Source: Anaerolineae bacterium
GTDB taxonomy: Bacteria; Chloroflexota; Anaerolineae; Aggregatilineales; Ch27
Direction: 5' to 3'
Assembly: GCA_013178165.1 (NCBI GenBank)
Contig: JABLXG010000004.1
Location: 372,001 to 436,000, forward strand
DNA length: 64,000 nt
In this document: positions 1 to 64,000 of the stretch, piece after piece
Layout of the letters: each line of letters starts with the position of its first letter
Numbering within the stretch: position 1 is the stretch's first letter
The notes under the pieces: model-generated
What the model was told of the DNA's origin: nothing
Databases searched by the model: none
The model's input: the letters and a program-made list of their open reading frames with translations, nothing else
Made by a program: the position numbers and the translations under genes

Positions 1-920
1 TTGAGATCTCCGTAGAGACCCTGCAGCAATAGTTCGCTGTAGCCGACGATGGAGTTCAATGGCGTGCGCAGTTCGTGGCTCATCGTGGCCAGGAATTCCG
101 ACTTATACTGGCTGACTGTGCGCAATTCCGCGTTGAGGGCGTCAGCCCGTTCTTTCTCGGCGGCCAGGTCTTTGATCAGGGAGCGCAGTTCCTGATTCGC
201 GTCGGTAAGCTGGCGGTTCATCGTGGTCAGCGAGTCAAAGACCTGTACGCGGATCAGGACGTAGCCGATCAAGCCGGCAGCCAGCGTGGTCAGGATGGCG
301 TCAAAGGGTGTGCGGCTGAGCGGACCGACCAGATTACCCAGGCTGCCGATGCTCAGCAGCAATGCCGGGATGCGCAGCAGGCGACTCCGCTCTCCCCGGC
401 GTCGCCAGATCAGGGCCAGAGCCAGCAGCAGATAGCCTGCGCTCAGCACAATCGCCACAGTCCCAACTGGCGTGATGTGCACCGAATCCACGAGTGCGCT
501 GAACGCGATCGAATCGGCGCTGGGGGTGACTTCCAGGATAAACAGGCGATCGTTCCACAGCAGGATCAGGAACACCACCAGGAGCACAGGCGTAAGCAGG
601 GCGATCGCCCGCGTGAGCAGTGTCCTGATCCCGCAGAAGGCCACGGCAGCGAAATAGAAGGTGACTGGGATCAGGCCCAGACCCACCAGATAGAGATAGA
701 AGATGGTGGTGAGGTCCAGCTGGTGAGCAAGACCGGGCAACGTCAGCAGCAATGCGGCGCCACCCCACAGCGCCAGGCTGCTCAGAAAGAGGGCGAACCA
801 GCCATTGGCAGATTCCCGGTGTGGCTGGAGCACCATGCCAAGCATCAGGCCGATGGCGACGCTCAGACTCAGGATGCTGGCGGTGATAGTGATGAAGTCC
901 TCAAGGATGACCTGGTTCAT
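1..920 (-). CDS. Membrane sensor histidine kinase (3' part lies outside the window)
   Basis: The reading frame runs without a stop from an ATG at 920 to the window edge, giving the first 306 residues. Residues about 8-235 are very hydrophobic and look like seven membrane segments (7TM sensor type). A short coiled coil (about 240-275) follows, then the HisKA phosphoacceptor motif SHELRTPLN with His282. The ATPase domain would lie beyond base 1. The gene begins 31 bases after the stop of the kinase encoded at 951-2714, with an AGAGGGG ribosome site, so the two are probably one transcript. No response regulator is visible on this side. The family role (autophosphorylation on His after signal sensing) is known; the signal is not. 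Confidence 0.9.
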
Positions 921-950
921 AGGCCCCTCTTGCTCTGGATGCTGCAGGAC

Positions 951-2714
951 TCAGACGGCCCCCGACCGGGCAACTGGCAGCCAGAAGGTGAAGGTGCTGC
1001 CCTGGCCAAGGTTGCTTTCCACCGCAATGCGACCGTTCATCAGGCTTAACAGTCTTTTGGTGATCGCCAATCCCAGCCCGGTGCCCTCATACTGGCGGGT
1101 CGAGGTGCCGTCAACCTGGCGGAATTCGTCGAAGATAATCATCTGATTCTCCGGCGCTATCCCGATTCCTGTGTCGGTCACGCTGCACCAGACTCTGGCC
1201 GGGGCAGCGCCCTCTTCGACCCCGGCGCGGATAGTGATCCCGCCGTAATGGGTGAATTTGATGGCGTTGTCCAGCAGGTTGTTCAGTACCTGGCGCAGGC
1301 GGATTGGGTCCGCTTCGACAGAGGGTAGGTCAGCGGGCACACTGACTTCGATGCTCAACCCCTTGCTGGCAAGTTGCGTTTCTACTGCCTCCACAGCCAG
1401 CCTGATCGTTTCCCCCAGCGCCAGCGGCTCAGGCGCCAGTTGCAGCTTGCCGGTGTCGATCCTGGACAGATCCAGCAGGTCGTCGATGAGGGCCAGCAAC
1501 CCGCGCCCGTTGCGCAGAATCCGCTCCACCCGGTCGGCAGCCGTAGCGTTCAATTCCCCGTAAAGTCCGCTCAGTAATGCCTCGGAGAAGCCAATGATAG
1601 CGTTCATCGGGGTACGTAGCTCATGGCTGATATTGGCCAGGAACTCGCTCTTGAGGCGGTTGGCTTCGCTCAACTCGGCGGCGTGCCGCTCAAGGGTTTC
1701 AATCAGGGTGACGTTCTCCGCGGCGATGCCCGCCTGCTGAGCCAGGCCTTCGAGCAGGGAAAGGTCCTGCTGGTCGGGCGTATAGGCGGGATCGTCAAAG
1801 ACAAGTTCGATAATCCCGATGACGATCCGGCGCTGGAAGATGGGCACCAGCAGATGGCTGCCGGCGAGATCCGGTAACAGGCGCTGCATATCCTCGGCCA
1901 GCGCCTCCGGGATACGCCCCGGCTGCAGGATCAGCGGCTCCGCACGGCGCAGCCAGGCCGCCAGCGCTGGATAGTCTTCGGGATGACTCAGGCGCGTCAC
2001 AGCGCAGGGTATCCCCTCCTCCGCTGGTGGATGGACCGCCTGCAGGAAGCGGCCATCCTGGTGGCGCAACGTGACGGCGGTCAGGCGCGGTGCGAGGGCC
2101 TGGCTGACCGCCTGTGTGATCCGGCGGAGGAGATCGTCAATAGCCATAGCGCGGCTGAAGTCCATCGTCGCTTCGCGCAGGGTGCGTTGATCGGCGGCCT
2201 GCCGCCGCGCCTGGCGGAACAGCCGGGCGTTTTCCAGAGCAATAGTTACCTGGACGGCCAGTGTCTGCATCACCAGTTCATCGGTGGGCGTGAAACGGTT
2301 GGCCTGTGTGCTGACCAGTACCACAGCGCCGAGGATGCTTTCCCCGCCACGTAGCGGAACAGCCAGACAGGACACCGCGTCAGGCGGGGGGACGAAATCG
2401 CTGCTTTCCTGCACATCAGGCGCCAACTGTATCTCGCCGGTCCGGATGGCCCGCCCGGCTATGCTACGGGCGACGGACAAGGTGTACGGCTCGACGTACA
2501 GGGTGGGATTGTCTGTGGCCTGTGCTGCCAGACGCGCCTGCTCCCCGCTGGGGTCGCTCAGCAGCAGGGCGACGCATTCGTAGCCCAGCAGGGTATGAAT
2601 CGCGTGGACGATCTTTTCCAGCAAGATGTCCGGTTCCAGGGTGACGCTCAATTCCTGGCTGACGCGATTGACCAGAGCCAGCAGGTCAGGAGGGAGCAGT
2701 TGAGGCGTTGTCAT
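951..2714 (-). CDS. Soluble GAF-GAF sensor histidine kinase
   Basis: 587 residues from the ATG at 2714; a TTG start 30 bases upstream is possible but has no ribosome site. Two GAF domains are recognisable (about 20-170 and 185-340), then a linker helix, HisKA with NISHELRTPMN (His364), and a complete HATPase_c domain with the N box (DNAIKF), DTGIGIAPEN and the EGTGLGLA glycine motif. There are no membrane segments, so it should be cytoplasmic and sense small ligands or redox state through GAF. It lies directly upstream of the 7TM kinase at 1-920. Two adjacent kinases with no receiver protein between them suggest heteromeric signalling or a shared distant partner (inference). Confidence 0.93.
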   Translation of the reverse strand: MTTPQLLPPDLLALVNRVSQELSVTLEPDILLEKIVHAIHTLLGYECVALLLSDPSGEQARLAAQATDNPTLYVEPYTLSVARSIAGRAIRTGEIQLAPDVQESSDFVPPPDAVSCLAVPLRGGESILGAVVLVSTQANRFTPTDELVMQTLAVQVTIALENARLFRQARRQAADQRTLREATMDFSRAMAIDDLLRRITQAVSQALAPRLTAVTLRHQDGRFLQAVHPPAEEGIPCAVTRLSHPEDYPALAAWLRRAEPLILQPGRIPEALAEDMQRLLPDLAGSHLLVPIFQRRIVIGIIELVFDDPAYTPDQQDLSLLEGLAQQAGIAAENVTLIETLERHAAELSEANRLKSEFLANISHELRTPMNAIIGFSEALLSGLYGELNATAADRVERILRNGRGLLALIDDLLDLSRIDTGKLQLAPEPLALGETIRLAVEAVETQLASKGLSIEVSVPADLPSVEADPIRLRQVLNNLLDNAIKFTHYGGITIRAGVEEGAAPARVWCSVTDTGIGIAPENQMIIFDEFRQVDGTSTRQYEGTGLGLAITKRLLSLMNGRIAVESNLGQGSTFTFWLPVARSGAV

Positions 2715-2807
2715 GCACCTGTTCACATGGGGCTGGCTGTCCAAACCAAAGAAGCGCAGGGAACGTCATTCGCATCCCCACGCTTATAAGCATAGTGACA
2801 ACGACCA

Positions 2808-3356
2808 CTAGACGCCAGCCAGTGGATACTTCTCTTCGTACAGCCTGATGGCCTGCAGGATATGCTCTTTGGCCTCGGCAGCGCCGATCCAGCCAATCGG
2901 CTGGATGTTGCCGTCAGTTTCAAGCTGTTTGTACGTGGCAAAGAAGTGGGCGACTTCCGCCAGAAAATGGCGGGGGACGTCGGCAAGATCGTGATAATCG
3001 TCGAAGATGGGATCAGTCGCCGGGACGGCCAGGATTTTGTCGTCAGGCATGTTGCGGTCGATCATCTGAAACATGCCGATAGGCCGAGCCTCGATCACAC
3101 AGCCGGGGTAGGTGGGTTCGTTGATCATGACCATGATGTCCAGCGGATCGCCATCCGGGTAGAAGGTGCGCGGGATCAGGCCGTAATCGCTGGGGTAATG
3201 CAGCGGGCTATAGAGCACGCGGTCCAGCTTGATCACACCGGCTGTCTTGCTGTATTCGTACTTATTGCGGCTGCCTTTGGGGATTTCCACGATGCAATAC
3301 ACGATATCGGGGACTTTGGGGCCGGGCGGCAGGCCGTGCCAGAGATTAACGGTCAT
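2808..3356 (-). CDS. ppa: Inorganic pyrophosphatase (family I, soluble)
   Basis: 182 residues, the usual length for bacterial family I enzymes. It hydrolyses pyrophosphate to phosphate with Mg2+ and so pulls biosynthetic reactions forward. Key signatures are visible: [12 protein letters not shown] near residues 24-35, [17 protein letters not shown] with the metal-binding Asp68, Asp70 and Asp73, and a later Asp-rich stretch around DPIFDDYHD. The gene is complete and stands alone on the minus strand; the next gene upstream (zinc finger, stop at 3500) is 143 bases away. Function is confident from family resemblance. Confidence 0.97.
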
Positions 3357-3499
3357 GGTGCAGTCTCATCAGACTTATGTTGCGGCGATGTGGAGTGTCA
3401 TGGCTTCGGTGATGGCGTTCCTCCGGCCCGACCAGCATGGCCGCTTTTCACCGCTGCCAGCCGGGCCGGGATCAGGTGAGCGCGCCGGGTAGCTGCAGC

Positions 3500-3772
3500 T
3501 CAGGAGTCAGTGGGGTAGAGGCGTGTTCTGGCCCGTTCCGCCGACCGCCGATCGGCCCGCCGATGCGGCGGCCCGGCGTGTTCCATGAGCGCCTCGATCC
3601 GTTGTACCGACTGGCGATCGTACTCGACCGTGTGGCACACGTCACAGACCCAGGCTGGCGTGTTAGGTACGCTGACCAGCAGGCCATAGTAGACCTGGGC
3701 ATAGGTGACCGAATGCAGACGCAAGCGGCCTACGTGGCAGACCGGACACAGGACATTCTCGTTATGGGGCAT
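3500..3772 (-). CDS. YgiT-type zinc-finger protein, orphan
   Basis: About 90 residues from the ATG at 3772, chosen because GGAG lies 9 bases upstream; an upstream in-frame start at 3850 would add 26 residues of unlikely sequence. Two CxxC knuckles (CPVC near residue 9 and CDVC near residue 42) frame the sequence as in YgiT/MqsA-type zinc fingers. In that family such proteins are often antitoxin N-terminal domains, but here there is no helix-turn-helix extension and no toxin-like gene next door. The C-terminal 30 residues are Arg-rich. The role is unknown; DNA or RNA binding is only a guess. Confidence 0.75.
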   Translation of the reverse strand: MPHNENVLCPVCHVGRLRLHSVTYAQVYYGLLVSVPNTPAWVCDVCHTVEYDRQSVQRIEALMEHAGPPHRRADRRSAERARTRLYPTDS

Positions 3773-4184
3773 CAGGTTCTCCAGGGGCGCCCTCAGCGCA
3801 GCGGGACGCCAATCGCTGTTGGAGTCAGGTGGCGTAAGCCAACACATCAACCGCCGGGCTGGTGTTACCAGCGGCGCTTTTCGTTACACTGCTCTTGATT
3901 ATAGAGGTGCGGCAGGGAGAGGGCAATTCTCAATTTACCGATTTACTCCGATTCTTACGTGGCGGGGGCGCTGCTGAGGGTGTATGTGAACGCCCTGGCT
4001 ACTGTGTTGCCTTGGATACAGGGATGCTGTGCCTGGCAGCCTGCCGGGCCTGGCGTTTGCTTGCCACTTTGCCAGCTAAATCGCTGAAAGTCTTGCCTGC
4101 GCGCATTTCTGCATGCCTATGGTGAGTGACGCTGTTGTGGGCTATACTGACCCCGCATGATTACAGCGAGTAGAGAGGGATCGC
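3773..4184. other. Intergenic region between divergent genes
   Basis: 412 bases with no convincing gene, lying between the start of the zinc-finger gene (minus strand) and the cyclase gene (plus strand). It is less GC-rich in the middle (about 3880-3960). The only motif I can point to is a TATACT box near the cyclase start. A short plus-strand frame at 3862-4125 has no ribosome site or recognisable motif and is treated as non-coding. Confidence 0.6.
4143..4148 (+). promoter_or_regulatory. Candidate -10 box for the adenylate cyclase gene
   Basis: TATACT lies 37 bases before the GTG start of the cyclase gene and matches 5 of 6 consensus positions. No good -35 hexamer sits at 16-18 bases. The GGGC-TATACT context resembles other -10 boxes in this window. 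Confidence 0.35.
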
Positions 4185-5765
4185 GTGGCCGGTGAGCATG
4201 TCCTGGTCGTGGATGATGGCCGGGAGAACCGTGAATTCGTCGTGGATTATGTGCTGAAGCCTAACGGCTACCGGGTCAGCGTGGCCCGTGATGGCCGCGA
4301 GGGACTGAGCAAAGCCCTGAACGAACGCCCGGACCTGATCCTGCTCGACCTGCAAATGCCTTATATGGATGGTGTGGCCGTCCTCAAAGCGCTGGCGGAA
4401 GCCCAGGCCAACATCCCCGTGATCCTGATGACCTTCCACGGCTCAGAGGAGATCGCCGTTGAGGTCTTCCGGCTGGGCGTCAAGGATTATGTCAAGAAGC
4501 CTTATACAGTTGACGAGATGCTGGCGGCCATCGAACGCAGCCTGACCGAAACCCGTCTGCGCCAGGAGAAAGAGGCCCTGATGCAGCGCGTACTGGCGGC
4601 TAACCGGGAACTGCAGCAGCGCGTGCGCGAACTGAACGTGCTCTACCGGATGGGTAAGAATGTGGCCGCCCAGCTTGAACTGGAACAGCTGGCCCCGCGG
4701 GTGGTGGACGCTGCCGTGACCGTGACCGGAGCAGAGGAAGGGGCACTCTTTCTACGGGAAGGGGATGGGCTGGTATGCCGGGCGGCGCGCCGGGCTGGCG
4801 AGGAGCAGGCTCAGCCTATGTGTGTGGTTGGTGTTGACCCGCTGGTGCAGCGGGTGATGGAGATGGAACGTCCGCTGGCGCTGGCGCCTGAGGAACAGGA
4901 TCGGTTGCGGGTAAGGCGACTGGCCTTCCCCTGTGTGGCGCTGGCGGTCCCGCTGATCATCAAAGATCGGGTACTGGGCGCGCTGGGAGTTAACAGTATT
5001 AGCGAGCGCGGACGGGTCTTCACCTCACATGATCAGGGGTTGCTCAGCGCCCTGGCTGACTACGCCGCGATCGCCATCGAGAATGCCAGTAACTTCAGCC
5101 AGCTGCAGGCGGCAAAAGAACGCGAAAAGCGGCAAATCCGCCAGATGTTCGAGCGGTATGTCGCGCCCTCGGTGGTGGATCGCGTGCTGGAGCGCCCGGA
5201 AGCATTGCAGCTGGGTGGCCAGCGCCAGCCGATCTCGATTATGTTTGCCGATATTCGCGGTTACACCGCCTTCAGCGAGCGTGCCCAGCCGGAGCAGGTG
5301 GTCGAACTGCTGAACACCTATTTCCAGATCGCGACGGATGTTATCATGGCCCGCGAAGGGACGCTGGACAAGTTCCTGGGCGATGGTGTGATGGCCTTTT
5401 TCAACGCCCCGCAGCCGCAGGCGGATCATGTCCGGCGGGCGCTGGATGCGGCGGTTGCCCTGCGCGATGCCGTGACCGCCTGGAATAGCCGCCAGGGACG
5501 GGTTGGCCTGACGTTTGGCATTGGTGTGCATACCGGGGAAGCCGTGGTCGGCAACATTGGCGCCGCCCGCGCCATGAATTACACTGCCATCGGCGACGCG
5601 GTCAACGTAGCCAAGCGCCTGCAGGAGAACGCCGCGCCGGGCCAGATTCTGATCACTGACCGCGTGCTGACCGCTCTGGGAGATACCATCCGGGCGCGTT
5701 CGCTGGGGGTGATGCAGGTCAAAGGGCGTCAGCAGCCGGTGACCGTGTACGAGGTGCTCTCCTAG
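4185..5765 (+). CDS. Receiver-GAF-class III adenylate cyclase
   Basis: 526 residues from a GTG start preceded by GAGAGGGA. Domain order: response-regulator receiver (4-118, phosphoacceptor Asp55 in LLDLQMPYMDG, conserved Lys near 105), coiled linker, GAF (about 145-305), a short coil, then a class III nucleotidyl cyclase domain (345-526). The two metal-binding Asp residues are Asp356 (FADIRGYT) and Asp400 (LGDG). Lys396 and Thr467 occupy the base-recognition positions, the Lys/Thr pairing seen in bacterial adenylate cyclases. Asn474 and Arg478 are the transition-state pair. All catalytic residues are present, so it should make cAMP under phosphorelay and ligand control. The sensor kinases at 1-2714 are plausible partners (inference). 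Confidence 0.93.
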   Translation: MAGEHVLVVDDGRENREFVVDYVLKPNGYRVSVARDGREGLSKALNERPDLILLDLQMPYMDGVAVLKALAEAQANIPVILMTFHGSEEIAVEVFRLGVKDYVKKPYTVDEMLAAIERSLTETRLRQEKEALMQRVLAANRELQQRVRELNVLYRMGKNVAAQLELEQLAPRVVDAAVTVTGAEEGALFLREGDGLVCRAARRAGEEQAQPMCVVGVDPLVQRVMEMERPLALAPEEQDRLRVRRLAFPCVALAVPLIIKDRVLGALGVNSISERGRVFTSHDQGLLSALADYAAIAIENASNFSQLQAAKEREKRQIRQMFERYVAPSVVDRVLERPEALQLGGQRQPISIMFADIRGYTAFSERAQPEQVVELLNTYFQIATDVIMAREGTLDKFLGDGVMAFFNAPQPQADHVRRALDAAVALRDAVTAWNSRQGRVGLTFGIGVHTGEAVVGNIGAARAMNYTAIGDAVNVAKRLQENAAPGQILITDRVLTALGDTIRARSLGVMQVKGRQQPVTVYEVLS

Positions 5766-5778
5766 CGATGCCAGGCCA

Positions 5779-7454
5779 TCAGCGGCGGCGGTACACCAGG
5801 TAATTGCCGTCAGTGATGGTGAAATTCGTCGGCGGCGCAAAGTGTATGTTGTCGGCTGCAGGGCAGCGGGGATGGTCTTCCCGGCAGATCACGATATCGA
5901 TTCCCAGCAACTCAAGCGCTTCCTGTGAATTCACCTGGTAGATGCGCATAGCTGCGTTCAGGCCGTGCCAGCCGATGAAGCGACGGCCAGGGTGCAGGGT
6001 GAACCAGAACTTATCCTCCCCCAGGATGGTCACGCCTTCCGGAATCTGCCAGGTGAGTAGATCGGCTTCGGCCAGAGTTTGAACGTTGTAGCGGGCCAGA
6101 CGTTCGGCGTTCAGATCATGAATGGGCGCGGACACCTGGGCAGCCAGCAGTACAAACACGCCGATCATCACCGCCCGCTCTGTTCGGCAGAGCCGTCCTA
6201 CTGCATAGGCAAAGAAGGGGGCCAGCAGGGCCAGGTAGCCATAGCTGCCGCTCCATGGGAAGACCAGTGTTACCAGACCGGCCACGATAATCGCACCGAT
6301 CCAGCGCTCATGGCCTGTGCCGTGCCGAAACAGCGCTCCGACCGCTGGCACGACCAGCAACCATTCCGCGGGCGAAAGCTTGTGGCTAAAGCTGAAGAAA
6401 TAGCCAACCAGGGCAGCTAGCGGGTTGGAGGCCAGCCGACCGGCGTTTTCAGCAGCATAGCTGGCGGCAAAGGTTCTCAGGCCCTGCCATTGCGCGGCAG
6501 GGTCCGGCAGGAAATGCAGGGCGGCAAAGGCAACGCAGGCCAGCGCGCAGCCAGCCGCATACAGGGCAGGTTGCTGCCAGCGTGTCCGGCGCAGCGGCCG
6601 GCGGATCGCGGCGGCAAGCAGGAGCAGGCCCAGGGCGACGGCGAAGCTCAGGGCATAGGTGGGGATGCTTTCCAGTCCGATTAACAGTCCCAGCCCGGCC
6701 AGCAGGAGCCAGCGCCCCGATTGCCCTTTATCCTGCTGATGCTGCACGACGCTCAATAACACCAGCGCCCCGTAGAGCGCCAGGCCGATATCGGGACGCA
6801 GGTTGTGCGAGGCGCGCACCACCGGCGTCAGGCTCGTGAAGGTGACGACTCCGGCCAGCCGCCCCAGCCGGGAAAGTCCCGGTGTGTGCCACAGCGCCAG
6901 CGCAACCAGCGCCAGCGCCGCCGCGCCAACCAGCAGCGGGAAGGCCCGCAGCGCGACCAGATCGGTGCGGCCCAGGACGCGCAACCAGAGTCCCATCAGC
7001 AGGTAGTAGCGGCCTGCCGAGGGATCGGGGCTGCCGTAGATCGCGCCATCATAGGCGGTGCTGAAGTCGCCGGTCAGGGCGTAGTTCGTGGCGATGCTGC
7101 CCAGAATTGGCTCATCTGGCAGGTCCAGGCGCATGAAGTGGCCGACCGATAGCGCGTGCAAAACGGCCAGCGCTGCGCCCCCAACCGCCAGAGTCAGCGC
7201 CGCATAGCGGCTGAGCCGGCGACCGGGCGGAGCGTGCGGGTTGAGCGTGACCAGCAAGACGGCCAGCGTCGCCTGCACGATCAGCCCGGTGCTGATCCAG
7301 GCCAGACTGGAGGGAAAGCGAAACAGCCGGTAGGCCTGGTCGGGCACGACCAGGCGTGCGGCCAGAAAACTCACACCACCGGCCACGGCGACGATCAGCG
7401 CTGTAGCCCGGCCATCGCTCAGTTCGGCACGAATAACCGGTTCACGGGCGAACC
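5779..7454 (-). pseudogene. GT-C-like multi-pass membrane protein, C-terminal part, cut by an IS
   Basis: This is the distal part of a membrane protein gene whose first 230 bases lie at 8908-9137. Removing the insertion sequence plus one copy of its 10-bp target repeat rejoins the two parts in one frame without a stop (LWFAR then EPVIRAEL), giving 631 residues. There are about ten hydrophobic segments. An early loop contains DLPDEP followed by repeated Tyr/Gly (residues about 155-200 of the joined protein), a pattern like the acidic first loop of GT-C glycosyltransferases (PMT/ArnT type), so a lipid-linked sugar transferase role is plausible but unproven. The fragment lacks its own ribosome site, so it is probably not made in this strain. 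Confidence 0.8.
7445..7454. repeat. 10-bp target-site duplication, left copy
   Basis: CGGGCGAACC here is repeated exactly at 8908-8917, directly flanking the two ends of the insertion sequence. A 10-bp duplication fits the 8-10 bp typical of the ISAs1 family. Confidence 0.9.
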
Positions 7455-7471
7455 CACGGCTGTTGCAAAGT
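7455..7471 (+). repeat. IS left terminal inverted repeat
   Basis: 17 bases, a perfect inverted match to 8891-8907. It abuts the target duplication at 7445-7454. Confidence 0.9.
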
Positions 7472-7473
7472 TG

Positions 7474-8649
7474 TCAGGGAGGAGCCAGAAGCAGGTCAAG
7501 CGCCAGGTCGAGCCGAGCATTGAAGAAGCGGCGTGCTTGGGGAATGAAGTCGAACTTCAACAACCGGATGAGCCCCAGGGTCAGATTGTTGAGGATCGCC
7601 ATGACATGAGCGGCGCAGCCCGTCTTTAAGCGACAGCGGTCTTCCTTGAAGGTCACATCACGGGAGTAATGAGCCTCGTTTTCGATTCCCCAATGACGAC
7701 GGACCAGGTGAAGGAGGCGGTTCGGCGAGGCCTGGGCGCGAGAGAGACTGGTTACGCCGTAGACGACTTCATAGGTGAGGTGGCCACTGCGGAGGGTGAG
7801 GGTTTGCCGTTCAAGCTGGAACACCTGAGCCAGATGGGGCCACTGGCTGTAGCCCTGGAGCAGGCTGCTGGCCGTCAGAGTACGCCGTTCCAGCCGCCCA
7901 TGCGCTTTGTCCAGGGTGCTGGCACGGGCGAAATCGACGGGCAGCGGGCCATGGCCTGGCAAGCAGCTTTCGGGGGCAAACAGGCGCTCGAGGTCCGCCA
8001 GCAAATGCGGCTGGTTGTCCTTGACGATCTACAGATAGTTTCCCCCTGCCGCCACTATCTGGCTCGATAAGCTCCGCTGAGCCAACAGGGCATCCCCACT
8101 CACCACGGCATCGTGCAAGTCCAGACTGGCCAACAGCGCAGGGGCAACCACAATTTCGTTTTCCTTGCTGGCCACTGCACTTTGTCCCACCACGACCCCC
8201 ACCGCTGGCAGATAGGCAGCCAGCAGATGCACCCCTTGGGTGTGTCCTGGCTCGATCGTCCCCCGCATGGCTTTGCCGTCCAGCGCAATGTGAGCCTCGG
8301 CCGGCTGGTGGCGGCTGAAGTATTCCCGTACCACCGCCTCGAACTGCTCCACCTCCACCGCCTGCCCTATAATCCGACTGTAGGTCGTGTGATGGGGCAT
8401 GCTCTCCCGTTTGAGCCCCAGCGCCTTCGCCAAGAGCTTGGCCCGCCACTTCGCCCACTCCGCTATCCCCCGCGCTTCATCTTCTCCCGAAAGCTTGGCT
8501 AACACCATGATCATCAGCACCGCCGCCAACGGATAGCGTACCCCGCGCCGGTCCCGCCGATCCTTTAACTCCTTCAGTCGCTCATAGAGCCCGCCTACCT
8601 CCCCGCAAAGTGCCTCTATCTGTCCGCTTCCGGCTATGGTATAGTCCAT
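7474..8649 (-). pseudogene. ISAs1-family DDE transposase, broken by an in-frame amber stop
   Basis: The start at ATG 8649 has an AGGAAAGG ribosome site. The N-terminal region (RRGVRYPLAAVL ... GIAEWAKW) is the helix-turn-helix-like domain of ISAs1/H-repeat transposases. The DDE catalytic residues are readable: Asp in ALDGKAMRG, Asp in VVSGDALL, Glu in HWGIENEAHY. At 8029-8031 the codon between GGNYL and IVKDNQP is TAG; both halves are in the same frame, so this is a single nonsense change, not a frameshift. It separates the second Asp from the Glu, so a truncated product would be inactive unless the stop is suppressed. Full length would be 391 codons. Confidence 0.9.
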
Positions 8650-8654
8650 GTTGA

Positions 8655-8706
8655 CCTTTCCTGGTGCAGGGTTCGTGGCGCACAACACTACCTTAACCAG
8701 GAAAGG
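8655..8706 (-). promoter_or_regulatory. Hairpin masking the transposase ribosome site
   Basis: CCTTTCCTGGT (8655-8665) is the exact reverse complement of 8696-8706, 30 bases apart. In the transposase mRNA this 11-bp stem would cover the AGGAAAGG ribosome site just before the ATG. This arrangement is known in other insertion sequences, where it blocks transposase translation from read-through transcripts. Confidence 0.6.
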
Positions 8707-8890
8707 CCTTTTTGTCTTGGAACTTTGGGTACTGTATCCTTTTCGGTTGAAATTCGTGGAATGGTTTTCATGTTCCTGCAAAGAATGAAGTCGCGTGTCA
8801 TTTTGAGAGAAAATACACATGCGATTTGGTGCTTAGATGGGCAACCTTCAACCGGCATCTGAATTTCAACCGCGAAAGATACACTACCGG

Positions 8891-8907
8891 ACTTTGCAAC
8901 AGCCGTG
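8891..8907 (-). repeat. IS right terminal inverted repeat
   Basis: 17 bases, a perfect inverted match to 7455-7471, followed at once by the second target duplication. Confidence 0.9.
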
Positions 8908-8917
8908 CGGGCGAACC
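8908..8917. repeat. 10-bp target-site duplication, right copy
   Basis: CGGGCGAACC, identical to 7445-7454. Confidence 0.9.
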
Positions 8918-9137
8918 ACAGGGCGCTGGCCAGCGCCAGGCCGCCAAACAATAACTGGGTGTCGCTGACGCGGATTCCGTAGTCACGTTCCAGAATCTGG
9001 CGGTCGGTTTCCGGCTGCAGCGTGATGGCCAGCAGCACCATCAGGGAAACGAGCAGGGCGGCCAGACCGGTTCGCCGCAGCCGTAGCCAATCCAGCCATG
9101 CTCCGCGATCGGGTGGGAGCAGGCCCGTGCTGCTCAT
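8908..9137 (-). pseudogene. GT-C-like membrane protein, N-terminal fragment
   Basis: The ATG at 9137 overlaps the TGA stop of der (ATGA), so translation is coupled to der. About 77 native residues are left: a short polar start, a first membrane helix (LAALLVSLMVLLAITL), a loop, and a second helix ending at LWFAR, after which the frame runs into the insertion sequence. The rest of the protein is at 5779-7444. With the IS in place the product would be a two-helix stub with a few IS-encoded residues. Confidence 0.8.
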
Positions 9138-10513
9138 TTCAAGCGGCCCTCGCGCGGTCGGAAGGATAGACGCACCGGCGTGCCGGTGAACGGGTATTCC
9201 TGGCGAATCTGGTTTTCCAGGTAGCGCTCGTAGCTGAAGTGTACCAGCCGCGTGTCGTTGACATGAAACAGGAAAGTGGGCGGGTCGGTGCGCACCTGCT
9301 GGGCCAGGTAGATCTTGAGCCGCTTGCCCGCTTTGGAGGGCGGGGCGTGGCGCTCCACGGCGTCGCGAACGATCCGGTTCAGTTCACTGGTCGGGATGCG
9401 CACCAGTCGCTCCTCCTGCATCTGTGCTGCCAGCGGGATGATCTGGCCGATCCGCTGGCCGGTCTTGGCGCTGATGAACAGAATCGGCACATAGGGCAGG
9501 AAGTTGAGTTGCTCCCGGATCTTCTCCGTGAAGACATTCATCGTGTAGGTGTCTTTGGTGACAGCATCCCACTTGTTGACGATGACCGCCACGCTTTTCA
9601 TTTCGTCGATGATCATGCCAGCGATGTGTGTATCCTGGGCGGTGATGCCTTCTGTGGCGTCCAGCAGCAGGAGCACAATGTCAGCGCGTTTGATGGCCTT
9701 CATGGCCCGCAGGACGCTGTATTTTTCCACGCCAGGGGCGATTTTGCCGCGCCGCCGGATGCCCGCCGTGTCGATCAGGATGACGGGCATGCCTTCCCAG
9801 ACCAGCCGGGTATCGATGGCGTCACGGGTTGTGCCTGCCAGCGGGCTGACGATGGCCCGTTCTTCACCCAGCAGGCGATTGACCAGACTGCTTTTACCGA
9901 CATTAGGCCGCCCCACGATGGCGATCTTGAGCGCCTCGTCATCCCGGTCTGTCTCGTAGTCTGGCGCAGGCGCGTGCCGTAGCGCGTTGACCACCGCGTC
10001 CAGCAGGTCGCCGGTGCCGGTGCCATGCAGGGCACTGATGGGGAAGACCTCGCCCAGGCTCAGGCTGTAGAATTCCATCGCTGCCTCGCGGCGCTCGGCA
10101 TTGTCGGCTTTGTTGGCGGCGATGAACACCGGCTTGTTGGTGCGGCGCAGAATCTCGGCGATGTGCTCGTCAGCGGCGGTCAGGCCCTGGATGGCGTCGA
10201 CCAGCATGATGATCACTTCCGCCTCTTCAACGGCGATCAGGGCCTGAGCGCGAATCTGGGGGACAAAGTCGATGCTACCTTCGGCCAGCGGGGAAACATC
10301 GCGTGAGCCTTTGGGCTGGTAGACCTCGATGCCACCGGTATCGACCACGGTGAAGGCGACGCCATTCCATTCCGTATCGGCCTGCAGGCGGTCACGGGTC
10401 GTGCCCGGCATCTCGTGGACTACCGCCAGTTGCGAGCCGGCCAGGCGGTTAAACAGGGTGGACTTGCCAACATTGGGGCGCCCGACCAGCGCCACCATCG
10501 GTTTCGGTTTCAT
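9134..10513 (-). CDS. der: Ribosome-assembly GTPase Der (EngA)
   Basis: 459 residues with two tandem GTPase domains and a C-terminal KH-like domain, the layout specific to Der. G1 motifs are GRPNVGKST (about 11-19) and GRPNVGKSS (about 202-210); DTGG and DTAG G3 motifs and NKAD/NKWD G4 motifs are present in both. The KH-like part (about 375-459) ends in an Arg-rich tail. Der acts in 50S subunit maturation and is essential in most bacteria. It has its own good promoter at 10550-10577 despite lying downstream of cdaR, and its stop codon overlaps the start of the interrupted membrane protein gene. Confidence 0.98.
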   Translation of the reverse strand: MKPKPMVALVGRPNVGKSTLFNRLAGSQLAVVHEMPGTTRDRLQADTEWNGVAFTVVDTGGIEVYQPKGSRDVSPLAEGSIDFVPQIRAQALIAVEEAEVIIMLVDAIQGLTAADEHIAEILRRTNKPVFIAANKADNAERREAAMEFYSLSLGEVFPISALHGTGTGDLLDAVVNALRHAPAPDYETDRDDEALKIAIVGRPNVGKSSLVNRLLGEERAIVSPLAGTTRDAIDTRLVWEGMPVILIDTAGIRRRGKIAPGVEKYSVLRAMKAIKRADIVLLLLDATEGITAQDTHIAGMIIDEMKSVAVIVNKWDAVTKDTYTMNVFTEKIREQLNFLPYVPILFISAKTGQRIGQIIPLAAQMQEERLVRIPTSELNRIVRDAVERHAPPSKAGKRLKIYLAQQVRTDPPTFLFHVNDTRLVHFSYERYLENQIRQEYPFTGTPVRLSFRPREGRLK

Positions 10514-10549
10514 GGTTTGCCGTACGTTTCATTGTCTGGATACCGGGCG

Positions 10550-10577
10550 ATTGTAGCATCGTCGCCGGGGTAATCAA
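10550..10577 (-). promoter_or_regulatory. Promoter of der
   Basis: On the minus strand TTGATT (10572-10577), a 16-base spacer and TACAAT (10550-10555), with TG one base before the -10 box (extended -10). The predicted transcript starts about 30 bases before the der ATG. Confidence 0.55.
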
Positions 10578-10601
10578 GCCCGGTCTCGCGCTGCCCGGTC
10601 G

Positions 10602-11912
10602 TTATGGCGCCGCAGTGGGGGTTGCCGGCATGACCTCAGGCGCCGGAGTCTCCGCGGTGGGTTTTTGCGCCGTAATTTGCACATCGAGCACCGGCGGCAG
10701 GACGGAGATGTTCGCCGATTGTAGCCCGTCGCGGCTGACAATGGCCTGTAACGGGACCTGGTGGCCGCCGGGCGCCAGGCCGGTCAGGTCGGCCACAATG
10801 GTGATGTCCGCCGGGGTCAGGGTATCAAGGATAGGCTGAGGACCGGTGATCAGCATGGTGACTTCGGTCGGCATGATCAGAGCCTCCAGGTTGGCATTCG
10901 GGTCCAGGCCCTGCACCTGCACCGGCAGGTGCTCGAAGCGGCGGCTGGCGGGCAGGGTGTCAATGACGACGCTGACGGTCACGTTCTGCTCGATAGGCAG
11001 GAAGACACCCGCTGGCAATTCCAGCGGCACTGTCCGGCTGAAGCTGGCAGTCTGGCCGGTCAGGTCGATGGGCGCAGTCTGAATCGTGCCGGTGATCTGC
11101 TCCAAGGCGCCGGGCCGGCCGCTGATCAGGACGGTCTGCGGCTCGTAGGTAATGGCAAAGACCACATAGCCGCTGGCCGGTTCGCCGATGATATTGGGTG
11201 TGACAAATACCTCGCGGAAGTTTTCCTGCGGCTGGATGTCGATCGTGACATCGGTGTTGTCCGGGATGAGCGTCACGCCGGGGACGGTCTGCCCCTGTGC
11301 GTCCATGGCGTACAGGCGATAATTGCGGGTGAAGGGGTTGCGCTCGTCGGCCAGGTTCAGCCGGACATCGGCGCTGACGACCCGCTCCACCTGGGAGGCA
11401 GGGCCGGTCACCCGCGCCTCCTGGGCGCCAAAGGTGATGGCAGTGATCTCAAACCCGGTTTGTGGCCCGCTGCGGATGTCAGCGTTGATCGGGACCAGGA
11501 TTTCGGCGGCCCGGTCGATTGAGACAGTTACCTGGCGTGGCAGCCAATCCTCCAGCACAATACGGCTGAAAGTAGTAAAGGTGATGTTCAAATCGACCGT
11601 ATAGGTGCCGGGCGGCTTGCCCCGCAAGTCGGCGGTCACCACGATGTCCTGTGCTTCCAGCACAGCCCAGACATCGGCCTGAGCGCGCAGGACAACCTGT
11701 GCGCTGGTGATCGGATTGTTGGTGACGATCATGCCTTCGTCGGTCAGAATCTGAATGGGCAGCCGTTCCGGGAAGCGCCGCGCTTCCACCGGATTCTGCT
11801 GGATGGTAGCGGCGATCCAGACGAACATGGCCAGCAGCAGCGATGCTGCCAGCCAGCTCAGGTTGGCGCTCAGGAAGCGGAGCCAGGCGGGTGGGCGCAT
11901 GATCGACATCAA
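10602..11912 (-). CDS. cdaR: YbbR-domain protein, regulator of CdaA
   Basis: 436 residues: one N-terminal membrane helix (about 14-33) followed by four repeats of about 80 residues of the YbbR type, recognisable by recurring V.v.l.G motifs, and a short Pro/Thr/Ala-rich tail. YbbR proteins (CdaR) sit outside the membrane and modulate the diadenylate cyclase CdaA. Its ATG overlaps the cdaA stop by 4 bases, which is the conserved cdaA-cdaR order. In Firmicutes glmM usually follows; here der follows instead, from its own promoter. Function is from family knowledge and context. Confidence 0.9.
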   Translation of the reverse strand: MMSIMRPPAWLRFLSANLSWLAASLLLAMFVWIAATIQQNPVEARRFPERLPIQILTDEGMIVTNNPITSAQVVLRAQADVWAVLEAQDIVVTADLRGKPPGTYTVDLNITFTTFSRIVLEDWLPRQVTVSIDRAAEILVPINADIRSGPQTGFEITAITFGAQEARVTGPASQVERVVSADVRLNLADERNPFTRNYRLYAMDAQGQTVPGVTLIPDNTDVTIDIQPQENFREVFVTPNIIGEPASGYVVFAITYEPQTVLISGRPGALEQITGTIQTAPIDLTGQTASFSRTVPLELPAGVFLPIEQNVTVSVVIDTLPASRRFEHLPVQVQGLDPNANLEALIMPTEVTMLITGPQPILDTLTPADITIVADLTGLAPGGHQVPLQAIVSRDGLQSANISVLPPVLDVQITAQKPTAETPAPEVMPATPTAAP

Positions 11913-12754
11913 TCCGGTTGGCTGCGGGTCAGCCGATCCCGCAGATCACGTAGCCAGGCGAACCAGTTGCGCGGTGTGGCATGCCGGTCATCTTCGTAGA
12001 AGGCGCTGAGGATCGTCCGCAGGCGGTTACCATCCAGGCGGCGGATCATGCGTCCGCTGTTGGCGACAGAGATCTGGCCGGTTTCCTCGGAGACAACCAC
12101 GCAGATCGCGTCGCTGACCTCACTGATGCCCAGCGCAGCGCGGTGGCGGGTGCCCAGTTTGCGCTCGGTGATGCGATGGCCGGATGAAAGGGGCAACACG
12201 CACGCCGCCGCGGCGATCCGCGTGCCGGAAAGAATCGCCGCGCCATCATGCAGCTCGGTCTTGGGCCAGAAGATGGTCAGCAGCAGCTGCGGCGTGACCT
12301 CGCTGTTAAGCGCCACCCCGGTCTTAATGTACTCCTCCAGGCTGGTGCTACGCTCCAGGACAATCAGGGCGCCGTGCCGGCGTTCCGCCAGGCGTTCGGC
12401 GGCGGCACAGACCTGTTCGATGATATGCTGCGCCTGGGACCTGCCTCGCTGCCGCCCGAAGATCGCGGTTTCGCCCAGCTGGCTGAGGGCGCGGCGCAAT
12501 TCCTGCTGGAAGATCACGGGGATGGCGATGGCCGCGCCGGTGACGATATGGCTCAATAGCCAGCGCAGGGCGACCAGTTGCACCACGCTGGTGAACAGGC
12601 CAATCAGGATTAGCACGAACAGGGTGCCGCGCAGGAGGGCCGTCGCCTGCGTGCCACGGATCAACAGGCTGGCAGCGAAGAACAACCCCGCCACCAGCAG
12701 GATGTCCAGCAGCGAGATCAGGTTGAAGTTGTCGAAGGCCCACAGAATTTCCAT
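11909..12754 (-). CDS. cdaA: Membrane diadenylate cyclase (c-di-AMP synthase)
   Basis: 281 residues. Three membrane helices (about 14-80) precede a DAC (DisA_N) catalytic domain. Both active-site motifs are intact: DGA at 170-172 (ELHDGAAILSG) and RHR at 203-205 (GTRHRAALG). It condenses two ATP into c-di-AMP, the messenger controlling K+ and osmolyte balance. It lies 15 bases after the TPR gene and overlaps cdaR by 4 bases, so the three are one operon. The length is typical of CdaA. Confidence 0.97.
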   Translation of the reverse strand: MEILWAFDNFNLISLLDILLVAGLFFAASLLIRGTQATALLRGTLFVLILIGLFTSVVQLVALRWLLSHIVTGAAIAIPVIFQQELRRALSQLGETAIFGRQRGRSQAQHIIEQVCAAAERLAERRHGALIVLERSTSLEEYIKTGVALNSEVTPQLLLTIFWPKTELHDGAAILSGTRIAAAACVLPLSSGHRITERKLGTRHRAALGISEVSDAICVVVSEETGQISVANSGRMIRRLDGNRLRTILSAFYEDDRHATPRNWFAWLRDLRDRLTRSQPD

Positions 12755-12769
12755 CGCGGCAGCTGGGGA

Positions 12770-15010
12770 TCATCCCCCCAGGGTGCTCAGCAGCTTACGG
12801 TATTCATCCACACTGGGCGGATTAAGGCTAATGATCTGGCGGATGGTCTCGGCGGCAGCGCTGCGCATATTTGCCTCCAGCTGCAATTCGCCCAGGGCGT
12901 CCAGCTGCTCAACCGCCTGTTCGGTGCGCCCCAGCCGCCGGTAGACGGTGGCCAGCCGGGAGCGGAGCGCCATCTCTTTAGGGTACAGCGCGACCTGTTC
13001 CTCCAGTATTCGGACGATCTGATCGGATCGCCGTTGCCGGGCGTACAACTGCAAGAGCTCATCCAGTTCGCGGATGGCCTCAACGCGGTTGTTCAGGCGG
13101 TAGTAAAGCTCCATCAGCGCGTGACGGGCGCGTTCATCCTCCGGCGCGATGTTCTTGATCTGCTCGTAGGTGCGCAGGGACTGCCGCAGATCAAGCCGGG
13201 TGATGTCGATGTCGGCGATGCGGTGCAACAGGTGGACGATCGTCTGCGGGTCAGCGTTGAGCCGCTGGGCAAGCTGGTTAGCCTGCTCGTAGGTCTTGCG
13301 GGCGGCGTCAAAGTCGGCCAGCTGGTAGTAGGCGTCGGCCATGTCGATATACTGCTCCAGCACTTCTGGCCAGCGCTCTTCCTTTTCCAGCAGTTCGATC
13401 AACGTAGCCCGGATGCTCAGGTCAACCGGGGCGACGCGCAGGACTTCGTTGAGAATCTGGGCAGCGCGGTCCGTCTGGTCACGGATCATGTAAGTTTCCG
13501 CCACCACCCGGTATTTTTCGACGGCGTTTTCGATGTTGTTGTCCGCCAGCAGGATCTGGGCCATACGGATGTGAGCGGGCAGATAAGTTGGCGCCAGTTC
13601 AATGGCGTGGTAGACCTCGTCCATTGCCAGCGTGAGCTGGCTGTTGCGCAGATAGCGATCCACACGAGCGATGGACTCGGTCAGTTCTTCGCCCCCTTCG
13701 GCGAGTTGTTCCACCATGCCGGTGGCGCCTTCCGCATGGGCGGTATCCTCAAGCTGGCGGCGCGTTTCGGCCACCCGCTGCTTCCAGTCCGGCCCGGTTA
13801 GCAGGCTGAAGAAGCGCTGATTCATGGCCGTGAGCTGTTTGTCGTCGCTCTGGGGGATCGTTGCCTGCAGATCGTTGTAGATCGCGTTGAGCTGGGCGCG
13901 CTCCGATTCGTCAATGGCCAGGTTGAGGTCAACCAGGCGCAATGTTTCGACCAGGTGGCTGGCCGCTTTCTTTGGCTCCTTGAGCTTCATGTAAGCCTGG
14001 CCCAGACCATGATTGGCCCCGGCTGCCAGGGCCGAGTTGCTGGTGATTTGGCTGAACTGCTCGATGGCCGCCTGTGGTTGATCCTGTTCCAACAGGAGCA
14101 GGCCCAGGCACAGGTGCAGACTGGGGTGGCTGAAGCGGGCGTTGAGGGCCTGGCGGTAGGCCTGGATGGCCGGGCCGATCTCCCGCTGGCGATGCAGTTC
14201 GATGGCCTGCAGGACATAAGCGCCACCGCCGCCCAGTTCGCCGGAGTCGAAGAGGTAGGTAGCCAGGCCGCTCAGCGCGATTTCCTCCGCCTCGCCCAGC
14301 GGGCCGCGGGCATCCGCTTCGCCGACTGTCCGGTCAGCCTGGCGGATTGGCAGGTCGAAGGAATCCTGGCGTTTCATGGCTTCAGGGGGCTCATCCTCGA
14401 CCGGCGGGCGGGGGATCAGCGTGCCGGATTGCAGCGCTTGCAGGGTGTTAAGCGCCTGGGGGTTGTCCCGTTCCAGCCGCAGGGCGCGCTGCACGGCCTG
14501 GATCGCTTTTTCGGTATCGTTCAGCCGCTGGAAGTTGAAGGCCAGCGTCAGGTATTCGCGGATAGCCTTTTTGTTGGTGCCGGTGCGCTCGTAGGCAGTG
14601 GCCAGCTTGGCATGGATCGGGATCAGGCCGGGGGTGAGGTAGGTGGCCCGTTCCCAGTTGGCGATCGCTTTGTCCAGGTCACGCTGAGCGATGTACACGT
14701 CGGCGACCTGGATGTATAGCTGCGCGGCTTCCCGCAGGCGGCCCATGCGCTCCAGGATGTCAGCGCTCTTTTCCAGCGGGATGGGATCGTCGGGGGCGAG
14801 TTGATGAGCGCGGGTATAGACCTTGAGCGCCTCCTCAAGGCGCTGGGCCTGGAACAGGGCCAGGCCCAGGCTGCGGTGCGCGTCAGGGTCTTCCGGGAAT
14901 TCCTGGACGGCCCGCCCGTAGGCAGCGATGGCGCGATCCCACTGTTGATCCCAGGCCGCGCTGTGCCCGGCGTTCATTGCCTTTTCGTAAATCGTGCGAT
15001 CTCCGGCCAT
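12770..15010 (-). CDS. Large TPR-repeat protein
   Basis: 746 residues made almost entirely of tetratricopeptide repeats. Clear units occur at about 18-130, 270-400 and 450-720 (for example AIAAYGRAVQEFPEDPDAH and the repeated A.i....al.l.P pattern), with a charged acidic linker about 200-240. There is no signal peptide or membrane helix, so it should be a cytoplasmic scaffold. The start ATG has GGAAG 6 bases upstream. It lies between argF (58 bases upstream) and cdaA (15 bases downstream); co-expression with the c-di-AMP synthase suggests a scaffold or regulator role, but this is inference only. Confidence 0.9.
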   Translation of the reverse strand: MAGDRTIYEKAMNAGHSAAWDQQWDRAIAAYGRAVQEFPEDPDAHRSLGLALFQAQRLEEALKVYTRAHQLAPDDPIPLEKSADILERMGRLREAAQLYIQVADVYIAQRDLDKAIANWERATYLTPGLIPIHAKLATAYERTGTNKKAIREYLTLAFNFQRLNDTEKAIQAVQRALRLERDNPQALNTLQALQSGTLIPRPPVEDEPPEAMKRQDSFDLPIRQADRTVGEADARGPLGEAEEIALSGLATYLFDSGELGGGGAYVLQAIELHRQREIGPAIQAYRQALNARFSHPSLHLCLGLLLLEQDQPQAAIEQFSQITSNSALAAGANHGLGQAYMKLKEPKKAASHLVETLRLVDLNLAIDESERAQLNAIYNDLQATIPQSDDKQLTAMNQRFFSLLTGPDWKQRVAETRRQLEDTAHAEGATGMVEQLAEGGEELTESIARVDRYLRNSQLTLAMDEVYHAIELAPTYLPAHIRMAQILLADNNIENAVEKYRVVAETYMIRDQTDRAAQILNEVLRVAPVDLSIRATLIELLEKEERWPEVLEQYIDMADAYYQLADFDAARKTYEQANQLAQRLNADPQTIVHLLHRIADIDITRLDLRQSLRTYEQIKNIAPEDERARHALMELYYRLNNRVEAIRELDELLQLYARQRRSDQIVRILEEQVALYPKEMALRSRLATVYRRLGRTEQAVEQLDALGELQLEANMRSAAAETIRQIISLNPPSVDEYRKLLSTLGG

Positions 15011-15068
15011 AGGTGCTTCCGCTGCCTGTGCTCACATGCCCGGCTGACGAACGCTGTTGCGGACGGCG

Positions 15069-15992
15069 CTAGGCCATCAGGGTGACGAGCAGCGCTTTTT
15101 GCGCGTGCATCCGGTTTTCTGCCTGTGGGAAGAGCAGCGACTGCGGGCCATCAGCCACGCTGTCGGTGATCTCTTCGCCGCGATGGGCTGGCAGGCAATG
15201 CATCACCACCGCGCCGCGGCCAGCCCGGCTGAGCAATTCGTCATTGACCTGGTAACGCTGGAACTTCTGGCGGCGTACGGCGGCCTCGGCTTCCTGGCCC
15301 ATGCTGGTCCAGGTGTCCGTGTAGATGATGTCGGCATCAACCACCGCCGCAACCGGGTCTTCGTGCGTCTCAACCGTGATCTGGCTGGCTTTGGCCAGTG
15401 GTGCGGCCTTGGCCAGGGTTTCCTGCGCCAGTTCGTAACCGGGCGGGGAAGCGATGCTGTAGTTGAGGCCGAGCAGGGCACTGGCCATCAGCAACGAGGT
15501 AGCCACATTGTTGCCATCCCCGATGAAGGCCAGCTTAAGCCCCTTCAGGCGGCCAAAGTGCTCGTAGATGGTCAGCATATCGGCCAGCGCCTGGCAGGGG
15601 TGGTTATAGTCGCTCAGGCCATTGATGACCGGCACGCTCGACCAGCGGGCCAGTTCGACCACATGCTCGTGAGCGAAGACGCGGGCCATGATGCCCTGGA
15701 CGTATCCGGCCATGACGCGGGCCACATCGGCGATGCTTTCGCGCTGGCCCAGGCCAATCTCCGCCGGGCTGAGGTAGAGCGCGTCGCCGCCAAGGTGCTT
15801 CATACCAACCTCGAAAGAGACGCGGGTGCGCAGGGAAGGCTTTTGGAAGATCATGCCCAGCACCTTGCCCTTGAGCACCGGACGGTTGCCGCCGCTCTTC
15901 CATTCCTTCTTGAGGAAGACGGCCAGATCGAGCATTTCCAGCAGGTCCTGCGGAGACCAATCGGTCAGATCGATGAAGTGATTGGGTTTCAT
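15069..15992 (-). CDS. argF: Ornithine carbamoyltransferase
   Basis: 307 residues from the ATG at 15992. It makes citrulline from ornithine and carbamoyl phosphate in arginine synthesis. Carbamoyl-phosphate motif [11 protein letters not shown] (Leu in place of the commoner Thr), [20 protein letters not shown] and the ornithine-loop HCLPA motif are all present, which separates it from aspartate carbamoyltransferase. Upstream in-frame ATGs at 16052 and 16067 lie at or before the predicted transcript start (extended -10 box at 16043-16051), which supports the shorter protein. The TPR-cdaA-cdaR genes follow, possibly on the same transcript. Confidence 0.95.
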
Positions 15993-16042
15993 AGGGGTAG
16001 TGGGTTGATTCTCCGGATGAAAGGGTGTAAGAGACACGGGCG

Positions 16043-16051
16043 AGTATAGCA
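16043..16051 (-). promoter_or_regulatory. Extended -10 promoter of argF
   Basis: TGCTATACT on the minus strand, giving a leader of about 44 bases before the argF ATG. No clear -35 box is seen, as expected for an extended -10 promoter. Confidence 0.45.
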
Positions 16052-16068
16052 TGAACGGCGGCCACACG

Positions 16069-16108
16069 AAAGCGAAAACGCCCGGCGATTCGGGCGAACC
16101 GCCGGGCG
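16069..16108 (-). terminator. Rho-independent terminator of the peptide-binding protein gene
   Basis: Perfect 9-bp stem CGCCGGGCG/CGCCCGGCG (16100-16108 with 16079-16087), 12-base loop, followed on the minus strand by TTTTCGCTTT. It lies 29 bases after the stop of the binding-protein gene and just upstream of the argF promoter. Confidence 0.75.
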
Positions 16109-16136
16109 CTGATCTGCTGCTGCAACCGGGCGTGGC

Positions 16137-17927
16137 TTAGCCGCCGCGACCCGCTGCCTGCAGCTCAGGATCGATGCTGATCCAGTCGTAATGGTTGCCG
16201 CCGAAGAGGCCGTCGGTCTCGATCGGCTTGTCCAGCCAGGGGGCAAGCTGATAGAAGGAGGCAGGCATGAACAGCGGCATGATCGGGTGCAGACCGTCGT
16301 AACCGAAGAAGTCCTCTTCGATCTCACGGTAGAGGGCCGCGCGAACTTCTGGATCGCTTTCGGTCTGGGCCTGGATGATCTTGTCATCGACCTCATCGCA
16401 TGGGCGCATGAAGTCGTTGCTGGATTCGCAGTGCAGGCCAGCATCGAAGAACCAGTTGTTGGCGTCCGCGTAGTCCGGCGCCCAGCCCAGCGACCACAGA
16501 TTCGGGCGCTCTTCGGTGGGCGTTTCAGCACGGGTGGTCTGCAGCAGCACGGAGAATTCCTGCTGCTCGATCGTGAACAGGCTTGGGTCGCAACCCAGGA
16601 CGTTCTCGATCTCAGCCTGCAGGAACTCGGCGTAGGGCGCCCAGCCCTGGTAGGTCACCACGCTCAACTCCGGGAAGCCCTGGCAGTTGGGATAGCCGGC
16701 GGCTTCTATCTCCGCCTGAGCGTAGGCCGGATCGTAGCCGATGCCTTCCCCGTTGATGCCGACTTCGTTGACGTTGACCGCACCAAACATGCCGGGCGGG
16801 ACAAAGTGCATCATTGGCACGCCGCGACCGCCGCGAATCTCCGAGACCAGCAGTTCGCGATTGATCGAAGCGCTGAAGGCGCGACGGGCATGCACGTTAT
16901 CAAACGGCGGTTTGTCGTGGGCGAAGCCGAAGTAGAAGACGGACAGGCTGAGCACCTGCACAACCTGCTTGGACAGTTCCGGATCGGCCAGGACATTCTG
17001 CAGCTCGGCTGAGGGGACGCCGGAGAAGTCGATCTGGCCGTCCTGGAAGAGAGCGTAGATCGTGCCCGCATCTTCCACATTGATGTCCACGAAGCGCTCA
17101 ATGTTGCCAGGCCCCTGCAGGTCAGCAGGCAGGAGCGGGTTGCGGATGAGCACCTGGCGGACGCCACTTTCCCACTCATCCAGGACGAACGGGCCATTGG
17201 TGACGATGTTACCGGGCTGCGTCCACGTGCTGCCGCCCACCGGCTCGCCAAACTGCTCAATGACCTCGCCAGGGACCGCGCGCAGCACCCACATCCCGCT
17301 CATCGAGAAGAAGTAGCCGATGGGGCCGGAGAGGGTGATCTTCAGCGTGGTGTCATCGGGCGCTTCGACGCCGATCGCCTCGAAGCTTTCCGGCGTGACG
17401 CTGGCCGGGTCCATCTTGTAGACCTCCAGGCAGCCAGCAATGGTGGAGCCAACGACCTCAGCGTATAGCGAGGGGTTGTTGGGGTCGCAGGCGCGACGGA
17501 TGCCGGTCACAAAGTCGCCAGCAACGACCTTGCGCAGTTCGGTGGCGGTGTCAGTCGCCGGGTCCCACTTTACCCAGGGCACATCATCGCGGAGGGTGAA
17601 AGTCCAGGTGTAAGTAGCTTCATCATAGGACCAGGACGTTGCCAGTTCCGGCTCAATCTGCCCGGTGAGGGGATTGTTGTTGGTGAGGCCCAGGAACAGA
17701 TTCTCGATGTAGTCAATCGAGACACTGTCGGTCGCCACCTGAGGGTCGAGAGAGGAAATCAGGGAGCCGCTGTGTTCCGCGGTGTAATGGGTGATGTACT
17801 CTTTTTCCTGCTGCAGCAGGCCGGTAAAGGTGATCTCGGCGTCAGAAGCAAAAGTGGGCAGCGCGCCCACGATCATCGTCACGATGATCACCATTGCGGG
17901 TAGAACCCGGAGGCTTCTCTTGAACAT
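16137..17927 (-). CDS. Peptide/nickel-type ABC transporter substrate-binding protein
   Basis: 596 residues of the SBP_bac_5 family: signal peptide (MFKRSLRVLPAMV then a hydrophobic stretch, likely cleaved after ALPTFA), then LDPQVATDSVSIDYIENLFLGL-like N-terminal strand, LAT.W..de.tytW.FtLRdDV and the NGPFVL and RRAFSASINRE signatures of oligopeptide-binding proteins. It would capture peptides or similar ligands outside the membrane. There is no permease or ATPase gene beside it; the gene is monocistronic with its own promoter and terminator, so it must work with transporter subunits encoded elsewhere. The start has a strong GGGAGGAG ribosome site. A long structured leader precedes it. Confidence 0.93.
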   Translation of the reverse strand: MFKRSLRVLPAMVIIVTMIVGALPTFASDAEITFTGLLQQEKEYITHYTAEHSGSLISSLDPQVATDSVSIDYIENLFLGLTNNNPLTGQIEPELATSWSYDEATYTWTFTLRDDVPWVKWDPATDTATELRKVVAGDFVTGIRRACDPNNPSLYAEVVGSTIAGCLEVYKMDPASVTPESFEAIGVEAPDDTTLKITLSGPIGYFFSMSGMWVLRAVPGEVIEQFGEPVGGSTWTQPGNIVTNGPFVLDEWESGVRQVLIRNPLLPADLQGPGNIERFVDINVEDAGTIYALFQDGQIDFSGVPSAELQNVLADPELSKQVVQVLSLSVFYFGFAHDKPPFDNVHARRAFSASINRELLVSEIRGGRGVPMMHFVPPGMFGAVNVNEVGINGEGIGYDPAYAQAEIEAAGYPNCQGFPELSVVTYQGWAPYAEFLQAEIENVLGCDPSLFTIEQQEFSVLLQTTRAETPTEERPNLWSLGWAPDYADANNWFFDAGLHCESSNDFMRPCDEVDDKIIQAQTESDPEVRAALYREIEEDFFGYDGLHPIMPLFMPASFYQLAPWLDKPIETDGLFGGNHYDWISIDPELQAAGRGG

Positions 17928-18163
17928 GTATTGCTCCTCCCAGAGACTTTATGTACGGAACAAAGGCAAAACAACCCGTTGCCGGCCAGCCTGCGCCCCG
18001 GCAAGCATGGGTGAGGGGGTGATCTCGGCGGTAGCGCTCTCCTTTCCGTGCCCGCAGAACATGCTTAACACTCTTTGGAGAGAACATCTATCTGGCGGCC
18101 ACAGGTTCGCCCGTGCGCGCGACACGGCCTGTGACGCTTACTCTCCGCCAGCCGAAAGCGGAT
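17928..18163 (-). promoter_or_regulatory. Long structured 5' leader, candidate cis-regulatory RNA
   Basis: About 236 bases between the predicted transcript start and the binding-protein ATG, with no convincing gene. On the minus strand it contains a nested hairpin (18092-18151: stems CTGGCGG/CCGCCAG, CACAGG/CCTGTG and CCGTG/CACGG), a long-range pair CTCTCC/GGAGAG (18077-18082 with 18037-18042), and a terminator-like hairpin (17979-18004) followed by TTGTTTT. I do not recognise a known riboswitch class. This layout is what a riboswitch or attenuator would look like, but only base pairing by eye supports it. Confidence 0.45.
17968..18004 (-). terminator. Terminator-like hairpin inside the leader (possible attenuator)
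   Basis: 7-bp stem TTGCCGG/CCGGCAA (17998-18004 with 17979-17985), 12-base loop, then CGGG and TTGTTTT. It lies about 40 bases before the binding-protein start codon, so it could stop transcription conditionally. Confidence 0.4.
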
Positions 18164-18169
18164 AGGCTT

Positions 18170-18199
18170 ATTATAGACAGAAACGGGCTACAAAAACAA
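18170..18199 (-). promoter_or_regulatory. Promoter of the peptide-binding protein gene
   Basis: Consensus TATAAT (18170-18175) on the minus strand with TTGTTT (18194-18199) 18 bases upstream. It lies between the chrA stop and the structured leader. Confidence 0.5.
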
Positions 18200-18291
18200 A
18201 CGTCGATGCACGAAAACCCCGCCCTTTTCTTCAGGCAATTTCACAACATCCTTTCCCTCTTACCGCCGGTCAGGCTCATGCGGTGCCCGCT

Positions 18292-19425
18292 TCAGCCAAC
18301 CAGCCAGCGCAGCAACCCCATGATTGCACCGGTGATGATCAGCCAGGTTGCGTTGATTCGGAGTCGGATCAACAGGACGGCTGCTACCAGGGCGATGATC
18401 ACCGTAAGCCCATCGACCAGTGCGCTGTGGACCAATTCGACGGTGACAGCGGCCATCAGTCCCAGCGCCGCGACATTCACCCCGTCCAGCAGCCCACTCA
18501 GCCAGGGGGACCGGCGCAAACGGGGGATGAACGGGTTGGACAGCCAGACGAAAACGAACGAGGGCAGGAACATGCCCAGGGTAGCCAGCACCGCGCCCGG
18601 CGTGCCAGCGACGAGAAAGCCGATGAAGGTGGCCGTGGTGAATAGCGGGCCTGGCGTGAACTGGCCTACCGCTACCGCATCAAGCAGCTGCTGGCTGGTC
18701 AGCCAGCCCAGCCGCTCTACAAAGTCATTCTGCAGGAAAGCCAGCAGGACATAACCGCTGCCATACATCACCGCACCAATCTTGAAGAAGGTCAGGAACA
18801 GGGTGGCGAGCGAGACCGGCACGGCTGAAGTCGCCGCCGGGACCAGCAGCGACCACGGCAGGCCCAGCGCCGAGAGGATGTAGCCCTGTCCGGGCCAGCG
18901 CCGCAGCCGCGCAGCGTTCCGGGCCAGCATGACCAGCAGTCCGCCGCCGAATAGCAGCACAATCTCGTTCAGCCCAGCGAGATAGAGCAGGAACACAGCC
19001 ACACCGATTCCGGCCAGCAGGCCATCCCTGACCGCGGCCCTGAGTAATCCCCACAGGGCGCGCACAATCACGGCGATGATCACGGGCTTGATGCCGTAAA
19101 GCAACCAGGTGGCTGTCGGGGTTGATCCGTAGTGCACGTAAAGCACGGCCAGCGCCAGAACGATGGCTGCCGCTGGCAGCACGAAACCCGCACCTGCCGC
19201 AACTGATCCCCGCCAGCCGGCCTGCACATAGCCGATGTGGATTGCCATCTCAGTGGAATTGGGTCCCGGAATGAGGTTGGTCGCGCCCAGTAGATCGAGG
19301 AAATGCGCGTCGCTGAGCCAGCGGCGGCGGACTACGACTTCCTCTCGGAACAGGGCAATGTGCGCGGCTGGCCCGCCGAACGCGGTGAAGCCCAGCTTGA
19401 GGAAGAGCCGGGCGACCTCACCCAC
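18292..19425 (-). CDS. chrA: Chromate transporter ChrA, two-domain form
   Basis: 377 residues from the GTG at 19425. It is very hydrophobic, with about ten to twelve membrane segments in two homologous halves. The first half has FTAFGGPAAHIALFREE and NLIPGPNSTEMAIHIG; the second has FFKIGAVMYGSGY and VGQFTPGPLFTTATFIG, the paired signatures of CHR family proteins. It exports chromate in characterised members. The GTG has only a weak ribosome site; a perfect AGGAGGT sits 5 bases before an in-frame CTG at 19479, which would add 18 residues. It follows polA closely and may share its transcript. Confidence 0.93.
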   Translation of the reverse strand: MGEVARLFLKLGFTAFGGPAAHIALFREEVVVRRRWLSDAHFLDLLGATNLIPGPNSTEMAIHIGYVQAGWRGSVAAGAGFVLPAAAIVLALAVLYVHYGSTPTATWLLYGIKPVIIAVIVRALWGLLRAAVRDGLLAGIGVAVFLLYLAGLNEIVLLFGGGLLVMLARNAARLRRWPGQGYILSALGLPWSLLVPAATSAVPVSLATLFLTFFKIGAVMYGSGYVLLAFLQNDFVERLGWLTSQQLLDAVAVGQFTPGPLFTTATFIGFLVAGTPGAVLATLGMFLPSFVFVWLSNPFIPRLRRSPWLSGLLDGVNVAALGLMAAVTVELVHSALVDGLTVIIALVAAVLLIRLRINATWLIITGAIMGLLRWLVG

Positions 19426-19508
19426 GCCCCCGTGCTGTGAGGAGGCAAATTCACTGCCCCCGTTGGGATGGTCTGTCAGTCTGACCTCCTGTGTAGGTGA
19501 CCGCCCAG

Positions 19509-22373
19509 CTACGCCGTGAAGTCCTGCATGTCCAGCCAGTTGGGGCCGTAACGAGCATCGGCGCGGAGCGGTGCATCCAGGGCAAAGGCCCCTTCCATGG
19601 TCTCGATCACCAGCCGGGCTACCGGCTCCAGCGCCTCTTCAACTACCTCCAGCACCAGTTCGTCATGCACCTGCAGGAGCATCCGGGCCGGATACCCGCC
19701 GGCCTTCAGACGCTTTTGGACCTGGATCATGGCCAGCTTCATGATGTCCGCCGCCGTGCCCTGGATAGGCATATTGATCGCCTGGCGCTCGGCCCGCTGG
19801 CGGGCGATGGCACTGGCCCGGCTGCTGGCAGAAGCCTGTAATTCCGGGAAGTAGCGGCGGCGGCCCAGCAGCGTTTCTAGGTAGCCCTGTGACGCCGCCA
19901 GGCGCTTGGTCTCATCCAGGTAGGCGCGGACACGCGGGAAGCGCTCAAAATAGGCCTGGATGAACGCTTCTGCCTGGGCCAGCGTCAGGTTGCTATCCCG
20001 GGCCAGCCGGAAGGCGCCCATGCCGTATAGCAGGCCAAAGTTGACGCTCTTGGCGAAGCGGCGCTGGTCGTAAGTTACCGCTTCAAAGGGGATGCCGTAG
20101 ACGGTTGCAGCAGTCGTCCGGTGGATGTCCTGGCCCTGGCGGAAGGCTTCCAGCAGGGTTGGGTCCTGGCTAATATGCGCCAGGACGCGCAATTCGACCT
20201 GGCTGTAATCGACCGATAGCAAATAGTGCCCTTCCGGGGCGACAAAAGCCCGCCGGATCTGGCGGCCCTGCTCCGTCCGCACGGGGATGTTCTGCAGGTT
20301 AGGGTTGTCGCTGCTGATCCGCCCGGTGACTGTGCCGGTCTGGTTGAAGCTGGTGTGTAGCCGCCCGGTGTGCGGGTTGACCAGTTCCGGCAGCGCATCG
20401 ACGTAGGTGCCCTTGAGTTTGGTCAGTTCGCGGTGTTCCAGGATCAGGCCAATGATAGGGTGCAGATCGCGCAGGTCTTCCAGCACGTCGGCGGAAGTGG
20501 AAAGGCCGTGCGTGGTCTTGCGGACGCCTTCCGCCGGAAGCTGGAGCTTGCCGAACAGCACATCGTTGAGTTGCTTGGGGCTGTTGATATTGAACGGCCC
20601 GTAGCCGCCTGACTGATCGTAGATTTCCTGTTCCAGCGCGGCCAGACGCGCAGCCAGTTCGGCGCTGATCTGGGCCAGGTAAGCTGTGTCCAGGCGGATA
20701 CCGGCCATCTCCATATCAGCCAGGACGGGCAGAAGAGGTATCTCCAGATCGTCGTACAGCTTAAGGACGCGCTTTTCCTCCAGTTCAGCGCGCAGTGGCG
20801 CTACCAGGCGGAAGGTCACAGCGGCGTCAGCAGCGGCGTAGGAAGCCGCCGCAGGGATGGGTACGCGATCCATGGTGATCTGGTTCTTGCCGCTGCCGAT
20901 CAGATCGGTGATCGGCGTCATTTCCAGTCCCAGCCGGATCCAGGCCAGATTCTTGAGGCCTTTGTTGCGGCTGTCCGGGTCGCACAGCCACTCCGCCACC
21001 ATTGTGTCGAAGCGGATCGGCGTCACGTCCAGCCCGTAGCGGCGCAGGACAATCAGGTCATATTTGGCATTGTGCCCGTACTTGGGGATGCGCGGATCCG
21101 CCAGCGGGTCGCGTAGCGCTGCGATCACCTGTTCCAGTGGCAACTGGCGCAACGCTGCTTCCTCCAGCAGCGGCTCCTGCCTGGCGCCGGGCGGCGGGGT
21201 ATGGCCGACCGGGATGTAGTAGCCGGTCTCCCCGTCCGTAGAGAGCGAGATGCCCACCAGCTCGGCCTGCATCTGGTCGGTGCTGGTCGTCTCCGTGTCA
21301 AAGCTAATGGCGGAGGCGGCCTTCAGCTTGCTGACCAGTTCGGTCAGTGCCTCCTCGTCCTGGACGATGACGGTGGTGGCAATGGCAGCACCTACCCCGC
21401 CATGGGGGGCTGGCGGCGCGGCTTCCTCAGCGGCGGTGAACATGCTGAGCTGCCTGGTAACGCCAGGGGCTGCATGCGCTTCGCCCGCTGGAGCCAGTCG
21501 ACCGATCAGGCTGCGGAACTGCAGGGTGCGGAACAACTCGGCGACGCGATCGCGGTCGTAATCCTGGGCGATGCAGGCAGGCAGGTTGAGCGTCACCGGC
21601 GCGTCGTGGCGGATGCGGGCCAGTTCGCGGCTGAGGAAGGCCATTTCGCGGCCTTCTTCCAGTTTCTGGCGCTGCCCGGCTGGCAATTCAGCCAGATGCG
21701 CGTAGATGCCTTCCAGCGAGCCGTATGCCTTGAGCAGCTTAATGCCGCCTTTCTCACCGATGCCTTTGACGCCAGGGATGTTGTCGGAAGGATCGCCCAT
21801 CAGAGCCTTCAGGTCGACCAGTTGCGGCGGTTCAAGGCCTTCATAGGTCTCGCGGAAAGCTACCGGGTCGAAGACCTGATCGCCATTCCCGGTGCGGCGG
21901 GCAGCGGGCAGGCGGACATGGATGCGTTCGGTGACGAGCTGGAGCAGGTCGCGGTCGCCGGTGACGATCAACACATCGAGGTCCTGGGCAACGGCCTGAT
22001 CGCTCAGCGTGCCAAGCAGGTCGTCGGCTTCGTAGCCGTCGATGCTCAGCAGGGGGATATTGAACGCTTCCACCAGTTCGTGGATGCGTTGCATCTGGAT
22101 GCGCAATTCGTCAGGCATTTTGTCGCGGGTGGCTTTGTAGTCAGGATAAAGCTGATTACGCCCGCTCAGCCCGCGATCGAAGGTGGCCAGCAGGTAATCA
22201 GGACGATCTTTTTCCAGGATATCCAGCAGGGTACGGGCGAAGCCGAAGGTGGCGTTGGTCGGCTCGCCGCCGTGTGTGCTGAAGGATTCCAGGGGCAGGG
22301 CGAAGAACTGGCGGTAAGCCAGGGCGTGCCCGTCAATCATGATCAGGGTTGGGCGTTTGGCTGCACTTGGCAT
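19509..22373 (-). CDS. polA: DNA polymerase I
   Basis: 954 residues from the ATG at 22373 (a TTG 6 bases upstream is possible). Domain order: 5' nuclease (about 8-290, with IDGYEADDLLGT and GDRDLLQL), 3'-5' exonuclease (about 345-530) and family A polymerase (560-954). Exonuclease motifs look intact (FDTETT, GHNAKYD, YAAADA), so proofreading is probably retained. Polymerase motifs A (LSVDYSQVELRVLAH), B (RRFAKSVNFGLLYGMG) and C (VHDELVLE) are present. It fills gaps in repair and removes RNA primers. The length is typical. Confidence 0.98.
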   Translation of the reverse strand: MPSAAKRPTLIMIDGHALAYRQFFALPLESFSTHGGEPTNATFGFARTLLDILEKDRPDYLLATFDRGLSGRNQLYPDYKATRDKMPDELRIQMQRIHELVEAFNIPLLSIDGYEADDLLGTLSDQAVAQDLDVLIVTGDRDLLQLVTERIHVRLPAARRTGNGDQVFDPVAFRETYEGLEPPQLVDLKALMGDPSDNIPGVKGIGEKGGIKLLKAYGSLEGIYAHLAELPAGQRQKLEEGREMAFLSRELARIRHDAPVTLNLPACIAQDYDRDRVAELFRTLQFRSLIGRLAPAGEAHAAPGVTRQLSMFTAAEEAAPPAPHGGVGAAIATTVIVQDEEALTELVSKLKAASAISFDTETTSTDQMQAELVGISLSTDGETGYYIPVGHTPPPGARQEPLLEEAALRQLPLEQVIAALRDPLADPRIPKYGHNAKYDLIVLRRYGLDVTPIRFDTMVAEWLCDPDSRNKGLKNLAWIRLGLEMTPITDLIGSGKNQITMDRVPIPAAASYAAADAAVTFRLVAPLRAELEEKRVLKLYDDLEIPLLPVLADMEMAGIRLDTAYLAQISAELAARLAALEQEIYDQSGGYGPFNINSPKQLNDVLFGKLQLPAEGVRKTTHGLSTSADVLEDLRDLHPIIGLILEHRELTKLKGTYVDALPELVNPHTGRLHTSFNQTGTVTGRISSDNPNLQNIPVRTEQGRQIRRAFVAPEGHYLLSVDYSQVELRVLAHISQDPTLLEAFRQGQDIHRTTAATVYGIPFEAVTYDQRRFAKSVNFGLLYGMGAFRLARDSNLTLAQAEAFIQAYFERFPRVRAYLDETKRLAASQGYLETLLGRRRYFPELQASASSRASAIARQRAERQAINMPIQGTAADIMKLAMIQVQKRLKAGGYPARMLLQVHDELVLEVVEEALEPVARLVIETMEGAFALDAPLRADARYGPNWLDMQDFTA

Positions 22374-22454
22374 GAGCAATCACTCTCCGGGTCTGGCGCT
22401 TCCGGGCGGCGCGGGCGCAGTCAGGTGCGTGGACGCCGCGTTACCTTTTGCTCC

Positions 22455-22483
22455 AGTATAGAACAGGTGTTCCGGTCACGCAA
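22455..22483 (-). promoter_or_regulatory. Candidate promoter of polA
   Basis: TATACT (22455-22460) with TTGCGT 17 bases upstream (22478-22483) on the minus strand, in the 130-base gap before polA. Confidence 0.4.
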
Positions 22484-22503
22484 ACGTCTGGAGGGCACGG
22501 TGG

Positions 22504-24204
22504 TCAGGTCTGGCGCTGGTAGCTGATGAACTGGGTGACTTCCTGGGCGGTCAGGGGGCGGCCCGGCGTGACCATATAATAGGCGTCGGCCCAGATATCC
22601 GCCGCTGATCCCAGTTCCGGGCGTAATGCCGCCACGCAGCGGGCAGTTTCGCCCATCAGCGTCTGGATGACGCGGGAAAGCGCCTCCTCCGCCGGGATGC
22701 TGAGCACGATGCTCACGTAATCCGGCTGGACTTCAACCTGCTCGGAAGTCCAGCTACGTCCAGCCAGGACGCCATTCAAAGTGGTTGCCAGCGCCCGTAT
22801 CGTGTCCGGGTCAAGTTCGCCGGCCGGGTCGCGCAGGATCCAGGCGCAGGCATAGGTTTCCTGTTTACTGGTTTCCGCCGGTCGGCGTGCATCCGCCACA
22901 GTGCGTGCTGGCCGGGGGGCGTTCTCCCCGGGGGCAGGGGGCGATTCCGGCGCGGCAGAGGGAGGCACAGGCGCAGGAGATTGTGCAGGGGGCGCTTCTG
23001 GCATGGGCGCGGCGATTTCCGGTTCAGCAGCCCCACTGGCGGACGGTGTCTGTTCTTCCGGTGGGATGTGAGCTGTGCGTGACAGGGCCTCTACAATAGC
23101 CCGCGTCTGCTGACGGATGGTACGCAGGTGCATATTTTCCGGGTAGACCGTCATCAGCACCATGTCCTCGACCGTCGGGGCCGCTACAACCATGTAGTTG
23201 GCTCGCGATTCCGGCAGCGTGGCAAACTTGATCTTGGTAGTACCTTCCGCCAGCACCGTCTGCCAGTCAATAACCTCGACCAGCCGGCGCACCTCTTCGG
23301 GGGGGAGTTGGCCAGCTACCGCGATAACCTGGCCCTGCTGGATCAGCACGCTGGCCTGTGCCGCTGATTCGAGGGTATGCTGGGTCAGTTCCAGGGCCAG
23401 GGCAGCGGCCCGGATATCCGCGCTGGTCGGTTCGGCGCCCGGTCGGACAGGGCGTGTCCTGGCGGCAGGCAGATGCGGAAGCGGTGCAGGGCCGGCGCGA
23501 TCGGGGGAGGCAGTGCTGGCGACGAGTTCGGCGGTATCGGCCAGGGCGGTGGAAGGCGTTTCTTCAATCATCTCTTCGGGGATGTCAATCACACCGGCAT
23601 GATCCTGTGGTGTTGCAGCGCTGGCAACGGCGATCAGATCGCTGATTGTGCCGCTGTCTTCCAGGCCCGGCAAGGGCGGCTCTTCCGCCGCCAGGCGGAG
23701 GAAGCTATCGTCCGCTAGGGGTGGCTCCTCAACCGGGGTGACTGGCTGGCCTCCGGGCGGCCCGGCCAGCGACTCGCTTCGCTTCAGCAGTGACGGCTTT
23801 TCCCCTGGCGTGCGCAAAGAGTCCACCCGGGTTGCCAGAGACTGCCCTTCGGTCAGGGCGTATTCCAGCAGCGGGAGCACCTCACGGGCGGCATAGTTAC
23901 CGCGCACGACTCCCTGCGGGCTGAGCAGGCGCATAGTCTCGGTGTCTGGCTCGGTAGCCGCACGCAGCACAATGGGCAGGCCGGGGCGGATTTCCCGGAG
24001 GCGCATAGCCAGCGCCACTGGCGGCATATCGCCCAGATTGAGCGCGATGACCGCCAGATCGGGTGGATGGAGCGCTGCGTGTTCCAGGGCGGCCTGACCG
24101 GTGACAAAGGCATCTGCTTCGTACAGGCCAGTGCGCTCAATAGCCCGCGTGATACGGGCCAGGGCTGCGGCTTCGCTGTCAACGAAAAGTATCCGGCTGA
24201 ACAT
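22504..24204 (-). CDS. Pseudo-receiver protein with a dead IS200/Y1-transposase-like C-terminal domain
   Basis: 566 residues from the ATG at 24204 (GAGGGAG ribosome site). Residues 1-115 have the receiver fold pattern (ILFVDSE, then ALNLGDMPP) but Asn56 replaces the phosphorylated Asp. About 265-385 may be a roadblock/longin-like domain (weak). A Pro/Ala-rich linker (about 390-445) follows. Residues 450-566 resemble Y1 (IS200/TnpA) transposases: VEVQPDYVSIVLSIP aligns with the HUH motif strand, WADAYYMVTPG with the next, and FISYQ with the helix bearing the catalytic Tyr. The HUH histidines (Y-V-S, 496-498) and the Tyr (Phe559) are all lost, so it should bind but not cut DNA. It has its own promoter. 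Confidence 0.8.
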   Translation of the reverse strand: MFSRILFVDSEAAALARITRAIERTGLYEADAFVTGQAALEHAALHPPDLAVIALNLGDMPPVALAMRLREIRPGLPIVLRAATEPDTETMRLLSPQGVVRGNYAAREVLPLLEYALTEGQSLATRVDSLRTPGEKPSLLKRSESLAGPPGGQPVTPVEEPPLADDSFLRLAAEEPPLPGLEDSGTISDLIAVASAATPQDHAGVIDIPEEMIEETPSTALADTAELVASTASPDRAGPAPLPHLPAARTRPVRPGAEPTSADIRAAALALELTQHTLESAAQASVLIQQGQVIAVAGQLPPEEVRRLVEVIDWQTVLAEGTTKIKFATLPESRANYMVVAAPTVEDMVLMTVYPENMHLRTIRQQTRAIVEALSRTAHIPPEEQTPSASGAAEPEIAAPMPEAPPAQSPAPVPPSAAPESPPAPGENAPRPARTVADARRPAETSKQETYACAWILRDPAGELDPDTIRALATTLNGVLAGRSWTSEQVEVQPDYVSIVLSIPAEEALSRVIQTLMGETARCVAALRPELGSAADIWADAYYMVTPGRPLTAQEVTQFISYQRQT

Positions 24205-24231
24205 GTGCTCCCTCGTCCCTGTGCCGAACCC

Positions 24232-24260
24232 ATTGTAGTCCTGCGCCAAGGCAGCGTCAA
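24232..24260 (-). promoter_or_regulatory. Promoter of the pseudo-receiver/Y1-like gene
   Basis: TTGACG (24255-24260), 17-base spacer, TACAAT (24232-24237) on the minus strand: the same hexamers and spacing as the miaB promoter. The predicted transcript starts about 20 bases before the ATG. Confidence 0.6.
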
Positions 24261-24271
24261 CGCACCCCCGC

Positions 24272-25021
24272 TCAGTCGACGATCGGCGCTGCCGCGCAAC
24301 TGGTCAGAGCTGTGCTATAGGCTGGATCAGCCGAGACCCAGGCAACCTGGCCGCCCCGATTGATACGGTACCAGGTGCGGGCGGCATTCTGACCGGTGAC
24401 GGCCAGCACCTCGCCCAGTTCCAACAGACCGAGAACCGTGTAGGTGGTGCCCGGCCCACTGCGGTAGCGCAGGTTACCGATGTTGACGCGCACCTGGCAG
24501 GCTGTCCCCGCTTCCGCCGGGGCCGCTGCTGGTTGTACGCCGAAGGGGACAGGCGTGGCCAGCACATCAGCGCGGCGCTGCCGGATGATCAGTGTCAGGG
24601 GAACTGGCTCGCTGGCGACGTCGCGCCGGTAGGCGATCACTTCCAGATCATGCTGTCCGGCGCGTGTGGGTGTCCAGGAGAGGATGGCGTCCATGATCGG
24701 CTGGCCGTTGCGCTCCGGTGAGGGCACGCTGCTGAGCATGGCCGTGGCCGAGCGCAATTCCAGCCGGGTGATCCCGACGCTGTCGGTGGCGTTGACGCGC
24801 ACGGTCACCTCGTTGCGGACGACGAATTCGCTGCCGCTGGGCGGCCACAGCACCACAACCTGCGGGCGGCCTTGCGGAACAGCGGTCGGGGGGTGGGCAG
24901 GTGTTCCGGCAGGGCCGCCACCGACCAGATTGCAGGCCAGCCCGGCCAGCAGGATCAGCGACGCCAGTATGATCCCCACCCGCCGGTCACAGCGACGGTT
25001 GCCTGGGGCGGCGCAGGTCAT
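24272..25021 (-). CDS. SH3/Ig-like lipoprotein (paralogue of the next gene upstream)
   Basis: 249 residues. A lipobox (LILLAGLAC, Cys near 30) ends a short signal peptide, so it should be a membrane-anchored lipoprotein. An Ig-like domain (about 50-145, starting with WPPSGSEFVVRNEV) is followed by an SH3b domain (about 172-240: RVNIGNLRYRSGPGTTYTVL ... GQVAWVSADP), typical of cell-surface proteins. The ATG overlaps the stop of the upstream lipoprotein gene by 4 bases. The two proteins share the same Ig-like plus SH3b order, so they arose by tandem duplication. The ligand is unknown; cell-wall or surface binding is the family expectation. Confidence 0.85.
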   Translation of the reverse strand: MTCAAPGNRRCDRRVGIILASLILLAGLACNLVGGGPAGTPAHPPTAVPQGRPQVVVLWPPSGSEFVVRNEVTVRVNATDSVGITRLELRSATAMLSSVPSPERNGQPIMDAILSWTPTRAGQHDLEVIAYRRDVASEPVPLTLIIRQRRADVLATPVPFGVQPAAAPAEAGTACQVRVNIGNLRYRSGPGTTYTVLGLLELGEVLAVTGQNAARTWYRINRGGQVAWVSADPAYSTALTSCAAAPIVD

Positions 25022-26238
25022 GGTCCCACCGGCGTCAGGGCCAGCCCGCCGCCCGGCAGGGTGATCAACAGGCCGGGCAGCGTGGTGACGACCACGTTTA
25101 ATGTGCGGATGTTGTTGCCTTCGTCGGATTCTGCCACCTGCGCGCCGCTGTCCACAAAGGCCTCCAGACGGTAGGTGTTAGAGGCGGTGAACAGCACATC
25201 CACGCCCAGGTCGGCGTACTGCGCCGGGGCCAGGTTGACAACAATCGGCAACTGGATGACCGAGCCATCTGGCTGGCGGAAGCTGGTGGTGAACTGCCCG
25301 CTGCTGCCTGTGCCCTGGTTATAGACGCGGACGGTATAACGCGCTCCGACAGTGCCTGTGGCATTCAACTGGAGCACCTCCGGGCCGGTAATGGTGCTCA
25401 CGACCAGGTCGGGGATGCTGGGCGTGGGCGAGGAGGTCGGTGTGGGTGAGCCGGGAATCGGGCTGGGCGTGAAGGTTGCCGTGGGTGTGGCGGTAGCCGG
25501 GCGTGGGGTGGGGCTGGGCGGCGGCACAGCCACCGGAATCAGGCTACAATCGCCCGATTCGCTGGTGTAGGTGGCGCTCAGCCAGCCGATTTCCAGGCCG
25601 CTGCGTACCTGCCACCAGCTATTGTCCCCCAACCGGCCAATGATATCCACCAGTGTGCCAGCTTCCAGCACACGCAGGATGGGGTAGTTGGTGCCAGGGC
25701 CGGTACGGAAGTTCAGGCCGGAGACTTCCACACGGGCGCGGCAGGTGCGATCCTCAGGCGGAGGCAGGGTGACACCGCTCGGCGGCGGCAGCGTGGCGGT
25801 GATCTGGGCCGCGTTCTGCCGCACGAGCAACGTGATCCGCGCCGGTGCGCTGGCGATCAGACCGCGGTAAGCGATGACCTCCAGATTCGCCACCCCGGCT
25901 TCGTTCGGAATCCAGGACTGAATGACGGAGAACAACCGCTCGCCGTTGCTCGACTGGGCGCTGACCGTATTGACGATGAAGCTGTTGACACGCAACTCAA
26001 CGCGGGTGACTCCGATGCTATCCTGGGCGGTTGATTGCACCAGCACTTCCTGGCCGATCACCACTTCGCTGCCATTCGGTGGGCTGTTGATCACCACATT
26101 GGGCACGCTGAGGGGCGAGGTTGGCGTGACCACGCCTCCTGCGCCTGGCAGCAGAGCCGTCAGGTTGCAGCCCAGCGCCCCGAATGCCAGCGCCGCGAGT
26201 ATCATCAGCATACGCCGCCACCGCTGCAGTTGGTTCAC
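25018..26238 (-). CDS. Ig-like/SH3/CARDB surface lipoprotein
   Basis: About 406 residues from a GTG at 26238 with GAGGAG 6 bases upstream; this gives a classical lipoprotein signal peptide with lipobox (AFGALGC). Order: Ig-like domain beginning INSPPNGSEVVIGQEV, SH3b domain (ARVEVSGLNFRTGPGTNYPIL ... GWLSATY), a Pro/Thr/Ser-rich linker of about 40 residues, then a CARDB-like adhesion domain (PDLVVSTI ... AESDEGNN). It is probably a surface adhesin or sensor. It forms an operon with the paralogue at 24272-25021. Confidence 0.85.
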   Translation of the reverse strand: MNQLQRWRRMLMILAALAFGALGCNLTALLPGAGGVVTPTSPLSVPNVVINSPPNGSEVVIGQEVLVQSTAQDSIGVTRVELRVNSFIVNTVSAQSSNGERLFSVIQSWIPNEAGVANLEVIAYRGLIASAPARITLLVRQNAAQITATLPPPSGVTLPPPEDRTCRARVEVSGLNFRTGPGTNYPILRVLEAGTLVDIIGRLGDNSWWQVRSGLEIGWLSATYTSESGDCSLIPVAVPPPSPTPRPATATPTATFTPSPIPGSPTPTSSPTPSIPDLVVSTITGPEVLQLNATGTVGARYTVRVYNQGTGSSGQFTTSFRQPDGSVIQLPIVVNLAPAQYADLGVDVLFTASNTYRLEAFVDSGAQVAESDEGNNIRTLNVVVTTLPGLLITLPGGGLALTPVGP

Positions 26239-26379
26239 GGAATGCTCCTCATTCGCTGCCTGATCAGCTATCCTCGGCGATGAAGCTGCCGGGAGAGCGG
26301 TTGATGTTTGCTGGTCTGATTCTATCATGGCGCAGCGGCGCGGGGCGAGTCTTCCGGGCGCGGGCTTGACCTGTGTGCT

Positions 26380-26409
26380 AATATAGAAGTAGCGTGGTGG
26401 CACAGGCAA
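26380..26409 (-). promoter_or_regulatory. Candidate promoter of the lipoprotein operon
   Basis: TATATT (26380-26385) with TTGCCT (26404-26409) 18 bases upstream on the minus strand. The leader would be about 135 bases. Confidence 0.35.
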
Positions 26410-26454
26410 GGCTGATCTTTACTCTTTTCTTTCTGCACCACGGCGGTTTTTGTG

Positions 26455-26460
26455 TATAGT
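26455..26460 (+). promoter_or_regulatory. Candidate -10 box of the DUF4388 gene
   Basis: TATAGT, with only a poor -35 (TCTGCA at 26432-26437, 17 bases upstream). Confidence 0.3.
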
Positions 26461-26523
26461 ACGGTTAGAAGTTTGCAGGGGGCAACGGCTTTGCACATTA
26501 TTGGCCAGCCGGCGCTCCAGGCG

Positions 26524-26540
26524 CCCGCCATTATGGCGGG
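26524..26540. repeat. Operator-like palindrome in the DUF4388 leader
   Basis: 8-bp arms CCCGCCAT/ATGGCGGG around one central base. It lies between the candidate -10 box and the start codon, so it could be a repressor site or a small leader hairpin. Confidence 0.4.
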
Positions 26541-26596
26541 TAAACGCTATTCATCAATCTTATGCGAAGACGATGTGATTATCGGAGGTGGCTCGC

Positions 26597-27514
26597 GTGA
26601 CACTCCAGGGCAATCTTAAAGACTTCAGCACCAGCCAGATCCTCAACCTGATTAACCTGGCCCAGAAATCCGGCACGTTGACCATTTTTGCCAATGTGCC
26701 GGATAATCCTGAAGAGCTTGGCCAGCCGACCTCGGTCACCACCAGTACCTCACTCAAACGGGCGCGGATAGTCTTCCAGCAGGGGAAGCCCGTGCTCAGC
26801 ATGGTGGAGGTGCGCGATCTGGTGGCCCTGCTGCGGCGGACGGGCAAGCTCAGTCCCATGCAGGCGCACTGGATTCAAAACCGGCTCAAGGACGTGAACG
26901 AGAAGGCCCAGGCCCTGCTGCTGATCGAGGGCGATTTTGTGACCAAAGCGGACATCGTGGAAGCCTTCACCGAGCAACTCAAAGAAGACATCCATACTGT
27001 GCTGATGTGGACGGATGGCTCCTTCCTGTTTGAGGAGCAGACACCTGCGCTGGACGATCACATCACCGTCTCGGTCGATCTGGGCGATGTGCTGGTGGAA
27101 CACGGCTCGCATGTTCGGGAAGTGCTGCGCATGACCCAGGAATTGCCCAACCTGAGTGCGACGCTGCGCTTTACGCCGGATGTCGACGAGCGGCTGCAGC
27201 ACACCCGGCTTAGCGCGCGAGCCTGGCGCGTGATCTCGTCAATCAAGCCGGGAGTCAGCATCCGCCAGATCGCCCGGCAGAACCAGATGGACGCAATGGA
27301 AGTCCGCCGGGTGGTGATCAGTCTGCTGCAGGCCGGGGTGGTAGAGCTGGGCGATCCGGTCAAGGGAGAGGAAGTAGAAGTGCCGCCCCCCGGCGATTTT
27401 GCCCTGGAAAGCACTGATCCCTCGATCTTCGACACGCTGATCGAAGGCATCCAGAGCGCCGCTGAACGGCTGATCGATACCGATTCGCTGCAGGATGATG
27501 GCCAGTCTGCCTGA
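26597..27514 (+). CDS. DUF4388 (PatA-like N-terminal) domain protein
   Basis: 305 residues. The GTG at 26597 is chosen because GGAGGT lies 7 bases upstream; a GTG at 26588 would overlap that site. The N-terminus (TLQGNLKDFSTSQILNLINLAQKSGTL) is the typical start of DUF4388, a domain found in gliding, fruiting and other signalling proteins. The middle part (about 85-175) repeats a similar fold. A C-terminal winged-helix-like region (about 210-255: ARAWRVISSIKPGVSIRQIA ... ISLLQAGVVEL) suggests nucleic-acid or protein binding. A clear terminator follows. The function is not known beyond family association. Confidence 0.85.
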   Translation: MTLQGNLKDFSTSQILNLINLAQKSGTLTIFANVPDNPEELGQPTSVTTSTSLKRARIVFQQGKPVLSMVEVRDLVALLRRTGKLSPMQAHWIQNRLKDVNEKAQALLLIEGDFVTKADIVEAFTEQLKEDIHTVLMWTDGSFLFEEQTPALDDHITVSVDLGDVLVEHGSHVREVLRMTQELPNLSATLRFTPDVDERLQHTRLSARAWRVISSIKPGVSIRQIARQNQMDAMEVRRVVISLLQAGVVELGDPVKGEEVEVPPPGDFALESTDPSIFDTLIEGIQSAAERLIDTDSLQDDGQSA

Positions 27515-27541
27515 GCGCAACAGCGGGAGTTGTGGCCGGAT

Positions 27542-27567
27542 AGCCGGGAACCAGCCCGGCTGTTTTT
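27542..27567 (+). terminator. Rho-independent terminator of the DUF4388 gene
   Basis: 7-bp stem AGCCGGG/CCCGGCT (27542-27548, 27555-27561), 6-base loop, then TTTTT at 27563-27567. It lies between two convergent genes. Confidence 0.8.
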
Positions 27568-27574
27568 GATCCGC

Positions 27575-29068
27575 TCACGGATCAGGCGGGCTGACCATCG
27601 CCAAGCGAAAATACCCAGTTACCGGGGGAGCGCCCACTACCGCCGTCGCGATGCCCTGCGCTAACAGCAGCGAGTCTGGTATGAGGCTGACCAGTCGCCC
27701 GGCGTTGATCGTCCGGATAGTCAGGACAAAGACGATCAGGGCGATAATCGCGGCCAGGGCCAGTAACCAGATCACCAGGGCAACCCGGTTGAGGGTTGTG
27801 GCGGGTCGGCGCCGGGGACGGGGTGGCGTGTTGCCGAGGACCTGACGCGCTGCCTGCTTGCGGGGTGGTGCTGCGGCGGCGGGCGTTACAGCGGGTGCAC
27901 CAGCGGGTGTAGCAGGCCGGGCATGGCTGTCAGCGGGCTGACGCGCCGGGGCGGCCTGCGGCGACGCAGCCATCGCCCGCGACCATTCCGGCAGGGAAGG
28001 GGGTTCCGCCTGACCCGGCACGGCGGCCAGCGAGTCTTCCGGCAGGGGAGGGACATCGGCGGCCATGGTCACACCGCCGGGTGCGGCCAGCGGTACCGCC
28101 TGAGCCATGGATGCGGCAGGGGCAGCGACGGCGTCGGCAGGAGGAGTCGGTTGCAGGGCCAGGGCGCTGGCCGGCAGGGAAAAGGTGAAGAAACCTGTCG
28201 GTTCGCCGAGGCTCGCGCCTGCGGCAGTGCGAAAGGTTGTGGCAAAATCCCCGATTGCCGGGTACCGCTCCGCCGGGAGCTTGGCCAGTGCCCGCTCCAC
28301 GGCTGGCGAGAGCGCCTCCGGCAGGTCGGAGCGCAGGGTATGTATTGACGGCGGTGGTTCGTTGAGATGCTTGTGCATCAGGATGTGGGCGGTGGTGGCT
28401 TCAAAGGGCAGGTGGCCGGTCAGGGTGTTGAAGATCAGGATGCCCAGCGCATACTGATCGACGGCCGGGGTCAGCGGCTCGTCGCGCCATTGCTCGGGGG
28501 CCATATAATTGGGCGTGCCGATGGTCGTCCCGGCGGCGGTCAGGCTGAGGTCGGCATTCATGATCCGGGCGATGCCGAAGTCCACCAGGTGCGGCGTGCC
28601 CTGGTGATCAAAGACGACGTTGCTCGGCTTGATGTCGCGGTGGATGATCCCACGCCCGTGAGCGTAAGCCAGCGCGTCCGCCAGGGCGTCCAGCAGATCG
28701 GCAACTTCACCGACGGAAGGCAGCGGGTGGCCGCCCTCCTGGCTGTAGCGCAGACGCTGGGCCAGCGAACCGCCCGTGAGCAGCCGCATGACCACATACA
28801 GCAGGCCATCCTGAGTGCCGTAGTCGTAGATAGGGACGATGTGGGGGTGTTCCAGCGCGGCGGCGGTGCGGGCTTCCAGGGCGAAGCGCTGCTGGTAGTC
28901 GGAATCGGTGGCCAGTTGGGTGGCCAGGACCTTGATGGCGACCTCGCGGGCCAGGGCGGGCTGGTAAGCGCGGTAGACGGCGCTCATGCCGCCCAGGCCG
29001 ATCAGCTCCTCAAGGATGTATTGGCCGAGCCGTCGGCTGGCCAGCCGGCGGATATCGACAGCGGTCAT
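27575..29068 (-). CDS. Membrane-anchored Ser/Thr protein kinase (Hanks type)
   Basis: 497 residues from the ATG at 29068, preferred over one 27 bases upstream because GGAGGG is correctly spaced. The kinase domain (about 15-280) is complete: glycine loop IGLGGMSAVYRA, VAIKVL lysine, HRDIKPSN catalytic loop, VDFGIAR, and GTPNYMAPEQW activation segment. A Pro/Ala-rich linker (about 290-430) leads to one membrane helix (VALVIWLLALAAIIALIVFVL) and a short outer tail without PASTA repeats. It phosphorylates proteins on Ser/Thr at the membrane; targets are unknown. Confidence 0.93.
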   Translation of the reverse strand: MTAVDIRRLASRRLGQYILEELIGLGGMSAVYRAYQPALAREVAIKVLATQLATDSDYQQRFALEARTAAALEHPHIVPIYDYGTQDGLLYVVMRLLTGGSLAQRLRYSQEGGHPLPSVGEVADLLDALADALAYAHGRGIIHRDIKPSNVVFDHQGTPHLVDFGIARIMNADLSLTAAGTTIGTPNYMAPEQWRDEPLTPAVDQYALGILIFNTLTGHLPFEATTAHILMHKHLNEPPPSIHTLRSDLPEALSPAVERALAKLPAERYPAIGDFATTFRTAAGASLGEPTGFFTFSLPASALALQPTPPADAVAAPAASMAQAVPLAAPGGVTMAADVPPLPEDSLAAVPGQAEPPSLPEWSRAMAASPQAAPARQPADSHARPATPAGAPAVTPAAAAPPRKQAARQVLGNTPPRPRRRPATTLNRVALVIWLLALAAIIALIVFVLTIRTINAGRLVSLIPDSLLLAQGIATAVVGAPPVTGYFRLAMVSPPDP

Positions 29069-29124
29069 CGCGGTGCCCTCCAGCGTGCCGGTCATAGATA
29101 TGGATCGGCGGCGGTGATGCGCCC

Positions 29125-29130
29125 ATTATA
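29125..29130 (-). promoter_or_regulatory. -10 box of the Ser/Thr kinase gene
   Basis: Consensus TATAAT on the minus strand, 57 bases before the kinase ATG, immediately after the miaB terminator. No -35 is recognisable. Confidence 0.4.
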
Positions 29131-29134
29131 GCCC

Positions 29135-29166
29135 AAAAAGCAACGGCGGCCGGGTGTAGGCCGCCG
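29135..29166 (-). terminator. Rho-independent terminator of the MiaB-family gene
   Basis: Perfect 8-bp stem CGGCGGCC/GGCCGCCG (29159-29166 with 29144-29151), 7-base loop, then GTTGC and TTTTT on the minus strand. Confidence 0.75.
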
Positions 29167-29190
29167 CGATGATCGCCGGGCAGGGGGCAA

Positions 29191-30597
29191 TCAGCGAGTG
29201 ATCGCCAGCGCGATCGTGTCCCCTGACGTGGCAGCAGGTACATCGTTTAGCAGGCGGCCCTGCATGCTCCAGGGGCCGGTCCAGGTGATCTGGACGTCTT
29301 CCACCCGACCATGCAGGTCACGGTCGCTTTCCACAAAGACGAGCTTGTTCTGCGGGGTGCGACCACGCCACTTGTCGCGGTGGCGATCTTCAAAGAGCAC
29401 GGGCACGGTTGCGCCCAGGCTGCGGGCGTTGATCTCGGCCACGATCTGGCTCTGCAGATCATCCAGGGCCTTGCGGCGGCGTTCCTTTTCCTCCGGCGGC
29501 ACATCATCGACCATACGGCGGGCGCTGACTGTACCGGGGCGCGGGCTGTACTTGGCGATGTGAGCCTTGTCCAGCCGTAACTCAGCCAGCAAGTCATAGG
29601 TGCGCTGGAACTGCGTCTCGGTTTCGCCGGGGAAGCCGACGATGATGTCGGTGTGGATGGCTACGCCGGGGATGCGCTCGCGGATGCGGGCGATCAGGCG
29701 GCGGTAGTCCTCGGCGGTGTAGCCGCGTTTCATCCGGGCCAGTATCTCGTCATCGCCTGCCTGGTTGGGTACTTCGATATGCGGCATGACCCGCGGCAGC
29801 TCGGCCACCGTGTCCAGCAGGCGATCGGTCATCCAGTTGGGATGGCTGGTCAGGAAGCGGATGCGGGCTACGCCCTCTTCCTCAGCGACCTTATGGACGA
29901 TGTGCAGAAGGTCGGAGAGGTCGGGGCCGTCGGAAATATCCTTGCCATAGCGGTCGACGATCTGGCCGAGCAGCGTGATCTCGCGCACGCCCTGACGGGC
30001 CAGACTGCGCACGTGGGCCACGATCTCGCCCACGGGGCGGCTACGCTCCACGCCGCGGCGGAAGGGGATGATACAGTATGTGCAGGCAAACGAACAGCCG
30101 TAGACAACCGGTACGTGGGCGCTGACCAGGCTGTTGCGCTCATGTAGGGGCAGCACCAGGTCGCCGCTGGCGATATCGTCCTCATCCTGCAGGGCATCGC
30201 GATGAGCACGGGCGACGGCGTCCGCTGCCAGCGCCTCGGCTTCAACGCCTCGATCGGCGAGGAAGGCAAGCAATGGGCGCGGGTCTGAAGGCGGCATGAA
30301 GACATCGACGAAAGGCAGCTTCTGGCGCAGCCGCAGAGGATCGCGCACGCCGACCAGGCAGCCCATCAAACCGATGATGCGCGAGGGATCGCGCTGTTTG
30401 AGGGCGTGTAGCTGGTACAGCCGCCCATAGGCTTTATCTTCCGCCGACTGGCGCACCACGCAGGTGTTGATCACCCAGATATCAGCCGCTTCCCAGTTTT
30501 CGGTGGCGTGGTGGCCATGCTTCTCCAGCTCGGAGGCCAGGAGCTGGGAGTCGGCAGTGTTCATTTGGCAGCCCAGTGTCCAGATGTAGTAGTGCAT
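29191..30597 (-). CDS. miaB: MiaB-family radical SAM methylthiotransferase
   Basis: 468 residues from the ATG at 30597 (AAGG upstream). N-terminal MTTase domain with TLGCQMN and INTCVVR; radical SAM motif CSFACTYC; C-terminal TRAM domain (about 400-468). The three N-terminal Cys and three SAM-cluster Cys appear present. The best family match is MiaB, which adds a methylthio group to i6A37 in tRNA. Usually conserved motifs are altered (LLGQIVDRYG and EVPNQAGDD instead of LLGQNVN and PVQSGSD), so another methylthiotransferase clade cannot be excluded. It has a good promoter and a strong terminator. Confidence 0.85.
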   Translation of the reverse strand: MHYYIWTLGCQMNTADSQLLASELEKHGHHATENWEAADIWVINTCVVRQSAEDKAYGRLYQLHALKQRDPSRIIGLMGCLVGVRDPLRLRQKLPFVDVFMPPSDPRPLLAFLADRGVEAEALAADAVARAHRDALQDEDDIASGDLVLPLHERNSLVSAHVPVVYGCSFACTYCIIPFRRGVERSRPVGEIVAHVRSLARQGVREITLLGQIVDRYGKDISDGPDLSDLLHIVHKVAEEEGVARIRFLTSHPNWMTDRLLDTVAELPRVMPHIEVPNQAGDDEILARMKRGYTAEDYRRLIARIRERIPGVAIHTDIIVGFPGETETQFQRTYDLLAELRLDKAHIAKYSPRPGTVSARRMVDDVPPEEKERRRKALDDLQSQIVAEINARSLGATVPVLFEDRHRDKWRGRTPQNKLVFVESDRDLHGRVEDVQITWTGPWSMQGRLLNDVPAATSGDTIALAITR

Positions 30598-30643
30598 GGT
30601 GTGCCGCCTTAATCCCGTCCAAATATGAGTTAATCGGCCTTGT

Positions 30644-30672
30644 ATTGTAACGACGGGGAGAGGGGGCGTCAA
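30644..30672 (-). promoter_or_regulatory. Promoter of the MiaB-family gene
   Basis: TTGACG (30667-30672), 17-base spacer, TACAAT (30644-30649) on the minus strand; each hexamer matches 5 of 6 positions. Confidence 0.6.
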
Positions 30673-30768
30673 TGGTGGTGCGGGTGCGTTACAATAGCGG
30701 CGATTTGTGTTTGACCAGCTGGCGCTCCGGTTGCGCCGGCGCCTGACAAGAGGAAAGGAACCCTGACG

Positions 30769-31836
30769 ATGACTGAAGAAACCCGCACCGTGTTCTGGCA
30801 GGATGGCTGTGTCTGCCTGATCGACCAGCGCCGCATTCCTTTTGAGTTTGAGGTGGCGCGCTATGACACGGTTGAGGGCGTCGCCGACGCGATCCGGACG
30901 ATGGTGGTGCGCGGGGCACCAGCGATCGGCGCTGCCGCTGCCTTTGGGCTGGCGGTCGCTGCCCGCCAGAGCCGGGCCGGGACGGTCGAAGGGTTACTGG
31001 TCGATTTGCGCTCAGCGCGGGAGGTGCTGGCCCGTTCCCGCCCAACGGCGGTTAACTTGTTCTGGGCACTGGATCGGATGATGCGCCTGGCTGAAGGCAA
31101 CGCCTGGGAATCAGCAGGGGCGCTGCGGGCGGCCCTGCTGGCAGAGGCCCAGCGCATAGCCGACGAAGACATCGCCATCAACCGGCGTATCGGCCAGCAC
31201 GGGGCGGAACTGGTCCCGGATGGAGCGACGATCATCCATCACTGCAACACCGGCAGCCTGGCCACCGTTGGCTGGGGCACGGCGCTGGGCATCATCCGCA
31301 CGGCGGCGCTCCTTCAGGGCAAGCGGGTGCATGTGCTGGTGGACGAGACGCGACCCCGGCTGCAGGGCGCGCGCCTGACGGCCTGGGAGCTGTTGCAGGC
31401 GGGCATCCCGCACACAATCATCGCCGATGGCGCATCCGGCCATTACATGCGACGGCACGGCGTAGACCTGTGCCTGGTCGGCGCGGATCGCATCGCCGCT
31501 AACGGCGATACAGCCAACAAGATCGGGACGTATAACCTGGCGGTGGTGGCCCGGGAGAACGGCGTGCCATTCTACGTAGTGGCGCCATACTCGACGATTG
31601 ACATGACCATCCTGCACGGTGACCTGATCGAGATCGAGGAGCGCGACGCGGATGAGATCAAGGTCATCCAGGGGCAGCCGATCGCGCCCGCTGGATCGCC
31701 CGCCGGCAACCCGGCCTTTGATGTGACGCCGAACCACTACATCACGGGGATCGTGACGGAATACGGCGTAATCCGCCCGCCGTTCAGCGTTAACCTGGCC
31801 CGGTTGGCCGCCGAGATCACAGGCAAGACCGGGTAG
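30769..31836 (+). CDS. mtnA: Methylthioribose-1-phosphate isomerase
   Basis: 355 residues with an AGGAAAGGAA ribosome site. It converts methylthioribose-1-phosphate to methylthioribulose-1-phosphate in methionine salvage. Signatures: [33 protein letters not shown] with the active-site Cys, [17 protein letters not shown], and [18 protein letters not shown] with the active-site Asp. The related eIF2B-like proteins lack this Cys/Asp pair, so the isomerase call is firm. A methyltransferase gene follows on the same strand with 30 bases between; no other salvage gene is in the window. Confidence 0.96.
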
Positions 31837-31866
31837 ATGAGGCTGTTGCCTGAAAGAGGGGAAACG

Positions 31867-32568
31867 ATGTTCAGCCAGTCGGTCCGTTACTATGACACGA
31901 TCTACGGCTTCAAGGATTATGCCGGGGAGGCGGCTCGCCTCCATACGTTGCTGCAGAGGGCGGGTTGCCCTGATGGGGCAGCGCTGCTGGATGTCGCCTG
32001 TGGCACGGGCAAGCATGACGAGTACCTGAAGGCGTACTATCGCCTGGAGGGACTCGACATCAGCCCGGAGATGGTCGCCATCGCCCGTCAGCGCAACCCC
32101 GATGCAACCTACTACGTCGCCGATATGCTGGACTTCGCTCTGCCGGGGCGCTACAGCGCGATTGTCTGCCTGTTCAGTTCAATCGGCTATCTGCGTACAG
32201 TCGAGCAGATGTATGCCGCTGTGCGGAACATGGCCCACCGTCTGGAACCGGGCGGTGTGCTGATCATTGAGCCGTGGCTGGCTCCGGAGGTTTACCGGGC
32301 AGGTACACTGGGCGCCCACTTTGTTGATCAACCCGACCTCAAAATCGCCCGCTTCTCATTCAACGGCCTGGAAGGCCGCTGCTCGGTGATCGACATGTAT
32401 CACATGGTGGCGACACTGGAAGGCGTCCAGACATTCGTGGAGCGTCATGAGTTGATGCTGTTCACCCATGAAGAGTACCTGGGGGCCTTCCGGGCGGCAG
32501 GCCTGGCGGTGACATTCGACGAGCAGGGCTTGACCGGGCGCGGGCTGTATACGGGCATCCGGGCCTGA
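31867..32568 (+). CDS. Class I SAM-dependent methyltransferase
   Basis: 233 residues from the ATG at 31867, preceded by AGAGGGG; an ATG at 31837 abuts the mtnA stop but has no ribosome site. SAM-binding motif I is LLDVACGTGKH (about 37-47), followed by LEGLDISPEMV and the post-II region VCLFSSIGYL. The overall sequence is closest to the small-molecule N-methyltransferases of the DesVI/TylM1 type (amino-sugar dimethylation), though substrate assignment from sequence alone is uncertain. It is probably co-transcribed with mtnA. Confidence 0.85.
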   Translation: MFSQSVRYYDTIYGFKDYAGEAARLHTLLQRAGCPDGAALLDVACGTGKHDEYLKAYYRLEGLDISPEMVAIARQRNPDATYYVADMLDFALPGRYSAIVCLFSSIGYLRTVEQMYAAVRNMAHRLEPGGVLIIEPWLAPEVYRAGTLGAHFVDQPDLKIARFSFNGLEGRCSVIDMYHMVATLEGVQTFVERHELMLFTHEEYLGAFRAAGLAVTFDEQGLTGRGLYTGIRA

Positions 32569-32612
32569 CATCCTTTCCAACGTGGTTCTTGCATCCGGGC
32601 GTAGAAGCGGTG

Positions 32613-32621
32613 TGCTATAAT
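32613..32621 (+). promoter_or_regulatory. Extended -10 promoter of secA
   Basis: TGCTATAAT, a perfect extended -10 element, 57 bases before the secA ATG. The same TGTGCTATAAT string occurs before dnaE. Confidence 0.6.
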
Positions 32622-32677
32622 CCTCGCCAGGGAATGGTATTTTTCTCTGGTAACGGTTGGGCTGGGTAAAAGAAACC

Positions 32678-35473
<2,796 letters not shown>

Positions 35474-35589
35474 GCGTCTGTCCGGCTGGGTGAGCAGTAC
35501 GCCGGGCTGGAGATTTTGCCTGAGCGCGTCGGCAGGATTGTGCGGATAGAAAAACGGCGCGACGGATTGCGTGGAAAAGGAAGTGGAAG

Positions 35590-35964
35590 ATGGCCGACCA
35601 GGACGATCAACCTTCGCGTCCGGCAGCGGATATCGATCCACACCTGCTGGCGTTTCTCCGAACCAGGGTGAATTCGTTCATCAAGTGGGACCTGGTGCGC
35701 TTCTTTCACGAGAACGTCAATACGGTTGATACCGCCGAGAACATCGCCCGCTATACCGGTCGTGATGTGTCCGCTATTGCCCCGGCGCTGCAGGAACTGG
35801 TGGAAGCAAACATCCTGAACAAACAGGATGTCTCCGGTATCACTGTCTATACGCTGACAAGCGACGAAGCAACACGCGCCCTCATTCAGCGCTTTATCCT
35901 GGCCTGCGAGGACCGGCAGTTCCGGGTGAAGGCGATGTATTACATGATTCGGGGGATGGCATGA
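35590..35964 (+). CDS. Small winged-helix protein of the KaiC-like locus
   Basis: 124 residues, ATG preceded by GGAAGTGGAAG. The pattern of three helices and a strand pair (about 35-90: DTAENIARYTGRDVSAIAPALQELVEANILNKQ then GITVYTLT) is a winged helix-turn-helix like those in MarR/ArsR proteins, but I recognise no specific family. Its stop overlaps the start of the KaiC-like ATPase by 4 bases, so the two are translationally coupled and are probably partners. A DNA-binding role is inferred. Confidence 0.75.
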   Translation: MADQDDQPSRPAADIDPHLLAFLRTRVNSFIKWDLVRFFHENVNTVDTAENIARYTGRDVSAIAPALQELVEANILNKQDVSGITVYTLTSDEATRALIQRFILACEDRQFRVKAMYYMIRGMA

Positions 35965-36761
35965 TCGAGCGCAAAGCGACCGGCATCGCCGGTCTGGACG
36001 CCATGCTGAACGGCGGCTTCCTCCCGGAGTCGGCGATTCTGGTGGAAGGTGCGCCGGGCACCGGCAAGACCACGCTTGGCCTGCAGTTCATCATCAACGG
36101 GATCACGGCCTGCAACGAGCCGGGGCTGGTCCTGACCTTTGAGGAATTTCCGCAGCAGTACTACCGGGACGCCGCAGGTTTTGGCTGGGACCTGCGTGCG
36201 CTGGAAGCGCAGGATAAGCTGCGGGTGATCATGACCAGCCCGGAAGTGACACTGGCCGATCTCAAGCGCACGGGTGGCCTGCTGGAACAACAGGCGCAGG
36301 CAATTGGCGCGCGGCGCATCCTGGTGGACAGCCTGTCTCATTTCGAACGCATCGCCCTCGACCAGCGCGGCGAACCCGATCGGCTGGCCTTCCGGGAGAC
36401 TGTGTTTACCTTCATCAACGCGCTCAAGCGGCTGGGGCTGACGGCGATTTTGACCTGGGAGACTTCGACGCTGCTGGGTGGGCTGGCCGGCGAACCGGGG
36501 GGCAAGCCCGTGGCCTATCTGGTCGATGGCTACATCCTGCTGCGCTATGTCGAGATTGACAGTGTGATGCGCAAAGCGATGCTTGTGCTCAAGCTGCGCG
36601 GCTCTGACCACGCCAAAGACATCCGCCAGTATGAAATCACGCCGCACGGGCTGGTTGTGGAATCGCGGTTCGAGGGGCGGCAGGGGATCATGAGCGGCAA
36701 TGCTGTGCCGAGCATGGCCCAGGCATTTGACCAGGCGTTTGGCCGCCCGCGACGGGACTGA
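35961..36761 (+). CDS. KaiC-like RecA-fold ATPase (single domain)
   Basis: 266 residues. Walker A GAPGTGKT (30-37), the paired catalytic glutamates typical of KaiC (Glu61-Glu62 in TFEEFPQQ), and Walker B RRILVDSLSHFE. Only one KaiC domain is present, against two in cyanobacterial KaiC, so it belongs to the short RadA/KaiC-like ATPases common in archaea and Chloroflexota. These act in signalling, with or without a receiver partner. It follows a winged-helix gene and precedes two small membrane proteins and a histidine kinase. Confidence 0.9.
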   Translation: MIERKATGIAGLDAMLNGGFLPESAILVEGAPGTGKTTLGLQFIINGITACNEPGLVLTFEEFPQQYYRDAAGFGWDLRALEAQDKLRVIMTSPEVTLADLKRTGGLLEQQAQAIGARRILVDSLSHFERIALDQRGEPDRLAFRETVFTFINALKRLGLTAILTWETSTLLGGLAGEPGGKPVAYLVDGYILLRYVEIDSVMRKAMLVLKLRGSDHAKDIRQYEITPHGLVVESRFEGRQGIMSGNAVPSMAQAFDQAFGRPRRD

Positions 36762-36779
36762 CCACCAGGGGGCTGTGTT

Positions 36780-37073
36780 ATGGATGTAGCCCGGCTCAAC
36801 CAGGTGCTGACGATCTTCGCATGGTTTCCGCTGGCCGCGCTGCTGGCGATCCTGCTACTGATCGCCCGATTCTACCAGCGACTGACCGGCGAAAAGACCC
36901 GCTATACGCTGTTTGTGCTGCCCATAGTGTTGTTTGGGCTGGCTGCCGCGGACTATGCCATTACCACGCAGGGCAGGGAGGCGTTGCTGGGGGATGGCCT
37001 GATGTTCGCCGGTGGCGCGCTACTGCTGGGCCTGTGCCTGTCGCTTTACCGCCAGATGACGGCGGGACGGTAG
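36780..37073 (+). CDS. Small membrane protein A of the KaiC-like locus
   Basis: 97 residues with three hydrophobic segments (about 10-32, 45-62 and 75-92) and short charged loops. No family is recognised. It begins 18 bases after the KaiC-like gene and ends 8 bases before another small membrane protein, so it is part of one operon. It could anchor the soluble ATPase or kinase at the membrane (inference). Confidence 0.7.
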   Translation: MDVARLNQVLTIFAWFPLAALLAILLLIARFYQRLTGEKTRYTLFVLPIVLFGLAAADYAITTQGREALLGDGLMFAGGALLLGLCLSLYRQMTAGR

Positions 37074-37081
37074 GAGGCGCC

Positions 37082-37387
37082 ATGACACTTGCGGTATTGG
37101 CCTCACTGGGTATGCTTGGCCCGGCTAGCGTTGCGGTGACGCTGGTCGTCATCGGTCTGCTCAGCCAGCGCCTGGGTGCGGTGACCCGGACGCCGCCGTA
37201 TTACCGCTGGTGCTATGTCGCTGCCGGGCTGGTGGGCGTGAGCACGCTGGGGCGCCTGGTGAGCGTTGGCTATGTGGATGAGCGCCTGACTTTGCTCAAT
37301 AACCTGCTCTTTGCGCTGGGGGTAACGCTTGGCCTGGTGGTCGCCTGGCGTTACTGGAGCTGGCTCTTTGGCGAACGCCAGCGCTGA
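37082..37387 (+). CDS. Small membrane protein B of the KaiC-like locus
   Basis: 101 residues from the ATG at 37082 with a TAGGAGG ribosome site. Three membrane segments are likely (about 5-25, 43-62 and 72-92); the last loop has aromatic residues (WRYWSWLF). It is comparable in size to the preceding protein but with no clear sequence identity by eye. Not recognised. Confidence 0.7.
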   Translation: MTLAVLASLGMLGPASVAVTLVVIGLLSQRLGAVTRTPPYYRWCYVAAGLVGVSTLGRLVSVGYVDERLTLLNNLLFALGVTLGLVVAWRYWSWLFGERQR

Positions 37388-37406
37388 GGAGACGACCCGC
37401 CGCGCG

Positions 37407-39998
37407 ATGATTCCCCCCGATTCAGTATCCATGATCTCACCGGGCCAGCCGGATTCCGCGCTGGTTGCTGTGCTTGTTGATTCCGACGGGTGGGTTCGCG
37501 GCGGTGTCCTGCCGCCAGCGCTACGGGTGGCGCCGGGAGGCCCGCCCGGCGCGCTGCACCTGCAGGAGTTGCTGCAGCCATACGACAGCCGCTCGTTTGC
37601 TGCCTGGTGGGCAGCGCTTAAGCAGCAGGCAGATGACCAGGCGGAAGGTCAGGCGGCGGCACTGCTGAAGGCCAGCGGCGAACTGTTGCCGGTCACGGTG
37701 ACCGTGGTGAAGCTTGATGCGGACGGCTTTATGGTGGTATGCCTGCCGATGGGGTATCGCCGCCTGCTGTTCCTCAGCGCGTTGTACCGGATTGGCGTGG
37801 TCATCTCCCGCCTGGACCTGGATGATGTGCTGCGCACAGTACGCGAGGGAATCGCCGGGCTGATGCCGCTGGATGTGTTTCTGGTCGGCCTGTATGACCG
37901 CGAGACAGGACAGACCCGCTTGCGGGAGTTCTTCAGCGATGGTCGGTGCGAGGACGGCCCGACTCTGCCGCCGCATCAGGGGTTGACCGGCTGGGTGGTG
38001 GACAACCGAAAGACGCTGTTTATCCGCGATGTACTGCGCGATCCGCTGCCAGTGGCCTACATCCGCCATAAAACTCAGCCGCTGCCCCGCTCCCTGATGC
38101 TGGCGCCCCTGATCGCTCATGAGCAGGTGGTTGGTGTCCTCTCCATCCAGAGCTATGAGCCGGATACCTATACCGAAGAAGACCTGTGGATGCTGGAGGC
38201 GATTGCCGCGCAAACAGCGGTGGCGCTGGCCAACGCCCGACTGTACAGCGAGACAGCGGCGCGCCTGGAGACCCTGGTCGCCCTGCAGGATTTTTCAATG
38301 CGGCTGAGCACTGCACTTGAGGATCGCCAGGTAGCCGAGGCGGTGGGGCAAGCCGTCCTGCGCGTGTTTCAGCCGGAGGAAGTACTGCTATACCTGGCCG
38401 ATCGCCTGACCGGACATCTCCATCCTGTCGCTGCCTGGACTCCTGCCGGGGTGGCTGCGCTTCGCAGCGATCCGGTCAGCGATGGCCCGCTGAGCCGTGC
38501 CAGCCAGCAGGGAGAGCCGCGCTTCATCGGCATGGCGGGCGACGACCCGGCGCTGACGGCGGATCTTGGCTGGTCCCCGGCAGCGCTGGCGTTGCTGCCT
38601 ATCCGCCGGGGTGGGCAGGTATTCGGCCTGCTGGCAGTACTGTACCGGTCGGCGCATCACTGGAGCCAGGACGAGCGACGCGCCCTTGACCTGATTGTTC
38701 GCCAGGCTGCCGCCGCGCTGGACAGAAACCAGTACCACGATTCGCTGGCCCGCCGGCTGGAGCAGGTCTCGGCGCTATATGCACTGGCACAGCGGATCAC
38801 CGGCCAGCTGAACAGCGAGGAGATTCTGGCGCTGGTTGTCAACACCCTGCGGGACATCTTCCGCTGCCGGGCCTGTGTAATTGCCCTGTGCGATCCTGAC
38901 GGCAAACAGGTGACGATCCGGGCTGCGGCGGGAGTCAAGCCGGAGTGGCTGGGGCGGGTGAGCTTTCCGGTCGGCGAAGGGATCGCCGGGCGGGTGGTCG
39001 CTACTGGCCAGCCGATCTATGTGCCCGATGTCCATGTGGCGCCCGGCGTGCAGGTCTTCGATCCAGAGGTGCACAGCGTGATGGCTGTGCCGATCGCCTA
39101 TCAGGGGCGGGTGATCGGCTCCCTGAATCTGGACAGTGCCCAGGTGAATGCTTTCCTGCCTGAGCACGAGCATGTGCTGACCATCGCGGCGGCCCAGGTC
39201 GCCGCGGCGCTGGAAATCTCGCGGCTTTACCGCCAGGAAGCTGAGCGCAATCGTAGTCTGGCGGCGGCCAATGCCGAGCTGCAACGCCTGGAGAAGCTGC
39301 GCCAGGAGTTGCTGCAGAACCTCTCCCATGAATTGCGCACACCGCTGACCTACATTAAGGGCTATGGCAGCCTGTTGCAGGAAGGCGACCTGGGCGCTCT
39401 GCAACCGCCGCAACAGGAAGCCGTGCAGATCATCATGGACAGGACGGAGGCTGTCGAGCGCCTGATCAGCGATGTGTTCCGCCTGGAGCAGATTTCTGAG
39501 GCTGCGCTGGAACGTGAGCTGGTGGAGATCAATCAGCTTGCCCGCCAGGCTTTACAGGCCGCACAGGTGACTTATGAGGCGGCGGGGCTGGTCTTTGAGT
39601 TGCGTCTGGCGAAGAAGCCGATCTGGATTGAAGCGGATCGCCGTCGCCTCAACCAAGCGATAGATAACCTGTTGAGCAATGCGGTCAAGTTCACGCCCAG
39701 AGGCGGGAAGATCATTGTGGCGACGCGCCTGAGCGATGATGAACGCACGGTGGAGATCAGCGTCGCGGACACCGGGGTCGGAATCGCACCGGAGCATCTG
39801 TCCCACATTTTCGAGCGTTTCTACCGGGCCAGGGACCCGGCGCAGCCTCAAACCAGCGGGGCGGGCATCGGTCTGGCGCTGGTCCAACGGATCATGGAGG
39901 CACATGGCGGGCAGGTCCGGGTGGAGAGCCAGAAGGGTCGGGGCAGCCGCTTTACGCTGGTTCTGCCGTGCCCGGAGCAGCGTGAGCATGACCGCTGA
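37407..39998 (+). CDS. Triple-GAF soluble sensor histidine kinase
   Basis: 863 residues from the ATG at 37407, 19 bases after the small membrane gene. An N-terminal PAS-like region (about 10-95) is followed by three GAF domains (about 110-260, 265-420 and 430-600), a coil, HisKA with [11 protein letters not shown] (His641), and a full HATPase_c domain (DNLLSNAVKF, DTGVGIAPEH, GAGIGLALV). There are no membrane helices. It is the presumed output or input kinase of the KaiC-like locus. Its last bases overlap the start of the adenosine deaminase-like gene by 11 bases. Confidence 0.92.
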   Translation: MIPPDSVSMISPGQPDSALVAVLVDSDGWVRGGVLPPALRVAPGGPPGALHLQELLQPYDSRSFAAWWAALKQQADDQAEGQAAALLKASGELLPVTVTVVKLDADGFMVVCLPMGYRRLLFLSALYRIGVVISRLDLDDVLRTVREGIAGLMPLDVFLVGLYDRETGQTRLREFFSDGRCEDGPTLPPHQGLTGWVVDNRKTLFIRDVLRDPLPVAYIRHKTQPLPRSLMLAPLIAHEQVVGVLSIQSYEPDTYTEEDLWMLEAIAAQTAVALANARLYSETAARLETLVALQDFSMRLSTALEDRQVAEAVGQAVLRVFQPEEVLLYLADRLTGHLHPVAAWTPAGVAALRSDPVSDGPLSRASQQGEPRFIGMAGDDPALTADLGWSPAALALLPIRRGGQVFGLLAVLYRSAHHWSQDERRALDLIVRQAAAALDRNQYHDSLARRLEQVSALYALAQRITGQLNSEEILALVVNTLRDIFRCRACVIALCDPDGKQVTIRAAAGVKPEWLGRVSFPVGEGIAGRVVATGQPIYVPDVHVAPGVQVFDPEVHSVMAVPIAYQGRVIGSLNLDSAQVNAFLPEHEHVLTIAAAQVAAALEISRLYRQEAERNRSLAAANAELQRLEKLRQELLQNLSHELRTPLTYIKGYGSLLQEGDLGALQPPQQEAVQIIMDRTEAVERLISDVFRLEQISEAALERELVEINQLARQALQAAQVTYEAAGLVFELRLAKKPIWIEADRRRLNQAIDNLLSNAVKFTPRGGKIIVATRLSDDERTVEISVADTGVGIAPEHLSHIFERFYRARDPAQPQTSGAGIGLALVQRIMEAHGGQVRVESQKGRGSRFTLVLPCPEQREHDR

Positions 39999-41076
39999 AC
40001 GCATCCGCTGGCTGGCGGCCATGCCCAAGGTGGATCTGCACCGCCACCTGGAAGGGGCGATCCGCCTGCAGACGCTGGTGGAAATCGCGCGTACCTGTCG
40101 CCTGGACGTGCCGGCGCTTGACCCGGATGGGCTGCGGTCGTATGTCCAGATGATGCCCGCAGACCCCCGCACAGTGGAATGCTTCCTGAGCAAGTTCGAC
40201 GTATTGCGCCGCTTTTACCGCTCGCCGGAAATCATCAGGCGGATCACGGCGGAGGCGATCGCCGACGCAGCGGCCGATCAGGTGCGCTATCTGGAGTTGC
40301 GCTTTACGCCCTGGGCGCTGGCCAGCCAGATGCGCTACCGCCTCAGGGATGTGGTGGAGTGGGTCTGTGATGCCGCCGCGGAAGCAGCCCGCAGCCAGGC
40401 GATCCGCGTCGGGCTGGTGGTCTCACTCAGCCGCCACGAGCCGATCGAACTGGGGTTGCAGACGGTCGAGGCGGCGCTGGCCTGCCGTGACCGGGGTGTG
40501 GTTGGGCTGGACCTGGCGGGACATGAGAACGCTGACTTCCCGGCGCGGCCCTTTGGCCCGCTGTTCCTGGAAGCCAAGGCAGCCGGGCTGGGGATCACCA
40601 TTCACGCCGGGGAATGGCACGGACCGGAGAACGTCCGCGACGCGATCGAGCACATGCACGCCGATCGCGTCGGGCACGGGGTGCGCATTATCGAGGATTC
40701 GGGGGTGGTGCAACTGGCCCGCCAGCGCGGGGTAGCCTTTGAAATCTGTCCGACCAGCAACCTGCAGACTGGCTCGGTGCGCAGCGCCGGGCAGCATCCC
40801 CTGCGCGACCTGCGCGATCTGGGCCTGCCCGTGACCATTAACACTGACGATCCGGCGGTCAGCGGCGTCACGCTCACGGATGAATATGCGCTGGCGCTGG
40901 AGCAGCTCGGTTTTAGCCCGGACGATTTGCGTGCCAGCATCATCACGGCAGCACAGGTTTCGTTCCTGCCTCTGGCGGAAAAGGCGCGATTGGTCAGCGA
41001 ACTCCGCGAGGCGCTGGCGCGCCATGCTGCTGTACAGCCCTTTCCGGGGACAGTGGGAAACACAGGCGAGGGGTAA
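39988..41076 (+). CDS. add: Adenosine deaminase family enzyme
   Basis: 362 residues from the ATG at 39988, inside the end of the kinase gene, with GGAG upstream. Zinc-binding and catalytic motifs of the ADA family are clear: PKVDLHRHLEGAIR near the start, HAGEWHGPENV (His/Glu), HADRVGHGVRI, and TINTDDPAVSG with the metal Asp. It deaminates adenosine (or a related amino-purine) to inosine. Substrate choice within the family (adenosine, adenine, modified adenosines) cannot be fixed by eye. The next gene's ATG shares one base with its stop. Confidence 0.9.
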   Translation: MTAERIRWLAAMPKVDLHRHLEGAIRLQTLVEIARTCRLDVPALDPDGLRSYVQMMPADPRTVECFLSKFDVLRRFYRSPEIIRRITAEAIADAAADQVRYLELRFTPWALASQMRYRLRDVVEWVCDAAAEAARSQAIRVGLVVSLSRHEPIELGLQTVEAALACRDRGVVGLDLAGHENADFPARPFGPLFLEAKAAGLGITIHAGEWHGPENVRDAIEHMHADRVGHGVRIIEDSGVVQLARQRGVAFEICPTSNLQTGSVRSAGQHPLRDLRDLGLPVTINTDDPAVSGVTLTDEYALALEQLGFSPDDLRASIITAAQVSFLPLAEKARLVSELREALARHAAVQPFPGTVGNTGEG

Positions 41077-41939
41077 TGTTGCGAATCGGCGATCTGGAAG
41101 TGCATCTGATCAATGATGGGCTGATGTGGCTGGACGCTGGCGGGGTCTTTGGGCTGGTGCCGCGCGTTCTGTGGAGCCAGTTTGTTGCTGCGGATGAGAA
41201 CAACCTGGTACCGATGACGCTGCACTGTCTGGCGCTGCGGGCTGGTGGTAAGACTATCATCGTGGATACCGGCCTGGGTGATAAGCTCTCGCCCAAGATG
41301 CGCGCGATCTGGCATCTTCAGCAGCCAGAGGGCAGGTTGCTGGACGGCCTGGCCCGCCTGGGCATCCGTCCGGAAGAGGTTGATCTGGTGATCAATACGC
41401 ATCTGCACGCCGATCACTGCGGAGGCAACACGCGCTTCGACCAATCCGGTGCTGTTGTGCCGGTATTCCCCAATGCGGAGTATGTGGTGCAGCGGCGCGA
41501 ATACGAAGATGCCTTGCATCCCAACGAGCGCACGCGGGCGACGTACTTCCCGGTCAACTACCAGCCACTGGCCGCTGCCGGGCAGCTACGCCTGCTGGAG
41601 CGGGAACAGGAGGAACTGGCGCCGGGGGTGTTCGCCGTACGGACGCCGGGCCACACCCCTGGCCACATGAGCGTACGCCTGGAAAGTGGTGGTGAGCAGG
41701 CGCTGTTTGTCTGCGATCTGGCAACGCTGGCCGTTCACTTTGTCCGGCTGGGCTGGATGACTGCCTACGATGTGGAGCCGCTGGTCACGTTGGAAACCAA
41801 GCGACGCTGGACGCGCTGGGCGCTGGAGCATAACGCCCTGTTGATCTTCTCTCACGACAGCCAGATCGCTGCCGGGCGGCTGATCCAGGCGGGCGATGGC
41901 CTGCCGGAGATCGTCCCGGTGTCGTTCCCCCGCGCCTAG
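41076..41939 (+). CDS. Metallo-beta-lactamase-fold hydrolase
   Basis: 287 residues. The metal-binding THLHADHCGG motif (about 109-118), a later GHTPGH motif, CDLA and the final His (SHDS) define a lactonase/glyoxalase-II-like MBL fold, close to AHL-lactonase-type (AttM) proteins by overall layout. It is translationally linked to the adenosine deaminase gene (ATG overlaps its stop). The substrate is unknown. The stop overlaps the convergent gene on the minus strand by 4 bases. Confidence 0.85.
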   Translation: MLRIGDLEVHLINDGLMWLDAGGVFGLVPRVLWSQFVAADENNLVPMTLHCLALRAGGKTIIVDTGLGDKLSPKMRAIWHLQQPEGRLLDGLARLGIRPEEVDLVINTHLHADHCGGNTRFDQSGAVVPVFPNAEYVVQRREYEDALHPNERTRATYFPVNYQPLAAAGQLRLLEREQEELAPGVFAVRTPGHTPGHMSVRLESGGEQALFVCDLATLAVHFVRLGWMTAYDVEPLVTLETKRRWTRWALEHNALLIFSHDSQIAAGRLIQAGDGLPEIVPVSFPRA

Positions 41940-42886
41940 CTGCGCAGTTCCCACTCGCGGATGGCTTCCTGCACAAAGGCGCGCACAGCATCGTCAGCAA
42001 TGTCGGCGACGGCTTCGTAAGAGTTGTCATCTACCTCAATCAGTACGCCCCCTGCGACGGACTGTCTGATGTGAATCCGGCGTCCGGTGAATTCCGGCGT
42101 GCGCAGCAGCATTTGCTGGAGCACCGCATCGATCTGCTCCGGGATGCTTAACGGCACGGGCGCGCCCGCGGGGACCCGTCCGCCGCTTTGCACCAGCTTC
42201 CTCACGTTGTCAAAAAACGAGCCGATCGGTTCCGCTGGCGGCGTGGTATCGGTAATGAGGTCAATCGGCGGTGCGACCGGCGGGGCTGGGGGGATTTTGA
42301 CCGATGGGGTGGGTTGCGCTGCCGGGGGAGCGGGTTGCTCTACCAGCGCAGGGGACGGCTCCGGCGTGGGCGGAGCCTCAGCGGGGACGGCGCGGGCGAT
42401 GATGGTCAGTTCGCGCAGGGCAGCCATGAAGCGGCGCTCGTGCCCGGCAACCCTGATTTCTGCCAGGCTACGGAAGCTCTGATCCCCGATCTGGACAATC
42501 AGCGTTCCATCTGTGACATCGCGCCAGAGGCGCATCACTTCAACGGCGTCAGGCGGCGCGCTGGCGGGCCGGGATGTAGCCGCGCCGCGCGCGCCGGCGG
42601 GCAGCGGCGTAGATGAAGCCGGGCGTGTGCGCTTTGCCTCCATGGTGGCTTTCTCCTCTTCCGTATAAAAGAAGAAATGCCAGATGCGGGCCAGAACGCC
42701 TGGCGCGGGCTGGCTGCTTTGTGGCGCGGGCGGGAGCTGACGCCCGCCAGCGGAGGGACGTGATGCGCGGCGGTCTTGCTGGTTGCGCCGCCACAGGAAG
42801 AACGCGCCCAGCAGAAAGAGCACACTCACAGCGCTGAGGGCGAAGATCAGTGGCACGATCTGTTCAATAGTGACCTGGTTTTCCAT
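41936..42886 (-). CDS. Single-helix membrane protein with a duplicated small domain
   Basis: 316 residues. One membrane helix near the N-terminus (about 11-32, then WRRRN), a Pro/Ala/Arg-rich linker, a first small domain (113-165), another long Pro-rich linker (170-245) and a second small domain (247-316). The two domains look alike: TLIVQIGDQSF..LAEI....RRF..ALREL against VLIEVDDNSYEAVADI..D.VR.FVQEAIRE. I do not recognise the family. It lies upstream of nothing obvious and converges on the MBL gene. Confidence 0.75.
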   Translation of the reverse strand: MENQVTIEQIVPLIFALSAVSVLFLLGAFFLWRRNQQDRRASRPSAGGRQLPPAPQSSQPAPGVLARIWHFFFYTEEEKATMEAKRTRPASSTPLPAGARGAATSRPASAPPDAVEVMRLWRDVTDGTLIVQIGDQSFRSLAEIRVAGHERRFMAALRELTIIARAVPAEAPPTPEPSPALVEQPAPPAAQPTPSVKIPPAPPVAPPIDLITDTTPPAEPIGSFFDNVRKLVQSGGRVPAGAPVPLSIPEQIDAVLQQMLLRTPEFTGRRIHIRQSVAGGVLIEVDDNSYEAVADIADDAVRAFVQEAIREWELRS

Positions 42887-42925
42887 GGTCTGGAGCCTCG
42901 ATGTGTTTATCCTGCATTTGCATTG

Positions 42926-43753
42926 TCAACCGGAATGAAGCGGCTGGCAAGCCGGACAGATATGCGTGGAGCGTCCGCCGACGACCAGGCGCGTGATGGG
43001 CGTCCCGCAGCGCCGGCAAGGTTCGCCAGTTCGACCATAGACGTAGAAATACTCTTGCGATTCGCCGGGCGTGCCATCTGGTTTGCGGTACCAGTTCACG
43101 CTGGCCCCTTCATGGTCGATGCCCGCGGCCAGGGCGGCGCGAATGCTGGCATAGAGGAGGGCCTGTTCCCTGGCATTCAGGGAGCCAGCCTCCTGCTGGG
43201 GATGAAGGCCAGCGCGGAAGAGGGCTTCGTCAGCATAGATATTGCCAATCCCGGCGACGAACGACTGATCCAGCAGCAACGGTTTGAGCGCGCCGCGCCG
43301 CCCGGCCAGCCGCTCCAGAAAGCGGTCGAGCGTGAAATCGTCGGCTAGCGGTTCCGGGCCGAGCCTGCCGATCACCAGGGCCGGATCAGGGGTGAGGTAG
43401 ACACGCCCGAACTTACGCGCGTCGGAAAAGCGAAGCTGGTGAGCGTTGTCCAGCTGGAAGCGAAAGTGCACCCAGCGGTCGGCTTCATTGTGGTCGGCAT
43501 CCGGGACCACATAGAGCCGTCCGGTCATCTTGAGGTGGATGATCAGTGTGGCGGTATCCAGATCAGCCAGGATGTACTTGCCCCGCCGCCACAGCTGGCG
43601 AATGGTCTGCCCTGCGATCTGCGCGGCGAAGTCCTCCGGTGGCGGAAAGATCAGGCAGTTGGGCCAGTCCAGCCAGACGCCGGTGATCACGCGCCCGCTG
43701 AGGGCCGGACGCAGCCCGCGCACTACCGTTTCGACTTCGGGGAGTTCAGGCAT
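42926..43753 (-). CDS. mutM: Formamidopyrimidine-DNA glycosylase (Fpg/MutM)
   Basis: 275 residues from the ATG at 43753, chosen because GGAG is 6 bases upstream and because the mature enzyme must begin with the catalytic Pro (MPELPEVET). It removes 8-oxoguanine and other oxidised purines and nicks the abasic site. The H2TH region (QSFVAGIGNIYADEALF) and the C-terminal zinc finger (four Cys, CRRCG...CPACQ) are intact. A probable promoter is TTGCCT-17-CATAAT at 43794-43822. Confidence 0.97.
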   Translation of the reverse strand: MPELPEVETVVRGLRPALSGRVITGVWLDWPNCLIFPPPEDFAAQIAGQTIRQLWRRGKYILADLDTATLIIHLKMTGRLYVVPDADHNEADRWVHFRFQLDNAHQLRFSDARKFGRVYLTPDPALVIGRLGPEPLADDFTLDRFLERLAGRRGALKPLLLDQSFVAGIGNIYADEALFRAGLHPQQEAGSLNAREQALLYASIRAALAAGIDHEGASVNWYRKPDGTPGESQEYFYVYGRTGEPCRRCGTPITRLVVGGRSTHICPACQPLHSG

Positions 43754-43793
43754 GCTTGCTCCAGGGGTGCCAGGATGTTGACCGCTGCCCTCT

Positions 43794-43822
43794 ATTATGT
43801 GTACCTGGACTGCGCCAGGCAA
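43794..43822 (-). promoter_or_regulatory. Candidate promoter of mutM
   Basis: TTGCCT (43817-43822), 17-base spacer, CATAAT (43794-43799) on the minus strand, 41 bases before the start codon. Confidence 0.4.
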
Positions 43823-43873
43823 CGCCAATCCTGGCGCTACACCTTAAAATCCGGGCGGTCGCCCGACCGCCTG

Positions 43874-43882
43874 TGCTATAAT
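43874..43882 (+). promoter_or_regulatory. Extended -10 promoter of dnaE
   Basis: TGCTATAAT, identical to the secA element, 71 bases before the dnaE start; no -35 box is visible. Confidence 0.6.
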
Positions 43883-43952
43883 GGCCGGCAAGCAGGCGGC
43901 ATGGCCCGCTGCCTCCCTCCTGGTTAGCTGAGCGCGTGTACTGGAAGCGGTG

Positions 43953-46900
43953 ATGAGCGCGGATAAACCCTTCGTCCATCTGCATGTCCATACCGAATAC
44001 TCCCTGCTGGACGGCCTGAGCAAGATCGACCGGCTGGTAGCACGCACCAAAGAGCTGGGCATGCCGGCGCTGGCGATCACCGATCATGGCACGATGTTCG
44101 GCGTGATCGAGTTCTTCCGGGCGGCCAGGAAGGCAGGGATCAAGCCCGTTATCGGCATGGAGGCGTACCTGGCCCGACGCAGTATGGATGACCGCGATCC
44201 AACTCTGGACTCCAAGCCGTATCATCTGCTGCTACTGGCCCGCAACCAGACGGGCTATCGCAACCTGCTCAAGCTGGCCAGCGAATCCCAGATCCGCGGT
44301 TACTACTACCGCCCGCGTGTGGACAAAGAACTGCTCGCCCGCCACGCTGAAGGGCTGATCGCGACCAGTGGCTGCCTGGCGGCGGAAATCCCGCGCTTAC
44401 TGGAAGAAGGCAAAGACGATCGCACCCTGCGCGAACTGATCGGCTGGTACCAGGATGTCTTTGGCCCGGAGAACTTCTACCTGGAACTGCAGGAACACGA
44501 TATCGACCAACTTCGGGCGCTGAACCGCTGGCTGGTGGCCAACAGCAAGTCTAACGGGGTGCCGTTGGTAGCGACCAACGATACGCACTACATCATGCCG
44601 GAAGACTACGATCCGCATGATACCCTGCTGTGCATCCAGACTGGCAGCCTCAAGAGCGAGCCGAACCGGATGCGCATGACCGATCCCAGCTATCACCTCC
44701 GCACGCCGGAAGAGATGTGGCAGCTTTTCGCTGAGGTGCCAGAGGCGCTGACTAACACGCTGGCGATCGCCGAGCAGTGTGAGGTCGAGCTTGAGTACGA
44801 CGGCTACCATCTGCCGGTGTTCCCCGTGCCGGAAGGTTACGACGAGCAATCCTACCTGCGTTACCTGTGTGAGAAGGGGTTGCGCTGGCGCTATGGCGAG
44901 CAGGCTGCTGATTCGCGGATTATTGAGCGCCTGAATTACGAACTGGAAATCATTCACCGCATGGGGTTCGACACGTATTTCCTGATCGTGTGGGACCTGT
45001 GCGAGTTTGCTCGCCATGCTGACATCTGGTGGAATGTGCGCGGCAGCGGTGCGGGTAGCGTGGCGGCTTACTGCCTGGGTATCACCAGCATTGATCCACT
45101 GCGCAATAGCCTGATTTTCGAACGGTTCCTCAACCCGGGCCGTGTGTCGATGCCCGATATTGACCTGGATTATCCTGACGATCGGCGGGCGGAGATGATC
45201 GCCTATACCGCGCATAAATACGGCGAGGACAAAGTCGCCGCGATCATCACGTTCGGGACACTGGGTTCCAAAGCGGCCATCCGTGATGTGGGCCGTGCGC
45301 TGGATATGGAGCAGACGGACATCAACCGGATCGCCGGGCTGCTGCCCGGTGGGGCTAAACCGGCTAAATTCAGCGATGTGCTGGGCGACGATCCGACCAA
45401 GGCGGTTGCCGAACTCAAGCAACTCTATGCCTCCAACCCGGATGTCAGGAAGCTGATCGACACAGCGCGTAGTCTGGAAGGGGTGGTACGTCACGCCAGC
45501 ACCCACGCCGCCGGCGTGATCGTGGCCGATCGTCCGCTGGACGAGTACATCCCATTGCATCGCCCAACCAAAGGCTCGGCGGAGGAAGCACCGGTTAAGC
45601 TGGTGACGCAGTTCGATATGGAGACCTGCGAATCCATCGGGCTGCTGAAGGTGGACTTTCTGGGGCTGGCCACGCTGACGATCATGCGCAAGGCGTGCGA
45701 GTTGATCGAGAAGTATCACGGCGTCCGCTACACGATGGAGAACATCCCTTACCGGCCTGACCCGAATGACCCGGTCAAGACGCGCATGGTTCAGGAGATG
45801 TTTGACCTGATCGGACGCGGCGAGACCATCGGTGTCTTTCAGGTGGAAAGCGCCGGGATGCGCAAGATGCTGACGGAGATGCGCCCAAAGACGTTTGAGA
45901 ACATCATCGCGGCTATCTCCCTCTATCGCCCCGGGCCGATGGAGTACATCCCGATGTATAACCGCCGCCTGCACGGGGAAGAGGTGGTGGAGTACAAACA
46001 CCCCAAACTGATCCCGATCCTGGAGGAGACGTACGGCATCATCGTCTACCAGGAACAGATCATGCAGATCGCTTCGGAACTGTTCGGCTACTCGCTGGGC
46101 GATGCTGACCTGATGCGCCGCGCTGTCTCCAAGAAGAAGGAAAAGGATCTGCTGGAGCACAAAGCCATCTTCATGGAGCGTGGGCCGCAGTACGGCGTCG
46201 ATCCGGAAACCGCGGAGGCGATCTTCAACGACATTGAGTACTTCGCCCGGTATGGGTTCAATAAGTCCCATGCCGCCGATTATGCCGTGATCACCTGCCA
46301 GACGGCCTTCCTCAAGGCGCATTACCCGGTCGAGTACATGACCGCCCTGCTGACCGTCTGGCGCGACGACACCTCCAAGGTCTCCCATTTCACGGCGGAG
46401 TGCCGCCGGATGGGCATCCCGATCCTGCCGCCGGATGTCAACGCCAGCGAACTGGACTTCACGATTGAGCAGCTGCCAGACGGGCGGCGCGGCATCCGTT
46501 ACGGGTTGGGGGCGATCAAGAACGCCGGGGCGGGGCCGCTGGAGCATATCCTGCAACAACGGGCAGCAGGCGGGCCATTCGCCGATCTGGCTGACTTTTG
46601 CCGGCGCGTTGACCTGCGCATCGTGCAGAAGCGCGCCCTCGAAAGCATGATCAAGGTCGGTACGCTCGATTCCTTTGGCTCGCGCACCCAGTTATTGGCC
46701 CTGCTTGATCGTATGTTGAATTACAGCGCGGAACATCATCGGGCGGCGGATGTCGGCCAGTTGAGTCTGTTTGGGGAGGCAACCGGCGTGCAGTTTGATG
46801 TCGCCGATGACCTGCTGGTCAACCTGCCGGATGTTCCGGAGGCTGACCCGCGGGAGATGCTCAAGTGGGAGAAAGAGCTGGTCGGCCTGTACGTGACCAG

Positions 46901-47918
46901 CCACCCCCTCGACCGCGTGCTGGACTACATCCAAAGTCCGTACACCAGCGTCAGCCAGAGCCGCGAGATCCGCGATAACGGCGAGGAACTGCACGAAAAA
47001 CCGGTACGCCTGGTTGGGCTGGTAGAGGGTGTCCGCCAGCTGACCACCCGGCGGGGCGAGCCAATGGCCGTGATCACGATCGAGGACCTGCAGGGCCAGA
47101 TCGACGCGGTGATGTTCCCGCGCACGTGGCGCGAGCACAAGGATATCATCCAGCCCGGCGCGGTCATCCGGATCAGCGGCAAGGTGGACAACAGCCGCGG
47201 CGAAGCTCAGATCATCGTCGATAGTGTTTCCCAGGACTTTTCTGTGGTCATGGAAGAATCCGGCCCGCCCGCGCTGAATGGCCTCCACGCGCTGCCCAGT
47301 TTCCTCAGTGGCGATGAGGAGCCGTTTGAAGAAGGCCCGCGCCGGTCCGAGGATGCTGAAGAGCCTGATCTGATGGAGGCGACGCCGGGCCTCGTCCCGC
47401 CGCCGGCTGCCGCGGTTCCGCCGGAGCCGCCCTATGTAGCCCCGGCCACCGCCGGCGCGGCGCCGGATGCTCCGGCACTGGTGCCCCGGCTGGTGGAGCA
47501 ATCCGCCTCGCCGCGCCCGGTAACCCCGCCGCAACCGCCAGCGCGGGTAGTGCCGCCGCCCTACCGCCCGGTGAACGGCGCCAATGGCGAAGGGCGACCG
47601 GCCTGGGTGGTGGACGATGCCGATCTGCCGCCCGCTGAACCGGCTGAACCGGCGCCGCAGCCAGGCCTGGTGATCGTGCGCTTCCAGCGCAGCGGTGATA
47701 CTGAGCGCGATCGCCGCCGTCTGATGCGCGTCCATGGCCTGCTGGTCGAGTTTCCGGGTGTGGATCGCTTCCGGATTGTCCTGTGCGGGCAGGGCGGCGA
47801 GGTGGCGTTGGACTTCCCCAACCACACCACCGGCTATACCGAGATGCTGGCTGCAGAACTGCGCGCGCTCCAGGGCATCGAAGTGATCTGGCAGCCGCCG
47901 GGCAGCACCCCGGCATAA
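43953..47918 (+). CDS. dnaE: DNA polymerase III alpha subunit
   Basis: 1321 residues from the ATG at 43953. PHP domain with its metal-binding residues apparently intact (HLHVHTEYSLLDG, ITDHGTMFG), polymerase palm motif MPDIDLDYPDDRR, fingers, helix-hairpin-helix, and an OB fold (about 1020-1110). A Pro/Ala-rich linker of about 110 residues (1125-1235) precedes a C-terminal domain (LVIVRFQRSGDTERDRRRL ...). The replicative polymerase copies the chromosome. The intact PHP site could provide proofreading, as in other bacteria without a separate epsilon; no epsilon gene is in this window. No intein is seen. Confidence 0.97.
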   Translation: MSADKPFVHLHVHTEYSLLDGLSKIDRLVARTKELGMPALAITDHGTMFGVIEFFRAARKAGIKPVIGMEAYLARRSMDDRDPTLDSKPYHLLLLARNQTGYRNLLKLASESQIRGYYYRPRVDKELLARHAEGLIATSGCLAAEIPRLLEEGKDDRTLRELIGWYQDVFGPENFYLELQEHDIDQLRALNRWLVANSKSNGVPLVATNDTHYIMPEDYDPHDTLLCIQTGSLKSEPNRMRMTDPSYHLRTPEEMWQLFAEVPEALTNTLAIAEQCEVELEYDGYHLPVFPVPEGYDEQSYLRYLCEKGLRWRYGEQAADSRIIERLNYELEIIHRMGFDTYFLIVWDLCEFARHADIWWNVRGSGAGSVAAYCLGITSIDPLRNSLIFERFLNPGRVSMPDIDLDYPDDRRAEMIAYTAHKYGEDKVAAIITFGTLGSKAAIRDVGRALDMEQTDINRIAGLLPGGAKPAKFSDVLGDDPTKAVAELKQLYASNPDVRKLIDTARSLEGVVRHASTHAAGVIVADRPLDEYIPLHRPTKGSAEEAPVKLVTQFDMETCESIGLLKVDFLGLATLTIMRKACELIEKYHGVRYTMENIPYRPDPNDPVKTRMVQEMFDLIGRGETIGVFQVESAGMRKMLTEMRPKTFENIIAAISLYRPGPMEYIPMYNRRLHGEEVVEYKHPKLIPILEETYGIIVYQEQIMQIASELFGYSLGDADLMRRAVSKKKEKDLLEHKAIFMERGPQYGVDPETAEAIFNDIEYFARYGFNKSHAADYAVITCQTAFLKAHYPVEYMTALLTVWRDDTSKVSHFTAECRRMGIPILPPDVNASELDFTIEQLPDGRRGIRYGLGAIKNAGAGPLEHILQQRAAGGPFADLADFCRRVDLRIVQKRALESMIKVGTLDSFGSRTQLLALLDRMLNYSAEHHRAADVGQLSLFGEATGVQFDVADDLLVNLPDVPEADPREMLKWEKELVGLYVTSHPLDRVLDYIQSPYTSVSQSREIRDNGEELHEKPVRLVGLVEGVRQLTTRRGEPMAVITIEDLQGQIDAVMFPRTWREHKDIIQPGAVIRISGKVDNSRGEAQIIVDSVSQDFSVVMEESGPPALNGLHALPSFLSGDEEPFEEGPRRSEDAEEPDLMEATPGLVPPPAAAVPPEPPYVAPATAGAAPDAPALVPRLVEQSASPRPVTPPQPPARVVPPPYRPVNGANGEGRPAWVVDDADLPPAEPAEPAPQPGLVIVRFQRSGDTERDRRRLMRVHGLLVEFPGVDRFRIVLCGQGGEVALDFPNHTTGYTEMLAAELRALQGIEVIWQPPGSTPA

Positions 47919-48010
47919 CCGGATTCTGCCTCCGCTAAGCGTGCATTCAGCGCGGCGGGCCATTCTGCGTATACTGGTGGCAGCGTCGATTATCCATCAG
48001 CGGAGGAGCT

Positions 48011-48694
48011 ATGCGCTACGAGATCAAGGGCACGGTGCTGCCCATGCTGGAAGTCCACCTGGAGCAGGGGGAGGCGATCTATACCGAGTCGGGCGGGATG
48101 GCCTGGATGAGCGAGGGCATCCGGATGGAGACCAGCGGGCGCGGCGGGCTGGGCAAGATGCTGGGCCGGGCGCTGGCGGGCGAGTCACTATTCCTGACCA
48201 CCTATACCTGCCAGGCCGCGCAGGCAACCATTGTCTTCACGCCGGAAGCGCCGGGGCACATCCTGCCCGTACCGTTACAGGCCGGGCATTCGATCATCGC
48301 TCAGAAGGATGCCTTTATGTGCGCGGAAGATAGCGTGGAGCTGGAGATGCACTTCCGCAAGCGCCTGGGGGCGGGTCTGTTCGGCGGGGAAGGCTTTATC
48401 CTGCAGAAATTGACCGGGCCAGGCACCGCTTTTGTGGAGATCGCTGGTGAGGTGCACCAGTACCAGTTGCAGGCCGGACAGGTGATCAAGGTTGATCCCG
48501 GCCATATCGCCATGTACGAGCCGACGGTCGACTATGACATCGAGATGGTGCGTGGCGTGAGCAATGTGCTCTTTGGCGGGGAAGGGTTGTTCCTGGCAAC
48601 GCTACGCGGGCCGGGGCGGGTCTGGCTGCAGACCATGCCGATCTCCAACCTGGCCGGGGCCATCCGGCCTTACATCCCCACCAAAAGCAGCTAG
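48011..48694 (+). CDS. AIM24/TIGR00266 family protein
   Basis: 227 residues with a GGAGGAG ribosome site. The whole sequence (MRYEIKG..LPMLEVHLEQGEAIYTESGGMAWMS, repeated FGGEG.FL..L.GPG motifs) is the beta-rich AIM24 fold (TIGR00266). Members occur widely in bacteria and mitochondria but have no firmly known bacterial function. It has two similar halves (GGEGFILQKLTGPGTAF and GGEGLFLATLRGPGRVW). It stands alone downstream of dnaE and ends near a strong hairpin. Confidence 0.9.
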   Translation: MRYEIKGTVLPMLEVHLEQGEAIYTESGGMAWMSEGIRMETSGRGGLGKMLGRALAGESLFLTTYTCQAAQATIVFTPEAPGHILPVPLQAGHSIIAQKDAFMCAEDSVELEMHFRKRLGAGLFGGEGFILQKLTGPGTAFVEIAGEVHQYQLQAGQVIKVDPGHIAMYEPTVDYDIEMVRGVSNVLFGGEGLFLATLRGPGRVWLQTMPISNLAGAIRPYIPTKSS

Positions 48695-48724
48695 GTTCCC
48701 CCGATCGTCCGCCCGGCAGCTAAC

Positions 48725-48758
48725 GCGCGTCCCGGCACAACCACCCGCCGGGACGCGC
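48725..48758. terminator. Hairpin between convergent genes (possible bidirectional terminator)
   Basis: Perfect 12-bp stem GCGCGTCCCGGC/GCCGGGACGCGC with a 10-base loop, between the AIM24-family gene and the YbaK-type gene. The T-run on either side is weak, so termination would rely on stem strength. Confidence 0.5.
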
Positions 48759-48787
48759 TGTTGATCCGTGCAGTTACGACTCTCCGT

Positions 48788-49267
48788 TCACCGACCTTCC
48801 GGCGGTCCCTGCTCATCCCACTGGGCCACCGCCGCGATCTGTGGAGCCAGCACCTGCTTGAGGCCGGCAACTGGTACGCGCAGGTTGACGCCGCGCTGCC
48901 CGGCGCTGATCAGGATGGCCTCATAGGATTCGGCGCTGGCATCCAGCACGACTGGCCAGCGTTTGTGCAGGAGGGCCAGCGGACTGATCCCGCCTACCTT
49001 GAGGCCGGTCAGGTGCTCGGCCTCGGTATGTGATGCCATGCTCAGTTTCTTGACCCCGGTCGCCGCTGCCAGCGCTTTCAGGTCGAGCGAGGCCGGGCCG
49101 GGGATGACGGCCAGCAGCGGACGCCCGTCCGGGCGCAGCACGACCAGTGTCTTGTACACGGTCTCCGGGGGGACGCCAACGGCTTCCGCCACGCCAAGGG
49201 CGCTGTGAATCTCCGGCGAAAAGGTGAACGTTGTATAGGCGACGCCGTGCTGTTCCAGCACGCGCAT
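48788..49267 (-). CDS. ybaK: YbaK/EbsC-type aminoacyl-tRNA deacylase
   Basis: 159 residues from the ATG at 49267 (AGGAAG upstream; a TTG at 49300 would add 11). The YbaK fold is recognisable: HSALGVAEAVG, ETVYKTLVV with the conserved Lys, LLAVIPG, and KVGGISPLA. In the characterised enzymes this domain removes wrongly attached Cys (or other amino acids) from tRNA in trans. Exact specificity cannot be read from the sequence. The small beta-repeat gene lies just upstream. Confidence 0.88.
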   Translation of the reverse strand: MRVLEQHGVAYTTFTFSPEIHSALGVAEAVGVPPETVYKTLVVLRPDGRPLLAVIPGPASLDLKALAAATGVKKLSMASHTEAEHLTGLKVGGISPLALLHKRWPVVLDASAESYEAILISAGQRGVNLRVPVAGLKQVLAPQIAAVAQWDEQGPPEGR

Positions 49268-49302
49268 CGCATTCAACTTCCTACTCTCTTTGCCAGCCAA
49301 GC

Positions 49303-49524
49303 CTAAAGCGTCTCCCCGAATGTCGCGCCCAGATATCCGACGGCCTCGCCGTCAGGGGTGTAGAGGCCATCGCCGCGCACGATCCACTGCTTTTCGCCGT
49401 TGGTGGCGTAGATGACACCCTCGCGGAGATAGCCCGTCTGCGTCTCCTCAAGGTCGTAGACCACGTTGCCAACCAGGTACCCGAACAGTTCGCCTTTGGT
49501 GTCGTAGATTCCCCGCGATATCAT
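49303..49524 (-). CDS. Small beta-repeat protein (4-fold beta-flower type)
   Basis: 73 residues, ATG at 49524 with AGGAG upstream. The protein is four short imperfect repeats of the form G.(I/V)Y....E..GY (RGIYDTKGELFGYL, GNVVYDLEETQTGYL, GVIYATNGEKQWIV, GLYTPDGEAVGYL). This matches the pattern of the small beta-flower domain. Function is unknown. It is probably co-transcribed with the YbaK-type gene, since only a few tens of bases separate them. Confidence 0.7.
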   Translation of the reverse strand: MISRGIYDTKGELFGYLVGNVVYDLEETQTGYLREGVIYATNGEKQWIVRGDGLYTPDGEAVGYLGATFGETL

Positions 49525-49631
49525 CACGGTCTCCTCTCGTCATGGGTCCGGCCAGAGTCAACGTGCATGAAAAGCGCCTGCGGATCGAGTATGCCAGCTT
49601 TATCTACCCAATAGTATAAGAGGATGATGAG

Positions 49632-50408
49632 TCATCTGTAAACGCGCCATTGCAGATGGTCGAGCAGGCCTGGCGCCACCGTAGCAGCCAGCAGAAAGGC
49701 CCGATCAATCAGCCGCAGCACGACGACGTTGCGGGGATGATCTACGGCCCGGACGATGCGCCGGGCGACGGTCTCGGCACTCATTGTGGGCAGCCAGGCG
49801 GCGACTCGCCCCGGCTGGCCGCGCCGGGTCTGGGCAAACCCGGTGTGGGTCTGTCCCACGAGGAAGGTGGTGACCCGGATGTTATCCCGGCGCAGTTCGC
49901 CGCGTAGGGCGCGCCCCAGGCCATTGATAAAGCTCTTGCTGGCCCCGTAAACGGCGGCAAAGGGGGCCGGGGCCGCACCGCTGATCGACGAGATCAGGAT
50001 GATGTGCCCGCCGCGCCCGCCCTGGCGCATCAACGGAACTGCCGCCCGCACGCTGTGCAATACCCCATCGATGTTGGTGCGCAGCACCACCTCAAGATCG
50101 GCCCAGGGCGCGTCAACCAGCGACCCCCGTTGGCCGATTCCGGCATTGGCGACGAGCACGTCCAGCCGGCCCCACGCTTCCCGAGCACGCTCAACGGCGT
50201 GAGCCATATCCTCAGCGCGGGTGACGTCGGCGGTGACCGGCAGGATCGCGCCGGGCAGGGTGGTTGCCCCTTCTGCCAGCGCTGCCAGCTGTTCGCTCCG
50301 GCGAGCGACGGCGATCACCCGCGCGCCCAGTGCAGCAAAGGCCAGCGCTGTCGCCCAGCCGATCCCGGATGAAGCGCCGGTGACCAGGACAACGCGATCT
50401 GCAGGCAT
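49632..50408 (-). CDS. Short-chain dehydrogenase/reductase
   Basis: 258 residues. Classical SDR: cofactor motif TGASSGIG (11-18), NAG (about 88-90), catalytic Ser in LISSIS, and YGASK as the YxxxK pair. The Arg after the second strand (VARRS) suggests NADP(H) preference. The C-terminal region (TVAPGLLDHLQW) has a hydrophobic stretch as in membrane-associated SDRs. A GGAGGAG ribosome site precedes the ATG. The substrate is unknown. Confidence 0.9.
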   Translation of the reverse strand: MPADRVVLVTGASSGIGWATALAFAALGARVIAVARRSEQLAALAEGATTLPGAILPVTADVTRAEDMAHAVERAREAWGRLDVLVANAGIGQRGSLVDAPWADLEVVLRTNIDGVLHSVRAAVPLMRQGGRGGHIILISSISGAAPAPFAAVYGASKSFINGLGRALRGELRRDNIRVTTFLVGQTHTGFAQTRRGQPGRVAAWLPTMSAETVARRIVRAVDHPRNVVVLRLIDRAFLLAATVAPGLLDHLQWRVYR

Positions 50409-50449
50409 AGCAACTCCTCCTGCCGGGCCGCCTGTAGGCCAGGGGTGGC

Positions 50450-51352
50450 CTAGAACCAGATCGGGTTAGACCACGCCCGTCTCTCGACATCGTCGCGCAC
50501 GGTCACGCGGACATAAGGCGCACTGAAGTGCGTGATGTCCAGCTCGGCCTCAGTGATGCCGGCGCCGTGGGCGCTGGCGGCTTCGTAGTTGCGGCCGGTG
50601 GCGAAAATACGGCTGGCGGGCGAGCAGCGCACATAGACCTTGTGACCCGGTATCACCTGGATATCGTGGATGAGCGGGCCGGTGCTGGAGTAATAGTGCC
50701 CGGCTTTGAGCGCCGCCAGCAGCGCATCCGGGTCGAGCATCTCGCTCTTGACCTGCACCCAGCCACGCGGGGCGTCCCAGCGTCCCGGCTTGAAGTGAGC
50801 ATCGTCGGTGGCACAGGCCAGGTAACGATAGCCGCGCTCCAGCAGCAGGTCAAGCGTGTACCAGCTATCGGGCCGGTCGTTGAAGTCGGCGGAGGTGGCG
50901 TTATATGTCTCAATGGCGTGCACGGGGCCGAGCGTCAAAACCTCGGCTTGGCTGAGGTTGTACCAGGCGGGATGGGCCGCGGCGACATACGCGCCAGCGG
51001 CCAGCGCCCGCGCGGCCAGGGCCGGGCCGCTTTCCTCCGGGTGGGTTTCAGCAAAGTGTGGCGGTAGGCCAACAGCCAGAATGTGCCACAGCAGGCCGGA
51101 TTCAGTGGCTGGGGTGTGCAGTTCTGCCCCCAGCAGCGTGGTGAATGTGGCGGTACGGTAAGGGCGCGTATCGGTGATCGGGAAGCCGTAGTGATCCAGA
51201 AAGTGGTCGGTAATGGCCACAAAGTCGTAGCCGTGCTGCTGGTAGAACTGGCACACCGCTTCCGGGCTAAGCCGGCCATCGGAAGCGGTGGAATGGGTGT
51301 GCAGGTTGCCCCGCCAGAAACGGCCGGGTTTGTCGAAAGGGAGCTGATTCAT
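50450..51352 (-). CDS. PHP-domain metal-dependent phosphoesterase
   Basis: 300 residues of the PHP superfamily (CehA/McbA-like). Metal-binding motifs NLHTHSTASDG, ITDHFLDH, GAELH, AAHPAW and ATDDAHF are intact. Such enzymes hydrolyse phosphate or carbamate esters; the substrate is not known. The C-terminal 60 residues form a small beta domain seen in this subfamily. It precedes the SDR gene on the same strand with 41 bases between, so the two may be co-transcribed. Confidence 0.88.
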   Translation of the reverse strand: MNQLPFDKPGRFWRGNLHTHSTASDGRLSPEAVCQFYQQHGYDFVAITDHFLDHYGFPITDTRPYRTATFTTLLGAELHTPATESGLLWHILAVGLPPHFAETHPEESGPALAARALAAGAYVAAAHPAWYNLSQAEVLTLGPVHAIETYNATSADFNDRPDSWYTLDLLLERGYRYLACATDDAHFKPGRWDAPRGWVQVKSEMLDPDALLAALKAGHYYSSTGPLIHDIQVIPGHKVYVRCSPASRIFATGRNYEAASAHGAGITEAELDITHFSAPYVRVTVRDDVERRAWSNPIWF

Positions 51353-51532
51353 CAGGGTTGCGCCTTATGGATGCTGGAAGCCGGTAACAGGCCCCAAGTA
51401 TGCCGCAGGAAGCGTATGATGTCAGCTACCAGCTACAAGACAGCGGCGAGTGCCGGGAGGCCAGGAGGTTGGGACTCCATGGTGGAGCGGTTCCCGCCGG
51501 GTTCCGCCCCGGCTCGCCTACACTGGGGGAAC

Positions 51533-51958
51533 TTAAGCCTGGTCGTCTGGCTGACGGCTCAGTTCGTATAGCTCCAGCAGGACGCCGCCGGTGCTGCGTG
51601 GGTGGATGAAGGCGTAGCGCGTGCCATCAGGGCGGACGCGGGGCGTCTCGTTGATCAGCTCAACGCCATGAGCGACCAGCCGTTGCATGGCAGCCTCCAG
51701 GTCAGCGACTTCGACACACAGGTGGTGCATGCCGGGACCGCGCTTGGCCAGGTACCTGGCGATGCCGCTATCGGGCGTGCTCGGTTCCAGCAACTCGATT
51801 TCGCTTTCACCCAGCGGCAGGAAGGCGATCCGCACGGCTTCATCCGTGTTGTCCTCGACGCGGGACAGGGGTAAATCCAGGGCGTCACGCCAGAAACGCA
51901 GCGCCGCTTCCAGATTCTCCACTACGACCGCAATATGGTTGATGGCTGCAGCACTCAT
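51533..51958 (-). CDS. mce: Methylmalonyl-CoA epimerase
   Basis: 141 residues, a vicinal-oxygen-chelate fold: INHIAVVVENLE with the first metal His, GPGMHHLCVEVADLE with the second, and the C-terminal Glu in GVLLELYEL. It interconverts (S)- and (R)-methylmalonyl-CoA so the carboxylase product can reach the mutase. The other pathway genes (mutase, carboxylase subunits) lie 7-12 kb away on the plus strand. Length and motifs are typical. Confidence 0.94.
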   Translation of the reverse strand: MSAAAINHIAVVVENLEAALRFWRDALDLPLSRVEDNTDEAVRIAFLPLGESEIELLEPSTPDSGIARYLAKRGPGMHHLCVEVADLEAAMQRLVAHGVELINETPRVRPDGTRYAFIHPRSTGGVLLELYELSRQPDDQA

Positions 51959-52002
51959 CGGACTGCCTTTCGGTGCATGGCAGAGGCGTGTATGGGTCAG
52001 GA

Positions 52003-52923
52003 TCAGGCCAGGTTGTCCAGCAAGCGTTGCGCTTCCGCGGCCTCGTCGACCAGTTTGAGCGCAGCCAGCTTATCCCTAGCCTGGGTGAGCAATTCGGCGG
52101 CACGCTCCGACTGGCCGATCTCCAGCCACCAGCGTCCTTCAGCGAGTTGCGTCCGGGCATACTCGGCCTGAGCACCGCAGGCCAGGAAGATGTCGCGGCT
52201 CTGCTTAAAGTAAGCAGCCGGATCGTCGCCACGATCGGCTACGCGGGCAGCCACAATGCCCAGCGTGCGGTAGGCCGTAGCGATGTCGAGCGAATGGTTA
52301 TGCTCCTGGCCGAGCGCCAGGGCGTGCTCGGCGGCCTGCCATGCGCCGTCCATATCGTCCAGCGCTAGGCAGGCGCGGGCGATACCGGTATAGGTCTCAC
52401 TCTCAACGGTGGAACGCGGGGTCAGCCGGGCGCTGTATTCTAGCGCCTGCCGGAAGTGCTCCTGGGCCTGAGCGGCCTGACCCTGTTCCAGGTAGAGCAT
52501 ACCGATGTTGTTGTGGAGCAGAGCCATCAGATTCCAGTCCTGGCTGGTACTGGCGCGGTCCAGACCCTGGGTGTAGTAGTCCAGGGCTTCGGCGTGCTTG
52601 CCCCATTGCCGGTTGATCTCACCCAGGTTATTCAGGGCGGAGATGATGCGCTCCTCGTTGCCTACTTCCTCAAAGCTGCGCAGCGCACTCAGCACATAGT
52701 CATACGCGGCGATGAAGTGCCCGCGATGGAACTCGATGGCGCCCATGGCCAGGAAGAGCTGACCAACGGCAAATGTCTGGTTCAGGCGGTCCATGAGCAC
52801 GATCTCATGGGCCAGAGTCGCCATGTCGCGCTCATAGGATAGTTTGCCCTGCAAATGCCGCTCGATGATCTGGGCACGAATGGCGAAAGCCTGCTCTACC
52901 AGGACGCTGTAGCGATTTTCCAT
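52003..52923 (-). CDS. TPR-repeat protein
   Basis: 306 residues from the ATG at 52923 (an ATG 36 bases upstream is less likely). Seven or so tetratricopeptide-like repeats of the kinesin-light-chain/Rap type fill most of the protein (for example ALNNLGEINRQWGKHAEALDYYTQGL, HNNIGMLYLEQGQAAQAQEHFRQAL). No signal or membrane segment. It is likely a protein-binding scaffold; partners are unknown. It lies 44 bases upstream of mce. Confidence 0.85.
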   Translation of the reverse strand: MENRYSVLVEQAFAIRAQIIERHLQGKLSYERDMATLAHEIVLMDRLNQTFAVGQLFLAMGAIEFHRGHFIAAYDYVLSALRSFEEVGNEERIISALNNLGEINRQWGKHAEALDYYTQGLDRASTSQDWNLMALLHNNIGMLYLEQGQAAQAQEHFRQALEYSARLTPRSTVESETYTGIARACLALDDMDGAWQAAEHALALGQEHNHSLDIATAYRTLGIVAARVADRGDDPAAYFKQSRDIFLACGAQAEYARTQLAEGRWWLEIGQSERAAELLTQARDKLAALKLVDEAAEAQRLLDNLA

Positions 52924-53072
52924 TGGCAGTGTCCGTGTTATGCTTCCCCACAAGGGCACATCGCACGCCCGGATCGGGGCCAGCCGGACGGCGAAAGACG
53001 TGCTGATTGTACAGAATTTACGGGCGGGTTGCCATGTGCTCTGCTACGCCTTCAGCCAGATGAGGATATCCG

Positions 53073-54104
53073 ATGAAAGCGGTGATTTTCCGGGAGCATG
53101 GCCCGGTTGAAGTCCTGCGTTTTGTGGAAGACTTCCCTCTGCCGGCGCCGGGGCCGGGTCAGGTTCGGCTGCGGGTGGCGGCCAGCGCCCTCAACCGACT
53201 GGATCTGTTTGTCCGGCAGGGCTGGCCGGGGTTGGCGCTGGTGATGCCGCATATCGGCGGCGCGGATGGCGCAGGGATTGTGGATGCGCTCGGCCCGGCG
53301 GTAAGCGGCTGGGCGATCGGCGACCGCGCCGTGATCGATCCGTCGTTGAGTTGCGGCGAATGTGCTTTCTGCCGGGCCGGGCGGCATAATCTCTGCGAGC
53401 AGTTCAGTATCCTGGGGGAACATACCCGCGGGACGTTCGCCGAGTATGTGGTGGTCCCGGCGCGCAACCTGTTGCGCCTGCCTGAGCATGTAAGCTACAC
53501 CGAGGCAGCGGCGGCTGGCCTGGTCTACCTGACGGCCTGGCATTCGCTCATCACGCGCGGCGGGCTGCAGGCCGGGGAGAGTGTGCTGATTGTGGGCGCG
53601 GGCGGTGGCGTCAACACGGCCAGCATCCAGATCGCCCGGTTGGCCGGGGCGCGCGTCTACGTGGTGGGTAGTTCGGCGGAGAAACTGGCTCAGGCGGAGG
53701 CTCTGGGTGCGGACGTACTGATCGACCGGAGCCGGGAAGACTGGAGCCAGGCGGTCTACCGCCTGACCGATCGGCGGGGTGTCGACGTGGTGGTGGATAA
53801 CGTGGGTGCGGAGACGCTCTACGGTAGCATCCGTGCCTTGCGCAAGGGTGGGCGGCTGCTGATCGTCGGCGCGACAAGTGGCCCGCAGTTCGGGCTGGAT
53901 GTCCGCTATCTCTTCGGCAAGCAGATCAGCCTGATCGGCAGCACGATGGCCCCGCGCCAGGATTTCGAGCAGGTGATGGCCCTGGTTTTTGCCGGGCGGC
54001 TCAAGCCGGTGATCGGGACGGTTCTGCCGCTGGCTGACGTGCCGGAGGGTCATCGCCTGCTGGAGCGCGGCGAAGTTTTTGGCAAGGTAGTCTTTGCCCT
54101 GTAG
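53073..54104 (+). CDS. Zinc-containing medium-chain alcohol dehydrogenase/quinone oxidoreductase
   Basis: 343 residues. GroES-like N-terminal domain, a structural zinc lobe with four Cys (CGECAFC....HNLC), and a Rossmann domain with GAGGGVNTASIQIARLAGARVYVV. The family oxidises alcohols or reduces quinones/enones with NAD(P)H. The catalytic zinc Cys of true alcohol dehydrogenases near residue 40 is not evident (NRLDLF), so a quinone-reductase-like role is as likely. The start lies in a region divergent from the TPR gene. Confidence 0.88.
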   Translation: MKAVIFREHGPVEVLRFVEDFPLPAPGPGQVRLRVAASALNRLDLFVRQGWPGLALVMPHIGGADGAGIVDALGPAVSGWAIGDRAVIDPSLSCGECAFCRAGRHNLCEQFSILGEHTRGTFAEYVVVPARNLLRLPEHVSYTEAAAAGLVYLTAWHSLITRGGLQAGESVLIVGAGGGVNTASIQIARLAGARVYVVGSSAEKLAQAEALGADVLIDRSREDWSQAVYRLTDRRGVDVVVDNVGAETLYGSIRALRKGGRLLIVGATSGPQFGLDVRYLFGKQISLIGSTMAPRQDFEQVMALVFAGRLKPVIGTVLPLADVPEGHRLLERGEVFGKVVFAL

Positions 54105-54118
54105 TAGGGCACTGAGGG

Positions 54119-54613
54119 ATGGGTGTGGGCAGCCGGGCAGTCACTTACCATGCCGATGCACTCCGCCTGATCGCGCGGCGGCTGAACCTGCTGGAATTGC
54201 GGGCGGTCGTTCGCCAGCCGGGCGTCAGCGAGGCTTACCGCCTGACCATTCATTATCATGATGGCCGGCATCCCGATCAGGTCGCCACGCTGACGCGCAC
54301 CCAGCGGGGCGTGGTGACACTGGTCACAATCTACCGCCGCGTGCGACGCCAGCCGGTGCTGGAATACACACTTGATTCCGACCGTTACCGCCTCTTTGAC
54401 CTGGCCCTGCGACGGCTGGGCTTTGACCGCTATGACAATCCGCCCGATCTGCCCTATGACGGCGCGGACTTCTGGCTGCTGGAGCGAGCCTCAGGAAGTT
54501 TTACCCACAGTGTGGTCATCGCCCCGGAGCAGGCGACCGGCGTCTATGCCCGGATGGTAGCGGCGGTGCGCGATCATCTGCCGGAAGCGGTGCGGGCCAT
54601 CCCTCCCGATTAA
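54119..54613 (+). CDS. Hypothetical protein
   Basis: 164 residues, 14 bases after the dehydrogenase gene. Predicted soluble alpha/beta protein rich in Arg and hydrophobic residues, with no membrane helix, signal peptide or known motif. The middle (about 40-100) has alternating strands (LTIHYHDGR, LEYTLDSDRYRLFDLALRRLGF). I do not recognise it. It is probably co-transcribed with the upstream gene. Confidence 0.7.
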   Translation: MGVGSRAVTYHADALRLIARRLNLLELRAVVRQPGVSEAYRLTIHYHDGRHPDQVATLTRTQRGVVTLVTIYRRVRRQPVLEYTLDSDRYRLFDLALRRLGFDRYDNPPDLPYDGADFWLLERASGSFTHSVVIAPEQATGVYARMVAAVRDHLPEAVRAIPPD

Positions 54614-54620
54614 GCTGTCC

Positions 54621-55688
54621 CTACAGCCGGTTGTAATGCTTCATGATCGCCAGCAGGTCATCGGTGGGCAGGGCGTGGACAACCCGGCCCTTCTGCCCGA
54701 TCATGGTTTCGGCGGCGCACAGGGCGTTAAGGATGGCTTCTTCCACGGCCTCGCCAGCAGCCAGGAAAAGCGGGTCCAGCTCCGAGTTGGGCAGCATGCG
54801 GACGGTATCCGGCTCAGCGGTGGTTGACGTCAGGTGGTTGCCGGTGGCGAAGGCCAGAAAGATGTCGCCGCTCCAGTTATGGCCGTAGCTGCCGGTGCGG
54901 GCCAGCCCGATGACCGCCCGCTGGGCCAGCCGGCGGCACTGGAAAGGCAACAGGGGCGCGTCCGTTGCCAGGATCACGATGATCGACGACCCTTGTTCTT
55001 CCGGGCCGGGCTGGGGCAAGGGGACGCGCTCCGGGCCGATCTCCTGGCCGACCGGTACACCTTTGATCATCAGATCAATGCGGTCGCCCTGGTTGGCCTG
55101 GACGAGTGCGCCGACGGTGAAGTTGCAGCAACGGGCGGGGGCGATCCGGGAGGCGGTACCGATCCCGCCCTTGAAGTCGTGGCACTTCATGCCGGTGCCG
55201 CCACCGACGTTGCCTTCCGCCACCGGGCCGTCACTGGCCTGACTGATCGCCTGTAATACGTGCTCCTGGGTCACATGAAAGGCCGGGCCTTCGTTCAGGA
55301 AACCATCATAGGTCTCCGCTACTACCGGCAGATGGCTGCCGTAGCCCTCCTGCATGGCCCGAACCAGGGCATCGTAAACAGTGCCAACAGTGTACGTGCC
55401 GGTCAGGGCAATCTCGCTGGAAAGCTGCCCGGATTCTTCCAGCCAGAGCAGACCGGTCATGGCGCCGCAGCCGTTGAACGAGTGGTAACCGGCGAACACG
55501 CGGTCGCGGCTGACCGGCCCTTCGCGCGGAGCGATGATGGTGACGCCGGTGCGGGCGACCATCGGTTTATCATAGATGACGCTGACCTGCCCGACGCGCA
55601 CGCCAGGCACATCGGTGATGGCGTTGTGGGGGCCAGTCGGCAAGCGACCGATAGCGATCCCCAGGTCGCGCAGTCTTGGGCGTGACAT
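54621..55688 (-). CDS. P1-family (DmpA-type) peptidase
   Basis: 355 residues of the P1/DmpA N-terminal nucleophile aminopeptidase family: ITDVPGVRVGQ near the start, GGGTGMKCHDFKGGIG, and the self-cleavage region GSSIIVILATDAPLLP, where Gly-Ser would be cut to expose the nucleophilic Ser. Such enzymes release N-terminal D- or L-amino acids from peptides. All signature blocks are present and the length is normal. The gene stands alone on the minus strand, convergent with the hypothetical gene at 54119-54613. Confidence 0.92.
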   Translation of the reverse strand: MSRPRLRDLGIAIGRLPTGPHNAITDVPGVRVGQVSVIYDKPMVARTGVTIIAPREGPVSRDRVFAGYHSFNGCGAMTGLLWLEESGQLSSEIALTGTYTVGTVYDALVRAMQEGYGSHLPVVAETYDGFLNEGPAFHVTQEHVLQAISQASDGPVAEGNVGGGTGMKCHDFKGGIGTASRIAPARCCNFTVGALVQANQGDRIDLMIKGVPVGQEIGPERVPLPQPGPEEQGSSIIVILATDAPLLPFQCRRLAQRAVIGLARTGSYGHNWSGDIFLAFATGNHLTSTTAEPDTVRMLPNSELDPLFLAAGEAVEEAILNALCAAETMIGQKGRVVHALPTDDLLAIMKHYNRL

Positions 55689-55746
55689 AACGTGTACCTT
55701 TGCACTGGTGCAGAATTCCGGGTTCCCAGTTTACCACGCTTCCGGG

Positions 55747-56580
55747 TCAGGAGTCGGCGCTATAGTCGGGAATGGCGGCGCAATCCGGGCCAAGGGCGAC
55801 GCCTGTCCTGTCCACCCAGCCGGTCAGGCCGCCCGCCTGCACGTGGAGCATGCCGGTGTGACTGAAGGTTCCCAGTACCTGGAAAGGGGTGTTGGCCGGG
55901 ATTTCCCCGATTATCTGGGCGCTGGTGCCCATGCCGATATCCACTACGGCCAGCCTGAAGGGGGCGGTGGCCAGGCAGACCAACGCAGGCCGGCCGGTCA
56001 GTCGATCAGCGTCAGCGCGGGTGTATGGCTCATCCAGCACGACCTGCCCGCTGAGGTCGAAGATAATTTTGAGGTTGCGCCCATCAACTTCGATCCGGGC
56101 GGTGTTGATCTGCGGAAAGCGGAACACGTTCAGTACCAGTTGCGCTTCCATGCGTGCGTCGGCGCATGCGCCGGAGAGCATCAGCGGCCCGCCCAGCTGG
56201 ATGCTGGCATGGCTCTCGTTCACGGAAACGCTCTGCACGGTCAGCGGCGAGGACTCGAAGGCGTTATGGGGTGGCCCGCCGCGCACAGCAAACATGACTT
56301 CCAGCGCAACGCGCAGATCGGTGGCGGGATCGCCGCTGATGGGCGTAGTGGTCTGCCAGGAGACCAGCGAATCGCCGCAGCCGATGGGCAGGCCGGACGC
56401 CCCGCCGTCTTCCGGCAGCACGAGGTAGATCGAGAGGTATCCTGCCTGAACGCTGTCGGCGGTCGCTGGTGGCGTTTCTGGCGTTACAGCAACGGAGGTG
56501 GCTGGCGGCAGGCTGGCCAGGAAGTTGCAGGCGCTCCCGCCGAGCAGGCTGAGCAGAGCCAGGAAGATAGTGCGCTTCAT
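55747..56580 (-). CDS. GerMN/SH3-like lipoprotein
   Basis: 277 residues. Lipoprotein signal peptide with lipobox (LGGSAC, Cys18). A GerMN-like domain (about 50-180, VLPEDGG...LTVQSVSVNESHASIQL ... RIEVDGRNL) is followed by an SH3-like C-terminal domain (about 205-270) ending in GWVDRTG. These are surface-anchored proteins of unclear role. It is transcribed away from the kinase-like operon, with facing -10 boxes in the shared palindrome at 56667-56674. Confidence 0.8.
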   Translation of the reverse strand: MKRTIFLALLSLLGGSACNFLASLPPATSVAVTPETPPATADSVQAGYLSIYLVLPEDGGASGLPIGCGDSLVSWQTTTPISGDPATDLRVALEVMFAVRGGPPHNAFESSPLTVQSVSVNESHASIQLGGPLMLSGACADARMEAQLVLNVFRFPQINTARIEVDGRNLKIIFDLSGQVVLDEPYTRADADRLTGRPALVCLATAPFRLAVVDIGMGTSAQIIGEIPANTPFQVLGTFSHTGMLHVQAGGLTGWVDRTGVALGPDCAAIPDYSADS

Positions 56581-56666
56581 TGTGGACTACTCCTGTGGTT
56601 CGGCTACCAGGGTCGTGTGGTGCTGGCTTGCCGGGGCCACTTGATTCACCATTCAGCCGCAACCTG

Positions 56667-56674
56667 AGTATACT
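56667..56674. promoter_or_regulatory. Divergent overlapping -10 boxes
   Basis: The palindrome AGTATACT reads TATACT on both strands (56669-56674 plus, 56667-56672 minus), between the GerMN lipoprotein gene and the kinase-like operon. On the plus strand TTCACC lies 18 bases upstream. The two promoters would compete for polymerase. Confidence 0.4.
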
Positions 56675-56745
56675 ATGCACACCACACAAAACCGTCTGCG
56701 CCGCCGGGCGCTGAGCGGATGAGTATCTTTCAGGAAGGAATTCCT

Positions 56746-57504
56746 ATGGCGTTTGCACCGGATGGTACGCCGTTGCCGGGCAAGCTCTTCATCGTGGAGG
56801 GGATTGACGGCAGTGGCAAGAGCACGCAGCTTGATATCCTACACAAGTGGCTGGTGGGTGAGGGGTATGTGGTTGTTTTCACCGAGTGGAACTCATCACC
56901 GGTCGTACGGGCAACCACCAAGAAGGGCAAAAAGGATCACCTGCTGACGCCCATGAGCTTCAGCCTGATCCATGCCGCTGACCTGGCCGATCGCATGGAG
57001 CGCCAGATTCTGCCAGCACTCAAAGCTGGCGCAATCGTCCTGGCTGACCGGTATATTTACACCGCGTTCGCCCGTGATGCAGCGCGTGGCGTGGACCGGG
57101 CCTGGGTGCGGCGGGTCTATCAATTCGCTGTCAGGCCCACAGTTGCCTTCTACTTCCGCGTCCCGCTGAACGAATCGCTGGATCGGATCATGACCGGTCG
57201 TCCGGAACTGAAGTATTACGAGGCCGGGCTGGACATGGGCTACGCCAGCGACCCGTACGAGTCATTCAAGATCTTCCAGAGCCGCATCCTGGAGGAATAC
57301 GAGCACATGATTCAAGAGTTCGGCCTGCAGGTGATCGACGCGACCGATACGCTGGTTTCCCAGCAGCAACAGGTGCGCCGGATTGTGGAGCCGCATCTGG
57401 CAGGGGCGGCCAGGACGGAACTGATCCCGTGGCGGGAGACCCTGGAGCGCGAAGGGCTGTATGGCCGGTACATACCGGGTCTTGGCGCGGGCAAGGGAGC
57501 GTAA
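56746..57504 (+). CDS. Thymidylate-kinase-like P-loop kinase 1
   Basis: 252 residues from the ATG at 56746 (AGGAAGGA ribosome site). P-loop GIDGSGKST (19-27) and the DRYIYTAFARDAARG motif place it in the thymidylate kinase superfamily. The usual dTMP-binding EPGGT motif after strand 2 is replaced by TEWNSSPVVRATTKKGKK, so the phosphate acceptor may not be dTMP. A second copy follows directly, then a CYTH-domain enzyme. The true substrate is unknown. Confidence 0.85.
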   Translation: MAFAPDGTPLPGKLFIVEGIDGSGKSTQLDILHKWLVGEGYVVVFTEWNSSPVVRATTKKGKKDHLLTPMSFSLIHAADLADRMERQILPALKAGAIVLADRYIYTAFARDAARGVDRAWVRRVYQFAVRPTVAFYFRVPLNESLDRIMTGRPELKYYEAGLDMGYASDPYESFKIFQSRILEEYEHMIQEFGLQVIDATDTLVSQQQQVRRIVEPHLAGAARTELIPWRETLEREGLYGRYIPGLGAGKGA

Positions 57505-57505
57505 C

Positions 57506-58216
57506 ATGACCAGAATGCAAACCTACGGGTATCCGCTGCCGGGGATGCCGGACAAAGAACTGCCCGGCAGGCTGATTGTGATCGAGGGCACGGATGGCGT
57601 GGGACGCTCCACCCAGGTGGCGCTGATCCGCGAGTGGCTGGAGCAAAACGGCTATGGCACCGTCCAGACCGGGCTGGCGCGCTCCGCGCTGGCCGCCAAA
57701 GGCATCAGCCGGGCCAAGCAGGGCAATTACCTCAGCCCGCTGACCATGGACCTGTTCTACGCCACCGACTTTGTTGACCGGCTGGAGAAGGAGATCATCC
57801 CGGCGTTGCGGGCGGGATTCGTCATGCTGACCGACCGCTACATCTACGCGCCGATCGCCCGCGCTCTGGCCCGCGGAGCCGACCCCGACTGGATCTTCGG
57901 CGTTTACGGATTCGCCATTGTACCGGACGCGGTGTTTTATCTCCGAGCAAATGTCGAAGCGATCATCCCGCGTGTGCTGTCGGCGCGGGGGATGTTCGAC
58001 TACTGGGAAAGCGGCTCGGATTTTCTGGCCGGCGCCGACATCTACCATAATTACATCACCTACCAGCGCAGCATCATCGAGCAGTTTGACCGCATGGCCG
58101 AGCACTTCAATTTCCGGGTGATTGATGCCACGCGGGGCGTGTATCCGGTCTTTGCTGATCTCAAAGCCCAGATCGGCGAGATTGTGGCCGATATGCGCCG
58201 GCAACAGAAACCGTGA
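57506..58216 (+). CDS. Thymidylate-kinase-like P-loop protein 2, Walker A Lys replaced by Arg
   Basis: 236 residues from the ATG at 57506, one base after the stop of the preceding paralogue, with GGGAG 8 bases upstream. The P-loop reads GTDGVGRST (28-36): Arg34 sits where the phosphate-gripping Lys should be. The DRYIYAPIARALARG motif is kept. The dTMP-binding loop is again unlike true thymidylate kinases. It may be a weak kinase, a regulatory partner of the first protein, or a kinase using Arg (inference). The CYTH gene follows after 11 bases. Confidence 0.83.
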   Translation: MTRMQTYGYPLPGMPDKELPGRLIVIEGTDGVGRSTQVALIREWLEQNGYGTVQTGLARSALAAKGISRAKQGNYLSPLTMDLFYATDFVDRLEKEIIPALRAGFVMLTDRYIYAPIARALARGADPDWIFGVYGFAIVPDAVFYLRANVEAIIPRVLSARGMFDYWESGSDFLAGADIYHNYITYQRSIIEQFDRMAEHFNFRVIDATRGVYPVFADLKAQIGEIVADMRRQQKP

Positions 58217-58227
58217 GCGGGTAGCCG

Positions 58228-58845
58228 ATGGCGCGGCAGCAGGATCACCAGGAGATCGAAGCCAAGCTGTGGGTCCCTGAGCTGGCCCCGGTTGCTGAGG
58301 CGTTGCAGGTGCATGGTGCGGCGCTGCGCCATCCCCGTATTCTGGAGCGCAACATTCGCTATGAAGACCCGGATGGCACTTTTGTGCCGGGTGGGATTGT
58401 GCTGCGGCTACGACAGGATAGCCAGGTTCGGCTGACTTACAAAAGCCCGGCGGAAGCCGCCACAGCTGATGGGCTACAGGCCCGGTTTGAAGCCGAAGTG
58501 GTCGTCGACGACTTCGCCACTATGGACCTGATTCTGCGCCGGCTGGGCTACCGGCCATTCATGATCTACGAGAAGTACCGCACGACTTACGCCCTGGGCG
58601 AGGTTGAAGTTGTCCTGGATGAGTTACCTTACGGCCATTTCGTGGAGATCGAAGGCCCGCCAGCAGCGATCGAAATGGCCGTGCAACTGCTTGGCCTGGC
58701 CGCCTGCCATCGCTTTGTGGAAAGCTACGCCCGGCTGTTTGACTACGTCCGTGCCAACCTGGGCCTGACCTTCACCGATCTGACCTTCGCCAACTTCGCC
58801 GGAATCGAGGTTCCGTTTGAGGCGTTCCTGCCGCCGGGGGGATGA
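58228..58845 (+). CDS. CYTH-domain (triphosphate tunnel) enzyme
   Basis: 205 residues. The CYTH signature ExExK is present near the N-terminus (Glu9, Glu11, Lys13 in HQEIEAKLW), with basic strands [16 protein letters not shown] and EKYRTTY and acidic [14 protein letters not shown] lining the tunnel. Relatives include class IV adenylate cyclase, thiamine triphosphatase and inorganic tripolyphosphatase; sequence alone does not choose between them. It follows two kinase-like genes and overlaps the mutase gene by 4 bases. Confidence 0.88.
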
Positions 58846-60509
58846 GCATAGCCATGACCAAGCCTGGTAGTCGAGAGCAGTGGGAAACGGACGTGCTGGC
58901 CAGAGCGCTGGCGCGTTTTCCTGAACGGCGAGAAACGTTTGTGACGTCTTCCGGTATCCTCTTGCAGCGGCTCTACACGCCGGAAGATGTCCCCGCCGAC
59001 TATGAGACCACGCAGGGTTACCCGGGACAGTATCCGTTCACGCGGGGCGTTCAGCCGACGATGTACCGCGGGCGGCTGTGGACGATGCGGCAGTACGCCG
59101 GGTATGCCAGCGCCGAGGAATCCAACGCCCGCTACCGCTACCTGCTGGAGCAGGGCCAGACCGGCCTGAGCGTGGCCTTTGACCTGCCTACCCAGATCGG
59201 CTACGACGCCGATCATCCGATGGCCCTGGGCGAAGTTGGTCGGGTAGGCGTCAGCATCAGCAGCCTGCGGGATATGGCTCGCCTGTTTGAGGGTATTCCG
59301 CTCGACCGGGTGTCGACATCGATGACGATCAACGCGCCGGCGGCGGTGTTGCTGGCGATGTACATCGCGGTGGCCCGGCAGCAGGGGGTAGAACCGGTTA
59401 AGCTGCGCGGCACTGTTCAGAACGACATCCTCAAAGAATATCTGGCGCGGGGGACTTACATCTTCCCGCCGGGGCCGAGTATGCGCCTGATCACTGACCT
59501 GTTCGCCTATTGCCGGGAGCACGTGCCGCACTGGAACACGATCAGTATCAGCGGCTACCACATCCGGGAAGCGGGCAGCACCGCCGTGCAGGAAGTCGCT
59601 TTTACGCTGGCCAACGGGATTGCCTACGTGCAGGCGGCCATCGATGCCGGTCTGGATGTGGACGACTTCGCCCCCCAGCTATCGTTCTTCTTCAATGCGC
59701 ATAATCAATTCCTGGAGGAAGTCGCCAAGTTCCGGGCGGCGCGGCGGTTATGGGCGGAGATCATGCGCGACCGCTTCGGCGCCCGTTCCGCGGAAAGCCA
59801 GCGGCTGAAGTTCCATGCTCAGACGGGCGGCAGCACGCTGACCGCCCAGCAGGTGCAAAACAACATCGTCCGGGTGACGTTGCAGGCGCTGGCGGCGGTA
59901 CTGGGCGGTGCGCAGAGCCTGCATACCAACAGCATGGACGAAGCGCTGGCCCTGCCGACCGAGGAAGCCGTTCAGGTGGCCCTGCGGACGCAGCAGATCA
60001 TTGCCTATGAGAGCGGCGTGGCCGATACAGTTGACCCGCTGGGAGGGAGTTACGTCATCGAGGCGCTGACCGACGAGATCTACCGCCGGGCGCGGGCTTA
60101 CATTGAGAAGATCGATTCACTGGGCGGGGCGCTGCGGGCTATCGAGGTTGGTTACATGCAGCGGGAGATCCAGGACGCTGCTTACGCTTACCAGCAAGCG
60201 GTCGAGCGCGGCGAGCAGATTGTGGTGGGCGTGAACCAGTTCATGGTCGAGGGCGAGCCGAAAGTGGATATCCTGCGGGTAGACCCGGCTGTGGAGCAGC
60301 AGCAACGGGCGCGACTGGCTGCGCTGCGCGCCGAACGAGACAACAGCCGGGTGGCCGGGCTGCTGGGCCAACTGGAAACAGCCGCACGCGGGCGCGAGAA
60401 CCTGATGCCGCTGTTCATCGAGTGCGTGGAGCATGACGCTACGCTGGGCGAGATTTGCGGCGTGCTACGCGGGGTCTTTGGCGAGTACCGGCCAGAAGTG
60501 ACGCTCTGA
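58842..60509 (+). CDS. mcmA: Methylmalonyl-CoA mutase, catalytic chain
   Basis: 555 residues. Catalytic barrel of the B12-dependent mutase: [47 protein letters not shown] and [14 protein letters not shown] are characteristic. The protein ends without the C-terminal B12-binding domain (no DXHXXG), so it is the separate large chain of a two-gene mutase, as in archaea and several other groups. The small chain is not in this window. It converts (R)-methylmalonyl-CoA to succinyl-CoA. Its ATG overlaps the CYTH stop. Confidence 0.95.
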
Positions 60510-60599
60510 CGCCCGGAGCTGGTGGGCGCCCGGCTCTCAAAAGCTATCGGTTTCGGTTCTGCCCGCGCTGGAAGGCTGGAAGGCCTGACAGCGCTGGGC

Positions 60600-60605
60600 T
60601 ATAAT
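60600..60605 (+). promoter_or_regulatory. -10 box of a probably leaderless gene
   Basis: Consensus TATAAT. A transcript starting 7 bases downstream would begin at the A of the ATG at 60613. Confidence 0.45.
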
Positions 60606-60612
60606 GCGCCCT

Positions 60613-61083
60613 ATGCGTCTGGAAAGCCCGATCCCCACACCTTCCCGGCATCCTCGTGGTGTGCGCCCGGTCTGCCTGTTGCTGGTGGCTGTGGCGCTGG
60701 CTAACCTGCTTGCGGCGGCGCGGGCCGTGCTTCTGGCGCCACAATATACGGCGCTGGGCGTTGCCTTCCCGCCGCTATTGGCGGCAGCAGGCGGGTTGAT
60801 CTGGGGGGTGAGCTTTCTGTGGGCAGCCTGGCGTGTGTGGCATGTGCGCAACCGATCTCCCCGCCCGGTGTTTCTTTTCGTCAGTGCATACGGGCTGTAC
60901 TCGCTGATCTGGTGGCGGGCCTTCGCCACGGCGGATTACGCGAGGGCGCGCTGGCCTTTCGCCGCCGTGGTGACTGTCCTGCTGGTGGCCCTGTTTGTGG
61001 GGGTTGTGTATCGTCTGCGCCGCAGGGCGCTGGATCAGGAGCCTGTGGTTCCTGAATTGAATCCACGTCCCGATCAGACCTGA
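60613..61083 (+). CDS. Small multi-pass membrane protein
   Basis: 156 residues from the ATG at 60613; an ATG at 60604 overlaps the -10 box and is rejected. Four hydrophobic segments are likely (about 20-45, 55-78, 90-105 and 120-140), with basic loops and a polar C-terminal tail. Not recognised. There is no ribosome site, and the -10 box sits so close that the mRNA is probably leaderless. It lies between mutase and carboxylase genes; a role in the same pathway is not implied by its sequence. Confidence 0.75.
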   Translation: MRLESPIPTPSRHPRGVRPVCLLLVAVALANLLAAARAVLLAPQYTALGVAFPPLLAAAGGLIWGVSFLWAAWRVWHVRNRSPRPVFLFVSAYGLYSLIWWRAFATADYARARWPFAAVVTVLLVALFVGVVYRLRRRALDQEPVVPELNPRPDQT

Positions 61084-61117
61084 GCAGGTGGATCGGGTTG
61101 GAAGGTAATGGTTGCCG

Positions 61118-62677
61118 ATGACAGAACTTGATTCCAGGATTGCCGAACTCCGCGCCAAACGTGAACAGGGTCGCCTGGGTGGCGGCCAGGATCGTATTGA
61201 CCGCCAGCACAAAGCAGGCAAGCTGACTGCTCGCGAGCGACTGGAAATCCTGCTGGACCCCGGCAGCTTCCGCGAGGTGGATGCTTTTGTGGTGCAGCGC
61301 GCCCGTGATTTCGGCATGGATGCACCGGAGAATCAGATTCTGGGGGATAGCGTCGTCACTGGCTGGGGCACAATTGAGGGGCGGCTGGTATACGTCTACT
61401 CCCAGGATTTTACGGTGTTTGGCGGCAGCCTGAGCGAGGTACACGCCCAGAAGATCGTCAAGATCATGCAGATGGCCATGAAGAACGGCGCGCCGATCAT
61501 CGGCCTGAACGATAGCGGCGGCGCGCGTATCCAGGAAGGCGTGGTCAGTCTGGATGGCTACGCTTCGATCTTCCTGCATAATACGCTGGCCAGCGGCGTC
61601 GTGCCACAGCTCAGCGCAATTATGGGACCGTGCGCCGGCGGCGCGGTCTACAGCCCGGCCCTGACCGACTTTGTTTTCATGGTCAAAGACACCAGTCACA
61701 TGTTCGTGACCGGGCCAGATGTGATCAAGCAGGTCACCCATGAGGATGTGACCAAAGAAGTGCTTGGCGGGGCGATGACGCACAACACCATCAGCGGCGT
61801 CAGCCATCTGGCAGCGGACACCGAGGAAGATTGCCTCTTTTTGCTGCGGGAGCTACTGAGCTACATCCCGCAGAATAACATGGAGGATCCGCCGTATGTG
61901 CCCACCGGCGATGATCCGCTGCGCACCGAAGAAGCGCTGGATACGATCATCCCCGACAATCCCAATAAGCCTTACGACATGAAAGAGGTCATCCGCCTGA
62001 TCGTTGATGACCGGCGCTTCTTTGAGATTCACGAGCATTACGCGCCGAACATCGTGGTCGGGTTCGCCCGGCTGGGTGGGCACAGCGTGGGCATTGTGGC
62101 CAACCAGCCGGCGGTGCTGGCCGGTGTGCTGGATATCGCCGCCAGCGAAAAGGCCGCCCGTTTCATCCGCTTCTGCGATGCCTTTAACGTGCCGATCATC
62201 ACCTTTGAGGATGTGCCGGGCTTTATGCCGGGCGTGGCTCAGGAACATGGCGGGATCATCCGTTCCGGGGCCAAGCTGCTCTTTGCCTACTGTGAGGCAA
62301 CCGTGCCCAAGATCACGGTGGTGACGCGCAAGGCGTATGGCGGGGCCTACTGCGTGATGAACAGCAAGGCCATCCGTTCCGATCTCAATCTGGCCTGGCC
62401 GACCGCCGAATTTGCCGTGATGGGGCCGGAAGGCGCGGTGAACATCATCTTCCGCCGGGCGCTGGCGGAGGCCGACGATCCGGATGCGCTGCGGGCGGAA
62501 CTGGTCGCTGACTACCGCGAACGCTTCGCTAACCCCTATGTGGCAGCGGCACGCGGCGACATCGACGATATCATCGAACCGCGAGACACGCGTCCCCGCC
62601 TGATCAATGCCCTGGAGATGTTGCGCAACAAGCGCGACAGCAATCCGCCACGCAAGCACGCCAACATGCCGCTCTAA
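61118..62677 (+). CDS. pccB: Acyl-CoA (propionyl-CoA) carboxylase, carboxyltransferase subunit
   Basis: 519 residues from the ATG at 61118 (a TTG 6 bases upstream is better spaced from GGAAGG and remains possible). Both halves of the crotonase-fold carboxyltransferase are clear: [14 protein letters not shown] and [15 protein letters not shown] in the first, [10 protein letters not shown] and [12 protein letters not shown] in the second. It moves the carboxyl group from biotin to propionyl- or acetyl-CoA. The mutase and epimerase in the window point to propionyl-CoA. The biotin carboxylase gene follows 25 bases downstream. Confidence 0.95.
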
Positions 62678-62702
62678 GCCGGCCAGCGAGAGGCTGACGC
62701 TA

Positions 62703-64000
62703 ATGCCTGAGACGACCTTCATTCGCAAGATTCTGATCGCCAACCGCGGTGAGATCGCCATCCGCGTGATTCAGGCCTGCCGGGAACTGGGTATCCAGAC
62801 GGTGGCCCTCTACTCCGATGTCGATCGGACCAGCCTGCATGTGCGCCAGGCTGACGAAGCCTACCACATCGGCGGGGCGCGGCCTTCGGAGAGCTACCTG
62901 GTGATTGACAAGGTGCTGGATGTGGCCCGCAAATCCGGCGTGGACGCTATCCATCCCGGCTATGGCTTTCTGGCAGAACGGGCGGATTTTGCCCAGGCCT
63001 GCCTGGATGAAGGACTGGTGTTCATTGGCCCGCGCCCGCACAGCATCGCCATGATGGGCGATAAGCTGGCTGCCCGCGAATTGATGCGTAAGGCAGGCGT
63101 GCCGCTGATCCCCGGCACGCGGCCTGGCCTGACCGACGATGAGATTCTGGTGGCTGCGCAGACAGAGGTTGGCTTCCCGCTGATGGTCAAGGCGGCGGCG
63201 GGCGGCGGTGGCAAGGGCATCCGCATCGTCGAGCATCCGGAGGATTTGCCGGGTGCGCTCGCTTCGGCCCGCCGGGAGGCTGAGGCTGCCTTTGGCGATG
63301 GCACGGTGTACCTGGAAAAGCTGATCGTGGGCGCCCGGCATATTGAGATTCAGGTGCTGGCCGACGCGCATGGCAACACCATCCACCTGGGCGAGCGCGA
63401 GTGCTCGATCCAGCGGCGGCATCAGAAACTGGTGGAGGAATCCCCCAGCATGTTCGTCGATGAGGATCTCCGCCAGCGCATGGGGAGCGTGGCCGTTCGC
63501 GCTGCGCAGGCAGTGGATTACCTCAACGCCGGTACGGTGGAATTCCTGGTGGACAAGGAAAAGAACTTCTACTTCCTGGAGATGAACACCCGCATCCAGG
63601 TGGAACACCCGGTCACCGAGATGGTCACTGGTGTCGATATGGTCAAGGAGCAGATTCGTATCGCCCGCGGGCGGCGGATGGGACCAACGCAGGACTCGAT
63701 CAGCATGAATGGCTGGGCGATCGAGTGCCGGATCAATGCGGAAGACCCTTACAACGATTTCATGCCGTCGGTCGGGCGGATTACAGCCAACGTCGCCCCG
63801 ACCGGGCCGGGCGTCCGTCTGGATAGCGGCATCTACGATGGCTACGAGGTGACGCCCTACTACGACAGCATGCTGGCCAAGTTGATCTGCTGGGGTGAAA
63901 CACGTGGCGAGGCTATCCTGAGGATGCGCCGCGCCCTCAGCGAGTACCGGGTGATGGGCGTCAACACCAACATCCCCTTCCATCAGAGCCTGATGGACAG
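62703..64000 (+). CDS. pccA: Acyl-CoA (propionyl-CoA) carboxylase, biotin carboxylase subunit (cut by the window end)
   Basis: The first 432 residues are visible; the frame is open to the last base. Start ATG at 62703 (GAGAGG upstream). ATP-grasp biotin carboxylase: KILIANRGEIAIRVI, HPGYGFLAE, the glycine loop KAAAGGGGKGIRIV, EIQVLAD, GERECSIQRRHQKL and the catalytic EMNTRIQVEHPVTE, all intact. It carboxylates biotin using ATP and bicarbonate. Whether a biotin-carrier domain is fused at the C-terminus lies outside the window. Confidence 0.95.
   Translation, partial: MPETTFIRKILIANRGEIAIRVIQACRELGIQTVALYSDVDRTSLHVRQADEAYHIGGARPSESYLVIDKVLDVARKSGVDAIHPGYGFLAERADFAQACLDEGLVFIGPRPHSIAMMGDKLAARELMRKAGVPLIPGTRPGLTDDEILVAAQTEVGFPLMVKAAAGGGGKGIRIVEHPEDLPGALASARREAEAAFGDGTVYLEKLIVGARHIEIQVLADAHGNTIHLGERECSIQRRHQKLVEESPSMFVDEDLRQRMGSVAVRAAQAVDYLNAGTVEFLVDKEKNFYFLEMNTRIQVEHPVTEMVTGVDMVKEQIRIARGRRMGPTQDSISMNGWAIECRINAEDPYNDFMPSVGRITANVAPTGPGVRLDSGIYDGYEVTPYYDSMLAKLICWGETRGEAILRMRRALSEYRVMGVNTNIPFHQSLMD

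Follow-up and report, generated by a model that had tools for sequence, protein, structure and literature searches.

Two conserved blocks without an Rfam match in the leaders of a peptide-binding protein gene family of one Chloroflexota order, and a statistical link between orphan Shine-Dalgarno sequences and genes for solute-binding proteins

The window analyzed here, a 64,000-nt stretch of DNA from an Anaerolineae bacterium (genome G000, a 4.19-Mb assembly in 52 contigs), carries on its minus strand, as do all leader features described below, a gene for a solute-binding protein (SBP) of the SBP_bac_5 type (16137..17927). The initial annotation had placed the leader studied here ahead of a peptide-binding protein, a designation borne out by the product, an exported protein of 596 aa with a signal-like N-terminus that matches PF00496 (Pfam, E 4.3e-54) and has OppA proteins as its nearest solved structures. 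The translating Shine-Dalgarno (SD) sequence of the gene is GGAGGAG (17934..17940), which is common as a translating SD in relatives; in families f4 and f8 (loci L132-L156), the true SD is often flanked as GCUC-N-GGAG-GAGC, a possible small hairpin at the ribosome site. A chromate transporter gene lies at 18292-19425, between polA and the SBP gene, while polA, the SBP gene, and argF are adjacent in G003, a genome of the same family (locus L075); by our own reading of the open reading frames, no permease gene adjoins the SBP gene in the window, in L075, or in L078.

A σ70-type promoter, TTGTTT-18-TATAAT (18170..18199), is present at the far end of the leader as the initial annotation had described it, with the -35 element TTGTTT at 18199-18194, an 18-nt spacer, and the -10 element TATAAT at 18175-18170; scored with our own matrix, it ranks first among the leaders scored. 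A simple consensus scan found no promoter at the leader because TTGTTT shares just 3 of its 6 bases with the -35 consensus. The -10 element is TATAAT in G001 (same genus) and in G003, and TATACT in G002. From this promoter, transcription is predicted to start at about position 18163.

The initial annotation interpreted the leader as a possible riboswitch or attenuator on the basis of three structural features, each of which exists but none of which holds up in full when relatives are compared. The nested hairpin near the 5' end (18092..18151; GC-rich, MFE -27.4) is of modest stability for its composition, as 20 of 200 shuffled sequences were as stable (z -1.47), and was found only within the genus (in G001), which leaves its role doubtful. 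The long-range pairing of CUCUCC (18077..18082) with GGAGAG (18042-18037) is possible and its 6 bp are identical in G000 and G001, but it too was seen in this genus alone. The hairpin at 17968-18004, described as terminator-like, turned out to be the most conserved structure of the leader; its U-rich tail, by contrast, is confined to G000 and G001 within the 29 elements compared, and the hairpin is thus probably no terminator. Overall stability was also discarded as a sign of structure, since 186 of 200 shuffles were as stable as the 248-nt leader (z +1.43). With hairpin and pairing limited to the genus and the U-tract unconserved, a riboswitch or attenuator assembled from these parts is not upheld; what remains as the core is a short hairpin and an orphan SD, and both the conserved orphan SD (18045-18039) and the exact conserved hairpin (18002-17998 with 17985-17981) had been overlooked. 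The broader claim, that this is an unrecognized regulatory leader, was right; the interpretation as a whole is partly supported.

For comparison of leaders, orthologs were searched in 60 relatives and in the genome itself, from which 30 loci were fetched, followed by a further 58 named loci; the named relatives are Chloroflexota metagenome-assembled genomes, two of them labelled Aggregatilineales. Across one Chloroflexota order, the leaders share two conserved islands, here called blocks 1 and 2, in otherwise random sequence. Averaged over the pairs of 19 non-redundant elements, identity is 0.90 for block 1 and 0.80 and 0.76 for the halves of block 2, but 0.31 for the spacer, 0.31 for the loop of block 2, and 0.36 for the sequence that follows block 2.

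Block 1 is AAAGGAG in the window (18039..18045), with the consensus RAAGGAG across orthologs, and is present in 25 of the 29 elements (19 of 21 once near-identical ones are dropped). The 16S rRNA of the same genome ends in ..GGATCACCTCCTTT, and AAAGGAG is therefore complementary to the 16S 3' tail (..CACCUCCUUU). Of 19 leaders, 3 have a start codon 4-12 nt past block 1, against 2.9 expected by chance, and the window leader has none in range; since start codons follow it at chance level, block 1 is an SD that does not look made to initiate. In folding models, block 1 shows nothing special in accessibility (mean unpaired 0.48 versus 0.47 overall), and a regulated pairing of block 1 with the GCUC before the true SD was considered and rejected by eye as inconsistent. 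More distant SBP leaders, from Anaerolineales, lack block 2 but have AAGGAGGUGGU in a comparable position; in six loci (L108, L111, L113, L119, L124, and L130), orphan SDs of the GGAGGUGGU type lie some 80-100 nt upstream of the start codon, again with no block 2.

Block 2 (17978..18012), identified by alignment and by a covariance model match, follows the pattern CC-NN-GCU-N-[GCCGR]GGC-N-GG[YCGGY] and lies 25-30 nt past block 1; wherever block 1 is present (25 of 29 elements), the GCU of block 2 stands 29-36 nt after the first G of GGAG. It contains a hairpin (17981..18002) with a 5-bp stem formed by 18002-17998 and 17985-17981, which is the sole consensus helix in an alignment anchored at both blocks. 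In 22 sequences, 98.1% of stem cells are paired, compensatory changes on both sides occur at 3 of the 5 pairs, and the covariation score was reached by none of 500 shuffles; L151, an element found later with the model, shares with L022 a U-A pair at one position of the stem. Covariation among homologues, on which the initial annotation had made its proposal depend, is thus found in this hairpin. Ten columns of the motif are invariant, including the loop GGC; the GCU and GGC columns hardly vary, and a possible pseudoknot between the loop and the upstream CC and GCU was inspected visually.

Since variable spacer length misplaced block 1 in joint alignments, only block 2 went into the covariance model. 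A search of 154 genomes of the order with this model gave 37 matches, of which 30 lie ahead of the SBP_bac_5 family; 29 of these were seen as loci, and the region of the thirtieth (G037:C82:57402) was seen via L091. Four of the other seven were inspected, and none of the four has a gene of the family downstream. Over 396 genomes of the class, 16 genomes have a match; 10 of these are outside the order, and in none of the 10 is the gene downstream. An earlier pattern search gave the same picture. As far as we have searched, the element thus belongs to a single SBP_bac_5 gene family and, taxonomically, to families f1, f4, f5, and f8 within one order. In one locus with at least six paralogous SBP genes in a tandem array (L043, G027:C47:66000-82500), the element stands at only some of them. 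A multi-copy element was considered and dropped, as the leader occurs once in the genome and six other matches (16-34 bases, E 0.04-1) look like chance.

In agreement with the initial annotation, which recognized no known riboswitch class, neither the window nor 12 relatives gave an Rfam match at the gathering threshold or a credible weak match; the weak matches that appeared (STnc420, D12-methyl, Six3os1_3, and Dictyostelium_SRP) were all far below thresholds and were rejected. By sequence comparison, then, block 2 is a new conserved RNA motif, statistically supported and without an Rfam entry. It resembles the riboswitch and candidate-RNA families of Rfam in being a conserved leader hairpin with covariation, and differs from them in matching none and in serving one gene family.

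Orphan SDs were also surveyed across the genome. An orphan SD was scored where 7 nt or more of AAAGGAGGTGATCC, GGAG among them, stood 22-250 nt upstream of a start codon; SBP genes were taken by Pfam and control genes from 19 stretches and the window, with gene calls from our own simple script, in which single start sites may be off. With the index gene left out, 18 of 32 SBP genes have an orphan SD, compared to 7 of 186 non-SBP controls (Fisher p 1.5e-12); for matches of at least 8 nt, the counts are 16 of 32 and 1 of 186 (p 1.3e-14), and including the index gene while leaving the controls unpurged gives 19 of 33 and 9 of 190. The reversed motif was found in 1 of 32 SBP leaders, and shuffled leaders held 1.5 orphan SDs on average. 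Orphan SDs are thus strongly associated with SBP genes genome-wide. They lie 47-149 nt before the start codon, and 2 of 18 are followed by a start codon within 4-12 nt. An impression that hairpins precede orphan SDs was not upheld, as no hairpin enrichment beside them was found when tested.

The exact sequence AAAGGAGGTG occurs at 13 places in G000, one of them in rRNA; by our own reading of translations, 8 of the 12 others are ahead of SBP-type genes. Of seven non-rRNA places in G050 (family f4), four precede matches to SBPs of G000 and another stands before the gene of an exported SBP-like protein; the count for G118 (family f2, same order) is 1 of 6 ahead of an SBP. Several further sites fall outside this pattern. 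At L177 (G000:C1:185553), a possible leuA leader, AAAGGAGGTG stands some 130 nt upstream of a gene resembling 2-isopropylmalate synthase, and an ATG close by opens a frame of 58 codons. At L175/L187 (G000:C26:21066-21080), the 15 bases GAAAGGAGGTGATCC are complementary to the region of the 16S end and are followed first by a reading frame of 10 codons and then by a gene of the SDR type. On one G050 contig (C3; L296 and L298), GGAGTGACGAAGAAAGGAGGTGAAAA occurs twice, roughly 9 kb apart, and not ahead of an SBP gene. In titles and abstract starts of open-licence literature, we found no orphan SD on SBP leaders or in Chloroflexota.

The recurrence of orphan SDs ahead of SBP genes points to ribosome binding rather than ligand sensing, and orphan SDs ahead of about half of the SBP genes probably raise their expression. 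We favor, at about even confidence, reading the leader as a STAB-SD-like element at the 5' end of the mRNA that binds ribosomes. In this view, the 16S rRNA of a 30S subunit would pair through its 3' tail with block 1 and, because no start codon follows, the subunit would remain bound without initiating. The parked subunit would shield the mRNA from the 5'-3' exonuclease RNase J, keep a ribosome near the real start about 115 nt downstream, or both, and the outcome would be a long-lived mRNA for an abundant SBP. RNase J is encoded in G000 (TIGR00649, 581 bits, cut-off 400). The block 2 stem begins about 33-40 nt after GGAG and, given the usual 30S footprint, would fall just beyond the leading edge estimated for a parked subunit; this family-specific hairpin probably fixes the parked subunit or serves as a regulator contact, and its invariant loop and upstream GCU suggest a specific contact. 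Ribosome binding, mRNA protection, and the role of block 2 are proposed here by analogy and from sequence.

The closest precedent is the cry3A STAB-SD of Bacillus thuringiensis, described as an SD-like, 16S-complementary 5' UTR sequence roughly 100 nt before the start, near -129, that does not initiate translation, can interact with 16S rRNA, and, when bound by 30S, stops RNase J1 (PMC4113751). A strong SD, even without a start codon, is likewise presented as a common determinant of long-lived Bacillus leaders (PMC3997798). What marks a STAB-SD, an SD-like 5' UTR sequence complementary to the 16S end (..CACCTCCTTT), is present here as AAAGGAG at 18045-18039. Unlike in cry3A, the leader here stands on nutrient-binding-protein genes of Chloroflexota and has a conserved hairpin at a near-fixed distance, and its predicted 5' end does not adjoin the orphan SD. 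The Bacillus subtilis aprE leader combines a 5' stem-loop with ribosome binding, and the window leader also begins with a hairpin; in contrast to aprE, this hairpin was not found outside the genus, and orphan SDs show no hairpin enrichment. We know of nothing like block 2 beside a STAB-SD in the Bacillus literature, a point against the STAB-SD-like reading. A bolder version of the STAB-SD-like reading, which we put forward with considerable doubt, is a new cis-acting class in which a non-initiating SD parks 30S on SBP leaders as a group and, in one family, a hairpin beyond the leading edge might act as a hold/release switch.

Several observations count against a STAB-SD. In G000, about 118 nt separate the predicted transcription start from block 1 downstream of it (9-12 nt in some relatives), whereas a STAB-SD needs a nearby 5' end, and processing would therefore have to be assumed. 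Predicted starts do not cluster near orphan SDs genome-wide in G000, orphan SDs are not enriched for hairpins, and block 1 is not specially open; the low share of SBP genes at the G118 sites, in the same order, also speaks against this reading.

The same sequence evidence would fit ribosome loading or standby, in which the orphan SD holds a 30S subunit for sliding or hopping to the real start and so would increase the initiation rate rather than mRNA lifetime. The true SD in several relatives, flanked by GCUC...GAGC, may be partly folded, as this alternative would have it; however, the distance between the two sites is long, in the window leader a conserved hairpin stands between them, and standby sites as described are unstructured and not SD-dependent. 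We regard it as unlikely. Also improbable, in our view, is a riboswitch-like element in which blocks 1 and 2 would form a small ligand or protein site, perhaps for a peptide or amino acid, that controls ribosome access or stability. While ten invariant columns including the loop GGC and the strong covariation suggest specific recognition, and confinement to one gene family also speaks for this alternative, the anchored alignment supports a single 5-bp helix and no aptamer-like fold was found; the one orthologous family provides no second regulated gene, and there is neither a conserved terminator nor an Rfam relative.

For a transcription attenuator, in which the leader would fold into a terminator of regulated formation, the evidence comes from relatives: in G003 alone, a 12-bp hairpin located between the promoter and block 1 makes a convincing terminator-like structure with the U-tract after it (z -2.3), and L150 has GAGCCC..GGGCTTTT. 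The G003 hairpin (L010/L149) is followed by TTTTTGCTTTTTT, and an upstream segment, GGACAGTTG, resembles its 3' arm, an arrangement that looks like a terminator with a possible antiterminator and makes attenuation possible in some relatives. As G000, G001, and G002 have no equivalent, U-rich sequence follows the block 2 hairpin in G000 and G001 only, and no hairpin with a U-tract is conserved among the 29 elements, we consider attenuation very unlikely as the general function. Control by translation of a short upstream frame with block 1 as its SD is equally hard to credit, as a start codon in range exists in few leaders (e.g., ATG in L143, and ATG with a stop after four codons in L141), at chance frequency among orthologs, at few orphan SDs genome-wide, and not at all in the window leader, and no start codon and reading frame are conserved after the SD.

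Taken together, these data identify a conserved two-part leader element new to Rfam and a genome-wide association between orphan SDs and SBP genes. SBPs are needed in far more copies than their transporters, and for the means of SBP overexpression outside the model phyla, an orphan SD on 18 of 32 genes would, if the STAB-SD-like reading is true, be a simple answer; STAB-SD-like control, so far a matter of a few Bacillus genes, would then also apply to a class of Chloroflexota genes.

Follow-up and report, generated by a model that had tools for sequence, protein, structure and literature searches.

What becomes of a transposase that sits at the end of a signalling protein and has lost both its HUH histidines and its catalytic tyrosine? 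The question is raised by one gene in the 64,000-nt stretch of Anaerolineae DNA analyzed here (the window), whose product a preliminary description had read as a receiver fold joined to a catalytically dead IS200/Y1 transposase domain. The 566-aa reading frame is genuine, with an ATG start and a start Met common to the homologues. Both ends of the proposed architecture were upheld, but a roadblock/LC7 domain between them (residues 265-378) had been overlooked. The protein consists of a pseudoreceiver, a roadblock domain and a dead Y1 domain, with fast-evolving linkers between them:

22504-24204, minus strand: whole gene, translated ORF of 566 aa (pseudoreceiver, roadblock/LC7, dead Y1)
23845-24204, minus strand: receiver-fold domain, approximately residues 1-120, phosphorylation site lost (PF00072, homologues, site residues)
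24043-24045, minus strand: Ala54, at the position of the receiver phospho-acceptor Asp (CheY alignment)
23413-23844, minus strand: linker, residues 121-264, variable and presumably disordered; lengths strongly unequal among homologues
23071-23412, minus strand: roadblock/LC7-like domain, residues 265-378 (profile, AlphaFold, Foldseek, VIA)
22858-23070, minus strand: Pro/Ala-rich linker, residues 379-449; 42% identity and dN/dS 0.40 to the sister species
22507-22857, minus strand: catalytically dead Y1/IS200 transposase domain, residues 450-566 (PF01797, PDB profile, AlphaFold, fold search)
22711-22719, minus strand: Tyr496-Val-Ser498 at the HUH positions (alignment)
22528-22530, minus strand: Phe559 at the catalytic Tyr position (alignment)

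The pseudoreceiver and the roadblock domain

The N-terminal domain scored 29.5 bits against PF00072 (E = 8.8e-7), 0.7 bit short of the cut-off of 30.2, and the same family was matched by 20/20 homologues. Aligned with CheY, its site has D-S at the acid pair, Ala54 at the acceptor position, and Ala and Gly in place of the Thr and the Lys; the acid pair was found in 0/36 members. The preliminary description had rightly noted the loss of the phosphorylated Asp but had assigned it to Asn56, a candidate rejected here because that residue lies two positions beyond Ala54 in the CheY alignment. Judging from these site residues, the receiver fold of the window protein is predicted to be incapable of phosphorylation. 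Its earlier characterization as a non-phosphorylated receiver can be relied on only within the window's family and does not generalize, because most relatives outside that family still have the acceptor Asp.

A Pfam scan misses the middle domain, with no match to Robl_LC7 (PF03259) among 35 family members. Profile comparison of residues 265-378 retrieved LAMTOR2 and MglB only, at a weak best E-value of 0.001. The AlphaFold model of these residues has a pLDDT of 92.0; Foldseek ranked MglB first (2.4e-6), with LAMTOR and other roadblock proteins also matching, and VIA gave a Z of 13.0. Because a weak profile match is here combined with a confident structure model, residues 265-378 are assigned, as modelled, to the roadblock/LC7 fold, as a distant relative. 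Roadblock proteins control small Ras-like GTPases, and in Myxococcus the receiver proteins RomR, FrzS and AglZ act jointly with the roadblock proteins MglB and MglC on MglA (PMC4316618, PMC12719032). The window's genome encodes MglA-like GTPases (L135, L136) as well as stand-alone roadblock proteins; none of the neighbors of the window gene is an MglA gene.

The Y1 domain and its lost active site

Residues 450-566 matched Pfam Y1_Tnp (PF01797) with 35.8 bits (E = 1e-8; cut-off 23), and 18/20 homologous domains matched the same family. When a profile of 20 homologues was compared with the PDB, the top eight matches were TnpA sequences, with E-values between 8.7e-15 (2f4f) and about 8e-8 (IS608), and the next match followed at E = 0.13. 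The AlphaFold model (mean pLDDT 93.6) has an HUH-type fold with the topology beta-alpha-beta-beta-alpha-beta-alpha, for which Foldseek returned ISDra2, IS200 and IS608 TnpA at the top ranks. VIA superposed it on TnpA 2fyx with a Z of 14.9 and an RMSD of 2.6 over 114 residues, and on the REP transposase 4er8 with a Z of 8.9. Every fused domain and every TnpA in the comparison has the structural Trp, W538; within the fused domains R549 is invariant and Y542 nearly so. The Pfam, PDB-profile, AlphaFold, Foldseek and VIA results make true homology to Y1/IS200 TnpA secure, as the preliminary description had proposed, and the profile and structure results rule out a chance resemblance.

The catalytic residues are gone. 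Among true TnpAs of the same class (n = 21), His occupies the first HUH position in 21/21 and the second in 19/21, and all 21 have the catalytic Tyr; the window domain has Tyr496, Ser498 and Phe559 at these positions, so that the substitutions first described (Y-V-S at 496-498, Phe559) are borne out by alignment. An intact HUH motif was seen in 0/36 homologues examined. The catalytic Tyr is lost in 25/26 members of the window's order, one member retaining it, and is retained in 8/10 members of sister lineages. The third metal ligand, a Gln four residues after the Tyr, is still present in the window domain (Q563) and in 16/26 of the order. The sister-lineage Y1 domains of family f34 (L091, L093, L095-L100), in which Y-L-Q replaces HUH, the Tyr is mostly retained and the domain is mildly basic, are an intermediate state.

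Distribution, origin and gene neighborhood

The Y1 domain occurs in 132/151 genomes of the window's order (E <= 1e-20, at least 79 bits), almost always in one copy and for the most part within long ORFs; three weak matches from a tally of 135 are left out of this count. Stand-alone TnpAs in genomes of the order reached at most 64 bits, as against at least 79 for the fused domains. Searching the genome contigs with the single protein retrieved one relative only. Elsewhere in the class, fused forms were found in families f34, f41, f42 and f58, and the remaining matches in the phylum are nearly all short, stand-alone-sized frames. Near-universal and single-copy, the gene is therefore a long-established part of the core genome rather than a mobile element. 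Homologues across the order keep both the domain and its substitutions, and this conservation of a dead Y1 domain, C-terminal to a non-canonical receiver, supports the view that a transposase fold was exapted.

A trivial origin was also considered, in which a transposase frame came to lie behind an unrelated gene through a recent IS200 insertion or an error of assembly. True IS200 copies do exist in genomes of the order: contig C1 of G068 (L120) carries about eleven stand-alone IS200-type TnpA copies beside the dead fused domain. Nevertheless, the same fused domain is present in more than 100 assemblies (132 genomes in all), HUH is absent throughout, and the window gene is the sole PF01797 match in its own genome, so that we regard this origin as ruled out for practical purposes.

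Between the window gene and that of a congener, dN/dS took values of 0.04 (receiver), 0.07 (roadblock domain), 0.21 (Y1 domain) and 0.40 (adjoining linker, 379-449); linker 121-264 stood at 0.13 against 0.04 in the receiver. The value of 0.21, as compared with 0.40 in the adjoining linker, indicates purifying selection on the Y1 domain. Its higher rate in comparison with the receiver and the roadblock domain would be expected of an accidental fusion relic, non-functional and drifting, but such a relic is very unlikely given that the domain evolves more slowly than the linker, is intact and foldable, is conserved in 132/151 genomes and keeps W538 and R549 invariant and Y542 nearly so.

Other families of the class have two-domain homologues (~270-330 aa), with receiver and roadblock only, whose sequence stops at the roadblock domain. 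In a tree of fused domains and TnpAs, the fused domains all fall on one side of a branch (support 97/91), and in the unrooted roadblock tree the two-domain and three-domain forms are split by a 97/91 branch; the roadblock proteins of the window's own genome did not match the roadblock profile and hence could not serve as an outgroup. Most likely, a single capture from an IS200-type element added the Y1 domain to the end of an older gene for receiver and roadblock, already next to polA. As the roadblock tree is unrooted, capture of a TnpA frame is the simplest reading of these sequences, and the two-domain forms may instead have lost Y1. Family f3 of the same order contains what is apparently a second, independent Y1 fusion, a 693-aa protein with squalene-hopene-cyclase-type repeats and a C-terminal Y1_Tnp domain (E = 7.8e-19) in which only the first His is retained (DHVRL; L103 1322-3403, plus strand).

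The immediate neighbors of the window gene are:

19509-22379, minus strand: polA, immediately downstream (PF00476)
24272-25021, minus strand: bacterial SH3/Ig-domain protein, upstream, a recurrent neighbor
25018-26409, minus strand: SH3/Ig/CARDB-domain protein, upstream, a recurrent neighbor

Adjacency to polA recurs for three-domain genes in several families and also in another order, and a two-domain homologue (L173 6183-6989, minus strand) lies 6 bases from polA. The linkage was rejected as a hint of a DNA-related role of Y1: it is uninformative on this point because the same neighbor is seen where Y1 is absent. A DUF4388 gene (26588-27514, plus strand) and, on the opposite strand, a Ser/Thr kinase gene adjoin the cluster within window positions 26588-29095. 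We take DUF4388 to be the PATAN domain. A DUF4388-like paralogue, resembling the 26588-27514 protein, adjoins an MglA-like GTPase in L136, and PATAN genes near MglA/MglB have been described (PMC4316618). A further recurrent upstream neighbor (7 loci; L045 4312-5004) has no Pfam match, and L136 contains a look-alike close to its MglA-like gene.

Possible roles and known counterparts

In the window's order, the net charge of the Y1 domain ranges from -2 to -17 (median -8; negative in 26/26), as compared with +2 to +8 in sister lineages (n = 10) and +4 to +12 in true TnpAs of the same class (n = 21). Positions 517, 540 and 460, which carry Lys/Arg in at least 15/21 TnpAs, are Met, Asp and Pro in the window. 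Most of the conserved TnpA Lys/Arg residues have been lost in the order, and the sister lineages retain one such position. Given an acidic domain in this order and basic stand-alone TnpAs, binding of hairpin DNA, the role suggested at first, appears unlikely for the window's order on the basis of residue composition. Acidity alone is no proof of lost nucleic-acid binding, because the whole protein is acidic in the order, mainly via its linkers; loss of the Tyr alone also leaves binding possible, because the ISDra2 Y132F mutant structure was solved DNA-bound (2xo6).

These data bear on the proposal that the dead domain recognizes hairpin or single-stranded DNA or RNA without cutting it, the protein tethering signalling to nucleic acid, for example in replication or repair. 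TnpA and TnpAREP are hairpin binders, the sister lineages are mildly basic and retain the Tyr and one Lys/Arg position, and polA is a conserved neighbor of the fused gene. Against this stand the acidic domain in 26/26 of the order, with Met, Asp and Pro now at basic positions, and a polA adjacency that is silent on Y1. We consider this role improbable, though to be kept in view. Its bolder form, in which the dead transposase is a structure-specific reader of nucleic acids wired to a roadblock-small GTPase switch, which would be the first case of a dead HUH domain employed in signalling, is a speculation that we rate somewhat lower; a reader of this kind may be envisaged above all for the sister lineages, with their retained Tyr and mildly basic surface.

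Ligand binding is frequent among ferredoxin-like folds, and the emptied active site of the Y1 domain, with its acidic surface, is a possible pocket. The domain could then be a small-ligand sensor (ACT/RAM-like) controlling roadblock-GTPase output; we consider this unlikely, as a ligand-site signature was not found in the Y1 domain and other ferredoxin-like folds match it clearly less well (VIA Z of 8.4 or less, against 14.9).

Computation establishes the three folds, the loss of both active sites, the order-wide conservation and the existence of homologues without the third domain. The explanation towards which we lean, with some reserve, is a cytoplasmic pseudoreceiver-roadblock signalling scaffold that gained a dead TnpA as a dimerization or protein-docking module. 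By analogy with RomR and FrzS in the Myxococcus polarity system, the pseudoreceiver would dock a partner; the roadblock domain, as we infer from its modelled fold, would dimerize and bind a small Ras-like GTPase of the MglA type; and the former transposase, whose fold is dimeric in IS608 and ISDra2, would now mediate dimerization or protein docking and no longer bind hairpin DNA. It thus appears that an enzyme of selfish DNA has become a component of a host switch and no longer cuts. The homologues form a graded series, from no Y1, through Y1 with Tyr and a mild positive charge, to acidic Y1 without Tyr, and the conversion of a selfish enzyme into a host module is therefore directly testable stage by stage.

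We found no published description of this fusion of receiver, roadblock and dead Y1 domains, in a partial coverage of the literature that makes this absence weak evidence; the passages found of a 2022 review on exaptation in prokaryotes (PMC8987985) contain no comparable case. Quentin et al. 2018 (PMC6006769), in classifying Y1 proteins, set aside as probably non-functional those sequences in which HUH or Y is missing.

Compared with known systems, the window domain shares with IS200/IS605 TnpA (PF01797; IS608, ISDra2 and 2f4f-type) the sequence family and the full fold, the invariant Trp (W538), the conserved Tyr542 and, in Gln563, the metal-coordinating Gln position. It differs in lacking HUH and the catalytic Tyr, in being acidic rather than basic, and in forming the C-terminal part of a 566-aa host protein that is not mobile. 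TnpAREP/RAYT proteins are likewise a host-domesticated Y1 fold, but they retain HUH-Y and act on REP hairpins, whereas in the window's family the motif is gone and the fold match is weaker (Z 8.9, 4er8). To our knowledge, the known domesticated Y1 transposases (RAYTs) all retain their chemistry, unlike the domain described here, whose fold persists throughout an order although its chemistry is lost and its surface charge has changed sign. CSB-PGBD3 (PMC2268245) is also a host gene with a fused transposase domain under selection, but the transposase is of an unrelated type and the host a eukaryote.

On the signalling side, MglB/MglC and LAMTOR have the same roadblock/LC7 fold as residues 265-378, which differ in standing between a receiver and a Y1 domain and in escaping Pfam Robl_LC7. 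RomR and FrzS of the Myxococcus MglA polarity module resemble the window protein in their receiver or pseudoreceiver fold, their long linker and a presumed connection with roadblock proteins and with a small GTPase. In the window protein, by contrast, receiver and roadblock are joined in one polypeptide that additionally carries Y1, and the GTPase partner is a putative one; this fusion suggests a one-polypeptide version of the division among RomR, MglC and MglB in Myxococcus.
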